Source: Planctomycetia bacterium
GTDB lineage: Bacteria > Planctomycetota > Planctomycetia > Gemmatales > Gemmataceae
Assembly (NCBI GenBank): GCA_005786805.1
Contig: SYCV01000066.1
Location: forward strand, 1 to 64,000
Direction of reading: 5' to 3'
DNA: 64,000 nucleotides
Shown here: positions 1-64,000 of the stretch, piece by piece
Position numbering within the stretch: position 1 is the stretch's first letter
Layout of the letters: each line of letters starts with the position of its first letter
Notes under the pieces: model-generated
Database searches by the model: none
Seen by the model: only the letters and a program-made list of their open reading frames with translations
What the model was told of the DNA's origin: nothing
Program-made: the position numbers and the translations under genes

Positions 1-141
1 CCAGCCCTTCTTGAAGCCCATCACAGTGATATCAACTTACTTCTGCTCACCGCTGATAGACCAGCACGTCTTCGAAAGACTGGCTCGAATCAGAGGGCAA
101 TACTTGCTACCATGATCGAGGAAATGCCTTTTTCAGGATAG
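1..141 (+). pseudogene. menD: menD 5' fragment (SEPHCHC synthase), truncated
   Basis: Reading frame 1 from the window edge gives PALLEAHHSDINLLLLTADRP followed by ARLRKTGSNQ. This matches the N-terminal region of MenD (E. coli has PALIEAG...LILLTADRPPEL..CGANQAIRQ). MenD is the thiamine-diphosphate enzyme of menaquinone synthesis that joins 2-oxoglutarate to isochorismate. The MenD-like sequence stops at the SNQ codons near base 93. The frame then runs antisense through a peptidase gene and hits TAG at 139-141. The piece is therefore a gene fragment without its 3' part; its 5' part lies outside the window. It was not in the ORF track. The identification rests on about 31 residues, but the TADRP signature is distinctive. 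Confidence 0.72.
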
Positions 142-752
142 ACTCCCGCGTGGGATGCCCGGCCAAAAATTTCGACTTCAAACCGTTCCGCGCCTACTGC
201 TCCGATCGTAATCCCCTCCGGGCCTCTTCCATCAACATTAAATCCCATGGCGGGATTTCCCAGATCTTGGGGCTTTACATACCGAGCCCCAAACAAACCA
301 CTTTCTTCACGAACAGTGAAAAGCAGCGTTATAGGAGGGTGGGGGATATTTTCTCTGATCAGTTTGGCGGCAAGGTACATCAGGCATGCCACACCAGTGC
401 GATTGTCGCCACCCAGTGCTGTCTTTCCCGACGCTGTGATTTTTTTGCCTTTTAATAAGGGAATAGCCCCGGCGCATAATGGCACGGTATCAAGGTGGGT
501 TGAGAATAATAATCGAGGCCCGCTGGAGGTTCCTGGCAGGGTTACGATAAGATTTCCGCATTCGGTGGGAAGTGGAATTTCCTTGTGTGCTGAGTCATGC
601 TTTATGAGATTTTTTGGAATACCGAGTTTGATAAGTGTGGAAGCCACATGTTTGGCAATTGCAGATTCCTTTCCTGTGATGCCATTGATTTTTAAGCAAT
701 CCATCAATAGATCCAAGGCCCATTTTTGGTTTAAAGAGGAAAGGTTAGCCAT
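90..752 (-). pseudogene. M20-family (PepT-like) metallopeptidase, 3'-truncated
   Basis: The 220-residue product carries the N-terminal catalytic half of an M20 zinc peptidase: HLDTV (residues 86-90), the bridging aspartate in GGDNRTG (114-120), the EE pair in FTVREESG (about 149-150), the metal-binding aspartate in FNVDGRGPEG (174), and the start of the dimerisation (lid) domain with RASHAG (199-203). M20 enzymes are normally about 370-420 residues. The remainder of the lid domain and the C-terminal metal-binding histidine are missing, and TGA follows immediately after VASIAL. All three minus frames stop within about 90 bases, so a single frameshift does not restore the gene. The break coincides with the end of the menD fragment on the other strand. 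The ATG at 752 is a normal start. The product is very probably non-functional as a peptidase. Confidence 0.8.
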
Positions 753-926
753 AATATCGGACTCCGTTGAAAGATTGTAAACTATTGCAAGCTATGGATT
801 TATACCCAGAAAAATTGCTGGTTTCAAGGAAATTGAAGGATCTTTTATTTGATTGGCTTTAAAAAGAGTAAAATAGATTTCCATGTAGGGCCGAATCAGG
901 CTCTTTTTCAATTTTGGGGTTTAAGG

Positions 927-2897
927 ATGAGCGATCCTGGTCATTCGCAGCATTCCAAAGGTCATCAGACTTTTTGGATGTGGGCGATGTGTCTCACAGG
1001 TGTGGATTACTTCAGTACTCTTGGTTACCAACCCTCCATAGCTTATGAAGCCGCCGGAAAACTTTCCCCCTTTGCCACCCTGGTTGTGGTGCTGGTGACA
1101 CTTTTTGGCGCTTTTCCCGTTTACTCCTATGTGGCCGGGAAATCGTTCCGGGGATTGGGATCGATCGGGATGTTGGAGAAACTACTCCACGGATGGGTTG
1201 GAAAAGCCTTGGTGATGACTCTTCTGGGATTTGCTGCAACTGATTTCGTCATCACAAAGACACTTTCAGCCGCTGATGCGGCGGAACATGTTATTTCAAA
1301 TTCATTCTGGCCGCTTGGTTTTGAATCAATGGGCCATGATAAGCAACGATTGTTGTTGACCATGGGACTTCTGATAATGTTGGGTGGAATGTTTTTACGG
1401 GGGTTTTCAGAAGTTATCGGCGTGGCGGTGCTGATTGTGGTTGTTTACATGTCGTTAAACCTTACCATCATCATCTCCTGCATGATTCATCTGTTTCAAC
1501 ACCCTGAATATTTCACACAATGGCTCATGGATGTTGAATTGGGTGGGGATCATTGGCATTTGGAGCATGCTCCGCAAATACCATTCTCCGGCATACCTGC
1601 GATTTTGGTGCTCTCACTTTTGTTGTTCCCAAAACTAGCGCTTGGTCTCAGCGGGTTTGAGACAGGCATTGCCATCATGGGTATCATCAAAGGTGATGAA
1701 ACTGATACGCCTGAAAATCCAGTTGGTCGTATTCGGAACACGAAAAAGTTGCTCCTCTCCGCCGGCTTGATCATGTCTTTTTTTCTCATTGGTTCCTCGA
1801 TTGTGGTGAGCACACTTATTCCCTCGGAAAATTTGATCGCGGCTTCCAACATGGTTGGCGCATCAGCCAAGGACAGGGCGTTGTCATTTCTCGCTCATGG
1901 TGAAAGCCCAAGGATAAATGTTTTCCCCTTTGGTTCGGTATTCGGGACCTTGTATGACATAAGCACAGTTTCAATACTTTGGTTTGCCGGTGCCAGTGCC
2001 ATGGCTGCCCTGATAAATCTTGTACCCCAATATCTGCCCCGATACGGCATGGCCCCCGAGTGGTCCCGTGCGATCCGTCCGATGGTGATTTTTTTCACCC
2101 TTGTGAACTTGCTGGTTACCTGGGTGTTTGATGCTGATGTAAGCGCCCAGGGTGGTGCTTATGCGACTGGTGTTTTAATGCTTATCTTAAGTGCCTGCAT
2201 CGCCTCAGTTATTGAGATTTATCGCTCCCGCAAAGGTATGTTTTTGTCACGGGTGCCGTGGTATTTTTCAATGGTCACCATTGCATTTGCCTACACAGCC
2301 TTTGCGGTTATCATTGAAAAACCTGAAGGATTGAAAATAGGAGCGTTTTTCATCGGTGCCATTTTTATCTCCTCTTTTGTTTCGCGGTTGCGTAGGTCTA
2401 CCGAACTACGATTCCTGGGTTTTGAATTTGTGGATGATCATTCCAGGTTCTTGTGGGAAACGCTTGAGCACCTTGAGTTTCCTGTACTGGTGCCTCATCG
2501 GCCCGGACGCAGGGAATTGCTTATCAAAGAGGCTATAATCCGCAAGGAGCATCGAATCAGTTCGGATGTTCCCATATTATTCCTTGAAGTCTCGAGGGGT
2601 GATACCAGTGAATTCTACCAGCAACCTTTGCTCGAGGTGGAGCAGTATGATGGTCGTTTTGTTTTGAAAGTTTCGCGTTGCTCATCAATCTCCCATGTGA
2701 TCGCCGCAATTGCCCTTGAACTAAGCAAATACGGAAGCCCGCCTGAAATTCATTTTGGCTGGTCGGATGAAAGCACCCTGTCTGCTAATTTGAGCTTTTT
2801 ATTATTTGGTGAGGGTAATGTTCCGTGGATGGTTAGGGAACTCATTTCAAAGGCCCAACCAAATGCTGAAAAACAACCAAGAATTATTATTGGTTAA
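927..2897 (+). CDS. APC-superfamily permease with cytosolic C-terminal domain
   Basis: An integral membrane protein of about 656 residues. The N-terminal part begins with FWMWAMCLTGVDYFSTLGYQ, resembling the first helix of amino-acid/polyamine/organocation (APC) permeases, and is followed by about a dozen hydrophobic segments up to residue 510. The last 150 residues are soluble and contain no membrane segment, suggesting a cytosolic regulatory domain. The family moves amino acids or related cations; the substrate cannot be told from the sequence. The ORF is open from 849, but conserved sequence starts at MSDPGHSQ, so the ATG at 927 (directly after TTAAGG) is preferred. It is divergent from the broken M20 gene. 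Confidence 0.7.
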   Translation: MSDPGHSQHSKGHQTFWMWAMCLTGVDYFSTLGYQPSIAYEAAGKLSPFATLVVVLVTLFGAFPVYSYVAGKSFRGLGSIGMLEKLLHGWVGKALVMTLLGFAATDFVITKTLSAADAAEHVISNSFWPLGFESMGHDKQRLLLTMGLLIMLGGMFLRGFSEVIGVAVLIVVVYMSLNLTIIISCMIHLFQHPEYFTQWLMDVELGGDHWHLEHAPQIPFSGIPAILVLSLLLFPKLALGLSGFETGIAIMGIIKGDETDTPENPVGRIRNTKKLLLSAGLIMSFFLIGSSIVVSTLIPSENLIAASNMVGASAKDRALSFLAHGESPRINVFPFGSVFGTLYDISTVSILWFAGASAMAALINLVPQYLPRYGMAPEWSRAIRPMVIFFTLVNLLVTWVFDADVSAQGGAYATGVLMLILSACIASVIEIYRSRKGMFLSRVPWYFSMVTIAFAYTAFAVIIEKPEGLKIGAFFIGAIFISSFVSRLRRSTELRFLGFEFVDDHSRFLWETLEHLEFPVLVPHRPGRRELLIKEAIIRKEHRISSDVPILFLEVSRGDTSEFYQQPLLEVEQYDGRFVLKVSRCSSISHVIAAIALELSKYGSPPEIHFGWSDESTLSANLSFLLFGEGNVPWMVRELISKAQPNAEKQPRIIIG

Positions 2898-2970
2898 CAA
2901 TTGCTCTTTGATGAACGCTAAAATAGTATTTAAACCGTCATGAGGATTAAATTCACGGGGTCAAACAGGT

Positions 2971-4902
2971 ATGAGAATTAAAAATATTTTTGGTCTGGTT
3001 CTGCCTTCACTTGTTATCTGGGGACTTGCTTTGTCTCCCTTGCCCGGAGCTGATAAAGATTCCTTGCCCTCCACTGAAAATGTGAAAAAGGATATTTTTT
3101 TCCTCGCATCTGATAAGTGTGAGGGGCGCGGTCCGTTGACCAAGGGATTGGATCTTGCTGCGGATTACATAAGCGGGCAATTCAAGGACGCAGGCCTCAA
3201 GCCTCTTGGCAAGGATGGTTCATATTTCCAGCCTTTTAAAATCGCGGGCGCAAAGTTGGATGAAAAACCAAATTTGGTGATAAAGGCTTCAAATTTGCAG
3301 GTGGATACACAACCTAAAAATCGAAGGTTCAAGTTTTCCCATAGGTTGGATACTTCAGGGAAACAGGAAAAAATATTCGCTTTGGAGGTGGGTAAGGATT
3401 TTGAGGCAATGGGATTGTCACAAGCCGGAAAAGCAAATGGAAACATTGTTTTTTGCGGATTTGGAATAACAGTGGATGACGGCAAGAAATACGATGATTA
3501 TTCAAACATAGATGCCAAGGGCAAAATTGTCATGGTTCTTCGGGATGCCCCCAAGTTCAAGGAAGAGTCCAAGATATTTGATTCAAATGGAAAAAAAAGA
3601 CAGTTGGCTTCGTTGACTGAAAAGATTTTGAATGCCGAAAAACACGGGGCCTTGGCGGTGCTTTTTGTAAATGACCGGGATACTGCCAAGGAGACTTCAG
3701 ATGCATTGTTGCCATTTAATTACACCGCGCTTGCGCGAAGTCCCGGTAAGATTCCCGCATTTCATCTCTCGAGGTCCATCGCCGGTGAATTGGTCAGCGT
3801 GGCCTTGGGCAAAAACCTTGATGATATCCAGAAAAATATCGAGGAATCGATGGTTTCCGCCAGTGCTTTATTGGATGCGATCTCGGTCGATTTGGAATTA
3901 AAGCTTACCCGTGGGAAAGATGTTGTACCCTTGAAAAATATCGCAGGGGTCTTGGATGGAAGTGGCCCGTTGGCTAATGAAACCATTGTGATTGGTGCCC
4001 ATTATGACCATTTGGGGTACGGTGGGGCGGGTAGTCTATCGAGCCAGAAAAAACTTTTGATCCATCATGGTGCGGATGATAACGGTTCCGGAACCACGGG
4101 GATGCTTGAACTGGTGCGAAGATTTTCAGCCATCAAAAATCGGCAGGGAAGAAAAATCTTGTTCATGGCCTTTAGTGGCGAGGAATTGGGGCTATTTGGC
4201 TCCGCCCACTTTGTGAACAATCCGTTGATTCCAATTTCTGAAATTTCCGCCATGGTGAATCTGGACATGATTGGGCGCTTGTCCAAGGATGCCGATACCA
4301 AGAAAGACAAGGTTCTTCTCGAAGGCACAGGTACTGCTGAAATATTTGAGCCACTTTTGGACAAGAAGAACAGTTCCGGGGATTTTGTTTTTGTAAAGAA
4401 AAAAAGTGGATTTGGGCCCAGTGACCATGCGTCGTTCTGTGAGAAAAAAATTCCAGTGCTTTTCTTCTGGACTGGTACACACCCGGAATACCATACCCCT
4501 TTGGATACAGCCGAAAGAATCAATCTTGATGGATTGTTGAAGATAGTGGGGTTCGTCGAAAAAATAGTCGTTGAATTATCCCAGGTTGAAAAAAGACCCG
4601 CTTTTGTCGAGGTCAAGGGTGGTGCTTCCCCAAGGCCTGCTGGAAATATGCCAAGGTTGGGAATTCGGCCCGGATACTCAGATGATAAGGAAGGCGTGCT
4701 TGTGGAAGGTGTTTCGGACGGTGATCCTGCCGCAAAAGCTGGGATCAAGAAGGGGGATAGGATCATTGAAATCAGTGGGAAAAAAGTCGGCAACATTGAA
4801 ACCTACATGCAAATCATGGCTGGAGAGAAAAAAGGAACAACCATCGATGTGGGAGTTGAAAGGGATGGTAAAAAAATCAAAGTGCCGGTGAAACTGGATT
4901 GA
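2971..4902 (+). CDS. secreted M28-family zinc aminopeptidase with C-terminal PDZ domain
   Basis: A 643-residue exported peptidase. Residues 1-26 form a signal peptide ending near LSPLPGA. An insert at about residues 120-280 fits a PA (protease-associated) domain. The M28 catalytic domain shows the expected ligands in order: GAHYDHLG (about 340), the bridging aspartate in HHGADDNGSG (about 365), catalytic EE in FSGEELGLFG (about 402), the aspartate in NLDMIGR (about 430) and the histidine in SDHASF (about 484). A PDZ domain fills about 566-643 (GVLVEGVSDGDPAAKAGIKKGDRI). This layout is known for M28 peptidases that trim peptides in the periplasm; the substrate is unknown. The gene is convergent with the next one, 9 bases apart. 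Confidence 0.9.
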   Translation: MRIKNIFGLVLPSLVIWGLALSPLPGADKDSLPSTENVKKDIFFLASDKCEGRGPLTKGLDLAADYISGQFKDAGLKPLGKDGSYFQPFKIAGAKLDEKPNLVIKASNLQVDTQPKNRRFKFSHRLDTSGKQEKIFALEVGKDFEAMGLSQAGKANGNIVFCGFGITVDDGKKYDDYSNIDAKGKIVMVLRDAPKFKEESKIFDSNGKKRQLASLTEKILNAEKHGALAVLFVNDRDTAKETSDALLPFNYTALARSPGKIPAFHLSRSIAGELVSVALGKNLDDIQKNIEESMVSASALLDAISVDLELKLTRGKDVVPLKNIAGVLDGSGPLANETIVIGAHYDHLGYGGAGSLSSQKKLLIHHGADDNGSGTTGMLELVRRFSAIKNRQGRKILFMAFSGEELGLFGSAHFVNNPLIPISEISAMVNLDMIGRLSKDADTKKDKVLLEGTGTAEIFEPLLDKKNSSGDFVFVKKKSGFGPSDHASFCEKKIPVLFFWTGTHPEYHTPLDTAERINLDGLLKIVGFVEKIVVELSQVEKRPAFVEVKGGASPRPAGNMPRLGIRPGYSDDKEGVLVEGVSDGDPAAKAGIKKGDRIIEISGKKVGNIETYMQIMAGEKKGTTIDVGVERDGKKIKVPVKLD

Positions 4903-4911
4903 TTCGTGGTG

Positions 4912-5565
4912 TTATTTGCCCCCGAATATCCAACTTAGGAAGCTTTTTGAATTGGCTGTCTGCTTTGAAGGGGCGGTGCTTTGGTCATCCGTTTTTAATC
5001 CGCGCAAAGGTTCCGTCCCCGCATTTTGAAGCCTGGATTTTATTGACTCTATCTTGCTTTTTAAAACGGGGTCCTTGGATTGCTTCTCTATCTCAATTTC
5101 CAAATCGGCTTTTAATCTTTCCAAGTCATACTTCTGCCTGGCAAGTTCAGCTCTCTCCCTGCTTGCACGAATTTCCTCGTCGCACAATTGCTTTTCCATC
5201 AATGCGATTTCTTTGATAAGTGATTCTTTTTTAGATTCTAAATCCCCGATACCGGCGGATAAGTCACTCCCGCTGGTGGATTGTTGTGTCTTCTCAATTC
5301 CAATATCGTTGCCACCCGGGCCGTAAAGGCGGTCCTCCAATTCCGTGATGACCTTTTGCAGTTCCAGGTTCTCGGAGTGTAATTTTCGTATAGTCTCAGA
5401 TTTTTCCTCAAGCAACTGTTCTAACTCGTTTTCGGGGAGAAGTGTTCCGAATGATTTCTGATTGTTGCCTGAAAGATTTGAATTCGTAAGCGCTTGATCC
5501 AACTCCAGGCAAAGCTTTTTGAGTTGCTCATTTTCTTCACGCAAAGCTGCCATTTCGTCAGGCAT
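4912..5565 (-). CDS. coiled-coil hypothetical protein
   Basis: I do not recognise a family. From ATG 5565 the product is about 217 residues, rich in Glu, Lys, Leu and Gln. It has long heptad-like stretches (ALREENEQLKKLCLELDQAL, EELLEEKSETIRKLHSENLEL, and SLIKEIALMEKQLCDEEIRA onward), so most of it should form coiled coil. There is no signal peptide and no membrane segment until a short aromatic tail, SFLSWIFGGK. The ORF is open to 5595, but MPDEMAALREEN is the more natural start. It is monocistronic and convergent with the M28 gene. A structural or scaffolding role is only a guess. Confidence 0.65.
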   Translation of the reverse strand: MPDEMAALREENEQLKKLCLELDQALTNSNLSGNNQKSFGTLLPENELEQLLEEKSETIRKLHSENLELQKVITELEDRLYGPGGNDIGIEKTQQSTSGSDLSAGIGDLESKKESLIKEIALMEKQLCDEEIRASRERAELARQKYDLERLKADLEIEIEKQSKDPVLKSKIESIKSRLQNAGTEPLRGLKTDDQSTAPSKQTANSKSFLSWIFGGK

Positions 5566-5775
5566 TTTAGTTCCTTCAATCAATATCCGTTGCAAGATGA
5601 TTTTTTTTTGTGACTATTGAAATTATAGGCGGAAAAAAAATAGTTCCCATCTAATCAAATTATTTTTGATGTCTAACTTTCCACTATTAGTAGCATACGC
5701 CTTTTTGTTTAATTGTTCTACTATATATTCAAGGGATTGTAGGTTCAGGCACCCCCTTCCTTAAGAGGAAAAACG

Positions 5776-6975
5776 ATGAAGGAATTCCAATTAGGTTTTG
5801 GATGTGAGACATGGGAATTGAAGTTCAGCGAAGATCAAGTTGTAGAGGAATTCCTGCCAAATTTGAAAGTCACCACTACTAAAGTCATGGATCTTGTTTG
5901 TAATGCACTGGCTAACCCGGTTGGATATCCTGAGCTTAAGCGGGCGATTACTCCTGATGATCGGTTGGCCATTGTTATGGTTGATCAATTCAATGGTTTT
6001 TTTGAAATACTGGTTTCGGTACTCCGGTATGTTTTGGATGCTGGTGTGGCAATGGAAAATGTGACCATTGTATGCCTTGCTGAGGCTGATTCTGATTCAT
6101 GGGTTGAGAATCTTCCTGATGAATTCAATGAGATAAAAATTGAGATCCATAATCCCGATAATAAGAAAAGTCATGCGTTTTTGACATCAGATGAAAATAT
6201 TGGAAAGCTCTATCTCAATCGGACTATCATTGAGGCGGACCAGATTATAGTTTTGGGGAAAAGACAGTTTGACCCAGTATTCGGGATTTCGGGGGCAGAA
6301 TCAGATCTTTACCCGACTTTTGCAAATTCCGAAATGATAGCCTCATTTTCAAAAACGAACATGTCCGATTCAGCACCAGGTTCATCCATGGCCATGCAAC
6401 AGGCTGTCAAGGTCTCCTGGTTGCTGGGTGCCCCATATTTTATCCAGGTGATTGAGGGCGCAAATCAATCTGTTGAGGAAATTATCGTTGGAGCTAGCGA
6501 AGCTAACAGGTTTGCGGAAAAGAAACTAAACGAGATATGGAAACGCGAAACTTTAAAAACTTATGAGATTGTAATTGCATTGGTCGGCGGGCCGGGCGAG
6601 AAAATTGGATTTGCCCAGTTATGCAGGGCGGTTGGATGTGCCAAAAGGATTGTGAAAAAAAACGGGGTTGTTGTTTTGTTGGCAAAGGCGGACTTGGATC
6701 TCGAAGTCATCAAAAAACAGCTTGATATCAAAGCTTCTGGCAAGAATGAGATTGCGTCTTCGAGGGTTTCTCCCCACCTAATAAGACAGTGGGTGGAAGC
6801 TGCCTCAGAGAATAAAGTTTTTGTGTCAACTTTTGAAGGAGGGGGCGATGTTGGGCGTTTGCTTGCCAAACCGTTGCATTCCACCGGGGAATTATCCAAG
6901 CTTTTATCTGGTGGGAAAGAAATAGCGATCATTCGTGATGCCCATAAGGCCCGTATTGAAATCAGGAAGCGATAG
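5776..6975 (+). CDS. LarA-like (DUF2088) protein lacking nickel-pincer ligands
   Basis: A 399-residue protein resembling the lactate racemase LarA/DUF2088 family in length and order of segments: an N-terminal alpha/beta region (about 50-170), GKRQFDPVFGISGAESDLYP where LarA has its GG-K segment, and a C-terminal Rossmann-like half with LRYV, KKNGVVVLLA and a Gly-rich EGGGDVGRLL. LarA uses two histidines and a lysine around its nickel pincer cofactor. The corresponding places read VDQFNGFF, CLAEAD and GISGAESD, with no His or Lys. The protein is therefore probably not a standard lactate racemase. AAGAGGAA lies 8 bases upstream of the ATG. The YgfZ-like gene follows after 27 bases and is likely co-transcribed. 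Confidence 0.6.
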   Translation: MKEFQLGFGCETWELKFSEDQVVEEFLPNLKVTTTKVMDLVCNALANPVGYPELKRAITPDDRLAIVMVDQFNGFFEILVSVLRYVLDAGVAMENVTIVCLAEADSDSWVENLPDEFNEIKIEIHNPDNKKSHAFLTSDENIGKLYLNRTIIEADQIIVLGKRQFDPVFGISGAESDLYPTFANSEMIASFSKTNMSDSAPGSSMAMQQAVKVSWLLGAPYFIQVIEGANQSVEEIIVGASEANRFAEKKLNEIWKRETLKTYEIVIALVGGPGEKIGFAQLCRAVGCAKRIVKKNGVVVLLAKADLDLEVIKKQLDIKASGKNEIASSRVSPHLIRQWVEAASENKVFVSTFEGGGDVGRLLAKPLHSTGELSKLLSGGKEIAIIRDAHKARIEIRKR

Positions 6976-7002
6976 AAGATAAATTTAAAGAAAGATCATG
7001 TC

Positions 7003-8085
7003 ATGGAACAAAATAAAAGTCTTGCTGATTTTATGTTGTCACAGGGAGCCATATTCGGCGATGAGCGATTGCCCCCGACTTCTTTTGGAGATAGTGAAGG
7101 GGAATATAAAGCCGCAAGGGTTGGAGTCGCGGTGTTTGATTTGTCAAACCGCGCAAAAATTGAAATGACTGGGCCGGATGTTCCCTCGTTTTTAAATAAC
7201 ATTTGCACAAATCAAGTCGCGGATTTGCCATTGGGTGGCGGTTGTGAAGCTTTTCTTACCACCGCAAAGGCGAAAGCTGTTGCCCACATAAGGGTCTACC
7301 ACATTCAACTTGCTGATGGCAGGCATGCTTATTGGATTGATGGCGCTCCTGCCATGAATCGTAAAATTGAAGAGCATTTGGATCATTATTTGATAAGCGA
7401 GCAGGTTGCTTTTGCGGACCGTACGGCAGATTTTGACCAGTTTCTTGTGGTTGGCCCGGAGACTAAATCAGTAATTGGAAAATTGGTCGGTGAGAAATTG
7501 CCTGAATTGGAGGCACATCAATTTTTAGTCAGGCCTTTGAAAGATGCGGGACCTTGCCACATTCGTTTCGAGCCGGACTTAAACATTTCCGCGTATGAGA
7601 TAGTATGTTTGAAAAGTCGCTCCATGGGCGTCTACATGGCTTTGTTGTCTGCCGGAGTCAAACCTGCTGGATCAGAGGCCCTGGAAATATTACGAGTGGA
7701 AGCTGGATATCCCGAAGCTGGCAAGGAAATCGAGGAAACCACTTTTATTCCTGAGTTGAATCGTGCTGGTCAAGCTATTTGCTCTACAAAGGGATGTTAT
7801 TTGGGGCAGGAACCGATAGTCATGGCCCGGGACCGCGGTCAGGTCAATAGATTATTGTTCGGTTTAATTTTGGAAAAAGGAGTTGTTTGCAAAGGGGCAT
7901 TGGTTTTTAAGGATGGAAATGAGGTTGGTAAGGTCACTTCATCAGTTTATTCCCCTTTCTTAAAAAAGTTCATAGCCCTTGCCTACCTCCGCAGGGGAAA
8001 CCATGAGATGGGAACCAATTTTGAAGTTGATTTTGGTGGGGTGATCCAGACGGCTGTCTCATGTTCATTGCCATTCAATTCCTGA
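7003..8085 (+). CDS. ygfZ: YgfZ/GcvT-like folate-binding protein
   Basis: A 360-residue member of the GcvT/YgfZ superfamily of tetrahydrofolate-binding proteins. The diagnostic YgfZ motif K-G-C-Y-x-G-Q-E is present as KGCYLGQEPIVMARDRGQVNR at about residue 262, and the C-terminal beta-barrel follows (VTSSVYSPFLKKFIALAYLRR). YgfZ helps assemble or repair iron-sulfur clusters with folate; GcvT is the aminomethyltransferase of the glycine cleavage system. The cysteine motif and the absence of other gcv genes favour YgfZ. The gene is the second of a probable two-gene operon with the LarA-like gene, and its last 11 bases overlap the convergent CPBP gene. Confidence 0.75.
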   Translation: MEQNKSLADFMLSQGAIFGDERLPPTSFGDSEGEYKAARVGVAVFDLSNRAKIEMTGPDVPSFLNNICTNQVADLPLGGGCEAFLTTAKAKAVAHIRVYHIQLADGRHAYWIDGAPAMNRKIEEHLDHYLISEQVAFADRTADFDQFLVVGPETKSVIGKLVGEKLPELEAHQFLVRPLKDAGPCHIRFEPDLNISAYEIVCLKSRSMGVYMALLSAGVKPAGSEALEILRVEAGYPEAGKEIEETTFIPELNRAGQAICSTKGCYLGQEPIVMARDRGQVNRLLFGLILEKGVVCKGALVFKDGNEVGKVTSSVYSPFLKKFIALAYLRRGNHEMGTNFEVDFGGVIQTAVSCSLPFNS

Positions 8086-9100
8086 TGGATTGAAATAGTA
8101 GCACACCAAAAGCAATGCTGTTGAAACCAATGTGGATAAAAATTGGAGTGATGATATTACGGGTTTTCGCATATGCAAGTCCCATTCCCGTGCCTAGTAA
8201 AGTTAATCCCACGGGGGAAGGCCATGCGAATGCATGAATCATTCCAAAAAGTAAAGCTGTCGAAGCTATTGCAGCAATAGCCCTGTTTTTCTTGTTGATG
8301 ATGATTATCAATATTGAAACTAGAATGCTGAAAAGCAAAGGGAGCAGGGCTTTTGAGATATGTGTTTTGAACTGAAAAGAGTTCTCCGCGGAATTGTCAT
8401 TTGACATCAATAAAACAGCGTCATGCCAATCCGGGCTGAATTGGACCAAAGCCAAACAAACTGAACATGCCAGGATGACAAGAAAGCCGTTTTTTTTTGT
8501 TGTAATCCAAGGTTGTATAAGTCCCCGGAAAAATTGTTCCTCGAGTATCGGGCCGCCGATCACCGCGGAAAAAAAAACAAATGTCCATTCTATTGTCATT
8601 AGCTTTTCCCCTGCAAGTTGGGTCAGGGGATGGTCTGCAACATGCTGACCCGGAAGAAAATGTTGGATTTTAACCATTGAAAACTGAAGGAAATAGACCA
8701 ATGGGAGAAGAATTATCAGTGCGATAAATCCTTGTTTAACTGAGGGAAATATATCGGATTTTTTCCACCCTAGATCATTCATGCTGAGGCTAGTTGTGTT
8801 TGTCGCAAAATAGGGAAATAGTAAAGCTAAAAGAGGCAATGTAATTCCTGAAATCCATAATCCCATTCGGATATTTTGGATTTTATATTCTCCTGAAGTG
8901 GAATTAGCCTTAGCTTTTGCAACCAGGTCCGCGCCGTATTGTTTTTCCAGGATATTGCTTTTTTGAATCACTAAAGGCACAAAAGAAGCTGTCATAAAAA
9001 GCAACAACAGGCAGAGCGTGACCTTTGTAGCCAAAAGGTTTTCGAATCCGGTTTCACCCGGGCAGGATGAGTTCGTAAGATGATTGGTAGGTTCGTTCAT
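8075..9100 (-). CDS. CPBP-family intramembrane metalloprotease
   Basis: A polytopic membrane protein of about 341 residues from ATG 9100 (the ORF is open to a TTG at 9136). It carries the CPBP/Abi signature EEQFFRG (EExxxR) at about residues 187-193 of this start, then the second motif in FGMIHAF (histidine) and the third in PIFIHIGFNS. These residues form the glutamate-based intramembrane protease centre related to Rce1. In bacteria these proteins cleave membrane peptides or act in regulation; the substrate is unknown. About eight hydrophobic segments are visible. No clear ribosome binding site precedes either start. It is divergent from trpC (60 bases) and overlaps the end of the ygfZ-like gene. 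Confidence 0.85.
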   Translation of the reverse strand: MNEPTNHLTNSSCPGETGFENLLATKVTLCLLLLFMTASFVPLVIQKSNILEKQYGADLVAKAKANSTSGEYKIQNIRMGLWISGITLPLLALLFPYFATNTTSLSMNDLGWKKSDIFPSVKQGFIALIILLPLVYFLQFSMVKIQHFLPGQHVADHPLTQLAGEKLMTIEWTFVFFSAVIGGPILEEQFFRGLIQPWITTKKNGFLVILACSVCLALVQFSPDWHDAVLLMSNDNSAENSFQFKTHISKALLPLLFSILVSILIIIINKKNRAIAAIASTALLFGMIHAFAWPSPVGLTLLGTGMGLAYAKTRNIITPIFIHIGFNSIAFGVLLFQSIRN

Positions 9101-9160
9101 TGGATATTGTGGCGGACTGAAAAGCCTTTTGTACAATTGACAGCAAAACTGGGAATTACC

Positions 9161-9946
9161 ATGGATACAATTCTAGACAAAATAGTTTCACGGAAGAAGG
9201 AGGAAGTTTTTCTTGGCAGGAAAAATATTCCAGAAAAAGAATTGTATAGTCTGATTGAGTCGGCGCCCGTGCGAGCATCTTTTTATGATGCTCTCGCGTC
9301 GGCAAGGAACATTGGGGTCATTGCGGAGATTAAAAAAGCCTCTCCCTCCGCTGGTGTAATGAGGGAAAGTTTCTGCCCTGAAACCATAGCGAGGGAATAC
9401 GAATCAGGGGGTGTTGATTGCATAAGCGTCCTGACAGACGAGCATTTTTTCAAGGGTAGTTTAAATGACCTTGGTATGGTCTCCAAAGCCGTAAAAACAC
9501 CATTGTTACGAAAAGAATTTGTTATTGACTACTACCAATTGTTGGAAGCCAGGGTTCATGGGGCAAGCGCTATATTATTTATTGCTGAGGTTCTTCTAGG
9601 CGATGATTTGAAATATCTGGTTGGTGAGGCCATCAAGCTTGGATTAGAACCATTGGTCGAGCTTTATGACCCTTGTCATCTTGATCGTGTGCTGGCAAGT
9701 GGCACTCGGTTGGTGGGGATCAATAATCGGGATTTACGCACTTTTGTGACCAACTTGGATCATACGCTGGATTTGTTGCCTAAAATTCCCCCAAGTTTTC
9801 TTGTTGTGAGTGAGAGTGGTATTCGCACCAATCAGGATGTTGAGCGATTGAAGAACGCCGGGGCAAGGGCGATTCTTGTTGGCGAAACATTCATGCGCTC
9901 AGGGGATATAACCTCCACCTTGAAAAAACTCAGGGGGGATGATTAA
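9161..9946 (+). CDS. trpC: indole-3-glycerol phosphate synthase
   Basis: TrpC closes the indole ring of CdRP in tryptophan synthesis. The 261-residue product is a TIM barrel with all family signatures: AEIKKASPSAG (catalytic lysine, phosphate contact), CISVLTDEHFFKGSL, LLRKEFVIDYYQ (catalytic lysine), LVELYD, GINNRDLRTF, VSESGI and GARAILVGETFM. The ORF track begins at 9080, but the conserved N-terminus (MDTILDKIVSRKKEEV) starts at ATG 9161. The gene stands apart from other trp genes. Its last 8 bases overlap tilS, implying translational coupling. Confidence 0.95.
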   Translation: MDTILDKIVSRKKEEVFLGRKNIPEKELYSLIESAPVRASFYDALASARNIGVIAEIKKASPSAGVMRESFCPETIAREYESGGVDCISVLTDEHFFKGSLNDLGMVSKAVKTPLLRKEFVIDYYQLLEARVHGASAILFIAEVLLGDDLKYLVGEAIKLGLEPLVELYDPCHLDRVLASGTRLVGINNRDLRTFVTNLDHTLDLLPKIPPSFLVVSESGIRTNQDVERLKNAGARAILVGETFMRSGDITSTLKKLRGDD

Positions 9947-10976
9947 TTTGAATAGTCCCAGTGCTGCAAACTCACCTGTTTTCACAGAGGTTAAAAGTTT
10001 TCTATCGAGTTGCGAAAATTTGGAAAACGGAGTGATAGTTGGTGTTTCCGGTGGTGCTGACAGCATTGCTTTGGCTCATGTGCTCGCATGCCAGGCAGAA
10101 AAAAACAAGATATCCAGGTTGGTCATCGCCCATGTGAATCACTCAACAAGGGGGGCTGAGAATTTTGCTGATGAGTTGTTTGTCAGTAATTTTGCAAAGG
10201 AACTTCAGCAATTGACTGACTCCCACTTGGAATTCAAAAGCCTTAAATTAAACTCGGAAACCCTTGCATTAGGTTCAAGTTGGGAAAAAAACGCAAGGGT
10301 TGCTCGTTATAAGTGGTTTTCAGAATTGGCGATTGAGAAAAACATGAGATGGGTTTTTACCGCTCATACATCCAACGACCAGGCCGAAACAGTGCTAATG
10401 CGAATTTTGCGTGGTTCCGGTGTAAAGGGATTGGCGGGTATGAAGCCAAAACGGCCCTTAGGGAAGGGTGTAAGCCTTGGCCGCCCTCTTCTTTTTTGTT
10501 TGAAGTCCCAGATTTTATCCTACCTTGGGGATCGTAATATCAGTTGGCGGGAAGATCCATCCAATCTTCAAACCCGGTTCTTCAGAAATAAAATTCGCCT
10601 CGAATTGCTCCCACTTTTAAAAAATGAATATCAACCGGCCATTGAGAAGATTCTTACTGGAATCGCAGGGCATGTTGGTTCGTATGCTGATTTAGAGAAC
10701 CGCCTGGCGCGAAAAATCGCATCAAAGATTGAAAAACCAAAGGTGCTTGACAAGGTTGTGCTGGACAGGCAGGCTTTGGCCTTGTTGCCCCCCTGGAAAA
10801 CAACACTTTTACTTCGAAGCCTTTTTGCCAGGGAATCCTGGCCCATGGATGCCATTCATCACAGGCAATGGAAAAAAATCGCCTCAAATTTGGGTGTTGA
10901 TGGCTATGAAGTGCACCTTGCGGGCGGAATTCGTATCCAGTCTAACAGGTTCACAGTTGTACTTGGCCCGGTGTAA
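9939..10976 (+). CDS. tilS: tRNA(Ile)-lysidine synthase
   Basis: TilS attaches lysine to C34 of the CAU-anticodon tRNA-Ile so that it reads AUA. The product is 345 residues. It has the N-type ATP pyrophosphatase loop VGVSGGADSIAL (residues 32-43), IAHVNHSTRG, the TAHTSNDQAETVLMRILRGSG region, a conserved GMKPKRPLG segment, and WREDPSNLQTRFFRNKIRLELLPLL, which is typical of TilS. It is shorter than the E. coli enzyme, so the C-terminal domain is reduced. ATG 9939 is preceded by CAGGGGGG inside the trpC 3' end; the two genes overlap by 8 bases. Confidence 0.93.
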   Translation: MINLNSPSAANSPVFTEVKSFLSSCENLENGVIVGVSGGADSIALAHVLACQAEKNKISRLVIAHVNHSTRGAENFADELFVSNFAKELQQLTDSHLEFKSLKLNSETLALGSSWEKNARVARYKWFSELAIEKNMRWVFTAHTSNDQAETVLMRILRGSGVKGLAGMKPKRPLGKGVSLGRPLLFCLKSQILSYLGDRNISWREDPSNLQTRFFRNKIRLELLPLLKNEYQPAIEKILTGIAGHVGSYADLENRLARKIASKIEKPKVLDKVVLDRQALALLPPWKTTLLLRSLFARESWPMDAIHHRQWKKIASNLGVDGYEVHLAGGIRIQSNRFTVVLGPV

Positions 10977-11071
10977 TTAATCGGATCCAATGGAATTATT
11001 ACTGAAACTTTTTTAAGCCTTGATAGAATCTGGCATATTGGGACTAAAGTTAATTAATCGGGGGATTTGAC

Positions 11072-12646
11072 GTGGATGGCAACTTGGTTTTAATTCGTCG
11101 AGTGTTGTTGAGCGTTAGTGATAAAACTGGACTTATAGATTTGGCCCGGGAACTTGTTAACAACAAGGCAATGTTGATTTCAACAGGCGGAACCAAAAAG
11201 GCGCTCCTTGATGCGGGAATACCTGCGGTTGATATTTCTGAGGTGACGGGATTCCCGGAAATGCTTGATGGCAGGGTGAAAACTTTGCATCCAAAAATTC
11301 ATGGGGGAATACTTGCGATTCGTGCTAATCAAGATCATGTTAAAACCATAGCCCAGCATGATATCCATCCGATAGACATGGTTATTTGTAATCTTTATCC
11401 ATTTGCAAAGGTTGCATCCAATCCAGCAAGTTCCTACGAAGAGGTGGTTGAGAATATAGACATCGGCGGGCCTTCCATGGTCCGCTCCGCAGCCAAGAAT
11501 CATCATGATGTTGCTGTGATAACAAGCCCCGGCCAATATGCATCCATCATTGAGGAACTGAAAGCCAATGGCGGGAAAATAAGCCTTGCAACCAGAAAAA
11601 AACTGGCTTGCGACGCCTTCACACACACCGCCGAGTATGACCTTGCAATTAGTCAGTATTTCAAGTCGCAATTGAAACAGGGTTTTTCAGACCAGATAAC
11701 ATTCACTTATCAGTGCAAGCAGGTGTTACGGTACGGGGAAAACCCTCATCAAACCGCGGCTTTTTATACCGAATTGAATCCGCCAACTGATTCTCTGGCA
11801 AAAGCAACTATTCTGCATGGAAAAGAACTTTCCTACAACAACCTGCTTGATATTGATAGCGCTCTCTCCCTGCTGCGTGAATTTGGAAGGCCTGCTGCTG
11901 TGATATTAAAACACAACAATCCATGCGGAGCCTCGGTTTCCAAGAATCTTGTTGATACTTTCAGGGGTGCATACGATGGTGACCCGTTAAGCGCCTATGG
12001 AGGTATCGTTGGCTTTAACAGGGAGGTTGACGAAGCAACAGCATTGGCGATGGCGGAACCTGGGCGCTTTTTGGAGTGCGTTGTCGCGCCGGGTTTTTCT
12101 CCTGAAGCATTCGAAATATTGACCACAAAGCCTACTTGGAAAAAAAGTGTTCGATTGCTTTCGACCGGCCCCATGTTGCCGAGGAAGCCCACCATGGAAA
12201 TTCGGAAAGTTGATGGTGGACTCCTGGTCCAGGATAAGGACGAGTCGAATGAAAATCTTTCCAATGCCCGGGTTGTCACCAAAAGAAAACCCAGTCCGCA
12301 GGAATTGGATGACCTTAAGTTTGCTTGGCAAGTATGCAAGCATGTGAAAAGTAACGCGATTGTAATCGTCAAGGATGGTAAATTGCTGGGAACCGGCGCC
12401 GGGCAGATGAGCAGGGTGGATGCGGTTCAGAATGCTTTGAAAAAAGCCGGTGAAAATGCCAAGGGTGCGGTGCTTGCTTCAGATGCTTTTTTTCCTTTCA
12501 GGGATGGTGTTGATGAGGCCGCCAAGGCCGGTATCATCGCGATTGTTCAGCCAGGGGGATCAATGCGTGATGCAGATGCGATTGCCTCCTGTGATGAGAA
12601 TTACATTTCCATGATATTTAGTGGTTTCAGGCATTTCAGGCATTAA
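11072..12646 (+). CDS. purH: bifunctional AICAR transformylase / IMP cyclohydrolase
   Basis: PurH performs the last two steps of IMP synthesis. The 524-residue protein has both domains: IMP cyclohydrolase (residues 1-200; LLSVSDKTGL, STGGTKKAL, VKTLHPKIHGGILA, NLYPF, IDIGGPSMVRSAAKN) and AICAR formyltransferase (about 205-524; RYGENPHQTAAFY, GKELSYNNLLDID, LKHNNPCGAS, GGIVGFNR, GAGQMSRVDAV, SDAFFPFRDG, QPGGSMRD). The start is GTG at 11072 with GGGGGA seven bases upstream. It is probably transcribed alone from the 95-base gap after tilS. Confidence 0.96.
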   Translation: MDGNLVLIRRVLLSVSDKTGLIDLARELVNNKAMLISTGGTKKALLDAGIPAVDISEVTGFPEMLDGRVKTLHPKIHGGILAIRANQDHVKTIAQHDIHPIDMVICNLYPFAKVASNPASSYEEVVENIDIGGPSMVRSAAKNHHDVAVITSPGQYASIIEELKANGGKISLATRKKLACDAFTHTAEYDLAISQYFKSQLKQGFSDQITFTYQCKQVLRYGENPHQTAAFYTELNPPTDSLAKATILHGKELSYNNLLDIDSALSLLREFGRPAAVILKHNNPCGASVSKNLVDTFRGAYDGDPLSAYGGIVGFNREVDEATALAMAEPGRFLECVVAPGFSPEAFEILTTKPTWKKSVRLLSTGPMLPRKPTMEIRKVDGGLLVQDKDESNENLSNARVVTKRKPSPQELDDLKFAWQVCKHVKSNAIVIVKDGKLLGTGAGQMSRVDAVQNALKKAGENAKGAVLASDAFFPFRDGVDEAAKAGIIAIVQPGGSMRDADAIASCDENYISMIFSGFRHFRH

Positions 12647-12716
12647 TCTTACAAGAAAGTGCTTGCAGAACCGACATGTCTTATGGATAAGAGATTATTA
12701 CTTATTTGGGGTAACC

Positions 12717-13667
12717 ATGATGAATCAGCAAAATCGAAGGGCGTTTGTTAAAAATTCAATCCTTGGATCAACCATGGCTTTCGGACTCACATCCGAGGCT
12801 GCAGCGGAGAAAAAAAATATGATTCCAATTGTGGACACTCATCAGCATTTATGGGACTTGAAACAATTCAAACTCCCCTGGGTGGAGGCTGGTTCTCCTT
12901 TAGCCAGAAATTATGTTCTAAAAGATTACTCGGAAGCCACTGAGGGTCTTAATGTTGTCAAATCTGTTTACATGGAAGTTGATGTTTCCCCGGAACAGCA
13001 ATTAGCTGAAGCGCAATTTGTGACCGATATTTGCAAGAGTGGCAAAACATCCATGGTGGCCGCTGTGGTTTCGGGCCGTCCTGCCGCTGATGATTTTGGC
13101 AAATATATCGACAACTTCAAAGGCAATAAATTTATCAAAGGTATCAGGCAGGTTTTGCATGTTCCCGCCACTCCGCCTGGATTTTGCAACCAACCAGAGT
13201 TTGTTCGTGGTGTCCGGTTGCTGGGTGAGAGAAATCTCAGTTACGATTTGTGTGTTCGGGGCACCGATCTTGGTCATACGGCAAAATTGATCGATTCCTG
13301 TCCGGATACAAGGTTTATTCTTGATCACTGTGGCAATCCCGATCTCAAGAGCAAGGATAATTCCGCATGGAAAAAAGGTGTGGCTGAAATTGCCCTCAAA
13401 AAAAATGTCGTTGTCAAAATATCGGGGTTCATTGCTTCCTCGACCAAGGGGGGCTGGAAAGTTGATGATCTTGCCCCCTTCATTAATCACACCATGGATA
13501 GCTTTGGTCCAGACCGTGTTATGTTTGGCGGCGATTGGCCTGTTTGTACTCTTGCTGCTACTTACAAGGAATGGGTTGAATCCTTGAAACAAGTTGTGAA
13601 GTCGCGCCCCGAAGAACAGCAGAAAAAGCTCTTTCATGATAATGCTGTTCGTTTTTACGGGATTTAA
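12717..13667 (+). CDS. exported amidohydrolase (amidohydrolase_2, COG3618-like)
   Basis: A TIM-barrel metal-dependent hydrolase of about 316 residues. The N-terminus (NRRAFVKNSILGSTMAFG) has twin arginines and a hydrophobic stretch, as in Tat-exported proteins. The metal-binding motif VDTHQHLWDL follows at about residue 40, with FILDHCGNP and MFGGDWPVC further on, as in the family that includes L-fuconolactonase and other lactone hydrolases. The exact substrate is unknown. The ORF extends back to 12621 inside purH, but ATG 12717, preceded by GGGG, is the likely start. DUF6807 and phosphatase genes follow on the same strand, which suggests sugar-related catabolism. Confidence 0.85.
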   Translation: MMNQQNRRAFVKNSILGSTMAFGLTSEAAAEKKNMIPIVDTHQHLWDLKQFKLPWVEAGSPLARNYVLKDYSEATEGLNVVKSVYMEVDVSPEQQLAEAQFVTDICKSGKTSMVAAVVSGRPAADDFGKYIDNFKGNKFIKGIRQVLHVPATPPGFCNQPEFVRGVRLLGERNLSYDLCVRGTDLGHTAKLIDSCPDTRFILDHCGNPDLKSKDNSAWKKGVAEIALKKNVVVKISGFIASSTKGGWKVDDLAPFINHTMDSFGPDRVMFGGDWPVCTLAATYKEWVESLKQVVKSRPEEQQKKLFHDNAVRFYGI

Positions 13668-13714
13668 TCGTATTTGATGATTATCAATCATTTTTGAATA
13701 TAAGGCGAAATTAG

Positions 13715-14938
13715 ATGAATATTTTGTTCAATTCCATGTTCTTTTTGTTTTCTGGACTTGCATCTCAGGATTTCAAGGTTGAATTAAAGGGGCCAGCAAA
13801 AATTCCCCAAGGAACGGCGGTCCAAATCACATTTCCCTCTGGATTTAACATTAAAAGCAACATTTGTCAGTTATCAGGAGTGGGAGAATCCGGAATCATC
13901 GGGCAGGTTGTTGGTAAATTCGCCTCGGATTTGGGCGCAAATGAAAGTCAAAAAAACCTCGTGTTTGTTTTACCAGCATTAAATGTGTCTGATTCTGGTA
14001 TCACTCTTGCAGGCAAATGGTTGGATGACTCGAAAAAAGCATCAGATGCCTACAGCATTGAGGATAAAACCACTGAACTCAGTCAGTTTACATTTAACAA
14101 TAAACCTGTGCTTCAATTTGTTCACCCTGTTTTGAAAGATGGTAAAGACCGTGAAGCCTCGTATAAGCCGTTTCATCATCTTTTTGATAACTCCGGGGTA
14201 TTAGTCACAAAAGGTCCGGGTGGACAATTCACGCATCATCGCGGAATTTTCCTGGGATTCAGCAAGGTTACTTATGGAAATAATGTCAAAGTGGATATTT
14301 GGCATTGCAAGGATGATACTCACCAGGCTTTTCAAAAAGTCCTATCGAGGGAAAGTGGGCCTGTCGTTGCCACCGAAAAAGACCTGATAGCTTGGAATGG
14401 TAAAAACAAAGAAACCTTTGCCAACGAGGAGAGGCAGATTGTTGTTTACAAGGTTCCAAACGGGCAATTGGTGGAATTTCAATCTGTGGTAAGAACCACT
14501 GGTGGGTCTGTGCTATTGGATGGTGACCCCCAGCATGCGGGATTTCATTTCAGGGCCTCCAATGAAGTATCGGAAAAAACCTCCAAGGAAACAATTTATA
14601 TCCGACCTGATGGAGAGGATAAGCCAGGTGCTTCAAGAAATTGGCCCGATTTGAAATCCCATGTGAATCTGCCTTGGAATGCGATGAGCTTTGTGGTCAA
14701 TGATAAAAGATACACTGCCTTGTATTTGGATAACCCCTCTAATCCAAAAGAAGCGCGTTTTAGCGAAAGGCCATATGGCAGATTTGGTTCATATTTTGTG
14801 ACCGAGATCACCAAGGACAAACCCTTGAAACTTAAATATCAGCTTTGGTTGCAGGATGGAAAAATTGACATCGAAACTGCTGGTCTCAGGAGCCAGGCGT
14901 TTGTAAATCCTATCAAGGCGTCCATCGCCGCCAACTAG
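13715..14938 (+). CDS. DUF6807 (PmoA-like) family exported protein
   Basis: A 407-residue protein with a short N-terminal hydrophobic segment (MNILFNSMFFLFSGLAS). The region from about 145 to 400 contains the pattern seen in planctomycete DUF6807 proteins (labelled PmoA-like): KPFHHLFDNSGVLVTKGPGGQFTHHRGIFLGFSKV, VDIWHCKDD, VVRTTGGSVLLDGDPQHAGFHFRAS and LPWNAMSFVVNDKRYTALYLDNPSNP. Despite the name there is no evidence for methane oxidation; the family's function is unknown and such genes often sit near sugar-degradation genes. A probable partner is the amidohydrolase 47 bases upstream. Confidence 0.8.
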   Translation: MNILFNSMFFLFSGLASQDFKVELKGPAKIPQGTAVQITFPSGFNIKSNICQLSGVGESGIIGQVVGKFASDLGANESQKNLVFVLPALNVSDSGITLAGKWLDDSKKASDAYSIEDKTTELSQFTFNNKPVLQFVHPVLKDGKDREASYKPFHHLFDNSGVLVTKGPGGQFTHHRGIFLGFSKVTYGNNVKVDIWHCKDDTHQAFQKVLSRESGPVVATEKDLIAWNGKNKETFANEERQIVVYKVPNGQLVEFQSVVRTTGGSVLLDGDPQHAGFHFRASNEVSEKTSKETIYIRPDGEDKPGASRNWPDLKSHVNLPWNAMSFVVNDKRYTALYLDNPSNPKEARFSERPYGRFGSYFVTEITKDKPLKLKYQLWLQDGKIDIETAGLRSQAFVNPIKASIAAN

Positions 14939-14958
14939 TTCGAATTGGATAACACATC

Positions 14959-15771
14959 ATGTATGAAAATGAGTTGGCTGTCGCCTTGAAGGCCGCGCAC
15001 ATGGCGGGGAATTTGATTTCTGAGGTATACAAGACTTTAAAGCCTCACGAAAACGCCCCTGCAGACCTAACCACTGAAACCGACAGGCAGTCGCAGGAAA
15101 TGATTCTCAAGGTGTTGAGAAAAGAGTTTCCTTTGGATTCACTTTGTGGTGAGGAAAAAACTGAAACACTTTCTGAATCTCCCAATTCTTCCTCCAGAAC
15201 CTGGGTGGTTGACCCGATTGATGGAACTCGTGGTTTTGCAATGAAAAATGACCAGTTCTCCGTGATGATTGCGCTAATCGACAATGGTAATGTTGTCGTG
15301 GGTGTGGTGCATGAACCTGCAACGGGAAAAACCACTTATGCCTCAAAGGGAAATGGTTGCTTTTTGATGAAGCCAAACAAGGAAACGGTTCCCTGCAAAG
15401 TGAGATCCTGTGGAAGCCTTGGAGATTCGATTTTGGTTCAAAGTCACGCCAAACCCGGAAAGATAAGCAAGGCCGCTTCCGCCTTTTCGCCTAAATCAGT
15501 GGTTGAGACTTATTCCGCTGGATTGAAGATGGCGATTGTTGCACGAGGTGAAGCTGATATCTACGCGAATAATTATTCCGCGTTCCATGATTGGGATATT
15601 TGCGCTGGGCATATCCTTGTGGAAGAGGCTGGAGGCCAGATCACTGATTTTTCTGGCAGTCCCATTTCATATGGCGCGATAGGTTTCAAGCAAACCAAGG
15701 GGATGCTTGCGACCAATGGGAAAATTCATCCCCATGCGCTTTCCAAGACTCATGGCCTGTTGGAAAGTTGA
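14959..15771 (+). CDS. inositol monophosphatase-family phosphatase (CysQ/HAL2-like)
   Basis: A 270-residue member of the magnesium-dependent phosphatase superfamily. The motifs are in order: TTETDRQSQ, GEEKTET (metal-binding Glu), WVVDPIDGTRGF (about residues 82-93) and HDWDICAGHILVEEAGG (metal-binding Asp). WVVDPIDGTRGF with a following FSVMIALI is closer to 3'(2'),5'-bisphosphate nucleotidases (CysQ/HAL2) than to inositol phosphatases, so PAP recycling is the best guess. It starts 20 bases after the DUF6807 gene and ends 2 bases before the convergent thioredoxin gene. Confidence 0.85.
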   Translation: MYENELAVALKAAHMAGNLISEVYKTLKPHENAPADLTTETDRQSQEMILKVLRKEFPLDSLCGEEKTETLSESPNSSSRTWVVDPIDGTRGFAMKNDQFSVMIALIDNGNVVVGVVHEPATGKTTYASKGNGCFLMKPNKETVPCKVRSCGSLGDSILVQSHAKPGKISKAASAFSPKSVVETYSAGLKMAIVARGEADIYANNYSAFHDWDICAGHILVEEAGGQITDFSGSPISYGAIGFKQTKGMLATNGKIHPHALSKTHGLLES

Positions 15772-15773
15772 TT

Positions 15774-16958
15774 TTATCTGTTATTTTTCAATTCCACCGA
15801 CTTGATCGAAGGTCCAAGCAGATGAGCCAACCTTACCTGGGCTGATTCCGCATACTTGGTTGTTGGGAATGTCTGGATGGTTTTTTCCAGGTAGTAAATC
15901 GCCTGTTGAGGCTGGCCTTTTTTTGTCCATGAATCCGCAAGTGAAAGGTAAAGTGTCGCGAGTCGCTCGCTCATTTGCTCACATGCGATTTTCATCCATT
16001 CAGGGTTTTCCTTGATCTCGGAAATGATGATGCCGGCTTCCTGTGTTTCCATTGCATCCGCAAAAGTCGCTGTCATGTAGTCGTAACGATCGAGGCATGA
16101 AAGGTAATTTGCACTCTTGTAATCCTGTTTGATCAAAGCAAGCACATCTTTGGCAAGATTGTTGGAGGTTATGATTGGTTCTGAATTTGGCTTTCGGTTT
16201 GCCAGGCTGGCTAAAATCTGATTGCTTTCCCGGGCGCCGTTGGTGCCTTCAAATTGCCTTGAGACTTCCCTGAATATTTGTATGGATTCTGTTGTGTGAC
16301 CCTGTTCAAGATTCTTTTTTGCCCGGGTAATTCTTTCCGTTGCCTGTTTTTCAAAGTCTTGGAGCAATACCAGGGCCTTTTTTTGGATCGGTCTTTGTTT
16401 TCCATCCTCTGTGATTTTTTTCAGGATTGATACAGCTCTGGGGTAGTCGCTTGATGCTATTGCATTTGTGGCTTCCTTATATTCAATATTCATCCAATTT
16501 GGCGTGGTTGAATCATCCCGATGTTGTTCAAGTAAAGCAGTAAGGGCGGGTGCTTCAATAAAACCTTCCGTGAATCCAAGGATTTTTCCATCCGGGCTGG
16601 CGAACACCAATGTGGGGTAAGAACGGATTTTTAAAACATCCGCAAGGGTTGATTCTTTTTTGCCATTTACTCGAAGAGGAATCCAGTTTTCCGCTAGGGC
16701 TTGATTCAGTGCCGGATCCCTGAATGTTCTTTGATCCATTTGTTTACACCAAAAACAATTGTCGGTGTAAAAGTCTATGAGGATAGGCAGATTCTTTTGT
16801 AATGATTCCTGCCTTGCTTGAGCATAATCAGTTCGCCATTCCAAGTCTTGAGCGAAGGCAGTCGCACCAGCCAATGAAATGACCATTGCTGAAAAATAAT
16901 TAATCAAGATGGTTTTACGGATTTGAATATTGGTCATGTTCGACTCCATTCGAACCAT
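15774..16958 (-). CDS. secreted thioredoxin-fold protein with TPR-like C-terminus
   Basis: A 394-residue protein. A signal peptide (about residues 8-36, LINYFSAMVISLAGATAFAQ) is followed by a thioredoxin-like domain (about 38-145) with the redox motif DNCFWCKQMDQRTF and a cis-proline in SYPTLVF. The second half is helical and repeat-rich, with a TPR-like C-terminus (SLADSWTKKGQPQQAIYYLEKTIQTFPTT). It probably acts as a periplasmic disulfide reductase or chaperone partner. ATG 16958 overlaps the xerC stop as TGATG, so it is translationally coupled to xerC; other ATGs lie at codons 4 and 8. Confidence 0.8.
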   Translation of the reverse strand: MVRMESNMTNIQIRKTILINYFSAMVISLAGATAFAQDLEWRTDYAQARQESLQKNLPILIDFYTDNCFWCKQMDQRTFRDPALNQALAENWIPLRVNGKKESTLADVLKIRSYPTLVFASPDGKILGFTEGFIEAPALTALLEQHRDDSTTPNWMNIEYKEATNAIASSDYPRAVSILKKITEDGKQRPIQKKALVLLQDFEKQATERITRAKKNLEQGHTTESIQIFREVSRQFEGTNGARESNQILASLANRKPNSEPIITSNNLAKDVLALIKQDYKSANYLSCLDRYDYMTATFADAMETQEAGIIISEIKENPEWMKIACEQMSERLATLYLSLADSWTKKGQPQQAIYYLEKTIQTFPTTKYAESAQVRLAHLLGPSIKSVELKNNR

Positions 16959-17857
16959 CAGGCCCTTGGATGGGCTTTTTGGTAGCTTTCTTTCAATCTA
17001 GTGGTTGTGACATGGGTGTAAATCTGGGTTGTTCCAAGGCTGCTATGCCCAAGTAATTCTTGGACTCCCCTGATATCAGCTCCAGCATCCAGCAGGTGGG
17101 TCGCAAAAGTATGCCGGAGTGTGTGCGGCGTAGTTCGCCCATCCAATCCTGCGGATTTGATATATTTTTCCAGCAGTCTGCCAACACTTCGTGTGGTGAG
17201 CCTGGTGCCGTTTTTATTCAAAAATATCGCGGGATTTTCTTTTACCTTGATATTTTTCTGTCTTTTTCGCTCGTCGAGATAGTCTTTCACAGCTTTAATT
17301 GCCTGAGGCCCGAGGAGAGCGATTCGTTCTTTTTTTCCTTTGCCCCGAACAACCGCTGTCCCATCGTTCATGTCAAGATATTCCTGGTTAAGTGCGACCA
17401 GTTCACTGACACGGAGTCCCGCCGAGTAAAGTGTTTCTAAAATTGCACGATCTCTGAGGCACATCAAGGTTTCGCCCGTGGGGGCATTTAAAAGGTTGTC
17501 GATATCCTCTTGGGAAAGAAAATGGGGTAGATTCTGGTCAAGCTTTGGGCCCTTCAATCCATCAGTAGGGTCTCTATCCACTTTTTGTTGTCTTTGAAGG
17601 TATCGGTACATGGATCTTAATGATGCGATTCTTCTTGCGATGGTGGCCCGTGAATAATTCTGCTCGTTTAGCCACGCAATGAATGCGCGAACATGTCTTG
17701 TGGTCACTTGCTTTGGATTAAGATTTGGAAGAGCAGTATGGCCGCGTAGGAAGTTAATGCACTGGGTTAAATCCTCCCTGTAAGACTTCACAGTCAAATC
17801 GGAAGAATTTTTTTCAAGGGAAAGATGGCGCAGGTATCCTGCTAGCGCCTGATTCAT
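16958..17857 (-). CDS. xerC: tyrosine recombinase XerC
   Basis: A 299-residue site-specific recombinase for resolving chromosome dimers at dif. The N-terminal SAM-like core-binding domain covers about 1-90 (LSLEKNSSDLTVKSYREDL). Catalytic residues are all visible: Arg in SAGLRVSELVAL, Lys in VRGKGKKERI, HxxR in TPHTLRHTFATHLL, His in LLGHSSLGTTQ and the nucleophile Tyr in IYTHV. The ending YQKAHPRA is typical of XerC rather than XerD. No integrase-like neighbours, att sites or cargo genes are seen, so this is the housekeeping enzyme. It follows the small gene by 30 bases and overlaps the thioredoxin gene by 1 base. Confidence 0.92.
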   Translation of the reverse strand: MNQALAGYLRHLSLEKNSSDLTVKSYREDLTQCINFLRGHTALPNLNPKQVTTRHVRAFIAWLNEQNYSRATIARRIASLRSMYRYLQRQQKVDRDPTDGLKGPKLDQNLPHFLSQEDIDNLLNAPTGETLMCLRDRAILETLYSAGLRVSELVALNQEYLDMNDGTAVVRGKGKKERIALLGPQAIKAVKDYLDERKRQKNIKVKENPAIFLNKNGTRLTTRSVGRLLEKYIKSAGLDGRTTPHTLRHTFATHLLDAGADIRGVQELLGHSSLGTTQIYTHVTTTRLKESYQKAHPRA

Positions 17858-17887
17858 AATCTTGATCTCAGTATTGAAACTTCAAAA

Positions 17888-18178
17888 TCAACGGGGTAAA
17901 CGCGAAGTTATTGGTGATTTAATCTCTGATTCTTGGTCATCATCTCCGGTTAAAGAAGAGTTCTCATCGTTCTGCTCTTCATTTGCGGCCTCAATCTGTG
18001 TCTTGGCACGATGAGAAAGTAAAGCAGCATCAAACCAGGTGAAATCCAGGTTGGAATCTTCAGCTTGCTCGCATAATGTTTCCACTAATTCGTCCCAACC
18101 CATCTCGTCAAAAATGTAGACAAATTGGTGGTCACCTTTTACTAGCGCCAAGACATGAAAATCCTTGTTGTTCATCAT
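17888..18178 (-). CDS. small conserved hypothetical protein upstream of xerC
   Basis: A 96-residue soluble protein. The N-terminal 70 residues look folded (DFHVLALVKGDHQFVYIFDEMGWDELVETL, then LDFTWFDAALLSHRAK). The tail is acidic and low complexity (EEQNDENSSLTGDDDQES). I recall similar short proteins in planctomycetes but no assigned function. Start ATG 18178 is preceded by GGAGAG. The gene heads the operon with xerC and the thioredoxin protein; a dyad lies just upstream. Confidence 0.6.
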   Translation of the reverse strand: MMNNKDFHVLALVKGDHQFVYIFDEMGWDELVETLCEQAEDSNLDFTWFDAALLSHRAKTQIEAANEEQNDENSSLTGDDDQESEIKSPITSRLPR

Positions 18179-18191
18179 TGAAACTCTCCAG

Positions 18192-18209
18192 AGAGGAAAA
18201 ATTTCCTCT
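18192..18209. promoter_or_regulatory. perfect dyad upstream of the small gene-xerC operon
   Basis: AGAGGAAA-AA-TTTCCTCT is an 8-bp inverted repeat with a 2-base centre, 14 bases from the start codon and just upstream of the GGAGAG ribosome site. Its short spacer is more like a protein-binding operator than an RNA hairpin. No promoter elements were identified with certainty. Confidence 0.35.
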
Positions 18210-18330
18210 GCAATGGCTTATCGGCTTAATAGTCCGGGCCAAAAAGGAGAAAAGACGAAGCAATAAGAGGGTTCTTGGATGTTTGACAAGCAGAGAGGAA
18301 AAGCTTTACTGAATTGCCCTTAAGTAATAA

Positions 18331-19029
18331 TCAGGCCAGATTACCCAAGCTTTTTAATCCAATTTCCTCCCTTGTAAGGAAAGGCTCCCCGTAAGCTTTT
18401 CCTATGGCCCAGCCCCAATATCGGTTTCGATCTTTTACATCATCCAAAAGCGTGGGAAAAGACTTGCTTCTGCCTGTGATTAATTGGGATTCATAGCAAT
18501 TTAATGCCGCCATTTTTGTTTCAATGTGATTTGAAATGTCCAAAACAAATGAGGGTTTCGGGTGAATTCGAAGATGAATGCTGAAATAATAAAAAACCTT
18601 GGAGGGGAAGTGAGGCTCTCCCGCTAGATGAGTTTTGGTTAATTTGCTCCAAAATCTTGCTCCCAGTGCTAATTCATAGGCTTCAATATGGTCTGGATGA
18701 ATATCCTCCCAAAAAGGCACGAATAAGTTTTTAGGTTTGGTTCTTCTTATTTCCTCCGCAAGCAGGGCCCTGGATTCCAAGTTTGAAATTAATTCCCGAT
18801 TTTTAAGTCCGAGGTTTTTTCGATAATCCAATTTGAGAATCTTTGTCGCTTCGTCAGTCTCCTTGCCACGAATAACGGGAGAGCCAAAAGGTGTTGGTTC
18901 CCCGTTGGTAAGGTCTAAAATGCCAACCGTTGCTCCCTCAGATTTCAGCACACCAATGGTGCCCCCCACTCCAAGTTCGGCATCATCGGGGTGCGGGCTG
19001 ATGATTAAATAATCCAAGTTGTCATTCAT
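18331..19029 (-). CDS. bshB1: N-acetylglucosaminyl-malate deacetylase BshB1 (bacillithiol synthesis)
   Basis: A 232-residue PIG-L/LmbE-family zinc deacetylase. The family metal motif is SPHPDDAELGVGG (residues 11-23) and the third ligand is in WEDIHPDHIEA. The segment ILDLTNGEPTPFGSP and the RGKETDEATKIL helix match BshB1, which removes acetyl from GlcNAc-malate on the way to bacillithiol. No bshA or bshC is in the window, so the pathway is inferred from family resemblance only. It is divergent from kdsB. Confidence 0.8.
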   Translation of the reverse strand: MNDNLDYLIISPHPDDAELGVGGTIGVLKSEGATVGILDLTNGEPTPFGSPVIRGKETDEATKILKLDYRKNLGLKNRELISNLESRALLAEEIRRTKPKNLFVPFWEDIHPDHIEAYELALGARFWSKLTKTHLAGEPHFPSKVFYYFSIHLRIHPKPSFVLDISNHIETKMAALNCYESQLITGRSKSFPTLLDDVKDRNRYWGWAIGKAYGEPFLTREEIGLKSLGNLA

Positions 19030-19150
19030 GTTGTAGTTCCTGAAATGCCGTTCTTACATCCATATAAGCAGGGTAATATTGCTTATTTTTGCAGAAACCG
19101 TTCCAATGTAAACCTAAATAAGTTTTATGAAATTTTGGAGTTTCAAAAAT

Positions 19151-19912
19151 ATGAAATGTGCCATTGTGATACCCGCCAGATATGCCTCTTCGCGATTACC
19201 AGGAAAACCTTTGCTTAAGCAGACGGGTAAGTATTTGGTGCAGCATGTTTTTGAACAGGCTAGAAAATCCAAAATCGCAACAGAAGTTATAATCGCGACA
19301 GATGATTTGAGAATTCAAGCGGCTGCCAAAAAGTTTGGAGCCAATTGTGCCATGACATTGAAGTCCCATCAAAGTGGAACGGATCGGGTTGCTGAAGTTG
19401 CCCAAAACCTTGATTGTGATATTTTTTTGAATCTTCAGGGTGATGAACCATTGATTGATCCTCATTCAATTGATTTGCTTTTCAAGCAATTAATAGACAG
19501 TCCTGAAGTGCCAATGGCGACTTTAGGCACCCCGGTCAGGGATGAAAAAGACTGGCTGAATCCAAATTGTGTCAAAGTGATCCAGGATCAAAGGGGAAGG
19601 GCCCTTTATTTCAGCAGGAGCCCGATTCCTTTTGTTAGGGATGGCAAACCAGATTTTTCCCAAAGGCCCTCTCCCTTTTTATTGCATATCGGAATGTATG
19701 CATACCGAAGGTCATTTTTAATGCAAATGGCCAAAATACCGATGCATCCGCTTGAAAAGCTTGAAAAACTTGAGCAATTGAGGGTGCTGGGGGCTGGTTT
19801 TTCCATAAATCTCGGGATTGTTGAAGAACGAACTTTGGGTGTTGATACGCGCGAAGATTATGAGAAATTTGTCTCAGAATACAGGTATTTAAAGCGTTCT
19901 GAAGCTGCTTAG
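19151..19912 (+). CDS. kdsB: 3-deoxy-manno-octulosonate cytidylyltransferase
   Basis: KdsB activates Kdo with CTP for the lipopolysaccharide inner core. The protein, about 253 residues, has the nucleotidyltransferase start VIPARYASSRLPGKPL, the VIIATDD turn, the conserved NLQGDEPLIDP motif (magnesium-binding Asp), RALYFSRSPIPFVRD, HIGMYAYRR and LEKLEKLEQLRVLGAG. The ORF starts at 19127, but GGAG at 19137-19140 places the start at ATG 19151. With lpxB it shows that the host makes lipid A/Kdo-type lipopolysaccharide. Confidence 0.94.
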   Translation: MKCAIVIPARYASSRLPGKPLLKQTGKYLVQHVFEQARKSKIATEVIIATDDLRIQAAAKKFGANCAMTLKSHQSGTDRVAEVAQNLDCDIFLNLQGDEPLIDPHSIDLLFKQLIDSPEVPMATLGTPVRDEKDWLNPNCVKVIQDQRGRALYFSRSPIPFVRDGKPDFSQRPSPFLLHIGMYAYRRSFLMQMAKIPMHPLEKLEKLEQLRVLGAGFSINLGIVEERTLGVDTREDYEKFVSEYRYLKRSEAA

Positions 19913-20018
19913 AACTTTATCAAACATTATTCTGGATTTTCATGCGATTGAGCCGTATAAATCCACGCATGGGACATTTTATGCTTTTTGCGGATGTTCC
20001 TGTTCTTTATGGATTTAG

Positions 20019-21644
<1,626 letters not shown>

Positions 21645-21645
21645 A

Positions 21646-21682
21646 ATACCCCCACCAATAAGCTTTTTATTGGCAGGGGTAT
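21646..21682. terminator. hairpin terminator between pyrG and the cupredoxin-like gene
   Basis: ATACCCC...CCAATAA-GCTTT-TTATTGG...GGGGTAT forms a two-part stem (7 bp upper, 7 bp lower, small internal loop). On the minus strand it is followed by TTTTATTTTTT, on the plus strand by an AT-rich run, so it can serve both convergent genes. Confidence 0.75.
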
Positions 21683-21698
21683 GTTAAATTAATGTTTC

Positions 21699-22475
21699 TT
21701 AGTTAGCCGCGGGGTTCAACTCGATTTTACCTGCATCGGTGACACTGTCAGCCTTGATATTGATGGTGACACCTGCCTTGCCTCCCTTGACCCAGCCGAC
21801 TTCTTCCTGCCAGGTAACCAGATTGAATTCACCAGCAGGTGCGTTTTTAATTTCAAAATTGCCATCTTTGTCGGTGACTGCGAAATAAGGGTGATTAAAA
21901 ACCCTTACCCAGGCTGTCATCCAAGGGTGAATGTTGCATTCGATTTTGGTTGGTGCAGCGGCAGCAGACCACCCTTCAACTTTCAATTCTTTTCCTGCTG
22001 GAATCAAAAGGTTTTGATTTGGATTATTTCCAGTGCTGATAATGTTTACATTATGGTTGATCGGGGAACTGTTCTTTGTTACCAAAACTTGCCCAGCTCG
22101 CATTCCCATCACATGGGGTTCATATACGCAGCATGGTTGATCAAGCACGATGTCTTTTTGCTTGATGTCGGCAAGGGATGGATGAACAGGAATCTGTGCC
22201 TTGGCGTTTTTACTGTCGACCAGCCAAACCATTACCCAACGAACACCCTTGCTTTTTGGATCGACCACAAATTTTTCGGACAGAATGTCACCCTTGGAAA
22301 GGCAATGCTGCTCATCTTTGTTAACCTTAAGTTTTTCAGGGGTATGGTTTCCTCCTGCAAATACTACCTGTCCCTTCACTGTGCCCCATGATTCCGCTAA
22401 GGAAACCTCAGCGGAAGCGGCGTAAACAGAGGTTAAAAAAGTGAAGAAAACTCCCATTCTTGCGATAGATCTCAT
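21699..22475 (-). CDS. secreted cupredoxin-like protein (methylamine utilisation-type)
   Basis: A 258-residue exported protein from ATG 22475, which has AAGGA at good spacing (the ORF is open to 22520). After a signal peptide (MRSIARMGVFFTFLTSVYAASA) comes a beta-rich region with KGQVVFAGG, DEQHC, CCVYEPHVMGMRAGQ, NSSPINHNVNI and KIECNIHPWMTAWVRVF. It ends in a carboxypeptidase-regulatory-like beta domain (AVTDKDGNFEIKNAPAGEFNLVTWQE). The spaced His/Cys/Met residues resemble a cupredoxin copper site. Such proteins are common in planctomycetes near cytochrome genes. Function is inferred. Confidence 0.7.
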   Translation of the reverse strand: MRSIARMGVFFTFLTSVYAASAEVSLAESWGTVKGQVVFAGGNHTPEKLKVNKDEQHCLSKGDILSEKFVVDPKSKGVRWVMVWLVDSKNAKAQIPVHPSLADIKQKDIVLDQPCCVYEPHVMGMRAGQVLVTKNSSPINHNVNIISTGNNPNQNLLIPAGKELKVEGWSAAAAPTKIECNIHPWMTAWVRVFNHPYFAVTDKDGNFEIKNAPAGEFNLVTWQEEVGWVKGGKAGVTINIKADSVTDAGKIELNPAAN

Positions 22476-22594
22476 GTTTTTTCCTTGATTCAGGGTGGGT
22501 GAAATTTCTATATCAATCAAACAGCATTATATCATTCTAATATAGTCAATTATAAATTCCAAGTTGGTTTTTATGGTTGTTGCCGCATAAAAAT

Positions 22595-23662
22595 TCAAAT
22601 CGAATCTAGTATATTTTTCTCATTCACCGGAGTGATCAGGGCTTTTTCCGTGATAATGCCGGTGATTAAGCGGGCGGGAGCGACATCGAAGGCCGGATTA
22701 TAAACCGTGACACCATCTGGTGCGACTTGTTTTCCAAAGGGGGCTGTGATTTCAATATGGCTTCTCTGTTCAATCGGAATTTCGCTTCCATCTTTCAGAG
22801 TTAAATCGAAAGTGCTTGAAGGGGCGGCCACATAAAACGGGATATTGTGGGCATGTGCGAGGACAGAAAGCCCATAAGTTCCTATTTTATTTGCTGTGTC
22901 ACCATTTGCGGCAATTCGATCCGCACCAACGACCACCATGTTGATTTTCCCCTCCTTCATCACTTGGGCAGCCATGCTATCGCAAATGAGCGTTGAAGGA
23001 ATTCCAGCCTGTAGCAATTCCCATGAGGTAAGTCGTGCCCCTTGCAACAGTGGCCTTGTCTCATCACAATAAACATGAATGGATTTGCGTTGTTCAAAAG
23101 CGGTGAAAATAACCGACAAAGCGGTGCCGTAGGCAGCCGTGGCGAGTCCGCCGGTATTGCAATGGGTTAGAATTCCAAAACCTTCTTGAACCAGTGTAGA
23201 TCCTATACGGCCAATGTTCTGGCACATTTCGCGGTCTTCTTTTTCTATCGATAGGGCCTCCTTAAGAAGTATGGATAGAATTCCATGATGATCATCGTGG
23301 TTTTTGACCTCGAGGAATTTTCTTTTCATTCGATCAAGGGCCCAGAAAAGATTAACCGCTGTTGGCCTGCTTGTCCTAAGGTAGTTATCAATGGTTTCAT
23401 AGTGGCTGTTAAGAGTGGTGCCTGGGGGGATTTTTTTTAATCCAACTAAAATGCCCAAAGCTGCTGTGATCCCGATGGCAGGCGCACCCCGCACCCTAAG
23501 GCTTCTGATAGCCTCATGCACGGAACCGATTTCCTTGCAATCTATGTAAGTGGTTTCAATTGGAAGGAGCGTTTGGTCCAGCAGTCGAAGATGTCCGTCA
23601 ATACCCCCAATCCATTCCATGGATCTTGGGATGTTGTAATTTTTCATATTTATTCCAATCAT
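22595..23662 (-). CDS. mtnA: methylthioribose-1-phosphate isomerase
   Basis: MtnA converts 5-methylthioribose-1-phosphate to the ribulose form in the methionine salvage pathway. The 355-residue product matches the eIF2B-like isomerase family: LLDQTLLPIET, RGAPAIGITAALG, ILTHCNTGGLATAAYGTALSV (catalytic Cys), DETRPLLQGARLTSWEL, VVGADRIAANGDTANKIGTY (catalytic Asp) and APSSTFDL. Start ATG 23662 overlaps the upstream hisN-like stop as ATGA; a second ATG at 23647 is also possible. No other mtn gene is nearby. Confidence 0.93.
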   Translation of the reverse strand: MIGINMKNYNIPRSMEWIGGIDGHLRLLDQTLLPIETTYIDCKEIGSVHEAIRSLRVRGAPAIGITAALGILVGLKKIPPGTTLNSHYETIDNYLRTSRPTAVNLFWALDRMKRKFLEVKNHDDHHGILSILLKEALSIEKEDREMCQNIGRIGSTLVQEGFGILTHCNTGGLATAAYGTALSVIFTAFEQRKSIHVYCDETRPLLQGARLTSWELLQAGIPSTLICDSMAAQVMKEGKINMVVVGADRIAANGDTANKIGTYGLSVLAHAHNIPFYVAAPSSTFDLTLKDGSEIPIEQRSHIEITAPFGKQVAPDGVTVYNPAFDVAPARLITGIITEKALITPVNEKNILDSI

Positions 23663-24441
23663 CCCTTGGGCTTTTTTGAAAGCCTTTCAAGAATTTGTTG
23701 ATGGAGAATGCCATTGGTTACCAAAACATCCGAGGCGAAAATGGATTTGGCGCCTTTCCAGTCGGAGAATTTGCCCCCAGCTTCCTCGATCAATGGGATG
23801 ATTGCTGCGACATCCCATGCATGGACGCCATATTCAATCATAATTTCGCCGGCTCCCTGGGCCACAAGCACAAATCCGTAAAAGTCCCCAAATCCGCGTT
23901 GTTTTTCTGTTTCACCAGCAATCGCGAGGAATTCTTTTTCCATTCCAGCTTTTACAAACCATGAAATACTTGAGTAAAATAGTTGTGAGGACCTCAGGTT
24001 GTCGATTGTTGAGACATTTATTTTAACATCATTTCGAAATGCCCCGTCACCCCTCAGCGCCCTGTAGGTCTGGTTAAGTGCAGGTGCGACCGTGATTCCA
24101 GCGAGCATTTCACCCTTGTATTCAAGACCTAGCAGAGTGGCCCAGATGGGAATGCCCCGCACAAAATTCCGCGTGCCATCAATCGGGTCTATGATCCAAC
24201 GATATCCTGAGTCGCCCGGCTCATCATCATATTCCTCACCAAGAAAACCATCCTTGTTGAAATATTTTTTAAGTGAGGATCTAAGGAATTTTTCTGATTC
24301 CCTGTCCGCGATGGTTACAGGGCTTTCATCGTGTTTCCATTCCACATCGAGTGCGGTTTCGTAGTGCCCCAGGGCGATTTTTGCGGCTTTTTGTGCAAGT
24401 TCTATCCCCGCTTCATAACGGGATTTCAAATCATTACTCAA
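23659..24441 (-). CDS. hisN: HisN-type histidinol-phosphatase (inositol monophosphatase family)
   Basis: A 260-residue magnesium phosphatase. Motifs: SPVTIADRESE, FLGEEYDDE (metal-binding Glu), WIIDPIDGTRNFVRGIPIWATLLGLE (about 81-106) and HAWDVAAIIPLIEEAGG. The RNFVRGIPIWATLLGLE continuation resembles the HisN histidinol-phosphatases of many bacteria, although other sugar or inositol phosphates cannot be excluded. The start is TTG at 24441 with AAGGAG 8 bases upstream; no in-frame ATG suits better. It is coupled to mtnA by an ATGA overlap. Confidence 0.75.
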   Translation of the reverse strand: MSNDLKSRYEAGIELAQKAAKIALGHYETALDVEWKHDESPVTIADRESEKFLRSSLKKYFNKDGFLGEEYDDEPGDSGYRWIIDPIDGTRNFVRGIPIWATLLGLEYKGEMLAGITVAPALNQTYRALRGDGAFRNDVKINVSTIDNLRSSQLFYSSISWFVKAGMEKEFLAIAGETEKQRGFGDFYGFVLVAQGAGEIMIEYGVHAWDVAAIIPLIEEAGGKFSDWKGAKSIFASDVLVTNGILHQQILERLSKKPKG

Positions 24442-24459
24442 TCAAATCGCTCCTTGGAT

Positions 24460-26349
24460 TTATTTCTTTGGGACAAACCTGAATTTCACGGTGTTTGGTG
24501 TCTCATCAGGTGGCATTTCGTAGGGCAATGCCTTGAGAAATTCCACCAAGTCCTCTTTTTCCGTGTTTGAAAGATGGCTGGTTTTTCCATGTTTGTCTTT
24601 CAGGTTTTGCGTGGTCAAAACTTCCATCAGGGTTTTTGCTTTTCCATGATGAAGATAAGGGGCGCTTCTGTAGACGCCAAGCAGTGTGGGGGTGTCATAT
24701 TCAGGTCCCATTTTTTCTGATGGGTCATCATTACCCGTCCCAACATCATGAATCTTGCCTTTTGCACCCAGTTGACTGTCGGAATAATAAGGCCCGGAAT
24801 GGCAGGAGGCACAACCAACTTGATTGTTAAAAAACAAAGCTTTGCCACGCTCGGCTTGCTTGGAAATTTTCCCTGGAGCCTCTATATGGGGGGAAAGTGT
24901 GAATCCAAATGAGTTGGTATAGATTGCAAGAGCGTCGAGATCCGCTGATTTATCGGAGAGTTTTTCTTTGAGTTCTGTTTTTTCAAAACCCTTTTTGGGA
25001 GTAAGAGGGCCTTTTGAAAGCCCATATCCTTGCATGAGTTTTCCACGGATGGTGTATTCGAAATCCTGAACTTCATCCCGGTCTGCGGACCAGTGGAGGG
25101 GGTGTGTATGCGCCAGTCCCGCCATGGGAGGGGTTTTTCTCAGGCCTTCAGGGTTTTCCCAAACCCTTCCATCTGAATTCCCATCGGGATGGCAGGAAAA
25201 GCAAGCCACCCACCTGCGGGAAGTCATGGGCGGATTTGAAGTGTTGAATAGGATTTTACCCCGAACCCATTCAGGGCTCTTTGGTGGGTCGCATGATTTC
25301 ATGCTGGCAATTTTGTTCATGCGAATCGGGTCATGAATGGTTACATCAAATTGAAGGGCGTTATAAACATATACTTCTTTTCCGTTGGGATTAACACGGA
25401 TCGCCCTCGGATTTTGTCCAAGGCGAATCGCAGTCCCAACACGCTGGATCTCTGAATAATCATCATCCATCACCTTGCATATATTCATGTCGTTTGTGCC
25501 AGCATAAATGATGTAAATCATTTTTCCATCGGGTGACAGGGCCGCTTCCCAGGGAGTCGACACCACATAAACCCCGTTAAATGTGTCCATGGCCATGGTC
25601 GTGCGCTTTTTTTTGTCCGGCAAACCGGAAGTGTCGCAAATTGTAAGTTCGGGAAAGATGGAACCATCCGCATCAATAATATTGACCCTGGAGCGGATAT
25701 GGGGATGGTAAACCTTTGGCCTTGAAGGGTGGACCGTTAATTGCCTAGCAAGGTTGTCATCGCTTCTTCCTTTCCATTGATCAAGCAATTTGCCGGTTGC
25801 AGTGTCAATTTTGTTGACAGAAGCTGTGTAAAACTCAGTTACAAAAATGTTCTTTTCATCAGGAGAAAGAGCGATACCTCGAATCATTTTCCCGGCATTG
25901 AAAGTCTGCGAAACCTTGAAATCAGCAGTTTCTATCACGGAAATTTTTCCTGGATACTCGTGTGAGACGAAAACCTTTCTGCCATCATTTGTTGAAACAA
26001 TCCCATATGGTTCATCCTCGGTTGTTATGGATTTCACCAATGACAACTTTTCACCATCAATGATGATTACCTTGTCTTCGGAGTATAGGGTTACTGCAAG
26101 AAGCGGACCTTTTCCAATCCAGGTTACCCCCTCAGGTTTAATCCCCACTGGAATTTCAGCAAGGGGTTTTCTGGATTCAACATCAAAAATGGTAACGGTT
26201 CCACTGTCGGTATTTGCGACAGCAATCTTTTTGCCATCCTGGGTCACATCCATGAGACTGTTTGATTGGCCAGCAATGATTTGGCTACATGGGAAAAATG
26301 CAAATATACATAAAACCAAATAAGGGCCCGCTTTTTTCCAAGTTAACAT
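24460..26349 (-). CDS. YncE-like beta-propeller fused to di-haem cytochrome c peroxidase-like domain
   Basis: An exported 629-residue fusion. A signal peptide (about 1-26) is followed by a propeller of repeated NTDSGTVTIFDVESRKPLAEIPVG-type blades (about 30-360). The second half has two haem-attachment CxxCH motifs, VACFSCHPDG (about residue 402) and VGCASCHSGP (about residue 521), in a setting like MauG/cytochrome c peroxidase (RGKALFFNNQVGCASCH, DTPTLLGVYRSAPYLHHGKAKTLMEVL). It probably moves electrons in the periplasm. The ORF opens at 26415, but GGAG seven bases before ATG 26349 decides the start. It lies 18 bases upstream of hisN and might be co-transcribed. Confidence 0.85.
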   Translation of the reverse strand: MLTWKKAGPYLVLCIFAFFPCSQIIAGQSNSLMDVTQDGKKIAVANTDSGTVTIFDVESRKPLAEIPVGIKPEGVTWIGKGPLLAVTLYSEDKVIIIDGEKLSLVKSITTEDEPYGIVSTNDGRKVFVSHEYPGKISVIETADFKVSQTFNAGKMIRGIALSPDEKNIFVTEFYTASVNKIDTATGKLLDQWKGRSDDNLARQLTVHPSRPKVYHPHIRSRVNIIDADGSIFPELTICDTSGLPDKKKRTTMAMDTFNGVYVVSTPWEAALSPDGKMIYIIYAGTNDMNICKVMDDDYSEIQRVGTAIRLGQNPRAIRVNPNGKEVYVYNALQFDVTIHDPIRMNKIASMKSCDPPKSPEWVRGKILFNTSNPPMTSRRWVACFSCHPDGNSDGRVWENPEGLRKTPPMAGLAHTHPLHWSADRDEVQDFEYTIRGKLMQGYGLSKGPLTPKKGFEKTELKEKLSDKSADLDALAIYTNSFGFTLSPHIEAPGKISKQAERGKALFFNNQVGCASCHSGPYYSDSQLGAKGKIHDVGTGNDDPSEKMGPEYDTPTLLGVYRSAPYLHHGKAKTLMEVLTTQNLKDKHGKTSHLSNTEKEDLVEFLKALPYEMPPDETPNTVKFRFVPKK

Positions 26350-26725
26350 TATGATTCTCCATAAGAATTCAAGCTTGGTAAGATTATCTTTGAAAAGTTG
26401 GTGCAGGGCAACCAACTATTTAAATTCTGTGGGAATGAAATAATTTCTTGAATCGTTAATATTCAAGAATTTGGTGCCAAAATATTTTAAGATGGGAGGT
26501 TTAGGCTGGTTTGTTGTGCCCGTTTTTCTGGCTTTAATCATCAAACCCTTTATTTTCATCATATGTTGCATTCTTGTTAAATTCTTCCCAAATATAATCC
26601 GATGATTAATTGAATCCTTTTTTCCAGCTTTTGGTCGAATGGATTCAAGTGTTGTGATTAAGTTTCAGAAATTGGGTTGCTCCAAGCTCTGAGGTTTCTC
26701 ATCGCTTTTAAACAGCGGGGTTGGT
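26350..26725. other. 376-base intergenic region with two small hairpins
   Basis: A divergent gap with no ORF support. It holds AGTTGGT-GCAGGGCA-ACCAACT (26396-26417) and TTCTTGAAT-CGTTAAT-ATTCAAGAA (26445-26469). The first falls in the 5' leader of the cytochrome gene. Neither has a U-tract on both sides, so they may be regulatory dyads. Nothing else was recognised. Confidence 0.4.
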
Positions 26726-27604
26726 ATGAAAGAATTGAAGATTTTAGTTTTGAGTCTTGGATTGGTTGGATTGTTAATTGACCAAGGTTGGGCTCAAGAC
26801 CCCTCTGCAGGTTATGGGACACCCACGCCAAGCTCAATTGATAGTTTAATTGATTCGGATAATCAAAGTTCCAGTGCAACTCCCACCCGGGCGACACTTT
26901 CTGAATGGATTTTATACCCCAGGGATGCTGGTTGCTGTGGCCCGACAGGAAATTGCAAGTCTGGTCCCATCCTTCTGGAGACTTATTTTAGAACCGGTCC
27001 AGAATTCACGGTAGGCGGTGGTGTTTTTAACAATGTGTTGGAAACAGGATGGAATGTTGGTGGTGGTGGTCGTTCTCTCTTTTTCAATCCCGAAGCCACC
27101 AAGGCTTGGGTTATTGATCTAGGCGTTTCTAACACTCACTACAATAGCAACAACCGCAATCCCGCGGTTTCCCTTTTTAATCTTCCCTATTTGGATCGAA
27201 GTGGACAATTTGGAATTGGGGTTAATAGAGCCATTACAATTCCCGCTGTCGATGTGGGTATTATTTCCTTAAACACGACTTTTGTGAATTTGTCTGGTGG
27301 AAAGGAATACTACCTTCGTGGCGATGCTTTCAACAAGGACAATTCATGGCGAATTGGCGGTGATATCGGGGGAAGGTATGGCTCCGGTAAAACTGAGTTT
27401 GTTGGCTTTCCAAATTTGAAAGACACAATCGGGGCGGTTTTTCTTTCAATCCACTCTGATCTACAGATCCCTTTTGGTAAGGTTAATTTGATTTCAGGTA
27501 TAAGGCTTGAATGGGACTATATTTGGAATGGTGTGTTGCAAAGCCAAAATAACAGTGATTTGTCAAACATTAGCCTGCTTTATAATGGTGGAATTCAGTT
27601 CTAA
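26726..27604 (+). CDS. secreted beta-barrel-like planctomycete protein
   Basis: A 292-residue protein with a signal peptide (LKILVLSLGLVGLLIDQGWAQ). A linker rich in Ser/Thr/Pro follows, then the segment RDAGCCGPTGNCKSGPI, which I associate with planctomycete outer-membrane barrel proteins of the BBP7 type. The remainder alternates polar and hydrophobic residues with many Gly and aromatic positions (LETYFRTGPEFTVGGG, RNAWVIDLGVS-like strands, INLISGIRLEWDYIWNG). An outer-membrane barrel is likely, though this protein is shorter than typical members. It ends at a strong hairpin terminator. Confidence 0.6.
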   Translation: MKELKILVLSLGLVGLLIDQGWAQDPSAGYGTPTPSSIDSLIDSDNQSSSATPTRATLSEWILYPRDAGCCGPTGNCKSGPILLETYFRTGPEFTVGGGVFNNVLETGWNVGGGGRSLFFNPEATKAWVIDLGVSNTHYNSNNRNPAVSLFNLPYLDRSGQFGIGVNRAITIPAVDVGIISLNTTFVNLSGGKEYYLRGDAFNKDNSWRIGGDIGGRYGSGKTEFVGFPNLKDTIGAVFLSIHSDLQIPFGKVNLISGIRLEWDYIWNGVLQSQNNSDLSNISLLYNGGIQF

Positions 27605-27626
27605 TTGATTTGAGCTTTTATTTTAA

Positions 27627-27660
27627 GACTCAGGCTGCGCTGGCAGTCTGAGTCATTTTA
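27627..27660 (+). terminator. strong hairpin terminator overlapping the lpxB 3' end
   Basis: GACTCAGGCTGC-GCTG-GCAGTCTGAGTC is a 12-bp stem (one G-U pair) with a 4-base loop, followed by ATTTTATTT on the plus strand. It ends the beta-barrel gene and also encodes the last codons of the convergent lpxB. Confidence 0.8.
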
Positions 27661-28793
27661 TTTCCAACAAAGTCGAGAATTTCCCTGGCACCTTTTTGCG
27701 ATGCGCCCCCATACATGGTTGCGGATTTAAGGGTACCTAGTTGATCGGCCACTTTTTCCCGGTTATCAGGGTTTTCAATCCATTTTTCGAGTTTGCCCGC
27801 CACCCATTTTGAACTGCAATAATACCCGAATCTTTCTGGGAAAAGTTCTTTCCCTGCAAGAAGGTTCACAAGGGTGATGTATGGGACATTTTTAAGGGTG
27901 CGTGCCACCACCGACATGATTGCGGATGTCTGGAAAATGATTACTGATGGAGTTTGCGCCGCGAGAAGTTCGAGGCTTACAGAACCTGAAACTGAAGCAC
28001 AGGCAAAAACCATGCTCATTATTTCCGGGGTCTTTCCGGTATGAACTTCAATTGGAAGATTTGTCCCCTTGATTTTTTTCAAGATGGTTGTTTTGTGTGC
28101 CTCTGAGAAAGCCGCCACAAGGAATCTTGTTTCAGGGTATTTCTTTTGAAGAAGGTTGGCCGCCTTGAATAGCACATTAAAATTCATCGCTACTTCCTGG
28201 TTGCGCGAACCGGGAAGAAGGCCAATTGCGAGTCCGGGTTTTGATTTCTGTTCAGTAATAAAATTCTGATCAAGCTTTTGGTTAAGAATCTGGTCATAAA
28301 AAGGATGCCCGATCAATTTTGCGGGGACATTGTTTTTTTTGAACCATTCCTCTTCGAAAGGGAAATTGCAAAGGACTAGATCAACCAATCTTCTCATTTT
28401 ATTAACACGCCAGGAAGCCCACGCCCAAATTTGCGGGGGAACATAATAGACGACTGGAATACCAAGTTTTTTCGCCGCTGCAGCAAGATGCCAGTGAAAT
28501 CCTGGATAGTCAATCAATACCAAGACATCGGGCTTGGTGGCTTTGAAATGATCAATTGCAAGGTTTAATATTTTTTTGAATTTCGGGTAGGCTTTAACCG
28601 CCTGAAACAATCCCATCACAGCAAAATCAACCAGCGGAAAAATAAGGTTGCATTTTGCCTCCAGCATCTTGGAACCTCCAAATCCTGATAATTCCAGGTT
28701 GGGGTTAATTGCCAAAAGGGCTTTGGCAAGGTTGCTTCCATGCAGGTCGCCACTTGGTTCACCCGCGCTGATGAATATTTTCAAGCTGCCCAT
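27630..28793 (-). CDS. lpxB: lipid-A-disaccharide synthase
   Basis: LpxB joins UDP-diacylglucosamine and lipid X into the lipid A disaccharide at the cytoplasmic membrane. The protein, about 387 residues, has the family landmarks ISAGEPSGDLHGSNLAKAL, GFGGSKMLEA, VLIDYPGFHWHLA, YYVPPQIWAWASWRVNKM, LLPGSRNQEV and SVSLELLAAQTPSVIIFQT. The ORF is open to 28823, but MGSLKIFISAGEPSG at ATG 28793 fits the family better and has a purine-rich GGAAGAAG just ahead. No other lpx gene is in the window. Confidence 0.94.
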   Translation of the reverse strand: MGSLKIFISAGEPSGDLHGSNLAKALLAINPNLELSGFGGSKMLEAKCNLIFPLVDFAVMGLFQAVKAYPKFKKILNLAIDHFKATKPDVLVLIDYPGFHWHLAAAAKKLGIPVVYYVPPQIWAWASWRVNKMRRLVDLVLCNFPFEEEWFKKNNVPAKLIGHPFYDQILNQKLDQNFITEQKSKPGLAIGLLPGSRNQEVAMNFNVLFKAANLLQKKYPETRFLVAAFSEAHKTTILKKIKGTNLPIEVHTGKTPEIMSMVFACASVSGSVSLELLAAQTPSVIIFQTSAIMSVVARTLKNVPYITLVNLLAGKELFPERFGYYCSSKWVAGKLEKWIENPDNREKVADQLGTLKSATMYGGASQKGAREILDFVGNKMTQTASAA

Positions 28794-28898
28794 TTCTTCT
28801 TCCCGAAAATCAAAATAAATCATGACAACCCAAGATTTAAAGAATAATGATTTTCGACTTAAAGGGGCAATAGCGTTTCCTATGGGTGGAAGCTTTAA

Positions 28899-29216
28899 TC
28901 AGTGTTCAATTTGCATCCATTCCGGTGCAGTGATTTCATAATTGTTGTAAATATCATCTGGGTCAATTTCCAGAACTTTCAAAGACTGGTTTTCCATGTT
29001 GGTTTTAAGGAAATCGGCAAGTTCAGGTAATATGGCATATTTCCTTACCAGAATCGTGTTTTCGATTTCGAACTCGGCGCATTCCGCATAGACTTTTTCG
29101 AATTCCTCGGGGCTGTTCCTAAGCATTTGGGTCCAAAACTGGCTTAGTCTTTGTGAGAATTCAGTTTGAGTCTCTTCCTCTTTTGAGCAGACCGATATCA
29201 GGATGTATTCTTTCAT
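28899..29216 (-). CDS. hypothetical protein, 105 residues
   Basis: I do not recognise this family. The 105-residue soluble protein is acidic, with predicted helices (FSQRLSQFWTQMLRNSPEEFEKVYAECAEFEIEN) and a C-terminal segment ending EWMQIEH. It has no signal peptide and no metal motif. It lies upstream of lpxB on the same strand (105 bases apart) and is divergent from the DUF1028 gene. It has typical codon use for the window, so it is probably a real gene. Confidence 0.55.
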   Translation of the reverse strand: MKEYILISVCSKEEETQTEFSQRLSQFWTQMLRNSPEEFEKVYAECAEFEIENTILVRKYAILPELADFLKTNMENQSLKVLEIDPDDIYNNYEITAPEWMQIEH

Positions 29217-29297
29217 GGCTTAAGCATATTTCTCTTGTTAATATTTAATCCAGCAGAGTTATTTATATTTGATCCGACTTGGAAGGAGAAAAAAATC

Positions 29298-30044
29298 GTG
29301 AAACTTTTTATATGCGGTATCACTTTGTTGTTTATAAATTTGGCCTTTCTGATTGGAAGTTTTGATTCTCAAACCAAGGCGGCTGATGACCGATCCAATT
29401 GCAATACTTTTTCAATTGTTGCCTTTGACCCCGATACAAAGGAATGGGGCATAGCTGTTGCGTCCAAATATCTGGCTGTGGGCAGCGCTGTTCCATGGGC
29501 CAAGTCTGGAATCGGTGCTGTTGCGACCCAAAGTAGTGTGAATGTTTTATTGGGAAATTCGGCGTTGGAATTGATGGCAAAGGGGAAAAATGCAAAAGAA
29601 ACCCTCGATGAACTTATGAAATCAGACGAGGGGCGGGATATCAGGCAGATTGGAATTATTGATAAAAATGGCATGACTGCAAATTACACCGGGACCAAAT
29701 GTAATCCGTGGGCAGGGGCAAAAGTTGGAAAAAATTATTCCTGCCAGGGTAATCTTCTTGCTGGTCCCCAGGTTCTTGATGCAATGGCCAAGGGATTTGA
29801 GGAAGCTAAAGGTTCCCTTGGGGTAAGGCTTCTTTTATCTCTTGCGGAGGGTGAGAAAGCTGGTGGCGATAAGCGTGGAAAACAATCTGCGGCCCTACTT
29901 GTTGTAAAACCAAATGGTGGACCCAACGCACTTGGGGACCGATGGCTGGATTTCAGGGTGGATGACCATCCTAATCCGATAGATGAACTTGCAAGAATTG
30001 CCAATTTGACCAATAGATTCAAAGCAATTTTGAAGAGTAAATAA
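29298..30044 (+). CDS. DUF1028 family exported Ntn-hydrolase-like protein
   Basis: The mature part carries the DUF1028 pattern: NTFSIVAFDPDTKEWGIAVASKYLAVGSAVPWAKSG, GAVATQSSVNVLLG, DIRQIGIIDKNGMTANYTGTKCNPWAG, YSCQGNLLAGPQV and DHPNPIDELARI. This family has an Ntn-hydrolase (gamma-glutamyltransferase-like) fold; its substrates are mostly unknown. The start is GTG at 29298, set by the strong GGAAGGAG nine bases upstream. It gives a signal peptide (LFICGITLLFINLAFLIGS) and 248 residues. The ORF-track start at 29235 would place 21 extra residues before the signal peptide. Confidence 0.85.
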   Translation: MKLFICGITLLFINLAFLIGSFDSQTKAADDRSNCNTFSIVAFDPDTKEWGIAVASKYLAVGSAVPWAKSGIGAVATQSSVNVLLGNSALELMAKGKNAKETLDELMKSDEGRDIRQIGIIDKNGMTANYTGTKCNPWAGAKVGKNYSCQGNLLAGPQVLDAMAKGFEEAKGSLGVRLLLSLAEGEKAGGDKRGKQSAALLVVKPNGGPNALGDRWLDFRVDDHPNPIDELARIANLTNRFKAILKSK

Positions 30045-30080
30045 AAAAAGTATGGCAGTGCTGCCATGCGCTGCCATACT
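30043..30080 (-). terminator. rho-independent terminator on the minus strand
   Basis: Read on the minus strand: AGTATGGCAG-(12 bases)-CTGCCATACT followed by TTTTTTTAT, a classic 10-bp stem with a U-tract. On the plus strand there is no U-tract. It would end minus-strand transcripts arriving from hemH or from an RNA starting in 30081-30297. Confidence 0.8.
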
Positions 30081-30297
30081 TCAATCAGGAGAACAAAAAA
30101 CCGAAATCAAACAGTGGGGTGAGATTCTTTCAAGGTGCTCTTCGGTGTTCCCCCTGACATATCTAATATCGGATTGAACCCCAAGGTGAATCAGGAGGTT
30201 GATTGATTAAATCTTGTAATAAATCAAAATAGGGTGGAAGAATAATCAAAAGGGTAATTACCCTAAGAGGAAAGATAATCCTTAAATTTTATCCATC
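30081..30297 (-). ncRNA. candidate non-coding transcript or hemH 3' leader-out region
   Basis: A 217-base gap between the minus-strand terminator and the end of hemH. On the minus strand, TGGGGT (complement of 30178-30183) can pair with ACCCCA (complement of 30115-30120), enclosing about 57 bases, and the whole ends at a good terminator. No ORF of meaningful length lies here and no known RNA family (tRNA, SRP RNA, 6S) was recognised. It may be an independent small RNA or simply the hemH 3' untranslated region. Confidence 0.25.
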
Positions 30298-31272
30298 TTA
30301 AAGCCAGCCTGCACCTTCCTCTTCAACAATGGTTTTCATGGCTTCGATCCAGGCAGGGTGATCATTAAGGCAGGGGCATTGGTAAAGTTCCTCCCCTCCA
30401 GCTTCACAAAATACCTCTTTGGCCTCATGTCCGATTTCATCAATGGTTTCAAGGCAATCAGATGTGAATCCTGGAGTGCTGACAAAAACTTTTTTAATTC
30501 CTTTTTTTGCCATCTTTTTCAATGTTTCTTCTGTGTATGGTTTAAGCCATTCTTCTCTGCCGAATAATGATTGAAATGATTGTGTCCAGTAGCTTCTGGG
30601 CCAGCCCATTTCTTTTACCAGGGCGAATGTGGTTCGTTTTACATGAGTGGCGTATACATCGCCTCTTTGGCAATATGAAATAGGAATTCCATGGAAACTA
30701 ATCAGGTGATGGTCTGGTTTCCATCCAAGCTTGGCTTCGTGTTCTCTGATTATCGAGGCTACAGCCTTGATGTATGCAGGGTGTTCGTAGTAAGGGGGGA
30801 TAAATCGGATCGCAGGGACCCTGCGGATTTTTTGAAGAGCTTGCCCGAGGCAGTCCATTGCGGAGGCAGTCGTGGTGGCTGAATATTGGGGATACATGGG
30901 GAAGACAATAATTTTTTCTATTCCCCTTGCAACCATGTTTTTGATGGTGTCAAGCAGCGGGGGGGTCCCAATTTGCATCCCAAATTCCACAGGAATACCG
31001 GGGAATTTTTCCTGTAGTAACTGGGTCTGCATTTTTGTGTAATGCATGAGGGGAGAACCTGTTTTTGGGTCCCAGACACGCTCGTATTTTTTTGCTGATT
31101 GTTTTGGACGGGTGTTGAGGATGATGAGATTCAAAATGGGCCACCAAATCAACTTTGGTAATTCAATTAGCCTTGGATCTGACAGAAACTGCTTTAAATA
31201 TCTGCGTAATGCTGGACCAGTTGGTTCGTCAGGTGTTCCAAGCTGAACAATTAAAATGCCAGTCTGATTCAT
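30298..31272 (-). CDS. hemH: ferrochelatase
   Basis: HemH inserts iron into protoporphyrin IX, the last step of haem b synthesis. From ATG 31272 it is about 324 residues. Signatures: GILIVQLGTPDEP at the N-terminus, RRYLKQFLSDPRLIELP, KYERVWDPKTGSPL, FPMYPQYSATTTAS, LISFHGIP (catalytic His), GDVYATHVKRTT, WTQSFQSLFGREEWLKPYTEE and STPGFTSDCLETIDEIGHEAKEVF (second catalytic residues His/Glu). The upstream MGFFITSGQI residues are probably not translated; no strong ribosome site is seen for either start. Confidence 0.95.
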   Translation of the reverse strand: MNQTGILIVQLGTPDEPTGPALRRYLKQFLSDPRLIELPKLIWWPILNLIILNTRPKQSAKKYERVWDPKTGSPLMHYTKMQTQLLQEKFPGIPVEFGMQIGTPPLLDTIKNMVARGIEKIIVFPMYPQYSATTTASAMDCLGQALQKIRRVPAIRFIPPYYEHPAYIKAVASIIREHEAKLGWKPDHHLISFHGIPISYCQRGDVYATHVKRTTFALVKEMGWPRSYWTQSFQSLFGREEWLKPYTEETLKKMAKKGIKKVFVSTPGFTSDCLETIDEIGHEAKEVFCEAGGEELYQCPCLNDHPAWIEAMKTIVEEEGAGWL

Positions 31273-31290
31273 TATTTGTCCGGATGTGAT

Positions 31291-31327
31291 AAAAAAGCCC
31301 ATCTGTTTATTGGTAATCCAGATGGGC
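31291..31327 (-). terminator. rho-independent terminator downstream of the ferredoxin gene
   Basis: On the minus strand: GCCCATCTG-(13 bases)-CAGATGGGC followed by TTTTTT. The perfect 9-bp stem with a U-tract separates the ferredoxin transcript from hemH. Confidence 0.85.
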
Positions 31328-31354
31328 CGTCAAGAATTAATTAAAAATGGGGAC

Positions 31355-31660
31355 TTATTTCTTTTTGCAATCAGGTCCTTCCAGTGGTTCTTGTTTTTCT
31401 GTTATGTGCCCCTTGCTTGTTTTAAGCACTTTGGTCCGATCAACATTAAGCTGGATAAAGCTTTTCCATTGGGCAGGTACGCTAGATTCTGAAAAAATCG
31501 CCTCGACAGGGCATTCTGGAACGCATGCTTCGCAATCGATGCAGTCTGCCGGGTCGATGTACACCATTTTTTCATCTATATAGAAGCATTCAACAGGACA
31601 AACAGCAACACAATCGGTGTATCTGCAATCATTGCATGGTTGGGTTACAACATGAGCCAT
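31355..31660 (-). CDS. fdxA: ferredoxin (7Fe/8Fe type, FdxA-like)
   Basis: A 101-residue low-potential electron carrier. The first cluster region has [18 protein letters not shown] and the second has [17 protein letters not shown], the pattern of FdxA-type ferredoxins holding a [3Fe-4S] and a [4Fe-4S] cluster (compare CxxCxYTDCVxVCPVxCF). The C-terminal extension, about 35 residues, is usual for the family. It is monocistronic with its own terminator. Confidence 0.93.
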
Positions 31661-31883
31661 TTCAAAATTCCTTTCACCATTACATTGTCAATTAGTTACA
31701 TGGCCAACATAGGTACTTATATTAATAGTATTTTACATGATTTATTTCCAGAGATAAACGCTTTATGCAAATATTCCGGCAAGATTGATTGAATAGGCAA
31801 TATATGTTGGTCTGGACTTTTTTTTGTTCAAAAGCTTAATTTACAACCTGATTTTCCATGGAGCTTTGGTCACGGATGGCATC

Positions 31884-33278
31884 ATGATCCAGCGAAGAAG
31901 TCAGTTGATAATTGTTTGGTTTTTTATCAGTGATATGCTTGCGACAAGCCTTGCCTGGTTGTCCTCTTACCATTTGAGATTTGAGACTGGCTGGATACCT
32001 TTTATTTCCAACCCCGTTGAAAAAGATAATTTATTCAGTCATATTCCATGGGTTCTATTCACCGCTGCAGTTGCGTATCATTTCACTGAACAATACAAGA
32101 TCAACCGTATGCGCAGAATGCGTGAGGAGGCTTTTTGTTCTGTTAAAGGAACATTCTTCCTGTTGTTGCTTTTGCTGGCTGTTGACTTTTTTCGCAAGGA
32201 TCTTTCAGGTTCCAGGGTCATGGTCGCGATTTTTGGAATTCTAAATTTTCTGTTTGTCTTTTTTGTGAGGCAGATCAATTGGAAGTTGATACGGGGATTT
32301 CGTTCCAGGGGGTTTGATCAGTCTTTTGCCATAATTGTCGGGACTGGCAGGGTCGCTAGAAAAATGGCCTCCATTTTGAAGGAGAACTCATGGTTGGGTA
32401 TCAAGAATATAGGCTATGTTGAGGATCAGGTCTCACCCTTCAGCAAGGATCTTGATGTCATGGGGAAATTCGAGGACCTTCCCGAGTTGATCAAGCAGTA
32501 CACTGTTAGCAATGTCTTTATCGCCTTACCCATGAATCGATATGATGATGTTCGCAAGGTTTACGAAATTTTATCAGATACCTTTGTGGATGTGCGCCTG
32601 GCGGCTGATGTTCCTGAGCTTGCGGGGCTGGCGCTATCCACGGTTGATGTTGATGGAATGCCATTGATTTCCTTGAAAGAGAATCCGCATTTCGGTTTAA
32701 ATGTGATGTTCAAGCGGAGTATGGATATTATTCTGTCGTTGGTCGGGATTATTTTGATTTCACCTTTGTTGTTCACTATCGCGATCTTGATTAAATTGAC
32801 TAGCAGGGGACCAGTTTTTTATTCTCAGGAAAGATGTGGGCTTAATGGCAAGCCATTTCAAATGCTTAAATTCAGAAGCATGAAAGTGGACGCGGAAAAT
32901 GAGACGGGCGCGGTTTGGGCCGCGAAAAATGATGATCGCAGGACTATCTTGGGGACCTTTCTTCGTAAAACCAGCATTGATGAACTTCCCCAGTTATTCA
33001 ATGTTCTTCAGGGGGATATGAGCCTGGTTGGTCCACGACCAGAGAGGCCCGTATTCATCGATAAATTTAGAAAAACCATTCCAAATTATATGGCCAGGCA
33101 TACTGTCAAGGCAGGGATCACAGGTTGGGCGCAGGTCCACGGTTGGCGAGGTAATACTTCCCTTCGAAAAAGGCTGCAATACGACCTTTATTACATAACC
33201 CATTGGACGCCTTGGATGGATATCCGCATACTTTGGATGACCATTTTCAAAGGCATGATTCACCGAAATGCCTATTGA
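31884..33278 (+). CDS. undecaprenyl-phosphate sugar phosphotransferase (exopolysaccharide)
   Basis: A polyisoprenyl-phosphate hexose-1-phosphate transferase of the WcaJ/WbaP type, about 464 residues from ATG 31884 (the ORF track starts at a TTG, 31824). Four N-terminal membrane segments (about 5-150) are followed by a CoA-binding/Rossmann-like domain (FAIIVGTGRVARKMA), a further membrane hairpin (MDIILSLVGIILISPLL) and the catalytic bacterial sugar transferase domain: SRGPVFYSQERCGLNGKPFQMLKFRSMK, DELPQLFNVLQGDMSLVGPRPE and VKAGITGWAQVHGWRG. It primes synthesis of an exopolysaccharide. No other polysaccharide genes are adjacent. Confidence 0.9.
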   Translation: MIQRRSQLIIVWFFISDMLATSLAWLSSYHLRFETGWIPFISNPVEKDNLFSHIPWVLFTAAVAYHFTEQYKINRMRRMREEAFCSVKGTFFLLLLLLAVDFFRKDLSGSRVMVAIFGILNFLFVFFVRQINWKLIRGFRSRGFDQSFAIIVGTGRVARKMASILKENSWLGIKNIGYVEDQVSPFSKDLDVMGKFEDLPELIKQYTVSNVFIALPMNRYDDVRKVYEILSDTFVDVRLAADVPELAGLALSTVDVDGMPLISLKENPHFGLNVMFKRSMDIILSLVGIILISPLLFTIAILIKLTSRGPVFYSQERCGLNGKPFQMLKFRSMKVDAENETGAVWAAKNDDRRTILGTFLRKTSIDELPQLFNVLQGDMSLVGPRPERPVFIDKFRKTIPNYMARHTVKAGITGWAQVHGWRGNTSLRKRLQYDLYYITHWTPWMDIRILWMTIFKGMIHRNAY

Positions 33279-33335
33279 TATTTCATTTAACTTTTAATTT
33301 ACACCTTTGATTACTTCCCACCCTCTCTAAAATTG

Positions 33336-33349
33336 TAATTGTACAATTA
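33336..33349. promoter_or_regulatory. 14-bp perfect palindrome upstream of obgE
   Basis: TAATTGTACAATTA reads the same on both strands and ends 15 bases before the obgE ATG. It could bind a dimeric regulator or, in RNA, mask the ribosome site. It lies at the head of a five-gene operon. Confidence 0.3.
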
Positions 33350-33352
33350 TAG

Positions 33353-35116
<1,764 letters not shown>

Positions 35117-35124
<8 letters not shown>

Positions 35125-36271
35125 TCCAAATGGTTTGACCTACCTTGCTCAGTTGACCCCCAAGGGGAAAAGCGCGATTGCAACCATTGCAATTTGCGGC
35201 CCTAATGCATGGGAGATAATGCGAAGAGTCTTCAGGCCAAGAAATAAAAAACCATTGCCTGTCGAGGCAAATGCCGGCAATATTTTTCTCGGCAGGCTGG
35301 GGTTGGGCCATGGTGATGAGGTTGTTCTAAGTTTTAAATCAGCCATACCCTTGTGCCTGGAAATCCATCCGCATGGTGGAATCCAAGTTGTTTCCATGCT
35401 GCTCGAATTTTTGCAGGCGCAGGGAGCGATTCTTTGCAAATGGCAGGATTTTTCCTCATTGATTTATCCTGACCCCCTTCAAGCCATGGCTTTCAACTTG
35501 CTAAATCAGGCTACAACCAGGGAACCATCAAAAATTTTACTTGATCAGTTTAATGGTGCCTTTAGGGCCTGGCTTGACGAGTTTCTAATTTATGTGTGCA
35601 CGAATGATGCATTGTCGGCAAAAAACCACATCGCAAATATTTCACCCTATTCAAATATGGGTTGCAGATTGGTTGATCCATGGAGGGTAGTTTTGGCGGG
35701 CCCGACTAATGCTGGTAAAAGCAGCTTGATGAATGTTCTTGCAGGGTATCAGCGAAGTATTGTTTCGGATATTCCCGGGACCACCCGGGATGTGCTTTGG
35801 CTTGAAACTGCAATCGAGGGCTGGGCGGTTTCTTTTGCGGATACCGCTGGTATGCGGGAAAGTTCCGATCCGTTGGAAAATGCCGGGATGCTGATGGGGG
35901 CGAGGGCAATTGAAATTGCCGATTTGGTTCTTTGGATTCAGGATTGTACTGTTGACGAAGTTCCGCCGCCGCTCCACTTGCGAGATAAAAAAATTGTAAT
36001 GGTCAGGAATAAAATTGACCTCGAGTCTCAACAGGAGAGAATAAACAACCGGGAATCCATTGGAGTATCCGCGTTGGCCGGTGCTGGGGTTGAAGAATTA
36101 TTGTCAAAAATAATAGGTGAACTTGTGCATCCTGTTCCAAAACCCCTGCAAGCTGTTGCGTTTCATCCTTTATTGAAATCGGCACTGGATAAATCATGTG
36201 ATTTAATTGATAAGGGGCGTTTGGCAGAGATTCCTGAACTTTGGTCTTGTTTTCAAAAAAAATCGAAATAA
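35117..36271 (+). CDS. MnmE-like GTPase lacking the C-terminal cysteine motif
   Basis: The 384-residue protein has MnmE/TrmE layout: an N-terminal folate-binding-like region (1-110), a helical part, and an inserted G domain (about 188-330) with G1 VLAGPTNAGKSSLMN, G2/G3 SDIPGTTRDV and FADTAGMRES, G4 VRNKIDL and G5 VSALAGAG. Full MnmE is about 450 residues with PGEFT and FLNGKLDL motifs and a C-terminal CIGK cysteine essential for tRNA U34 modification. Here those motifs are absent and the tail ends FQKKSK. A derived paralogue or reduced MnmE is likely. ATG 35117 lies in the end of coaX; an open frame extends to 35099. Confidence 0.75.
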
Positions 36272-36284
36272 GGGGTGTTAGTCC

Positions 36285-37139
36285 ATGAGAATAGGGAAGT
36301 TTAAAGGTAATGATGGTTCATTGTTTGTAGGGTTGATTCAAAATAATGAGGTTTTAGCCTTGGGAGATTTGACAAAACAACCCGGGCTTTTTTCCCAAAT
36401 TCTGCATGGTGTGAATCCTGAAAAGGAAATTGAGCGACTTGTCGCATCATCGACAAAAAGATTTCCCTTGGGTTCTGTCACTTATTTGGTTCCCATTGAC
36501 CAACAGGAGGTCTGGGCTTCGGGGGTCACTTATTTGCGTAGTCGTGAAGCTAGGGAGCGAGAATCAGAGGGCGCTGCCAAATTTTACGATCTAGTGTACA
36601 AGGCCCAAAGACCTGAGTTGTTCTTTAAATCTCCCCCGGCCAAGGTGGCGGCTTTTGGTCAAAAAGTCCGCATTAGGAAGGACAGTAAATGGAGCGTTCC
36701 AGAACCTGAACTGACCCTGGTCGTTTCTCCTGCCGGAAAAATTGTTGGTTTTACCATTGGGAATGATATGAGCGCGCGGGATATTGAGGGAGAGAATCCC
36801 TTGTATCTTCCGCAAGCAAAGATGTATTCCGGTGCCTGCTCACTCGGGCCGGTTGTTACCCTTGCTAGGTTTCTGCCTCAAGGGGAGGCTTGTTCCATAA
36901 ACCTTCAGATCCATAGGTCTGGTGCCCAGGTATTTGAGGGTAGGACTTCCCTTGCGTCTATGGCCCGAAAACTTGAGGATTTGGTTTCTTGGTTGTTCAA
37001 GGAAAACGATTTTCCTGATGGGGCTTTTCTGTTGACTGGTACCGGGGTGGTTCCACCTGATCAATTTACACTTCAATCTGGAGATGTGATTAAAATTGAA
37101 ATCAACGGTATTGGCTTACTTGAAAACACGGTTGAATAA
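36285..37139 (+). CDS. fumarylacetoacetate hydrolase-family protein
   Basis: A 284-residue FAH-superfamily enzyme. The conserved region includes WASGVTYLRSREAR, ELFFKSPPAKVAAFGQKVRIR, PEPELTLVVSPAGKIVGFTIGNDMSARDIEGENPLYLPQAK (metal-binding Glu pair), and LLTGTGVVPPD near the end. Members cleave or decarboxylate 2-oxo acids, e.g. 2-keto-3-deoxy sugar acids; the specific substrate is unknown. It is 13 bases after the MnmE-like gene and is part of the same operon. A sugar-acid role is supported by the following TIM-barrel epimerase. Confidence 0.85.
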   Translation: MRIGKFKGNDGSLFVGLIQNNEVLALGDLTKQPGLFSQILHGVNPEKEIERLVASSTKRFPLGSVTYLVPIDQQEVWASGVTYLRSREARERESEGAAKFYDLVYKAQRPELFFKSPPAKVAAFGQKVRIRKDSKWSVPEPELTLVVSPAGKIVGFTIGNDMSARDIEGENPLYLPQAKMYSGACSLGPVVTLARFLPQGEACSINLQIHRSGAQVFEGRTSLASMARKLEDLVSWLFKENDFPDGAFLLTGTGVVPPDQFTLQSGDVIKIEINGIGLLENTVE

Positions 37140-37226
37140 CTCAGCACCCATGTTCTTTTTTTCGCCATTGCTTCTCGATGGAGTGATGCGGCATTGTTGG
37201 CTAATTTGTATTTTGGGAGACCAATC

Positions 37227-38021
37227 ATGAGGTTTATTTATTTCACCAAGACTCTCAAGGAATTAAAACCTTTGGAACTTGTTGAGTTCTGCAAGGAAAC
37301 AGGCGTGGATGGCCTAGATCTTGCGGTAAGGCCAGGGTACCCGATTGATCCCGCAAATGCTGTCGCGGAGTTGCCAAAGTTTGCCGCCATCATGAAGCAA
37401 AACAATTTAAGCATTCCGCTTGTTAGCGCGCCGACTTCTTTGGTTGATGCCGAAAGCAAGGAAGCCAGGAGTCTTTTTGAGGCTTGTGCGAATTCAGGCG
37501 TTCCGATGGTCAAGATTGGTTATTTCACTTACAAGGGTAATTTTGGCGAGGATTTGCAAGCTGCAAGGAAAAAGCTAGAGGGATTCCTGAAGCTTGCCAA
37601 GGAGACAAAGGTCAAGGCCGTATATCATACGCATTCTGGAGCAAACATTGGAAATAATGCGGCTTCTTTAAAAGAGTTGCTTAAAGATTTTGATCCACAC
37701 CATGTGGGGGCTTTTGCGGACACGGGGCATTTGGCGGTTAATGGTGGTCCCATAAAAATGGAACTGGAGATTCTGCGCCAGTGGTTATCCATCCTGGCAA
37801 TCAAGGATATTTTGTGGGAAAAGCCAAAGTCTGACTGGGTCTTTAGGGTTGTTCCCGCGGGGCAGGGCATTGTGCGCTGGAGCGATGCCTCAAAGGGAAT
37901 CACCGATGTTAAATTCGACGGGACTATTGTTTTGCATGGTGAATACGAGGCAAAGGATCTTTCAAACCGCAAGACACTAGCAATCAACGAACTAGCATTC
38001 CTGAAAAAGCATTTTGCCTAG
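37227..38021 (+). CDS. sugar phosphate isomerase/epimerase-family TIM barrel
   Basis: A 264-residue AP-endonuclease-2/xylose isomerase-like TIM barrel. Visible elements are VEFCKETGVDGLDLAVRPGYP, VKIGYFTYKG, AVYHTHSGANIGNNAASLKELL, GAFADTGHLAVNGG, LAIKDILWEK and IVLHGEY, with His/Asp/Glu residues suited to metal binding. Start ATG 37227 is preceded by GGGAG; the ORF-track start at 37194 is a TTG and less likely. It ends the obgE operon. Confidence 0.8.
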   Translation: MRFIYFTKTLKELKPLELVEFCKETGVDGLDLAVRPGYPIDPANAVAELPKFAAIMKQNNLSIPLVSAPTSLVDAESKEARSLFEACANSGVPMVKIGYFTYKGNFGEDLQAARKKLEGFLKLAKETKVKAVYHTHSGANIGNNAASLKELLKDFDPHHVGAFADTGHLAVNGGPIKMELEILRQWLSILAIKDILWEKPKSDWVFRVVPAGQGIVRWSDASKGITDVKFDGTIVLHGEYEAKDLSNRKTLAINELAFLKKHFA

Positions 38022-38066
38022 GTGGCCATGATGACATAAGGGGCCTTTGCAATAATTCTAAGGCCT

Positions 38067-39353
38067 TTAGATTACGGTTCCATCAGGGATGATGCTACCC
38101 CTTGGCACGCAAATTATACCGTCTCGTATCACAAAATTATTACCCTCGTCATGTTGGATTTTTTTGTCATTTACGAGACGCACATTTTTCCCGACCCTGC
38201 AATCCTTGTCAAGTATCGCGCAATGAATCACTGAATTGTCCCCGACATTCAGGTTTGGAACACCCTTTGCAAGGTTCTCGGACCTTTCCTTGTCAGATTC
38301 AAACCGATCGGCGCCAATGATAACGCATTCCTTGAGAGTCACATTTTTTCCTATTCTGCTTCGAACCCCGATCACGCAGTTTTCAAGTTGGGACCCCTCC
38401 TCAATGACACATCCGTCACTCACCAAGGTATTGGAAAGGTTGGCCCCTTGGAATCGAGAAGCCGGGAGGAATCGCATACGGGTGTATATCACTCCGTTGG
38501 GACTATGGAAATCAAAGGGTGGATTTGGGGTCGCGAGGGCAAGATTTGCCTCATGGTATGCCTTGATGGTTCCAAGATCTTCCCAGTACCCATCAAATAA
38601 GAATGCATTCACATTGTAGTTTTTGATGCTCCGTGGAAATATTTCTTTTCCAAAATCCGTCGCCAAGGGGCGGGAGTTAAGCAGGTCAAGCAATGCTTTG
38701 CGGTTGAATAAATAGATACCCATGCTAGCAAGATATGGCCTGTCCTTTGCTTCTATTCCTTTTTTGGAAAGCCATTCTGGTTTAACGGCATAAGGTTCAA
38801 TTTCCGCAATGGTTTTTGGTTTTTCAATAAAGGCGTGAACCTTGGATGTTTCATCTACCTGCACGATCCCAAAGCCAGAAACCTGTTCCCTTGAAACTGG
38901 AAGAACAGCGATCGTCACATCAGCTTTTGTCTCCTGGTGAAAACTATGGAGTTCCCGAAAATCCATTCGGTAGAGTTGGTCACCGGATAAAATCAAAACT
39001 TCCTTTGCGTGATCTTCAACCACATACCGGATTTGCTGCCTGACCGCATCCGCGGTGCCTTGGTACCAGTTTTGTCCTTCGTTGGTTTGCTGCGCGGCCA
39101 AAACCTCAACGAATCCTTTGCCAAACGGGTCGAATTTGTAACTGTTTGCAATATGCCTGTGAAGGCTGACGCTGAGAAACTGGGTTAAGACATATATTCG
39201 ATTGAAACCACTGTTGATGCAGTTGCTTATCGGGATGTCTATCAGCCTGTATTTTCCTCCGATCGGCACAGCAGGCTTGCTGCGTAATTGTGTAAGGGGA
39301 TACAATCGAGTTCCCCTCCCGCCACCTAAAATAAGACTAATGACATCCTTCAT
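38067..39353 (-). CDS. glgC: glucose-1-phosphate adenylyltransferase
   Basis: GlgC makes ADP-glucose for glycogen. The product from ATG 39353 (AGGA upstream) is about 428 residues. Nucleotidyltransferase domain: LILGGGRGTRLYPLTQLRSKPAVPIGGKYRLIDIPISNCINSG, GTADAVRQ, EVLILSGDQLYRMD, FIEKPK and YWEDLGTIKAYHEANLAL. The C-terminal left-handed beta-helix has CVIEEGSQLENCVIGVRSRIGKNVTLKECVIIGADRFE. The tail (IPDGTVI) resembles cyanobacterial/plant enzymes rather than the enteric type. No other glg genes are nearby. Confidence 0.94.
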   Translation of the reverse strand: MKDVISLILGGGRGTRLYPLTQLRSKPAVPIGGKYRLIDIPISNCINSGFNRIYVLTQFLSVSLHRHIANSYKFDPFGKGFVEVLAAQQTNEGQNWYQGTADAVRQQIRYVVEDHAKEVLILSGDQLYRMDFRELHSFHQETKADVTIAVLPVSREQVSGFGIVQVDETSKVHAFIEKPKTIAEIEPYAVKPEWLSKKGIEAKDRPYLASMGIYLFNRKALLDLLNSRPLATDFGKEIFPRSIKNYNVNAFLFDGYWEDLGTIKAYHEANLALATPNPPFDFHSPNGVIYTRMRFLPASRFQGANLSNTLVSDGCVIEEGSQLENCVIGVRSRIGKNVTLKECVIIGADRFESDKERSENLAKGVPNLNVGDNSVIHCAILDKDCRVGKNVRLVNDKKIQHDEGNNFVIRDGIICVPRGSIIPDGTVI

Positions 39354-39441
39354 GATAAATTTCCTGAAATGCAAAACTAGCTAATGAGATAACATCAACA
39401 TGTTAAAAATTATTCGGGTTCCAGTACAACAAATAAATGGT

Positions 39442-40842
39442 TCAAAAAGATCTTTCCTTGCTCCTATTCCACCAGCGCGATATTTGGACAGCGGTGTTCT
39501 CGGCGTTTTCAACGCAATCATTGATTGATATGCCCTTATATGCGTTTCCTGTCAAATACAACCCCGGATGGTTTGTAAGGGTTTCGTCAATCGATTGAAT
39601 CTTATCCAAGTGATTTACCATGTACTGTGGAATGGCGTTTTTCCAGCGAATAACTTTTACAAAATAGGGCGGTGCTTGTATTTTCATTGATAATTGCAAT
39701 TCCCTGTAAATCATCTTGGCTAGCACATCATCATCCAAGTCAACCATTTCCGGCCTGGAGGCCCCTCCACACATCGCCCTTAATAGCACACTACCGGCGG
39801 GGGCTCTTCCACGATATATGGATGAGCACCATTGCACACCTAGGATTGAACGATTTTCTGAACTTGGAGTCAGGTAACCAAATCCATCAAGAGGAATTGG
39901 TACATCTCCGGAACGAAATCCCATCACCACCACCGCAAGGCTGTTGTAGGGTATGCTTGAAATTATATCAGCCAGTTTTTCATCGAGATTTTTAAGTATT
40001 TGGGCTTGTTGCATTGCTGGGCATGAAAGGACAGCAATATCAAATGACTCAGACTCTCCATTCCCGCCCTCAACGATCCATTTTTTGTTGTCTTTGTCAT
40101 GTTTCAGATTGGATGCTTGGAACTGCCTGATTTTTGACCTGCCACATCGGTCTGCCAGAGCGTCGGTAAGGGTTCCCAATCCCTGGTCAAACGACCAAAG
40201 CTGTCCGGATGATCTTCCGCTTTCAGGATTGGTGGCAAGCCGGGCTTTTCGCGATGCCTTGAGACCCTTGGAAATGCTCCCATAATTTTTTTCCATTGCG
40301 GCAAGCCTGGGGAATCCCGCTTGATAACTTACTTGTCGTGCATCCCCCGCGTATATGCCGGTTACAAAAGGATCAACAAGTTTTTCTGCGATTTCGGTTC
40401 CAACCCTTCTCTGGGCGAAAGCATAAATCGACTCATCGGAAGAATCTTGCTTTCTTGGTTGGAAGCGTTCCATCGCCAAGGAGAACTTTGCCCTCAAGGA
40501 AAGAACATCTGTGGTTAAAAGCCCAATGAAAGATGATGGTAGTAGCCGAAGTTTTCCACCCAGTAGTAAAAAACGATTTTTTGCAGCCGCATCGTTTGCT
40601 GGTGAGAGTTGGCTTGATAAACAAAGTTCTTTGCTCAAATTCAATGTGGAGGGATTGCTGTCAAGAAAACCATTTGGACCGGATTCGTAAATGAAACCCT
40701 GCTCATGAATGGAGGAAATTTTTCCACCAATGTTTTTCTCGCTTTCCAGGATTTGGATATCAACATCAGCAAGATACTGCCTAAGCCTATAGGCCAGTGC
40801 GAGTCCTGATATTCCCCCTCCTATGATTGCAACTTTTGGCAT
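39442..40842 (-). CDS. hemG: protoporphyrinogen oxidase (HemY/HemG-type)
   Basis: Flavoprotein that oxidises protoporphyrinogen IX to protoporphyrin IX, feeding ferrochelatase. The 466-residue protein starts with the dinucleotide-binding motif KVAIIGGGISGLALAYRL, followed by ESEKNIGGKISSIHEQGFIYESGPNGFLD, RVGTEIAEKLVDPFVTGIYAGDARQVSYQAGFPRL, and the C-terminal FAD segment HPGLYLTGNAYKGISINDCVENAENTAVQI. This is the oxygen-dependent type (HemY). hemH is about 8 kb away. Confidence 0.92.
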   Translation of the reverse strand: MPKVAIIGGGISGLALAYRLRQYLADVDIQILESEKNIGGKISSIHEQGFIYESGPNGFLDSNPSTLNLSKELCLSSQLSPANDAAAKNRFLLLGGKLRLLPSSFIGLLTTDVLSLRAKFSLAMERFQPRKQDSSDESIYAFAQRRVGTEIAEKLVDPFVTGIYAGDARQVSYQAGFPRLAAMEKNYGSISKGLKASRKARLATNPESGRSSGQLWSFDQGLGTLTDALADRCGRSKIRQFQASNLKHDKDNKKWIVEGGNGESESFDIAVLSCPAMQQAQILKNLDEKLADIISSIPYNSLAVVVMGFRSGDVPIPLDGFGYLTPSSENRSILGVQWCSSIYRGRAPAGSVLLRAMCGGASRPEMVDLDDDVLAKMIYRELQLSMKIQAPPYFVKVIRWKNAIPQYMVNHLDKIQSIDETLTNHPGLYLTGNAYKGISINDCVENAENTAVQISRWWNRSKERSF

Positions 40843-40886
40843 GATTCGATCTTAATGTACTTTGGATGATTGCATAAAGGAATTAT

Positions 40887-41882
40887 TCAGCGCCTTGAAA
40901 AAATAATATCATCTTCCTCGGTTTTCTGGGGTGAGGAGTTTGTTTGCTCTACAGGAGTTGGGGGAAGAGGATCACTTTCATGAGAGGCCGATAAGTTTGT
41001 TTCAATGGCACCCTGTGCGATTGGTTGTTGTTCAATGGGGGAATGCGCGGATGGTTGATGGGGGAGTGGGGGGCGAGACTTGGTTAATGGGGGTTTTCGG
41101 TTTGAGAAGTGCCTTTTGGCTTTCATCTCAGCGCCAAATCGCAGGACTATGTAGCTTCTTCCCCGGCTGTCCATTTCGAGTTCCAATAATCCATTCCGGG
41201 AAGCATCCTCCAGTAATTCACTGAATGTGCGATATCCATGGTAGGTCTCGTTGAAGGATGGCTTTTTTCGCTTCATGGTGTCTTTCACCATTGACGACCA
41301 TATCACCTCCTTGTTCTCCCTGCGAAGAGCCAACAGTGAGTCAAGCAGTAGTTTAAATGCCTTTCTCTTGCTGTCAGGAACTGAAGCGTCAAATTCCGGA
41401 AAAGTCCCATGTTTATGTTCAAGGTCCTCGTAATAAATGAACTCATCGCAATTGTCTCTCAACAACTCGGATGTTGATTCCTGCATTCCAAGGCCGATCA
41501 CATGTTTTCCAAGTTCCTTGAGCTTTGATACCAGAGGGGAAAAATCACTGTCTCCTGAAATTACCACAAATGTGTCAATGTGTTCCTTGGAATAAGCCAT
41601 GTCCATCGCATCGACACAAAGTCGAATGTCCGCGGAGTTCTTTCCTGTCTGGCTTCTCCTGGGGATTTCGGTCAATTCAATGGCGGCTTCATGAAGCATT
41701 GCAGTGTAAGCACTGAATCTGTTCCAGTCCGCATATGCTTTTTTGAATACGATCTTGCCTTTTTCAACCAATCTTTCGAACACCCTGGTTATATCAAATT
41801 TCTCACGACGATTTAGAAATCCCAACGCGAGGTTCTCAAAGTCAACAAAAACAGCAAGAGAGCGTTCTCCATCTTCAGCCAC
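40887..41882 (-). CDS. NYN-domain (LabA/DUF88) protein with OST-HTH domain
   Basis: A 331-residue protein. The NYN/PIN-like domain (about 8-160) has the acidic residues FVDFENLA, SADIRLCVDAMD and VVISGDSDFSPLVSKL, the site expected of a ribonuclease. An OST-HTH (LOTUS) domain (about 172-255; FKLLLDSLLALRRENKEVIWSSMVKDTMKRKKPSFNETYHGYRTFSELLEDA) follows, implying RNA binding. The C-terminal 75 residues are Pro/Gln/Ser-rich and probably disordered. The start is GTG 41882 with GGGAG seven bases ahead. The likely role is RNA processing or regulation; its target is unknown. Confidence 0.85.
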   Translation of the reverse strand: MAEDGERSLAVFVDFENLALGFLNRREKFDITRVFERLVEKGKIVFKKAYADWNRFSAYTAMLHEAAIELTEIPRRSQTGKNSADIRLCVDAMDMAYSKEHIDTFVVISGDSDFSPLVSKLKELGKHVIGLGMQESTSELLRDNCDEFIYYEDLEHKHGTFPEFDASVPDSKRKAFKLLLDSLLALRRENKEVIWSSMVKDTMKRKKPSFNETYHGYRTFSELLEDASRNGLLELEMDSRGRSYIVLRFGAEMKAKRHFSNRKPPLTKSRPPLPHQPSAHSPIEQQPIAQGAIETNLSASHESDPLPPTPVEQTNSSPQKTEEDDIIFSRR

Positions 41883-42041
41883 GGATTTACTCCCTTGGGT
41901 AAATAAAGGTTTTTAATTGGTCATCACTATCTAGATTTTAACCACTTATGGTCGTTCAATAAAGTGCTCAATGAATTAAATTATCAGCTAAACTGGAATT
42001 TAACGCATTCATGGTCGACGATTGGATTTTTAGATCGGATA

Positions 42042-42824
42042 TCAAGGTTTGGGGCGGACTACCCTTGGTTGGCCTTGTTGTGCGATTGGCTCTTGGACTA
42101 ATTTCCAGCCTTGGGGGGCGCGGGGCGGGTCAAACTCGCTTCTTTCCAGTTTCACATTCATTTCCATCTTGGGGATATCCCAGGTGACTTCGCTGCCATT
42201 GGGTTGTTCAAACCATAATTGTCTTGGCATGAAATTGGCGCGATTGAAGACAATTCTGGCCCTTTGAAAGTCTGCCTTGTCCGCGGGAAATCTTGGAATT
42301 ATATCCATGTAAATATACCATTGGTCTTCCTTGGATAATCTAATGTCATATCTGCGAAGTGCTTCTTCTGCTTTCATTCCAAACAATAATGACATGAAAC
42401 TATCCTCTGCAACCTGGCCTTGTTTTGGCTTGGGCATTTCAAAGGCTCTGATCTCTTTTGCCTCAAACAAAATTTGATAAAGATAATTGCCCGTGCAAAG
42501 AAACTTCTTGTCCAAATCAGCTTTTCCCTCTTTGCGCAATTCCAAACTTGCAAGATTCACTGTTGATTGGCCGGAACCCAGTTTCATGTACTTGGCAATG
42601 CCGATGGATGCGGAGGTTGTTTCAAAAGTTTTATCTTTTTCAATTAATTTGATGGAAGCTGCAAGCGTCTGCACCTTCAGCATTTCCTGTTCCCAACGAT
42701 TGAGGTATTGCTGGAGTTGGGCGGCAGTGGGTGCTTGGTTGGGGGTAGCAGGCACATTCGTTTGTGCAAAAGTTTTTCCGATGTAACCAAAGCAGAAGAT
42801 CAAAACAAATAAAAACCTAGCCAT
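42042..42824 (-). CDS. TIGR03009-family secreted planctomycete protein
   Basis: A 260-residue exported protein starting at ATG 42824 (AGGAGA upstream; the ORF is open to 42872). The signal peptide is MARFLFVLIFCFGYIGKTFAQ. The mature part resembles the planctomycete domain TIGR03009: LQQYLNRWEQEMLKVQTLAASIKLIEKDKTF, ASLELRKEGKADLDKKFLCTGNYLYQILFEAKEIRAFEMPKP, LLFGMKAEEALRRYDIRL and RIVFNRANFMPRQLWFEQPNGSEVTWDIPKM. The overall pattern is reminiscent of LolA-like outer-membrane lipoprotein carriers. No function is established. Confidence 0.8.
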   Translation of the reverse strand: MARFLFVLIFCFGYIGKTFAQTNVPATPNQAPTAAQLQQYLNRWEQEMLKVQTLAASIKLIEKDKTFETTSASIGIAKYMKLGSGQSTVNLASLELRKEGKADLDKKFLCTGNYLYQILFEAKEIRAFEMPKPKQGQVAEDSFMSLLFGMKAEEALRRYDIRLSKEDQWYIYMDIIPRFPADKADFQRARIVFNRANFMPRQLWFEQPNGSEVTWDIPKMEMNVKLERSEFDPPRAPQGWKLVQEPIAQQGQPRVVRPKP

Positions 42825-42951
42825 ACATATTCTCCTGATAAAGCAGCATTCATGGATTAAATTGCTGCTCAACAGATGAATTTATAGCATGGAAACAAAA
42901 ATGAATAAAAGGCCAGAAAGCCAGTTTGTGAACATTTGGCCACTGGGGGTG

Positions 42952-44433
42952 TTAGCCTAGATTAACATAGACTGTCTTTACTTCGGTGTAAAGGCTTAGC
43001 GCGTATTCACCTAGTTCACGTCCGATACCGCTCATTTTGAAACCGCCAAAAGGTGCAGCGGCATCAAAAACATCGTAACAATTCACCCAAACAGTTCCAG
43101 CTTTCAAATTGTTTGCCAACCGGTGGGCTTTGGTTATATCCTTGGTCCATATTGCCGCTGCCAGACCGTAGAATGTTTTATTTCCTCGCTGAACTACCTC
43201 GTCGACATCCTTAAATTTTAAAATATTCATAACTGGGCCAAAAATTTCCTCACGAGCTATCCGCATGTTATCCTTGACCCCGTCAAAAATGGTCGGCTGA
43301 ATAAAGTACCCCTTGCTGCCCACTCTTTTTCCACCACTTAATAAGTTTGCTCCCTCAGAAACACCCGCATCAATGTATCCCATGATTCGATCGCATTGCT
43401 CCTGGGATATTTGGGGGCCTTGGGTTGTTGACATGTCAAAGGGATCGCCGACTCGTTGTTTTTTCGCTCGGGCAACCAATTTTTCAACAAATGCATCGTG
43501 GATTTTTTCCTCCACGAATAATCGGCTTCCCGCGCAACAACATTGGCCTTGGTTGAAAAACAAGCCAAAGTACGCGCCTTCCACTGCCGCATCCAAGTCG
43601 GCGTCAGCAAAAACAACATTTGGGCTTTTTCCGCCCAGTTCCAAGCTTACTCTTTTCAGGTTACTTTTAGCCGCGGCTTGCATCACGATTTGCCCAGTGC
43701 TGCCTTCCCCGGTAAAAGCTACCTTGTCGATATCCATGTGGGAGGAAATAGCCGCGCCCGCTGTCGGGCCAAAACCTGGCACAACATTTATGACCCCATC
43801 CGGGATGTCAGCCTCCTGGGCAAGTTCCGCCATGCGCAAAGCTGTCAAAGGTGTTTGCTCCGCCGGTTTCAGCACAATGGTGCAGCCGGTCGCGAGTGCG
43901 GGGGCCCATTTCCATGCAACCATCAAAAGTGGGAAATTCCATGGAATAATCTGGCCCACAACCCCCACTGGTTCATGCTTGGTGTAACAAAAATATTCCC
44001 CTTCAACTGGAATAGTTTTTCCATGTGTCTTGTCACACCATCCGGCGTAGTAACGATAAGCCTTGATGCTAAGGGGCAGGTCCGCGTTCAATGAGTCGCG
44101 GAGCGGTTTACCATTGTCAAGCGATTCCAAAGCGGCAAGTTCAGGAAGGTTTTTTTCCATGAGATCCGCAAGTTTGTTTATCCGCCTTCCCCGTTCAGCA
44201 GCGCTCATTTTTTTCCAAGGTCCGCTTTCAAATGCTTTTCTGGCAGCCTTAACCGCAAGATCAATGTCCGCCGCATCTGCTTCAGCGATTTGGCAGATTT
44301 CCTGGCCTGTCGCTGGATTTAGCGTCGCAAATGTTTTTCCGGATAGGCTGTTCACCCACTTCCCATTTATAAATAACTTTTGGTTTGAGACCTTTGGCGC
44401 TTTGATTGTTTTTGATTTGGAGGTGGTTGACAT
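42952..44433 (-). CDS. NAD(P)-dependent aldehyde dehydrogenase
   Basis: A 493-residue member of the ALDH superfamily, oxidising aldehydes to acids. Visible parts: the cofactor-binding [50 protein letters not shown], the general-base Glu in [18 protein letters not shown] (about 264), the nucleophile in [18 protein letters not shown] (about 297), and [13 protein letters not shown]. Sequence order and the long [30 protein letters not shown] tail match class 1/2 (betaine/acetaldehyde-type) enzymes. AAGGAG precedes ATG 44433. Confidence 0.94.
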
Positions 44434-44493
44434 TGAATGAAGCTCCTTGAAGTTGGTTTTAAACTTTTGGTCACACAGCTTTACCCGGGTGGA

Positions 44494-46572
44494 TCACTTT
44501 CCTTGAAGACCGGCTTTTAAAAAGTTGACAAAAGCAGGCACATCATTGATTTTCCCCTCATCGTACCGCGCCACTTCAATGAAGCCGGCCGCATCTGGTT
44601 TTATCACCACATAAAGTGGAAGTTGTTCGGTGTTGAACTTGGATTTTTGAAAGTCCAGGTTTTTCCCGGCATCGATCCGCTGCTTGGTGGCGCTTCCTTG
44701 GAAAGAGGACCTTTCGTCGGCGGAGTAAAATTTGTCCGGCACCCTATCAGTGTAAAGTTGCACAAGCACGAATTTTTTGAGAAGCTCCTTGACATCCTTA
44801 AGGGGGAAAACATTTGCCTCGTTTATTTTGCAGTTCGTGCAAGTGACCCCGGTAAAATCAATAAAGACCAGCTTGTTTTGTTTTTTTGCTTCTTCAATAC
44901 CGCGGTCGAGGTCTCCCGTGAAAGGAAGATCATCACTTTCCTCAGGTAATAAAAATGAATCTACCCAGGCGAATATGATCCCAGATGGCCGGGCTCGTGA
45001 TCCGTCTTCCTTGAGTTTCAATAAAGATGGCGCAAGATAAATACCAAACGCTAGAAACACACATCCAAAAACCACCCCGGGAACGCTGGTATGTTCAGAC
45101 GGAGTGTCATGGGGAAGTTGCAGGAATCCCAAAAGATAAAAACCGCAGCAAAGTGCGATGATCACAGTCATGGACATGGAGAAATCGTAAGTGAATATCA
45201 ATGGCTCAGGTAATAAAACCAATTCCCCGGCCCTGAAGAACTTGATGGCGGCAGCCAACTCCAAAAAGCCCATTACCACTTTGACACTGTTTAGCCAGTT
45301 GCCACTTTTGGGTAATTTTTTCAACATTCCGGGAAACAAGGCGAGCAGAAAGAATGGTGAGGCGAAAGTGATTGAAAAAGCAAACCCACCCAGCAATCGA
45401 TGAAGGAAAGTGAGGTTGGAACCCGACGCTGTGCCACCAAAACCACCTAGAAAAGGAGCCACACATGCAAAGCTCACTATGGTGAATGTTAAAGCCATGA
45501 ATATGGTTCCAACCATCCCACCCTGTCCTTGTTTGGAGCTTGTGAAGTGAGCCAATCCACTGGGAAGTTCAATTTCATACATGCCAAGAAGGCTTAAAGA
45601 AAAGAAGATAAAAAGCCCTCCCAACCCAAAGTTCATTGCTGGATGAACGCTGATCAATCTGAAAAAAGAAAGAAGAGCCACAGCGGCAATGGTCAACACA
45701 GTCACAATGGTGATGCTGTATACCACCGCCATAGCCACCGGTCTGTGGTTGGTTTTTTCTGATTGCTTGAGGAAATAACTTACAGTTATGGGAATCATTG
45801 GAAAAACACAGGGGGTGACCAGGGAAATTGCTCCCCAAAACATGCCCTGTAGCGCGAATGCCCATAGTCCATCTGAACCCGCCTGAGGTTTTTCTAAATT
45901 GGATTGTGTATTGTTTGAGCTTGGCTTGATTGGTTTGACATTTGCAATTACTTTTGGTGACCCGGGTTTAATCTCAAGCTTTTTTTTAAGTTCATCAGAG
46001 ATTTCAAGTGGATCTGAATTTGATATCAATATCGGGATGTTGAATGAATGTTCCCCCCAAACGCATTTGGAGTCACAAACCTGCAGTTTGATTGCGAATT
46101 CCAGAGTCTGGGGCCCAATTTTAGCGTCAGGTTTTATGTGTATTTCTTGAGTCCAAACGAACGGTTTTTCAAACTCCAGGAAAAACCCAAGAGGGCCTTC
46201 CTCCTTTAATTCGGGATCGGATTCTGTCAATGGGTATATAGGTGTGAACGAAGGGTTGTCTTTAAAAATTATTTTTGAAAGACCATTCTCATCTTGGTTT
46301 TCTGTTCTTTGGGTGATCGGGTAAGTGTGAAAACCAGGTTTTGGGATTCCTTGGACTCGAAGCGTTAAAACCTCACCTCTGCGGGCTTTGAACTCCTTTT
46401 GTCCTTCCAAATTTGAGTCGGAAAAAGGGTCGTTCGCACCTAAGGTAGCGATGAATTCAATCCTAGAAGCTGTGGCTGGTGCGGGATTTTGGCCGAATAC
46501 TTGCATAAAGTTGCAAGATACTGCCATCAAAACGACCATGGCGATTGCAGTAGGAAGTCTAAACTTTGTCAT
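44494..46572 (-). CDS. dsbD: DsbD-like thiol:disulfide interchange protein
   Basis: A 692-residue membrane protein that carries reducing power across the inner membrane. The signal peptide and N-terminal DsbD-alpha domain (about 30-210) contain the CDSKCVWGEH cysteine pair. The central CcdA-like domain (about 240-500) has the membrane cysteines in SLVTPCVFPMIP and SFACVAPFLGG. The C-terminal thioredoxin-like domain (from about 560) has VFIDFTGVTCTNCKINEANVF. All three redox pairs are present, so the protein should be active. The thioredoxin-NHL gene lies 52 bases upstream on the same strand. Confidence 0.9.
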   Translation of the reverse strand: MTKFRLPTAIAMVVLMAVSCNFMQVFGQNPAPATASRIEFIATLGANDPFSDSNLEGQKEFKARRGEVLTLRVQGIPKPGFHTYPITQRTENQDENGLSKIIFKDNPSFTPIYPLTESDPELKEEGPLGFFLEFEKPFVWTQEIHIKPDAKIGPQTLEFAIKLQVCDSKCVWGEHSFNIPILISNSDPLEISDELKKKLEIKPGSPKVIANVKPIKPSSNNTQSNLEKPQAGSDGLWAFALQGMFWGAISLVTPCVFPMIPITVSYFLKQSEKTNHRPVAMAVVYSITIVTVLTIAAVALLSFFRLISVHPAMNFGLGGLFIFFSLSLLGMYEIELPSGLAHFTSSKQGQGGMVGTIFMALTFTIVSFACVAPFLGGFGGTASGSNLTFLHRLLGGFAFSITFASPFFLLALFPGMLKKLPKSGNWLNSVKVVMGFLELAAAIKFFRAGELVLLPEPLIFTYDFSMSMTVIIALCCGFYLLGFLQLPHDTPSEHTSVPGVVFGCVFLAFGIYLAPSLLKLKEDGSRARPSGIIFAWVDSFLLPEESDDLPFTGDLDRGIEEAKKQNKLVFIDFTGVTCTNCKINEANVFPLKDVKELLKKFVLVQLYTDRVPDKFYSADERSSFQGSATKQRIDAGKNLDFQKSKFNTEQLPLYVVIKPDAAGFIEVARYDEGKINDVPAFVNFLKAGLQGK

Positions 46573-46624
46573 TAAAAATCAGTTTGTTTGAATAGTGTTT
46601 GTAACATTTGACCGCGGGTTGGAG

Positions 46625-48304
46625 TTACCTAGGGATAAAATCCACCCCGCTCAATTTAAGAGTTGTCACTTCCTTGGATTTAAGATCAGCCACCTGTATC
46701 CTGTGTGCATTGGTATCTGCTATATAAATCTTCCCGCCTGCAATGCTAATTCCTGCAGGCTCATTAAACATAGGGCCACCCATCCAGCCGGTTTTAGTGC
46801 TGGAAAGAAAACTTTTGCACTCCCTTGTTTTGGGATCAAGGGTTTTGATTTTGCTGTTATAGGTATCGGCGATATAAATCAATCCCTCATGCCATGCGAC
46901 ACCAAGCGCATGTTGAATTCGCACTTCGTCGCCAATGCCGTCAATATCCCCAAACTCAAAAAGTCCAAGCCCAACAAGAGTTTTCACATTGCCTTTGCCA
47001 TCAAGTGGTAGTGATCGAATCGCGCTGATCTCGCTGTCTGCGACAAATAAGCTGGTACCATCCGTGGTTAATCCGCTGGGTTGCGCGAAATTGGATGAAG
47101 GTAATGGTCCATCTCGGAGATTTTCTCTTCCATTTCCCGCATATGGCTCAAGCTTTTTGAACTTCAGGTCGAGTGTCCAGATTTGATGATGCCCCGCTTG
47201 CGCGATAAACAAGGTATCACCTTTTCGAAGCAAATCCCAAGGACTGTTTAATCCGACCAATGTCGCGACACCGCCTGTGTCGCGGTCGTGGCCTTGTTTA
47301 CCGGTGCCAGCAACAGTGGAAACGGTTTGTTTCTTAAGATCAATTTTTCTAATGAGATGATTTTTTCTGTCCGCAAGATAAAGATCATCTCCCATCAACG
47401 CCATTCCTTGTGGGTCATCAAACATGGCATCAGCGTAGTTGCCATCCTTGAAACCGGGCTTTCCAGATTTTCCCACAGCAGCAATACCTTTGCCTTCAAG
47501 GTCGGTGATGATAAGCCTGTGGTTGGTGCTGTCAGCGATAAAAATTCGTTTTGATTCTGCATCCGCCAATACTTTTCCAGGGAAATAAAGCGGTGATGAG
47601 GCTTTTTCAACTGTTTGACCAAAATCGATGGGCTTTTCGTTAAGGGTTTTGTTTTCCCTGCCTGATTTAACAAGTTTGGCAATCGCCAAATCAACCGCAT
47701 CGTGAAGGCCTTCACCGGACCCTTTGGCGACAAAATTTCCCTCAGAATCCAATAGAACCAGTGTCGGCCAGGAATTAACCCCATAAGTTCGCCAGATTTT
47801 CATGTTCGCATCATTCACAACGGGATGTTTGATTTCGTAGCGGGAAATCGCCTTGCGAATGCTTTCCGTTTCCTTTTCATTCTCAAACTTTGCGGAATGC
47901 ACTCCGATAACTACAAGCTCATTAGCGTATTTTTTCTCGAGTTTGGCAAGGTCTGGCAAAGTGTGAATGCAGTTGATGCAGCAAAGTGTCCAGAAATCCA
48001 GAAGCACAATCTTTCCTTTAAGATCTTTGATGCTTATCGGTTTTGCCGTGTTGAGCCATGCAACACCACCATCAAAGTCAGGAGCTGCGACTTTTTCTGG
48101 CCGTGCTTTTTCCTGGGCACCGGCTTTTTCAGCGGGGGGTTGCGCAAGAACGGTACTACTTCCGGGAAGGTAAAAATATCTCACAAGAAAAGCCAGGGCC
48201 AGCAATATGGCGACTGGTAATGAATAGGTCATCCATTTTGAAAATAACTTGATTGGTGTTAACTTTGAATTTGATTTTTCAGCTGGCGTGTGTTCTGAAT
48301 TCAT
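46625..48304 (-). CDS. thioredoxin-like domain fused to NHL-repeat propeller (NHLRC2-like)
   Basis: A 559-residue protein. An N-terminal membrane anchor (about 22-46, PVAILLALAFLVRYFYL) is followed by a thioredoxin-like domain (about 75-205) with LLDFWTLCCINCIHTLPDLAKL and the cis-proline in SWPTLVLL, then an NHL-repeat beta-propeller (about 230-559; repeated IFIADSTNHRLIITDLEGK, LYLADRKNHLIRKIDL, IYIADTNAHRIQVADL). The CCINC redox motif and the layout match NHLRC2-type proteins. It faces the periplasm and may be served by the DsbD encoded just downstream. Confidence 0.9.
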   Translation of the reverse strand: MNSEHTPAEKSNSKLTPIKLFSKWMTYSLPVAILLALAFLVRYFYLPGSSTVLAQPPAEKAGAQEKARPEKVAAPDFDGGVAWLNTAKPISIKDLKGKIVLLDFWTLCCINCIHTLPDLAKLEKKYANELVVIGVHSAKFENEKETESIRKAISRYEIKHPVVNDANMKIWRTYGVNSWPTLVLLDSEGNFVAKGSGEGLHDAVDLAIAKLVKSGRENKTLNEKPIDFGQTVEKASSPLYFPGKVLADAESKRIFIADSTNHRLIITDLEGKGIAAVGKSGKPGFKDGNYADAMFDDPQGMALMGDDLYLADRKNHLIRKIDLKKQTVSTVAGTGKQGHDRDTGGVATLVGLNSPWDLLRKGDTLFIAQAGHHQIWTLDLKFKKLEPYAGNGRENLRDGPLPSSNFAQPSGLTTDGTSLFVADSEISAIRSLPLDGKGNVKTLVGLGLFEFGDIDGIGDEVRIQHALGVAWHEGLIYIADTYNSKIKTLDPKTRECKSFLSSTKTGWMGGPMFNEPAGISIAGGKIYIADTNAHRIQVADLKSKEVTTLKLSGVDFIPR

Positions 48305-48666
48305 GGTCTTCCTTATTCATTGAAAACAGTTTTTATAGTGCCTTTTTACCTTACCTATTATTAATAACAGGCCTTATTCAATTGTGGAACTCTTTTCTTT
48401 GTTTTTCATGATAAACCATGATGGAATTTTCATTTCATTAATCAAGTCTCCTTTAGAAAATTTAAATCATCCTTCAGTTTCAGGCTTAAAGACCCTGTGA
48501 ATAAACATCACCTTATAAATTCCAAAACTTCTTTGTTGATTTCTAAAAAGGAAAGTATAAACATCACTTAGTTGATCATGTGTTTGAGTGGTTATTGGAT
48601 CAGTTTTACAACTGTAATGTCTTCTGTGCTTGGAATCGTGGAATTTTTTAAAATGAGGATTTAAAC
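48305..48666. other. 362-base AT-rich divergent intergenic region
   Basis: It separates the thioredoxin-NHL gene from dcd and should hold promoters for both directions. No ORF, RNA gene or clear repeat was recognised. GAGGA just before ATG 48667 is the dcd ribosome site. Confidence 0.4.
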
Positions 48667-49230
48667 ATGGCTGTTTTACCTGACTGGATGATCAAGGAAA
48701 ATATTAAGATCGAACCCTATGAGGAATGTTCAGGCCGCAAAGGTTTGATTTCCTACGGTGTTACCAGTTATGGTTATGATGTGCGTGTTGACAGGCATTT
48801 CAAGGTTTTCACAAACGCCCGTTGTACTGTGGTGGATCCCAAGAATTTTGATCCCGCTTCATTTGTTGATATTGAAGCTGATTATTGTCTAATTCCCCCC
48901 AATAGCTTCGCGCTGGCTGAAACCGTTGAATATCTTGAAATACCACGGGATATTATCGCGGTTTGTGTGGGAAAAAGCACTTACGCGCGCTGTGGCATCA
49001 TTGTGAATGTCACACCTTTGGAACCTGAATGGCGCGGCAGAGTCACCATAGAAATCAGCAATACTACGCCACTTCCCGCTAAAATTTACGCGAATGAAGG
49101 AATTGCTCAGATCCTGTTTTTCAAGGGTAGCGCCATGTGTAAAACAAGCTACGCTGACAAGAAAGGTAAGTATCAAGACCAAAAAGGTTTGACACTTCCA
49201 TTTGTTCTTGGATCGCAACCTCCGCAATAA
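48667..49230 (+). CDS. dcd: dCTP deaminase
   Basis: Dcd converts dCTP to dUTP, the route to thymidylate. The 187-residue trimeric enzyme has the family signatures [86 protein letters not shown] (active-site Ser, Arg and Glu) and [15 protein letters not shown]. It may have its own promoter; nrdJ follows after 172 bases. Confidence 0.95.
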
Positions 49231-49324
49231 TAATAGTTTGGGAAAAATCGTTTTATTTTGTGAAATTTTATTGTGTACATTTGATGAATGATTATTAGGA
49301 TACACACCTCGGTTCATGTGAGTA

Positions 49325-49377
49325 GCAGGTTCTTCCCGTCGAACAGTCGTGTTACTATGGATGGTGGCGACCCCTGC
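49325..49377 (+). promoter_or_regulatory. possible structured RNA leader of nrdJ
   Basis: The gap before nrdJ is richer in GC than other gaps and can fold as a small three-way junction: GCAG(49325-49328)/CTGC(49374-49377), GTTC/GAAC (49329-49332 / 49341-49344) and GTCG/CGAC (49346-49349 / 49368-49371). No cobalamin-riboswitch B12 box or NrdR box was recognised. An nrdJ-associated RNA motif is known from metagenomes, but I cannot confirm this is it. Confidence 0.3.
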
Positions 49378-49402
49378 GTAAAAAACGAAAGATCAGGATA
49401 TC

Positions 49403-52400
49403 ATGCGAATAAATCGTAACTTCACCGTTGAGGGTAAGGATCCCTTCTCGTCAATAAAGTTTGTCCCACGATCATCAAAAATCGTGAATCCTGACGGTAA
49501 GTCCGTGTTTGAAATGAATGATGTGATGGTGCCTGAGAAATGGTCGCAGGTTGCCACAGACATACTTGCACAGAAATATTTCCGGAAGGCTGGTTTGCCC
49601 CGTAAATCCTCCAAGGTTCACGAGCAAGGTGTACCCGAATTCCTTCAACGAAGTGTTCCAGTTGATGGTGATGCAAGGGATCTGCATGAAACAGACAGCA
49701 GGCAGGTGTTTAGGCGTTTGGCTGGATGTTGGGCTTATTGGGGCTGGAAGGGTGGTTATTTTTCAACCCCAGAGGATGCTCAAGCCTTTCATGATGAAAT
49801 TTGCTACATGCTAGCCAATCAAATGGCTGCTCCTAATTCACCCCAATGGTTCAATACGGGCCTTCATTGGGCTTACGGGATTGATGGCCCGGCCCAAGGT
49901 CATTACCGCGTAGATCCTTCCAGTGGTAAAATGGTTCGTTCCTCGTCCGCCTACGAGCACCCTGCGCCACATGCGTGCTTCATCCAGTCGATTGAAGATG
50001 ATCTCGTCAACGAAGGCGGAATAATGGATCTTTGGGTCCGTGAAGCCAGAATCTTTAAATATGGTTCCGGCACTGGAAGTAATTTTTCCAATCTCCGCGG
50101 TGAAGCTGAACCCCTGTCTGGTGGTGGTCGGTCAAGTGGTTTGATGAGTTTCCTTAGGATTGGTGATCGCGCCGCTGGGGCGATCAAGTCAGGCGGTACC
50201 ACCCGCAGGGCTGCGAAAATGGTTGTCCTTGACCTTGATCATCCCGATATCCAGGAATTCATCAATTGGAAGGTTGTCGAGGAGCAAAAAGTCGCCTCTT
50301 TGGTAGTGGGATCGAAATTACTTTCACGAGAATTGAACGCGATAATCAAGGCATGCAATTCATGGCCAAAAGCTGAAGAACGATTTGATGTGAAGAAAAA
50401 CCAGGGGCTTCGCAAGGCTGTTGTGAATGCGACCAAGTTTTTGGTGCCCGCAAATTATATCGAGCGATCCATCCAGTTGGCCAAGCTGGGTGCCACTTCA
50501 ATTGCCTTCGATGAATATGACACTGATTGGAACTCAAAAGCCTATGCGACTGTTTCCGGGCAAAACAGCAATAACTCTGTCCGAATTGATAATAAATTCA
50601 TGAAGGCTGTGCTTGAGGATGGCGAATGGCCGCTGTATTTCCGCACTGAAAAAGAGAAAGCATTAAAGGCAGGTCGTGATCCAAAGCCTTGTCAAACCCT
50701 CAAGGCTGCAGATCTCTATGACCAAATTTGCAATGCCGCATGGATGTGTGCCGATCCAGGTGTCCAGTATGATACCACCATCAATGAGTGGCATACTTGC
50801 CCTGCCGATGGCAGGATCAATGCCTCCAATCCTTGCAGCGAGTACATGTTTTTGGATGATACCGCTTGCAATCTGGCGTCATTGAACATGATCAAGTTTT
50901 ATGATCCATCAACAGGCATGTTTGATGTCGAGGCTTTCAGGCATGGTTGTTACCTATGGACATTGGTTCTCGAGATTTCAGTTTACATGGCACAGTTTCC
51001 AAGTGTGCCTGTTGCGCAAAAGTCCTACGATTTCCGCACCCTCGGCTTGGGCTATGCCAACCTTGGAACTCTTTTGATGGTCCAGGGAATTCCCTATGAT
51101 TCCCCTGAAGGTCGAGCCTGGTGTGGTGCTCTTTCCGCTATACTGCATAATTCCTCATATGTGATGTCCGCTCGAATGGCTGCGGAAGTTGGACCATTTG
51201 CCAGATATGACGCTAACAAGGATGCGATGCTAAGGGTGATCCGAAATCATCGCAGGGCAGCGTATAAAACGAACCCCTCTGAATACGAGGGGCTTACGAT
51301 CAAACCGGTTGAACTTGATCCTTCCAAGTGCCCGGGATATCTCCTTGAAGCTGCCAGAAATGAAGCCGATTTGATGCTTTCTCTCGGTGAAAAACATGGT
51401 TATCGCAACGCACAAGTCACTTGCATCGCTCCAACTGGGACAATAGGGCTTGTGATGGACTGTGATACCACGGGTGTGGAGCCTGATTTTTCACTGGTGA
51501 AGTTCAAAAAGCTTGCTGGTGGCGGATATTTTAAAATCATCAATTCCTCAATGCCTCCTTCTTTGCAAAGACTTGGTTACAGCAAGGCCCAGATTGATGA
51601 CATTGTTCGTTATTGCAAAGGTGCAGGTACTTTAAAGGGTTGCCCTCACATCAATCCGGAATCCTTGGCTTCCAAGGGTTTCACACCTGAACTCATCCAG
51701 AAAATCGAGACACAACTTCCTTCTGTATTTGAGCTGGGATTTGCATTCAACAGATGGAGTCTGGGTGATGAAGCATTGGAGAAAAACCTTGGTATTCCCA
51801 AGGAAAGAATCGAGTCTCCGACATTTGATGTGTTGAACGCCTTGGGTTTCAGCAAACAGCAGGTCCAGGAAGCGAGTGAATTTGTTTGCGGGACCATGAT
51901 GATTGAGGGGGCACCCCACCTCCGTGAAGAACATTATGCTGTGTTTGACTGCGCCAATCGTTGCGGGAAAAATGGAAAGCGCTATCTTTCCGCTGAGGCC
52001 CACATACTCATGATGGCCGCGGCCCAACCGTTTGTTTCAGGTGCCATCTCCAAAACCATCAATATGCCCCATTCCGCGACTTTTGATGATGTCAAGAATG
52101 CCTACATGATGAGTTGGAAACTCATGCTAAAGGCTAATGCACTCTATCGCGATGGTTCCAAGTTGAGTCAGCCTTTAAATAGCGTCGCGGATGCCGAAGA
52201 CATCACTGTTGACTCACAGATGGATGAGGCAAAGCCTGATGAGAATCCAAACTCCCCATTGCGTTTGGCGCAAAAGGTTGTCTACAGATATATTGCCAAC
52301 CGTCGCCGTTTGCCTGATCGAAGAGCTGGTTATACCCAGAAAGCCCGAATAGGAAATCATAAGATTTATGTTCGCACAGGTGAATATGAGGATAATTCGC

Positions 52401-53053
52401 TGGGTGAAATATTCATCGATATGCACAAGGAGGGGGCAGCTTTCAGGAGCATGACCAATTGCTTCGCCATCGCGGTTTCCCTTGGCCTGCAGCATGGTGT
52501 TCCACTCGAGGAATATGTTGATGCCTTTGTTTTCACTCGATTTGAGCCAAATGGCCCAGTCCAGGGTAATCCTCACATCAAGATGACAACTTCTGTGATT
52601 GATTATATTTTCCGGGAGTTGGCGATTACTTATCTCGGTCGTCATGACCTGGCACATGTTCAGCCTGAGGACCTGCGTGCGGATGCGATAGATCGAGCGC
52701 CGAATGGCCCTGATTATGAGGCAGATCTTTCGGATGAGGATTTTGACGACAAGGAAGAAAAACCATCTTCAAGTCAGAAGGCGTTCTTCATCCCCCGAAC
52801 CGGGAATCTCCGGCCAATGAAAGGTGTTGGAGAGCAGCATTACACCTCAACCAATGGTAATCATGCTTCCTCTCTACATGATTCATCTAATGCGGTTTCT
52901 GTGGCATCCAAGCCGTCAGATGACCGTATCCGGGTTGCAAGGTTAAAAGGATACGAGGGTGATCCTTGTAGCGAATGCCAGCAGCTGACTTTGATACGCA
53001 GTGGCGCATGCTGCAAGTGTGATACCTGCGGTGCCACAACTGGTTGTGGTTGA
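49403..53053 (+). CDS. nrdJ: class II (adenosylcobalamin-dependent) ribonucleotide reductase
   Basis: NrdJ reduces ribonucleotides to deoxyribonucleotides with a radical from adenosylcobalamin, with or without oxygen. The 1216-residue protein has [36 protein letters not shown], the conserved [35 protein letters not shown] (active-site Cys and Glu), [35 protein letters not shown], and a C-terminal zinc-ribbon-like tail, [28 protein letters not shown]. It ends at a strong terminator, and the adenosyltransferase gene follows. Confidence 0.96.
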
Positions 53054-53073
53054 TTTCTTCATAAATTGATCAG

Positions 53074-53108
53074 AAGCAGACCATGAGAAATCTTGGTCTG
53101 CTTTTTTC
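53074..53108 (+). terminator. rho-independent terminator after nrdJ
   Basis: AAGCAGACCA-(10 bases)-TGGTCTGCTT, a perfect 10-bp stem directly followed by TTTTTTC. It sits 20 bases after the nrdJ stop codon. Confidence 0.9.
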
Positions 53109-53186
53109 TTTTTGTGAACATCTTGCAACTTGGTGACTACCATGCTTTTATTGGCGTAGGTTGAAATTTAAAGTCAGGAGGATCTT

Positions 53187-53759
53187 ATGGTATATTTGTC
53201 AAAGATTTACACCAAGGTTGGTGACAAAGGGAATACTGCCTTAGGCACGGGAACCATGGTTTCGAAGGATCATCCCAGGATTGAAGCGTATGGGACAGTC
53301 GATGAATTTAATTCCAACATCGGCATGGTTGCCAATCTTCTTCCCGCAGGCGGGGATCTGGACTTTGTGAGAAGTATTCAAAATGACCTTTTTGACCTGG
53401 GAGCGGACTTGTGCGTTCCTGCAGCGGATGATTCACCTGATAATCGCCTTCGAATCCGCCCGCAACAGTGGGAGCGACTTGAGAAAAAAATTGATGAATT
53501 CAACGAAAGGTTATCTCCTTTAAATAGTTTTATTCTGCCGGGGGGGTCGGTTGTTTCATGCTGGCTTCATATATGCAGGACGGTATGCAGAAGGTCTGAG
53601 AGATTGGTTGTTCATCTCTCAAGGTTGGAAGCAGTCAATGAAAATGTGATTATTTATCTTAATAGGCTATCAGACCTTCTCTTTGTGATGGCTAGGGTCT
53701 ACAACAATAATGGGGCTGATGATGTCCTTTGGACCCCGGGAAAATCGCAGGCCAATTAA
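53187..53759 (+). CDS. ATP:cob(I)alamin adenosyltransferase (PduO-type)
   Basis: It attaches the adenosyl group to cob(I)alamin, producing the cofactor of NrdJ. The 190-residue four-helix-bundle protein begins with the signature IYTKVGDKGNTALGTGTMVSKDHPRIEAYGTVDEFNS. The conserved helix FILPGGSVVSCWLHICRTVCRRSERLVVHL and IYLNRLSDLLFVMAR follow. AGGAGG at good spacing precedes ATG 53187. Placement directly after nrdJ supports its function. The downstream isomerase start is 23 bases past its stop. Confidence 0.93.
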   Translation: MVYLSKIYTKVGDKGNTALGTGTMVSKDHPRIEAYGTVDEFNSNIGMVANLLPAGGDLDFVRSIQNDLFDLGADLCVPAADDSPDNRLRIRPQQWERLEKKIDEFNERLSPLNSFILPGGSVVSCWLHICRTVCRRSERLVVHLSRLEAVNENVIIYLNRLSDLLFVMARVYNNNGADDVLWTPGKSQAN

Positions 53760-53782
53760 ATCAATTAAGATTCGAGGTTAAG

Positions 53783-54613
53783 ATGGCACACTTTATTTTG
53801 AGCGCGTTTGCGGATGAGATCTCTCCTGATCCAGTTGAACAGATCAATGTGCTTGCAGCATCCAAGGTCAAGTTCATTGAGTTTCGCTCAATCCACAAGA
53901 CCAATGTCCTGGATCTCACGGATGCTCAGATTTCTGACTTTAAAAAGTTGCTTGATCAGAATGGCTTTGGCCTTAGTGCCATTGGTTCCCCAATAGGCAA
54001 GATAAAGGCGGACCAGCCATTTGAGCCTCATCTGGTTAGGTTCCAAAGGGCGATCCACTTATGTGGTGTTTTTGGGATCAAAAACATTCGCATTTTTAGT
54101 TATTATCTTCCCGATGGTGACCAGTGGCCAAAATGGAAGGATGAGGTTTTTCGAAGAATGGAAAAAAAGGTGGAGTTTGCCAGGAAAGCTGGTGTGGTGC
54201 TTCTTCATGAGAATGAACATGGGATTTATGGGGACTCCCCGGACAGGGTTCACGAGTTACTTTCAAGATTTTCCTGTGAGAACTTTCACGCGGCGTTTGA
54301 TCCTGCAAATTATGTGTTTTGCGGCTATGATCCGTGGGAAGGTTGGCTGAAGGCGCGGGATTACACAACTCATTTCCATGTCAAGGACTGGGTTGCAAAT
54401 GAAAAACATGGTTGCCTTGCCGGAACTGGCGGGGGGATGATTCCAAAAATAATTGCAGATGTCCAATCTCGCGGTTACACAGGATTTGCAACCCTTGAAC
54501 CCCACCTTCTAGGCGGTGGACCAACTGGCGGAAATACCGGCCCTGAGCTGTTCCCAAAGGCCATAGAGGCCTTCAGGGCAATCGTCTCCAATGCCGGGGC
54601 GACGCACGCCTGA
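53783..54613 (+). CDS. hydroxypyruvate isomerase-like TIM barrel (sugar phosphate isomerase/epimerase)
   Basis: A 276-residue xylose isomerase-like TIM-barrel protein. Features: LSAFADEISPDPVEQINVLAASKVKFIEFRSI at the N-terminus, VVLLHENEHGIYGDSPDRVHELL, AAFDPANYVFCGYDPWEGW, THFHVKDW and ATLEPHL, which place the metal-binding Glu/Asp/His residues. The substrate is unknown. ATG 53783 with GAGG upstream is preferred to the ORF-track start at 53729, which overlaps the adenosyltransferase gene. Confidence 0.85.
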   Translation: MAHFILSAFADEISPDPVEQINVLAASKVKFIEFRSIHKTNVLDLTDAQISDFKKLLDQNGFGLSAIGSPIGKIKADQPFEPHLVRFQRAIHLCGVFGIKNIRIFSYYLPDGDQWPKWKDEVFRRMEKKVEFARKAGVVLLHENEHGIYGDSPDRVHELLSRFSCENFHAAFDPANYVFCGYDPWEGWLKARDYTTHFHVKDWVANEKHGCLAGTGGGMIPKIIADVQSRGYTGFATLEPHLLGGGPTGGNTGPELFPKAIEAFRAIVSNAGATHA

Positions 54614-54643
54614 TTCATTTTAAGCGGAATCGAGGTTTTAATA

Positions 54644-56089
54644 ATGACCCTGATTCACCTGCGTGTAAGTGATAGTGCAACTCAAAAGGCCATTCCGGTT
54701 CGCATAAGAATTTCCGATATCGATGGAAATTCTTATGCTCCCCTTGGCAGGCAGGAAAATTTTCCCCCGATTGCCCACCATGCAGTTGGTGGCCAAGTCA
54801 TTCTTGGTGAGAAAAAATATTATTATATCGATGGGGCCTGCGAAATTGATCTTCAACCAGGCTTTTATAACTTTGAAGTATTCAAAGGGGAGCGCTTTCA
54901 CGGGTTTTGTAAAAGTGTGGAAATAAAACAAGGACAGGCCGCCCTGAGAATCATCATTGAAAAAAAATCAAACTCCATCTGGTCGGATCTTATAAGTGGA
55001 GATGCTCGCTGTCATGGCCTCTCATGGGCGGCATCTGTTTTGGAGGGGGCAGCTGAAGGATTGGACATTGTGCATTCTCTTGCGCGCGAAGTTAAAATTC
55101 CCGGAAGTGGAATTTCTGATAGCACTGACATTTTGGACTTTTCGGGACAGGAAGTGGCTTATGAAAAATTTGGCTGCACTCTTTTTGTGAACACGCTCAA
55201 CCATAATTTTTTTCTAGGTGCCATCAGTATCATTCATTCCCATCGCCCGGTTTTTCCGCTTTCCTCAAACTTGACAGACTCCTCAAACCTGTGGTCCGTA
55301 ATTGATTGGTGCAGGCAGGGGCACCGTAAAAACGGACTTGTAACCTGGGTCTTTGATCCTGCAAATGAGTTTCAAGGCGAGGCCTTGGCGGCCCTGGTTT
55401 TGAAGGAGATTGATCTTGTTGAGATTTCTAGTCTCAGTTTGGGAGAGAATTCCCAAATTCTTTTTTGGTATAGATTGCTTGATGCTGGATTGAAAGTCAA
55501 TTCTGTCGGGGCAAGCGGCAAAGAAAATAATAATGTATTGCTCGGTCATCCAAAAACATGGTGTAAAAATTCTAGGGAAATTGGGGCACTTTTGCATTTG
55601 ACATGGCTTGAGTCTGTTAGAAAAGGTGATTCTTTTTTCAGTAATGGGCCATTTATAGATATACAAATTGAAAATAAGGGTTCCTCTGGAAAAATAAGTC
55701 TGGTCGCGATTGATGTTCTTCCGTCGGATCATATTGAGTTGGTCATTAATGGTGAAATTATTCCCGTTAAAAGGGATGAAAACCGAGATCAAATTCAAAC
55801 TGAAATAGAATTAGATCTGACAAATTATCAATGGATCTGTGCCAGAATTATTTCCAGCGAAAATGGTAAAACATTGGTCAGGGCGCATACCAACCCTAGA
55901 TTTAACATCGTTAAATCAAACAATTCCATGCAAAATCATCGAAAGTTTGTTGCGATAAAAGGATTGTTGCCTCATTTTGAAAACACTGAGGCTTGGCTGA
56001 ATAGCCCGAAAATTAAAGACCAAAAAAGGGTTCCCCAGATACTAGGGGCAATCGCTGAGGCAAAAGCCATACTTGCTAGTGGAAATTAG
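54644..56089 (+). CDS. CehA/McbA-like protein with degenerate metal site
   Basis: A 481-residue soluble protein without a signal peptide. The N-terminal part (about 1-100) is beta-rich (RVSDSATQKAIPVRIRISDIDGNSY, GFYNFEVFKGERFHGF). The middle (about 105-350) resembles the CehA/McbA branch of PHP-type hydrolases common in planctomycetes. The family's SGD-x-H-x-H start reads SGDARCHG, so the usual His pair is incomplete. WSDLISGDARCHGLSWAASVLEGAAEGLDIVHSL and KGDSFFSNGPFIDIQI are the family-like segments. Hydrolase activity is therefore doubtful. It starts 30 bases after the TIM-barrel gene. Confidence 0.5.
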   Translation: MTLIHLRVSDSATQKAIPVRIRISDIDGNSYAPLGRQENFPPIAHHAVGGQVILGEKKYYYIDGACEIDLQPGFYNFEVFKGERFHGFCKSVEIKQGQAALRIIIEKKSNSIWSDLISGDARCHGLSWAASVLEGAAEGLDIVHSLAREVKIPGSGISDSTDILDFSGQEVAYEKFGCTLFVNTLNHNFFLGAISIIHSHRPVFPLSSNLTDSSNLWSVIDWCRQGHRKNGLVTWVFDPANEFQGEALAALVLKEIDLVEISSLSLGENSQILFWYRLLDAGLKVNSVGASGKENNNVLLGHPKTWCKNSREIGALLHLTWLESVRKGDSFFSNGPFIDIQIENKGSSGKISLVAIDVLPSDHIELVINGEIIPVKRDENRDQIQTEIELDLTNYQWICARIISSENGKTLVRAHTNPRFNIVKSNNSMQNHRKFVAIKGLLPHFENTEAWLNSPKIKDQKRVPQILGAIAEAKAILASGN

Positions 56090-56287
56090 GCCTGTTTTAC
56101 CTGATGATACCTTCATCGGCGTGGATTTCAAAAATGGTTTTGATCAGAGTTTTGCAATCAACGAGCATGAGTTTTTATCTGGTGCTTTTTCTGTGTTGTA
56201 TTAGTGATCGCGTAATGGTTGACTGAACTATTATTAGGAATTTTAAATTAATAAAAGCGTTTGCCCGCTTGTTAGAGAAACCAAAGG

Positions 56288-56315
56288 TTTCCACAACCCC
56301 GCATACTGATATAAT
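56288..56315 (+). promoter_or_regulatory. guaB: sigma70-like promoter of guaB
   Basis: TATAAT (56310-56315) matches the -10 consensus exactly; TTTCCA (56288-56293) with a 16-base spacer is a fair -35. Transcription would start about 25 bases ahead of ATG 56348, leaving AGAGGAG as the ribosome site. A short dyad (GAAACC-AAA-GGTTTC, 56277-56291) overlaps the -35. Confidence 0.5.
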
Positions 56316-56347
56316 TTGCAAATCAAGTTTTTCAGAGGAGTTACAGC

Positions 56348-57829
56348 ATGTTGGATCGAATCAGCTACAAAGGAATTACTTTTGACGATGTTTTTTTGGA
56401 ACCCGCATATAGCGATGTGGTTCCCAGAGAGGTTGATTTACGGACCAACTTGACCAAAAACATAAAGCTAAACATACCAATTTTATCTTCCCCCATGGAC
56501 ACAGTCACCGAAAGTGACCTTGCGATAGCTTTGGCCCAAGAGGGGGGAATGGGCATAATACATAAAAATTTGTCAATCATAGATCAAACACGGGAGGTGG
56601 ATAAAGTAAAACGAAGTGAAAATGGAATAATCACGGATCCAATTACATTGCCGCCAGAAGAGAAAGTGGTAAATGCGCGCAGAATAATGGAACAAAATAA
56701 GATAAGTGGCGTTCCTATAACGGTTAATGGTCACTTAAAAGGGATATTAACGCGCAGGGATTTAAGATTTCTAACCAATACTAATCAGCAAATTTCCGAG
56801 GTTATGACCAGGGAAAATCTTGTTACTGCCCCGGAAAATACAACTCTTGAGGAAGCTGAAACGATTTTAACGGAAAATAAGGTCGAGAAACTTTTGCTGG
56901 TTGACGATAAGTTTATACTGAAGGGCATGATTACGATCAAAGACATTGACAAGTTGAGCAGCTTTCCAAGTGCCTGTAAAGATAGGCGAGGTAGGCTGAG
57001 AGTTGGAGCCGCGGTAGGGGTTTTTGATTTTGAAAGAGTCGAGTCCCTGATCAAAGCTGGAGTTGATGTCGTTGTTGTTGATTCTGCCCATGGCCATAGC
57101 AAGAATGTGATTGAAACGGTCAGGAAAATTAAATCAATGTTCTCGATCGATTTGATTGCAGGAAATGTTGCCACACTTGAAGGAGCTAGAGCCTTGGTTG
57201 ATGCGGGAGCTGATGCTGTGAAAGTAGGAATCGGTCCAGGTTCCATCTGCACCACCAGAATGATTTCTGGAGTGGGTGTGCCACAAATCACCGCAATTAA
57301 TCAGGTAGCAAGCGGGCTTAAAGAACTCGGGGTCACTGTCATTGGTGATGGTGGCATTCGATATTCTGGAGACATAACCAAGGCAATTGCCGCTGGGGCT
57401 AATTGTGTCATGCTTGGGAGTCTTCTGGCTGGCTTGGCGGAATCGCCCGGCCAGATCATTCTTTACAAAGGTCGCAGCTTTAAAACTTATCGTGGAATGG
57501 GTTCCCAAGGCGCTATGATGGCGGGATCCAAGGATCGTTACCAGCAAAGTGGCGAATCCACCATCGATAAACTTGTTCCGGAGGGAGTGGAGGGCAGGGT
57601 GCCTTATAAAGGGCCTTTATCCCCTTTTATCTACCAGCTTGTTGGTGGGTTGAGGGCGGGTATGGGCTATTGTGGCACCAAGGATATTGAAGAGTTGAGG
57701 ACCAAAACCAAATTCATTCAAGTTAGCGGAGCTAGTGTGGCTGAGAGTCACCCGCACGATATCTCCATAACGCACGAGGCCCCGAATTATTCTTCGAGGA
57801 CAGACCATGCGCACAGCGATAGTAACTAA
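56348..57829 (+). CDS. guaB: inosine-5'-monophosphate dehydrogenase
   Basis: GuaB oxidises IMP to XMP, the committed step to GMP. The 493-residue protein has the TIM barrel with [50 protein letters not shown], a pair of CBS domains (about 95-205; [22 protein letters not shown]), [36 protein letters not shown] (catalytic Cys about 305), [19 protein letters not shown] and [13 protein letters not shown]. The C-terminal flap ends HAHSDSN. The last 23 bases overlap the next gene. Confidence 0.97.
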
Positions 57830-58523
57830 ATTCCTGGCTGTAAGTTTTTTTCTTACCACCAGTATTGTGATTGCAGTAGAGCCAGAAGCGATAACCAACC
57901 CAACTCAAGGAAAGGTTGTAGCGACCGGTTTGAAATCTAAAGGCCCAAGTCGGGCGTCTGATATTCCCGGGCAAACCATGCCTTTGATTAATGACCCGAA
58001 ATCATCCCAGGATTTGCTTTCCGCTTACCAGATTCAATTGGATCCACCAGGGGCAGAAAGGTTATTCCGGTTGGAATCCGAGGACTCCCTTCGTGAGCGC
58101 ATGGGGCAGGAAAAAAAGTCGGTTGATCAACTTGAACGACTTGTTTTTCCGTCTGATGTGGTTCTCAGCACCAAAAAATATGATTATCAATGGAGAAATC
58201 GTAACTGGGCCAGGCATGATAGGAAAGTTGAACCTTTCTATCTGACCTATGATCGTCTTTTCTTTCATGAGATCAACAGCGAACGATATGGCTGGGACCT
58301 TGGTGCAGTACAGCCTTTTGTTTCCACCCTCACATTTTTCTATGATTTTGTGACTCTGCCCTACCACATGGCTACCGATCCATTCCGAAGATATGACAGT
58401 AGTTCAGGATATTGCCTTCCAGGTGATCCTGTTCCATACATGTGGTATCCACCGAATGTGAGTGTGACGGGTACGGTTTCCGAGCTTTTGACAATCGCCT
58501 TGTTGGTAGCAGTTTTTCCATAA
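57807..58523 (+). CDS. exported hypothetical protein overlapping guaB
   Basis: I do not recognise a named family. The 238-residue product has a signal peptide ([19 protein letters not shown]) and a mature part with aromatic-rich stretches ([94 protein letters not shown]). It ends in a hydrophobic segment ([12 protein letters not shown]). CGAGGA lies in the guaB end ahead of ATG 57807, so translation is probably coupled. It ends at a long hairpin terminator. Confidence 0.65.
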
Positions 58524-58544
58524 TGGTTAAAAGTTGATGTCTTG

Positions 58545-58584
58545 AAACAAAGAAGGAGCGTCTAATGACGCTCCTTCTTTGTTT
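58545..58584. terminator. 18-bp perfect hairpin, bidirectional terminator
   Basis: AAACAAAGAAGGAGCGTC-TAAT-GACGCTCCTTCTTTGTTT is an 18-bp perfect stem with a 4-base loop, lying between two convergent genes. U-rich ends occur on both strands. Confidence 0.85.
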
Positions 58585-58600
58585 AATAAAGCACATATTG

Positions 58601-61336
58601 TCAGTTTTTCTTGTTGAAATCTCCCGCCCAAATCGTGATCATTTTTTCCGATGACACATGCTTTTTAAATGCGCCAACAACTTCAATAGCTGTCAAATTC
58701 TTGATTTTCAGCTCAAGATCCTTGTAGAAATCCATGGTCCTGTTGGCTGCGAGATTTTCCGCAAGTATGGATGCCAGCCTGGAATCTGTTGTGCGCTCGA
58801 TTTTAAGCTGCGCAAGAAAAGCTTTTTGGGCCTCAGCAAATTCTGTCGCATCTATGCCTGCATCCAGGAATTTTTTGATCTCATCAAAGACCGCAACATC
58901 AACATTTTTGATTTTCGAGGGATTACAACTTGCCATCACCATGAACCTTGCGGACTGATCCTCAGCATCAGCTTCGAATCCGGAACGAACACCATATGCC
59001 AGGCCCTCTTTCTGGCGGACCCTGTTCCCAAGCCTTGAGCTTAAACTGCCGCTTCCAATTATAAAGTCCGCAATGGCCAATCCCGCAAAGTCAGGATCAG
59101 AGTCTTTCAAGGGAAACATAATACCGGACATGAACATTGCGTTTTCCTTGTCAGGTGTCTCGATGACTAACTTTTCACCCGTAGTGACGGTTTTGGCTGT
59201 CTTTTCAATTTTCTTGAATGCGACCTTGGATTTTGTATCCAGAATTTTCTTTGTGGATTCTGAAACAATGGCAGGGTCAAAATCTCCGACCGCGACCACT
59301 TCGGCCTCTCCTATGCCGAAGATATTCTTGTATAGATCCTTTATATCATCGATACCAAGTTTGTTCAGGCGCTCTGCTGATTCCTCAAATGTGGGGGTGT
59401 AACGCACATCTGTTGGAGGGTATGGACTAAGTTTTCGCTGCATAAGTCGACTGGCAAGCGCGCCTGGTTCAGTCTTGTTTTTTTCAAGAAGGTCCTTCGA
59501 CTGACGCTTGATAATTTCCAATTCTTCGGATGAAAATGAGGGTTCATGGAGTACCTCATTTAGGAGTTCCAGCACACCGTTTACTGAATCTTTTCTGCAA
59601 AGAATTGAAACCTGCAATTCACCAGCGGAACCTGAAATGCGCCATTGAGCTTGTAGTTTCGCCAGGGTGTCCTCAATTTCCTGCCTGGTTTTCTTTTGTG
59701 TTCCTCGGGGCAAAAGAAGGGGCATTATTGCTGCAGCGGTGTTTTTCCCCGCCAAGTCCTTTTCATTTCCATAATGAATGTCCATTAAAATGCTGACTAC
59801 CTGATTGCGGGTCTTTTTAGGCAGAAAAGCATATTTCACATTTGAAGATAAAGTCCCAGTGGTCGTTGTTTTTGAGATATTTTCAACAGAGGGGTCAAAA
59901 AATTCCCCCTGAGCCATCGCTTGCCCACCTTTGTAACCTTTCAAAAGTTCATTTAAATCCGGGGATGCGGGTATTTTTACACGCTCGGCTTTTTCGGTGG
60001 GGTAGTAGGTCCCGACAGTGCTATTATTCGGGGTAAGGTATTTCAAGGAAACACGCTGGACATCTTCAGGTGTGACTTTGTTGATGAGATCCCTGAACAG
60101 GAAGAATAATCTCCAGTCACCCTTGGCAGCCCAATCGCTCAGTGAGATACCGATTCGATTACTGTCAGACATTAATAGACTTCGTGATCTTGCGAATTTG
60201 GTCTTGGCTCTTTCAACCTCAGTCTTATCAACAGGAGAATTGCGGAATTTTTCAATTGTCTCAAGGAGAAGTGTCCTGGTTTTGTCTATGTCAGCCGTTC
60301 CATCGACACTCGCCATGATTTCAAAAACACCAGGGTCGTGCCATCCAAACGCGTAGCCGGAAACACTGGTGGCATATTTGCCCAAAACCATGGTTTTATA
60401 AAGGATGCCAGAAGGTTGGCTTGTCAGGACCTCCTCAAGAATTTCAAGTGCGGGGAAGTCAGGGTGGGAACTTGATGGTGTGTGATATACAACCCCAACC
60501 GCCCCGACTTTTCCAACCCGCCTGAGGACAACCTGTCTCTGGCCGTCTTGTGGAGGTTCTTCCGTATAAGTTGCTTCCAAAGGTGAGTTAGGGCTTTGGA
60601 TGGGACCGAAATATTTTTCAACAAGTCCAAGAGCTTGTTCTTTTTTGAAATTACCCGCGATAACCAGCATCATGTTGTCAATACGATAGTATTTTTTGTA
60701 AAAAGCTTGAAGTTTTTCGATGGGAACCCGTTCAATATCAGCCCTGTTACCAATGGTGGATTTGCCATAATTATGCCAATCAAATGCCGCTGACAGCATG
60801 CGTTGGCTCAAAATGCCAACAGGATCATTTTCACCCCGTTCAAACTCATTTCGGACAACAGTCATTTCAGAAGCAAGGTCTTCCCTGCGAATAAAACTGT
60901 TGAACAATCGGTCAGCCTCCAGCCTGATTGCGAATTCCAGATTGTCACCCTCGCTGGAAAGTGTTTCAAAATAATTGGTCCTATCTACCCATGTGGTACC
61001 ATTCATGATCGCCCCCCGATCCTTCAAGGCCTTGGGAATATCGGGATGAAGCTTGGTGCCTTTGAAAACCATGTGTTCCAGCAGATGCGCCATTCCACCT
61101 TCGCCATAGCCTTCGTGCCTGGAACCAACAAACACCGTCGCATTTACAGTAACTTTTGAAGTGGAGGGATCGGGGTATAAAAGGATTTTCAGCCCGTTGC
61201 TCATTTTGTATTCGGTGATGTTTTCAATGGATGTGACTTCTTTGATCGAGGATTTTTGTTCCTGTGCAAAAACCCTGTTTGCTGTCATCTGAGATGTGAT
61301 CATTGAAAATACAACCATTAAAAAAATCCTCTGCAT
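58601..61336 (-). CDS. M16 (pitrilysin-type) zinc peptidase
   Basis: An exported peptidase of 911 residues with the pitrilysin arrangement of two M16 halves on one chain. The signal peptide is MVVFSMITSQMTANRVFAQ. The inverted zinc motif HxxEH is HLLEHMVFKG (about residue 86), with the third ligand Glu in TVVRNEFERGEND (about 163). The second half (about 500-900) keeps the fold but lacks the motif, as expected. It is likely periplasmic. AAGGAG precedes ATG 61336, and a terminator just upstream separates it from the PQQ-propeller gene. Confidence 0.92.
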   Translation of the reverse strand: MQRIFLMVVFSMITSQMTANRVFAQEQKSSIKEVTSIENITEYKMSNGLKILLYPDPSTSKVTVNATVFVGSRHEGYGEGGMAHLLEHMVFKGTKLHPDIPKALKDRGAIMNGTTWVDRTNYFETLSSEGDNLEFAIRLEADRLFNSFIRREDLASEMTVVRNEFERGENDPVGILSQRMLSAAFDWHNYGKSTIGNRADIERVPIEKLQAFYKKYYRIDNMMLVIAGNFKKEQALGLVEKYFGPIQSPNSPLEATYTEEPPQDGQRQVVLRRVGKVGAVGVVYHTPSSSHPDFPALEILEEVLTSQPSGILYKTMVLGKYATSVSGYAFGWHDPGVFEIMASVDGTADIDKTRTLLLETIEKFRNSPVDKTEVERAKTKFARSRSLLMSDSNRIGISLSDWAAKGDWRLFFLFRDLINKVTPEDVQRVSLKYLTPNNSTVGTYYPTEKAERVKIPASPDLNELLKGYKGGQAMAQGEFFDPSVENISKTTTTGTLSSNVKYAFLPKKTRNQVVSILMDIHYGNEKDLAGKNTAAAIMPLLLPRGTQKKTRQEIEDTLAKLQAQWRISGSAGELQVSILCRKDSVNGVLELLNEVLHEPSFSSEELEIIKRQSKDLLEKNKTEPGALASRLMQRKLSPYPPTDVRYTPTFEESAERLNKLGIDDIKDLYKNIFGIGEAEVVAVGDFDPAIVSESTKKILDTKSKVAFKKIEKTAKTVTTGEKLVIETPDKENAMFMSGIMFPLKDSDPDFAGLAIADFIIGSGSLSSRLGNRVRQKEGLAYGVRSGFEADAEDQSARFMVMASCNPSKIKNVDVAVFDEIKKFLDAGIDATEFAEAQKAFLAQLKIERTTDSRLASILAENLAANRTMDFYKDLELKIKNLTAIEVVGAFKKHVSSEKMITIWAGDFNKKN

Positions 61337-61350
61337 ACAAATCTCCTTGT

Positions 61351-61385
61351 AAAAAAAATACTGCAGGCTTTGAGTCTGCAGTATA
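61351..61385 (-). terminator. rho-independent terminator after the PQQ-propeller gene
   Basis: On the minus strand, ATACTGCAG-(9 bases)-CTGCAGTAT followed by eight Ts. The 9-bp perfect stem ends the transcript from 62712, just ahead of the M16 gene ribosome site. Confidence 0.85.
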
Positions 61386-61425
61386 TAGGTTGGGATCGGT
61401 TTTGATAAACACGAAAACTATGAAA

Positions 61426-62712
61426 TTAATTCACTGAACCCTTGGCGGAAACATCATAGCACCAAAGTGTGTCTTTTTCCCTTAAGTAAAGCCTGCCACC
61501 AATTACCACGGGGTGATTCCAACTGTTTTTGTCTGAATTTGGGATTTTGAAAGACCCTTTTTCAACGTATCCCTTTGGTGAGGCTTCAACCAATGCCATC
61601 ACACCGTTGTCATAACGGATGTAGAGGTGCCCTTCAGCAAAAACCATGGAGGCGGAACCTTTGCCAGCTTCACGATTTTCAGGTTTTGGCCTTTTCCAAA
61701 GCACTTTTCCAGTGGTGACTTCAGCGCACTGGGGGTTTCCTGAATCATCGCGGTCGCTGAAAAGAAAATCTCCAACTTTTATAACACCGCCATGCTTGTT
61801 GGTTAATTCCTTGTTGAAATATACTTCATTTGCCTCAACACCTTGGGCGGATTTCGTCAACTGCACCAGGCCGGCACCACGACCATACCCGGCAGCAGCG
61901 TATACTTTGTCGTTAAATGGAATGGGTGTGGGAATGTTAGCCGTGTTTGACTTGAACTTTGAAGGTTCGTTGCCATATTTCCAGGCGACCTTGCCGGTGT
62001 TTGCCTCAATCCCAACCAATTCATTTGACAAAAGTTGCACATAATATTTTTGATTACCGATCATGGAGATGACAATCGATGAGTAACCAGCGGTCTGGTC
62101 CAAAGGGCAAGCCCAGACGGTTTCACCTGTACTTTTATTTAAGGCGACTATGGTTTTATCTTTGCCACCCGGAGTACAAATGAGGTTATTGCCGTCGATG
62201 AGAGGTGATTCCGTGTAATTCCATCCCCCTGATTTTCCACCGAAATCCTTGTTAAGGTTTTTTCTCCAGACTTCTTTTCCATCATTGGCATTAAGGCAGA
62301 CAAGGTCGCCAAACTGCCCAAGCGCGTAAACTTTGCCTTCAGAAAAGCATGGGGTGCATCGGGTGCCAGAGTAATTACCACCGGTTTTCCCAACCACGGA
62401 CTGCCACAATACTTTACCGGAGGAGCGATCCAAGCCGGAAACAAAGGAGGATTTTTCGGATTCAATATCGCCCATGGTGAAAATTTTATCATTCACAGCA
62501 CTGATGCTGGAAAAACCACCCCCAAGTTTTTCAGTCTTCCAAAGTAATTTTGGACCATCTTTAGGCCAATCTTTGAGGAGGTTTTTATCAGGGGAAATCG
62601 CATCGCGGTTGTTACCACGAAATTGTATCCAGTCAGATGGACCTGCCGGGCTTTGGCCTTGGCTGAATTGAACTGTAAAAAAAATAACCCCAAGGCAAAG
62701 AATAGATCGCAT
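61426..62712 (-). CDS. secreted PQQ-like beta-propeller (BamB-like)
   Basis: A 428-residue exported protein with a signal peptide (RSILCLGVIFFTVQFSQGQ) followed by repeated propeller blades of the pyrroloquinoline-quinone-like family: WIQFRGNNRDAISPDKNLLKDWPKDGPKLLWKTEKLGGGFSSISAVNDKIFTMG, ALGQFGDLVCLNANDGKEVWRKNL, GGKDKTIVALNKSTGETVWACPLD and GIEANTGKVAWKYG. No enzyme motif is visible. In planctomycetes such proteins are abundant and mostly unassigned. It is transcribed alone, from upstream of 62712 to the terminator at 61351. Confidence 0.85.
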   Translation of the reverse strand: MRSILCLGVIFFTVQFSQGQSPAGPSDWIQFRGNNRDAISPDKNLLKDWPKDGPKLLWKTEKLGGGFSSISAVNDKIFTMGDIESEKSSFVSGLDRSSGKVLWQSVVGKTGGNYSGTRCTPCFSEGKVYALGQFGDLVCLNANDGKEVWRKNLNKDFGGKSGGWNYTESPLIDGNNLICTPGGKDKTIVALNKSTGETVWACPLDQTAGYSSIVISMIGNQKYYVQLLSNELVGIEANTGKVAWKYGNEPSKFKSNTANIPTPIPFNDKVYAAAGYGRGAGLVQLTKSAQGVEANEVYFNKELTNKHGGVIKVGDFLFSDRDDSGNPQCAEVTTGKVLWKRPKPENREAGKGSASMVFAEGHLYIRYDNGVMALVEASPKGYVEKGSFKIPNSDKNSWNHPVVIGGRLYLREKDTLWCYDVSAKGSVN

Positions 62713-62854
62713 TTAAAATACCCCTTTATCAAATGGTGACGAAAACAGGCAGGAATGTGATGATAATTGTTTTAGTTTTAATTAACAAGAGACTAAGACC
62801 CAAAAAAGTGGGTATGAATTTGATCCTGATAAATTTGAATTGGCAGAAATTGAC

Positions 62855-63415
62855 CTACTTTTTGCCTTTTGGGTTTGCGGGTTTGTTGTTTGGTTTATCA
62901 GAAGAATCTTTGCCATTAACCATAATCATGCTTGCAAAAGGTTTGTTGTCTTGTTTTGCAAGGGTAATGGTGACCAAGTGGCCTGGAACAATATTTTCGG
63001 GCTTGGCCTCATAACCAGGAAGGTTGGGGTTGCTTCCTTTTAGCTTTTTCAGGTCCTGAGGGGTGTAAACCTTGATGTTGCCTTTCTCGTCAAACGCCTC
63101 AACCGGTTCCTTGAACCTGAATTTGGTGTTTTCCCTGATGGGAACTTCCAATTCCTTCCAATCGGGGGCAGGTGGGGTGTTTTTGCCTTTGTTTCCGGGC
63201 GGATTAACATTCGCTTTCGGATTGTGGATTTGAATTATAATGGATTTTTCAGTTGGTTCGGAGGCTACTTTTCCATTGATTGTATTTCCATTTATTTTTG
63301 AAATATCTATTCGATCCACTGGTGATTTGTTCTTTTTCTTCGCATCCTGCCCAAGAGCGGAGAACGATAGGAAAGCGATGCAAAGAATTACTGGAGGGAA
63401 AATTTTAAGATACAT
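62855..63415 (-). CDS. secreted hypothetical protein
   Basis: Not recognised. From ATG 63415 (AGGATG upstream) it gives about 186 residues: a signal peptide (MYLKIFPPVILCIAFLSFSALGQ) and a lysine-, asparagine- and proline-rich mature part with a beta-strand core (VASEPTEKSIIIQIHNPKANV, LEVPIRENTKFRFKEPVEAFDEKGNIKVYTPQDLKKLKG, PGHLVTITLAKQDNKPFASMIMV). The ends, with KKKNKSP and PNNKPANPKGKK, are low complexity. The ORF extends upstream to 63568 but without a good start. It may be a periplasmic or surface protein. Confidence 0.6.
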   Translation of the reverse strand: MYLKIFPPVILCIAFLSFSALGQDAKKKNKSPVDRIDISKINGNTINGKVASEPTEKSIIIQIHNPKANVNPPGNKGKNTPPAPDWKELEVPIRENTKFRFKEPVEAFDEKGNIKVYTPQDLKKLKGSNPNLPGYEAKPENIVPGHLVTITLAKQDNKPFASMIMVNGKDSSDKPNNKPANPKGKK

Positions 63416-63506
63416 TGAAACATCCTTTTGAAAATGCCCTTGGTTAAGAGCCCTCAAGCACAGAATGAATTGTATCAAAATGGAGGATTGAATACATAAA
63501 TGATTT

Positions 63507-64000
63507 TCAAGGTGATTGGGAACCCGCAAGAAAGCCAGTGCTCCATGCAGCTTGAAAGTTGAATCCACCTATCGGGCCATCAATATCCAGTATTTCTCCA
63601 GCAAAATATAATCCTTTTTGAAGTTTACTTTCCATGGTCTTTGAATTGACTTCGTCAAGGTTCACCCCTCCGGTTGTCACTTCAGCCTTGGCGTATCCCA
63701 GGGTTCCCGTGATGTTTATTGTTTTTGACTTGATAGAGGCGACAATTGATTTGCGTTCATCCCTGCTGATGCCCGCGCATTTTTTGTCCGGTGAAAATCC
63801 AATTTGGCTGAACAAGCCATCAAGAAGCCTGCGAGGTAATAAATCCCCAAGGGCTATTGATAAAAGTTTTTTGCCATCGGTGGAAGCCAGCAATTGTATT
63901 TTGCTTTCAAATTCAGGTTCCTTGATTGATGGTAAAAAATCAATTTTAAGGAGAGTATTTTTGAATTCAGGAACACAGTTGAGTGACTTGCTGACATTTA
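63507..64000 (-). CDS. HI0933/BaiN-type flavoprotein, C-terminal part (cut by the window edge)
   Basis: The frame stays open from 64000 to the stop at 63507-63509, giving at least 163 residues of a larger protein. The C-terminal region (LLPRRLLDGLFSQIGFSPDKKC..., TGTLGYAKAEVTTGGVNLDEVNSKTMESKLQKGLYFAGEILDIDGPIGGFNFQAAWSTGFLAG) matches the FAD-binding C-terminus of the HI0933/BaiN oxidoreductase family (about 400 residues in full). The TGG and GLYFAGEILDIDGPIGGFN motifs are characteristic. The N-terminal FAD motif lies outside the window. The substrate is unknown. Confidence 0.85.
   Translation of the reverse strand, partial: NVSKSLNCVPEFKNTLLKIDFLPSIKEPEFESKIQLLASTDGKKLLSIALGDLLPRRLLDGLFSQIGFSPDKKCAGISRDERKSIVASIKSKTINITGTLGYAKAEVTTGGVNLDEVNSKTMESKLQKGLYFAGEILDIDGPIGGFNFQAAWSTGFLAGSQSP

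Follow-up and report, generated by a model that had tools for sequence, protein, structure and literature searches.

At the very start of a contig from a planctomycete draft genome, a fragment resembling MenD on the forward strand and a fragment of an M20 peptidase gene on the reverse strand abut tail to tail, raising the question of whether the chromosome was rearranged at this point or the contig misassembled. An earlier note had read both genes as broken at the same base with loss of their 3′ parts, either through a deletion or inversion that joined distant loci or through an assembly or binning chimera, and had concluded that, if real, the break would deprive the strain of menaquinone synthesis at this locus and of a peptidase. 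The window analyzed here consists of bases 1–64,000 of contig C30 (134,039 bases), and its base 1 is also base 1 of C30, which places the junction at a contig terminus. The draft genome comprises 259 contigs (3.92 Mb) and is 88.7% complete; its closest relatives by peptidase protein are mostly planctomycete metagenome-assembled genomes, at 85–86% identity. The evidence assembled below leads us to regard bases 1–93 as almost certainly a chimeric tail, appended to a planctomycete contig during metagenome assembly. The features on which the argument turns are as follows.

1–93, + strand: foreign stub with the MenD residues PALLEAHHSDINLLLLTADRPARLRKTGSNQ, almost certainly a chimeric tail on the contig end; matches TIGR00173, with other copies absent from the genome and from 58 relatives
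1–141, + strand: terminal 141-mer of C30, of the same length as the exact end overlap (the probable k) at three other contig-end pairs
94–170, − strand: overlap with the start of C162 read in reverse (C162:1–77), with identity at 76 of 77 bases and the mismatch at window base 141
94–752, − strand: 5′ part of an M20/PepT-like peptidase gene (codons 1–219 and two bases of codon 220), resuming at C162:78–621 to give a joined frame of 400 amino acids
927–2897, + strand: permease-like membrane protein, a conserved neighbor, oriented divergently to the peptidase in all congeners inspected
2971–4902, + strand: M28 peptidase carrying PA and PDZ domains (Pfam), a conserved neighbor in conserved order

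A MenD stub in a genus with futalosine-route genes

The forward frame spanning bases 1–141 carries, in its residues 1–31 (bases 1–93), a match to positions 80–110 of the 435-position NCBIfam menD profile TIGR00173 (profile search, E = 3.6e-10), in keeping with the initial reading that MenD homology ends near base 93. Although these 31 residues match both an equivalog profile and, in a structure-database search, solved MenD structures, they are all that is there of a protein of ~550–600 residues, and there is therefore no menD gene. The N-terminal part of MenD is missing as well, because C30 itself starts at window base 1.

A DNA search with window bases 1–240 as the query returned nothing significant that would represent a second copy of bases 1–93 in the same genome. 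The rest of menD, which the earlier note had proposed to seek elsewhere in the assembly, did not turn up: a profile search of the contigs yielded no other menD, and its two further matches are acetolactate synthase-type enzymes by NCBIfam. At E ≤ 0.01, the stub had no match in any of 58 relatives. Neither a draw of 392 genomes from the phylum nor plasmid records identified a donor, the best match being 61% identical in each.

The wider complement of menaquinone genes bears directly on the supposed loss of the pathway. MqnE is present in this genome (C223:18946–19965), and mqnC lies above its cut-off in five of six congeners; MqnC above cut-off was not found in this incomplete genome, where its absence is probably a gap. 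No menB above cut-off was detected in any of the 13 genomes searched, and with no other menD and no stub match in the 58 relatives, a menD-based pathway was not encountered in the species or its relatives. The genus thus has genes of the futalosine route (MqnE/MqnC) and shows no menD to lose, and therefore nothing here points to a broken menaquinone pathway at this locus, the consequence that the earlier note had drawn for the case of a real break. In the table of a survey that includes five Planctomycetes, the entries for the phylum stand in just four pathway columns and in none of the others (PMC3914697); the body of that table, its headings apart, agrees on our own reading with a futalosine-only phylum.

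A peptidase gene divided between two contigs

On the reverse strand, the open reading frame from 752 to 90, with its stop at 90–92, matches positions 6–204 of the 361-position PepT-like profile TIGR01883 (E = 2.6e-35), the part that corresponds to the amino-terminal half of PepT-like peptidases in the M20 family. Identity to the true continuation of the peptidase stops at base 94, which puts the junction at 93/94 and upholds the observation that M20 homology ends where MenD homology ends. While the two homologies do end together, as first described, the accompanying claim that both genes have lost their 3′ parts fails for the peptidase: its 3′ part was found, upon the suggested search of the assembly, intact on C162. 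The overlap between C162:1–77 and window bases 94–170 is recovered by the reciprocal DNA search, and a single open frame without a stop extends leftward from window base 752 to 94 and resumes at C162:78. The joined peptidase aligns uninterrupted with those of five congeners at 85–86% identity over ~396 residues, and uninterrupted homologues also occur in more than 20 further relatives. An uninterrupted homologue across the junction was what the earlier note had named as evidence against a break, and on the peptidase side the break is refuted accordingly. The joined 400-residue protein fits solved PepT-like structures (3gb0, 3rza) over most of its length. The C30 part covers positions 6–204 of the TIGR01883 profile and the C162 part positions 179–360, together a full-length match in one reading frame; scored singly, each half stays below the curated cut-off. 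As read from its frame, the peptidase gene is intact in the genome, divided between C30 and C162, rather than lost. A further M20 match, on C196, belongs to a separate gene; that contig overlaps contig C2.

Gene order leads to the same place. Wherever congener contigs are long enough for comparison, the order is M28 peptidase, permease-like protein, M20 peptidase, DUF3419 protein, and methyltransferase (e.g., L023, L026, and L027). C30 supplies the M28 peptidase, the permease-like protein, and the 5′ part of the M20 peptidase, and C162 supplies the remainder of the M20 peptidase followed by the DUF3419 and methyltransferase genes. The congener order is that of C30 plus C162, and therefore the real chromosomal junction is between C30 and C162 and not between C30 and menD; in the recommended comparison with relatives, gene order runs on from C30 into C162 just as it does in these congeners. 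The first genes of C30 to the right of base 94 share 82–90% identity with the genus in conserved order. Among them, the permease-like protein (656 amino acids) is 86–90% identical among congeners and has no significant match in Pfam, NCBIfam, or PDB. The continuation on C162, the uninterrupted homologues, and the gene order of the congeners all speak against the deletion or inversion that had been entertained.

Origin of the join

How such a tail could arise is suggested by the ends of other contigs in the assembly. In a sample of 122 termini tested for contig-end overlaps, three pairs (C7/C10, C31/C75, and C50/C60) share mismatch-free overlaps of exactly 141 bases, a pattern suggestive of de Bruijn assembly with k = 141. 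The ends of C2 and C196 also overlap, as do those of C46 and C72, and single-base differences are scattered through these overlaps in the way that co-existing strains would produce; a cluster of seeming overlaps involving C22 and C77 consisted of runs of N and was discarded. At least 300 bases are shared between C2:11709–12008 and C196:139–438 (L112, L021) with three mismatches, and another peptidase gene has apparently been divided or duplicated between these contigs through strain variation. C30 and C162 share a stretch of 77 bases, one of them mismatched, in place of an exact 141, and may represent slightly different strains. The stub, the adjoining peptidase bases, and the base-141 mismatch all fall inside the first 141 bases of C30; with the stub and the mismatch inside one 141-mer, a single chimeric read was possibly enough to produce the join.

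On the account that we envisage, assembly would have used a de Bruijn graph with k = 141, which a strain polymorphism near base 141 may have broken. A read or graph path, originating in a single chimeric read or a spurious graph edge, would have joined ~93 bases of the menD of another community member to the peptidase at 93/94, while the true chromosome runs from window base 94 into C162. A contig-end chimera is recognized by a junction at the terminus, a continuation on an overlapping contig, and relatives that are uninterrupted and syntenic, and all three are observed here, alongside an intact frame and the lack of any counterpart to the menD stub elsewhere in the genome or in the 58 relatives. 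In one benchmark, the share of contigs that were chimeric ranged from 1% (coassembly) to 2.2% (multiassembly) (PMC7329831). Like these known artefacts of short-read metagenomes, C30 combines the DNA of two organisms in an arrangement unsupported by relatives; unlike them, its foreign part is only 93 bases, located at the very end and within one 141-mer.

Among the explanations first put forward, the assembly chimera is borne out by the 77-base overlap, the uninterrupted homologues, and the gene order across the junction, and the others fare poorly. One alternative is that a single strain underwent a genuine rearrangement or horizontal insertion that truncated the peptidase and set foreign menD DNA beside it; this reading could appeal to the base-141 allele, which differs between C30 and C162 and may reflect the presence of two or more strains. 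It is nonetheless very improbable, given a stub unmatched in 58 relatives, a second half of the peptidase that lies intact within the bin and continues the reading frame, a foreign part confined to 93 bases wholly within the terminal 141-mer, and the futalosine-route genes of the genus. That a minority strain truly carries the menD–peptidase join, possibly within a classical menaquinone pathway that it acquired, is a fainter prospect still. A binning error only, with C30 a correct contig of another organism, would correspond to the binning chimera that the earlier note had listed, and it deserves next to no credence: for bases 94–4902 it is refuted by their match to the genus at 82–90% identity in conserved order, and the peptidase also overlaps another contig assigned to this bin. 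The fault is within contig C30, not in its bin assignment.

With a tail added by the assembler as the preferred reading, two false annotation calls are averted, namely, a pseudogenized peptidase and a broken menaquinone pathway, and the question of whether a join lies within the terminal k-mer provides a simple check before contig ends are read biologically. C30 and C162 can be set side by side, which brings the peptidase gene and the DUF3419/methyltransferase pair together again. On C162 the DUF3419 gene is followed by a UbiE-like methyltransferase gene (L020:763–2720), a pair that adjoins the peptidase in congeners and that we take to resemble the betaine-lipid synthesis genes btaA/btaB.
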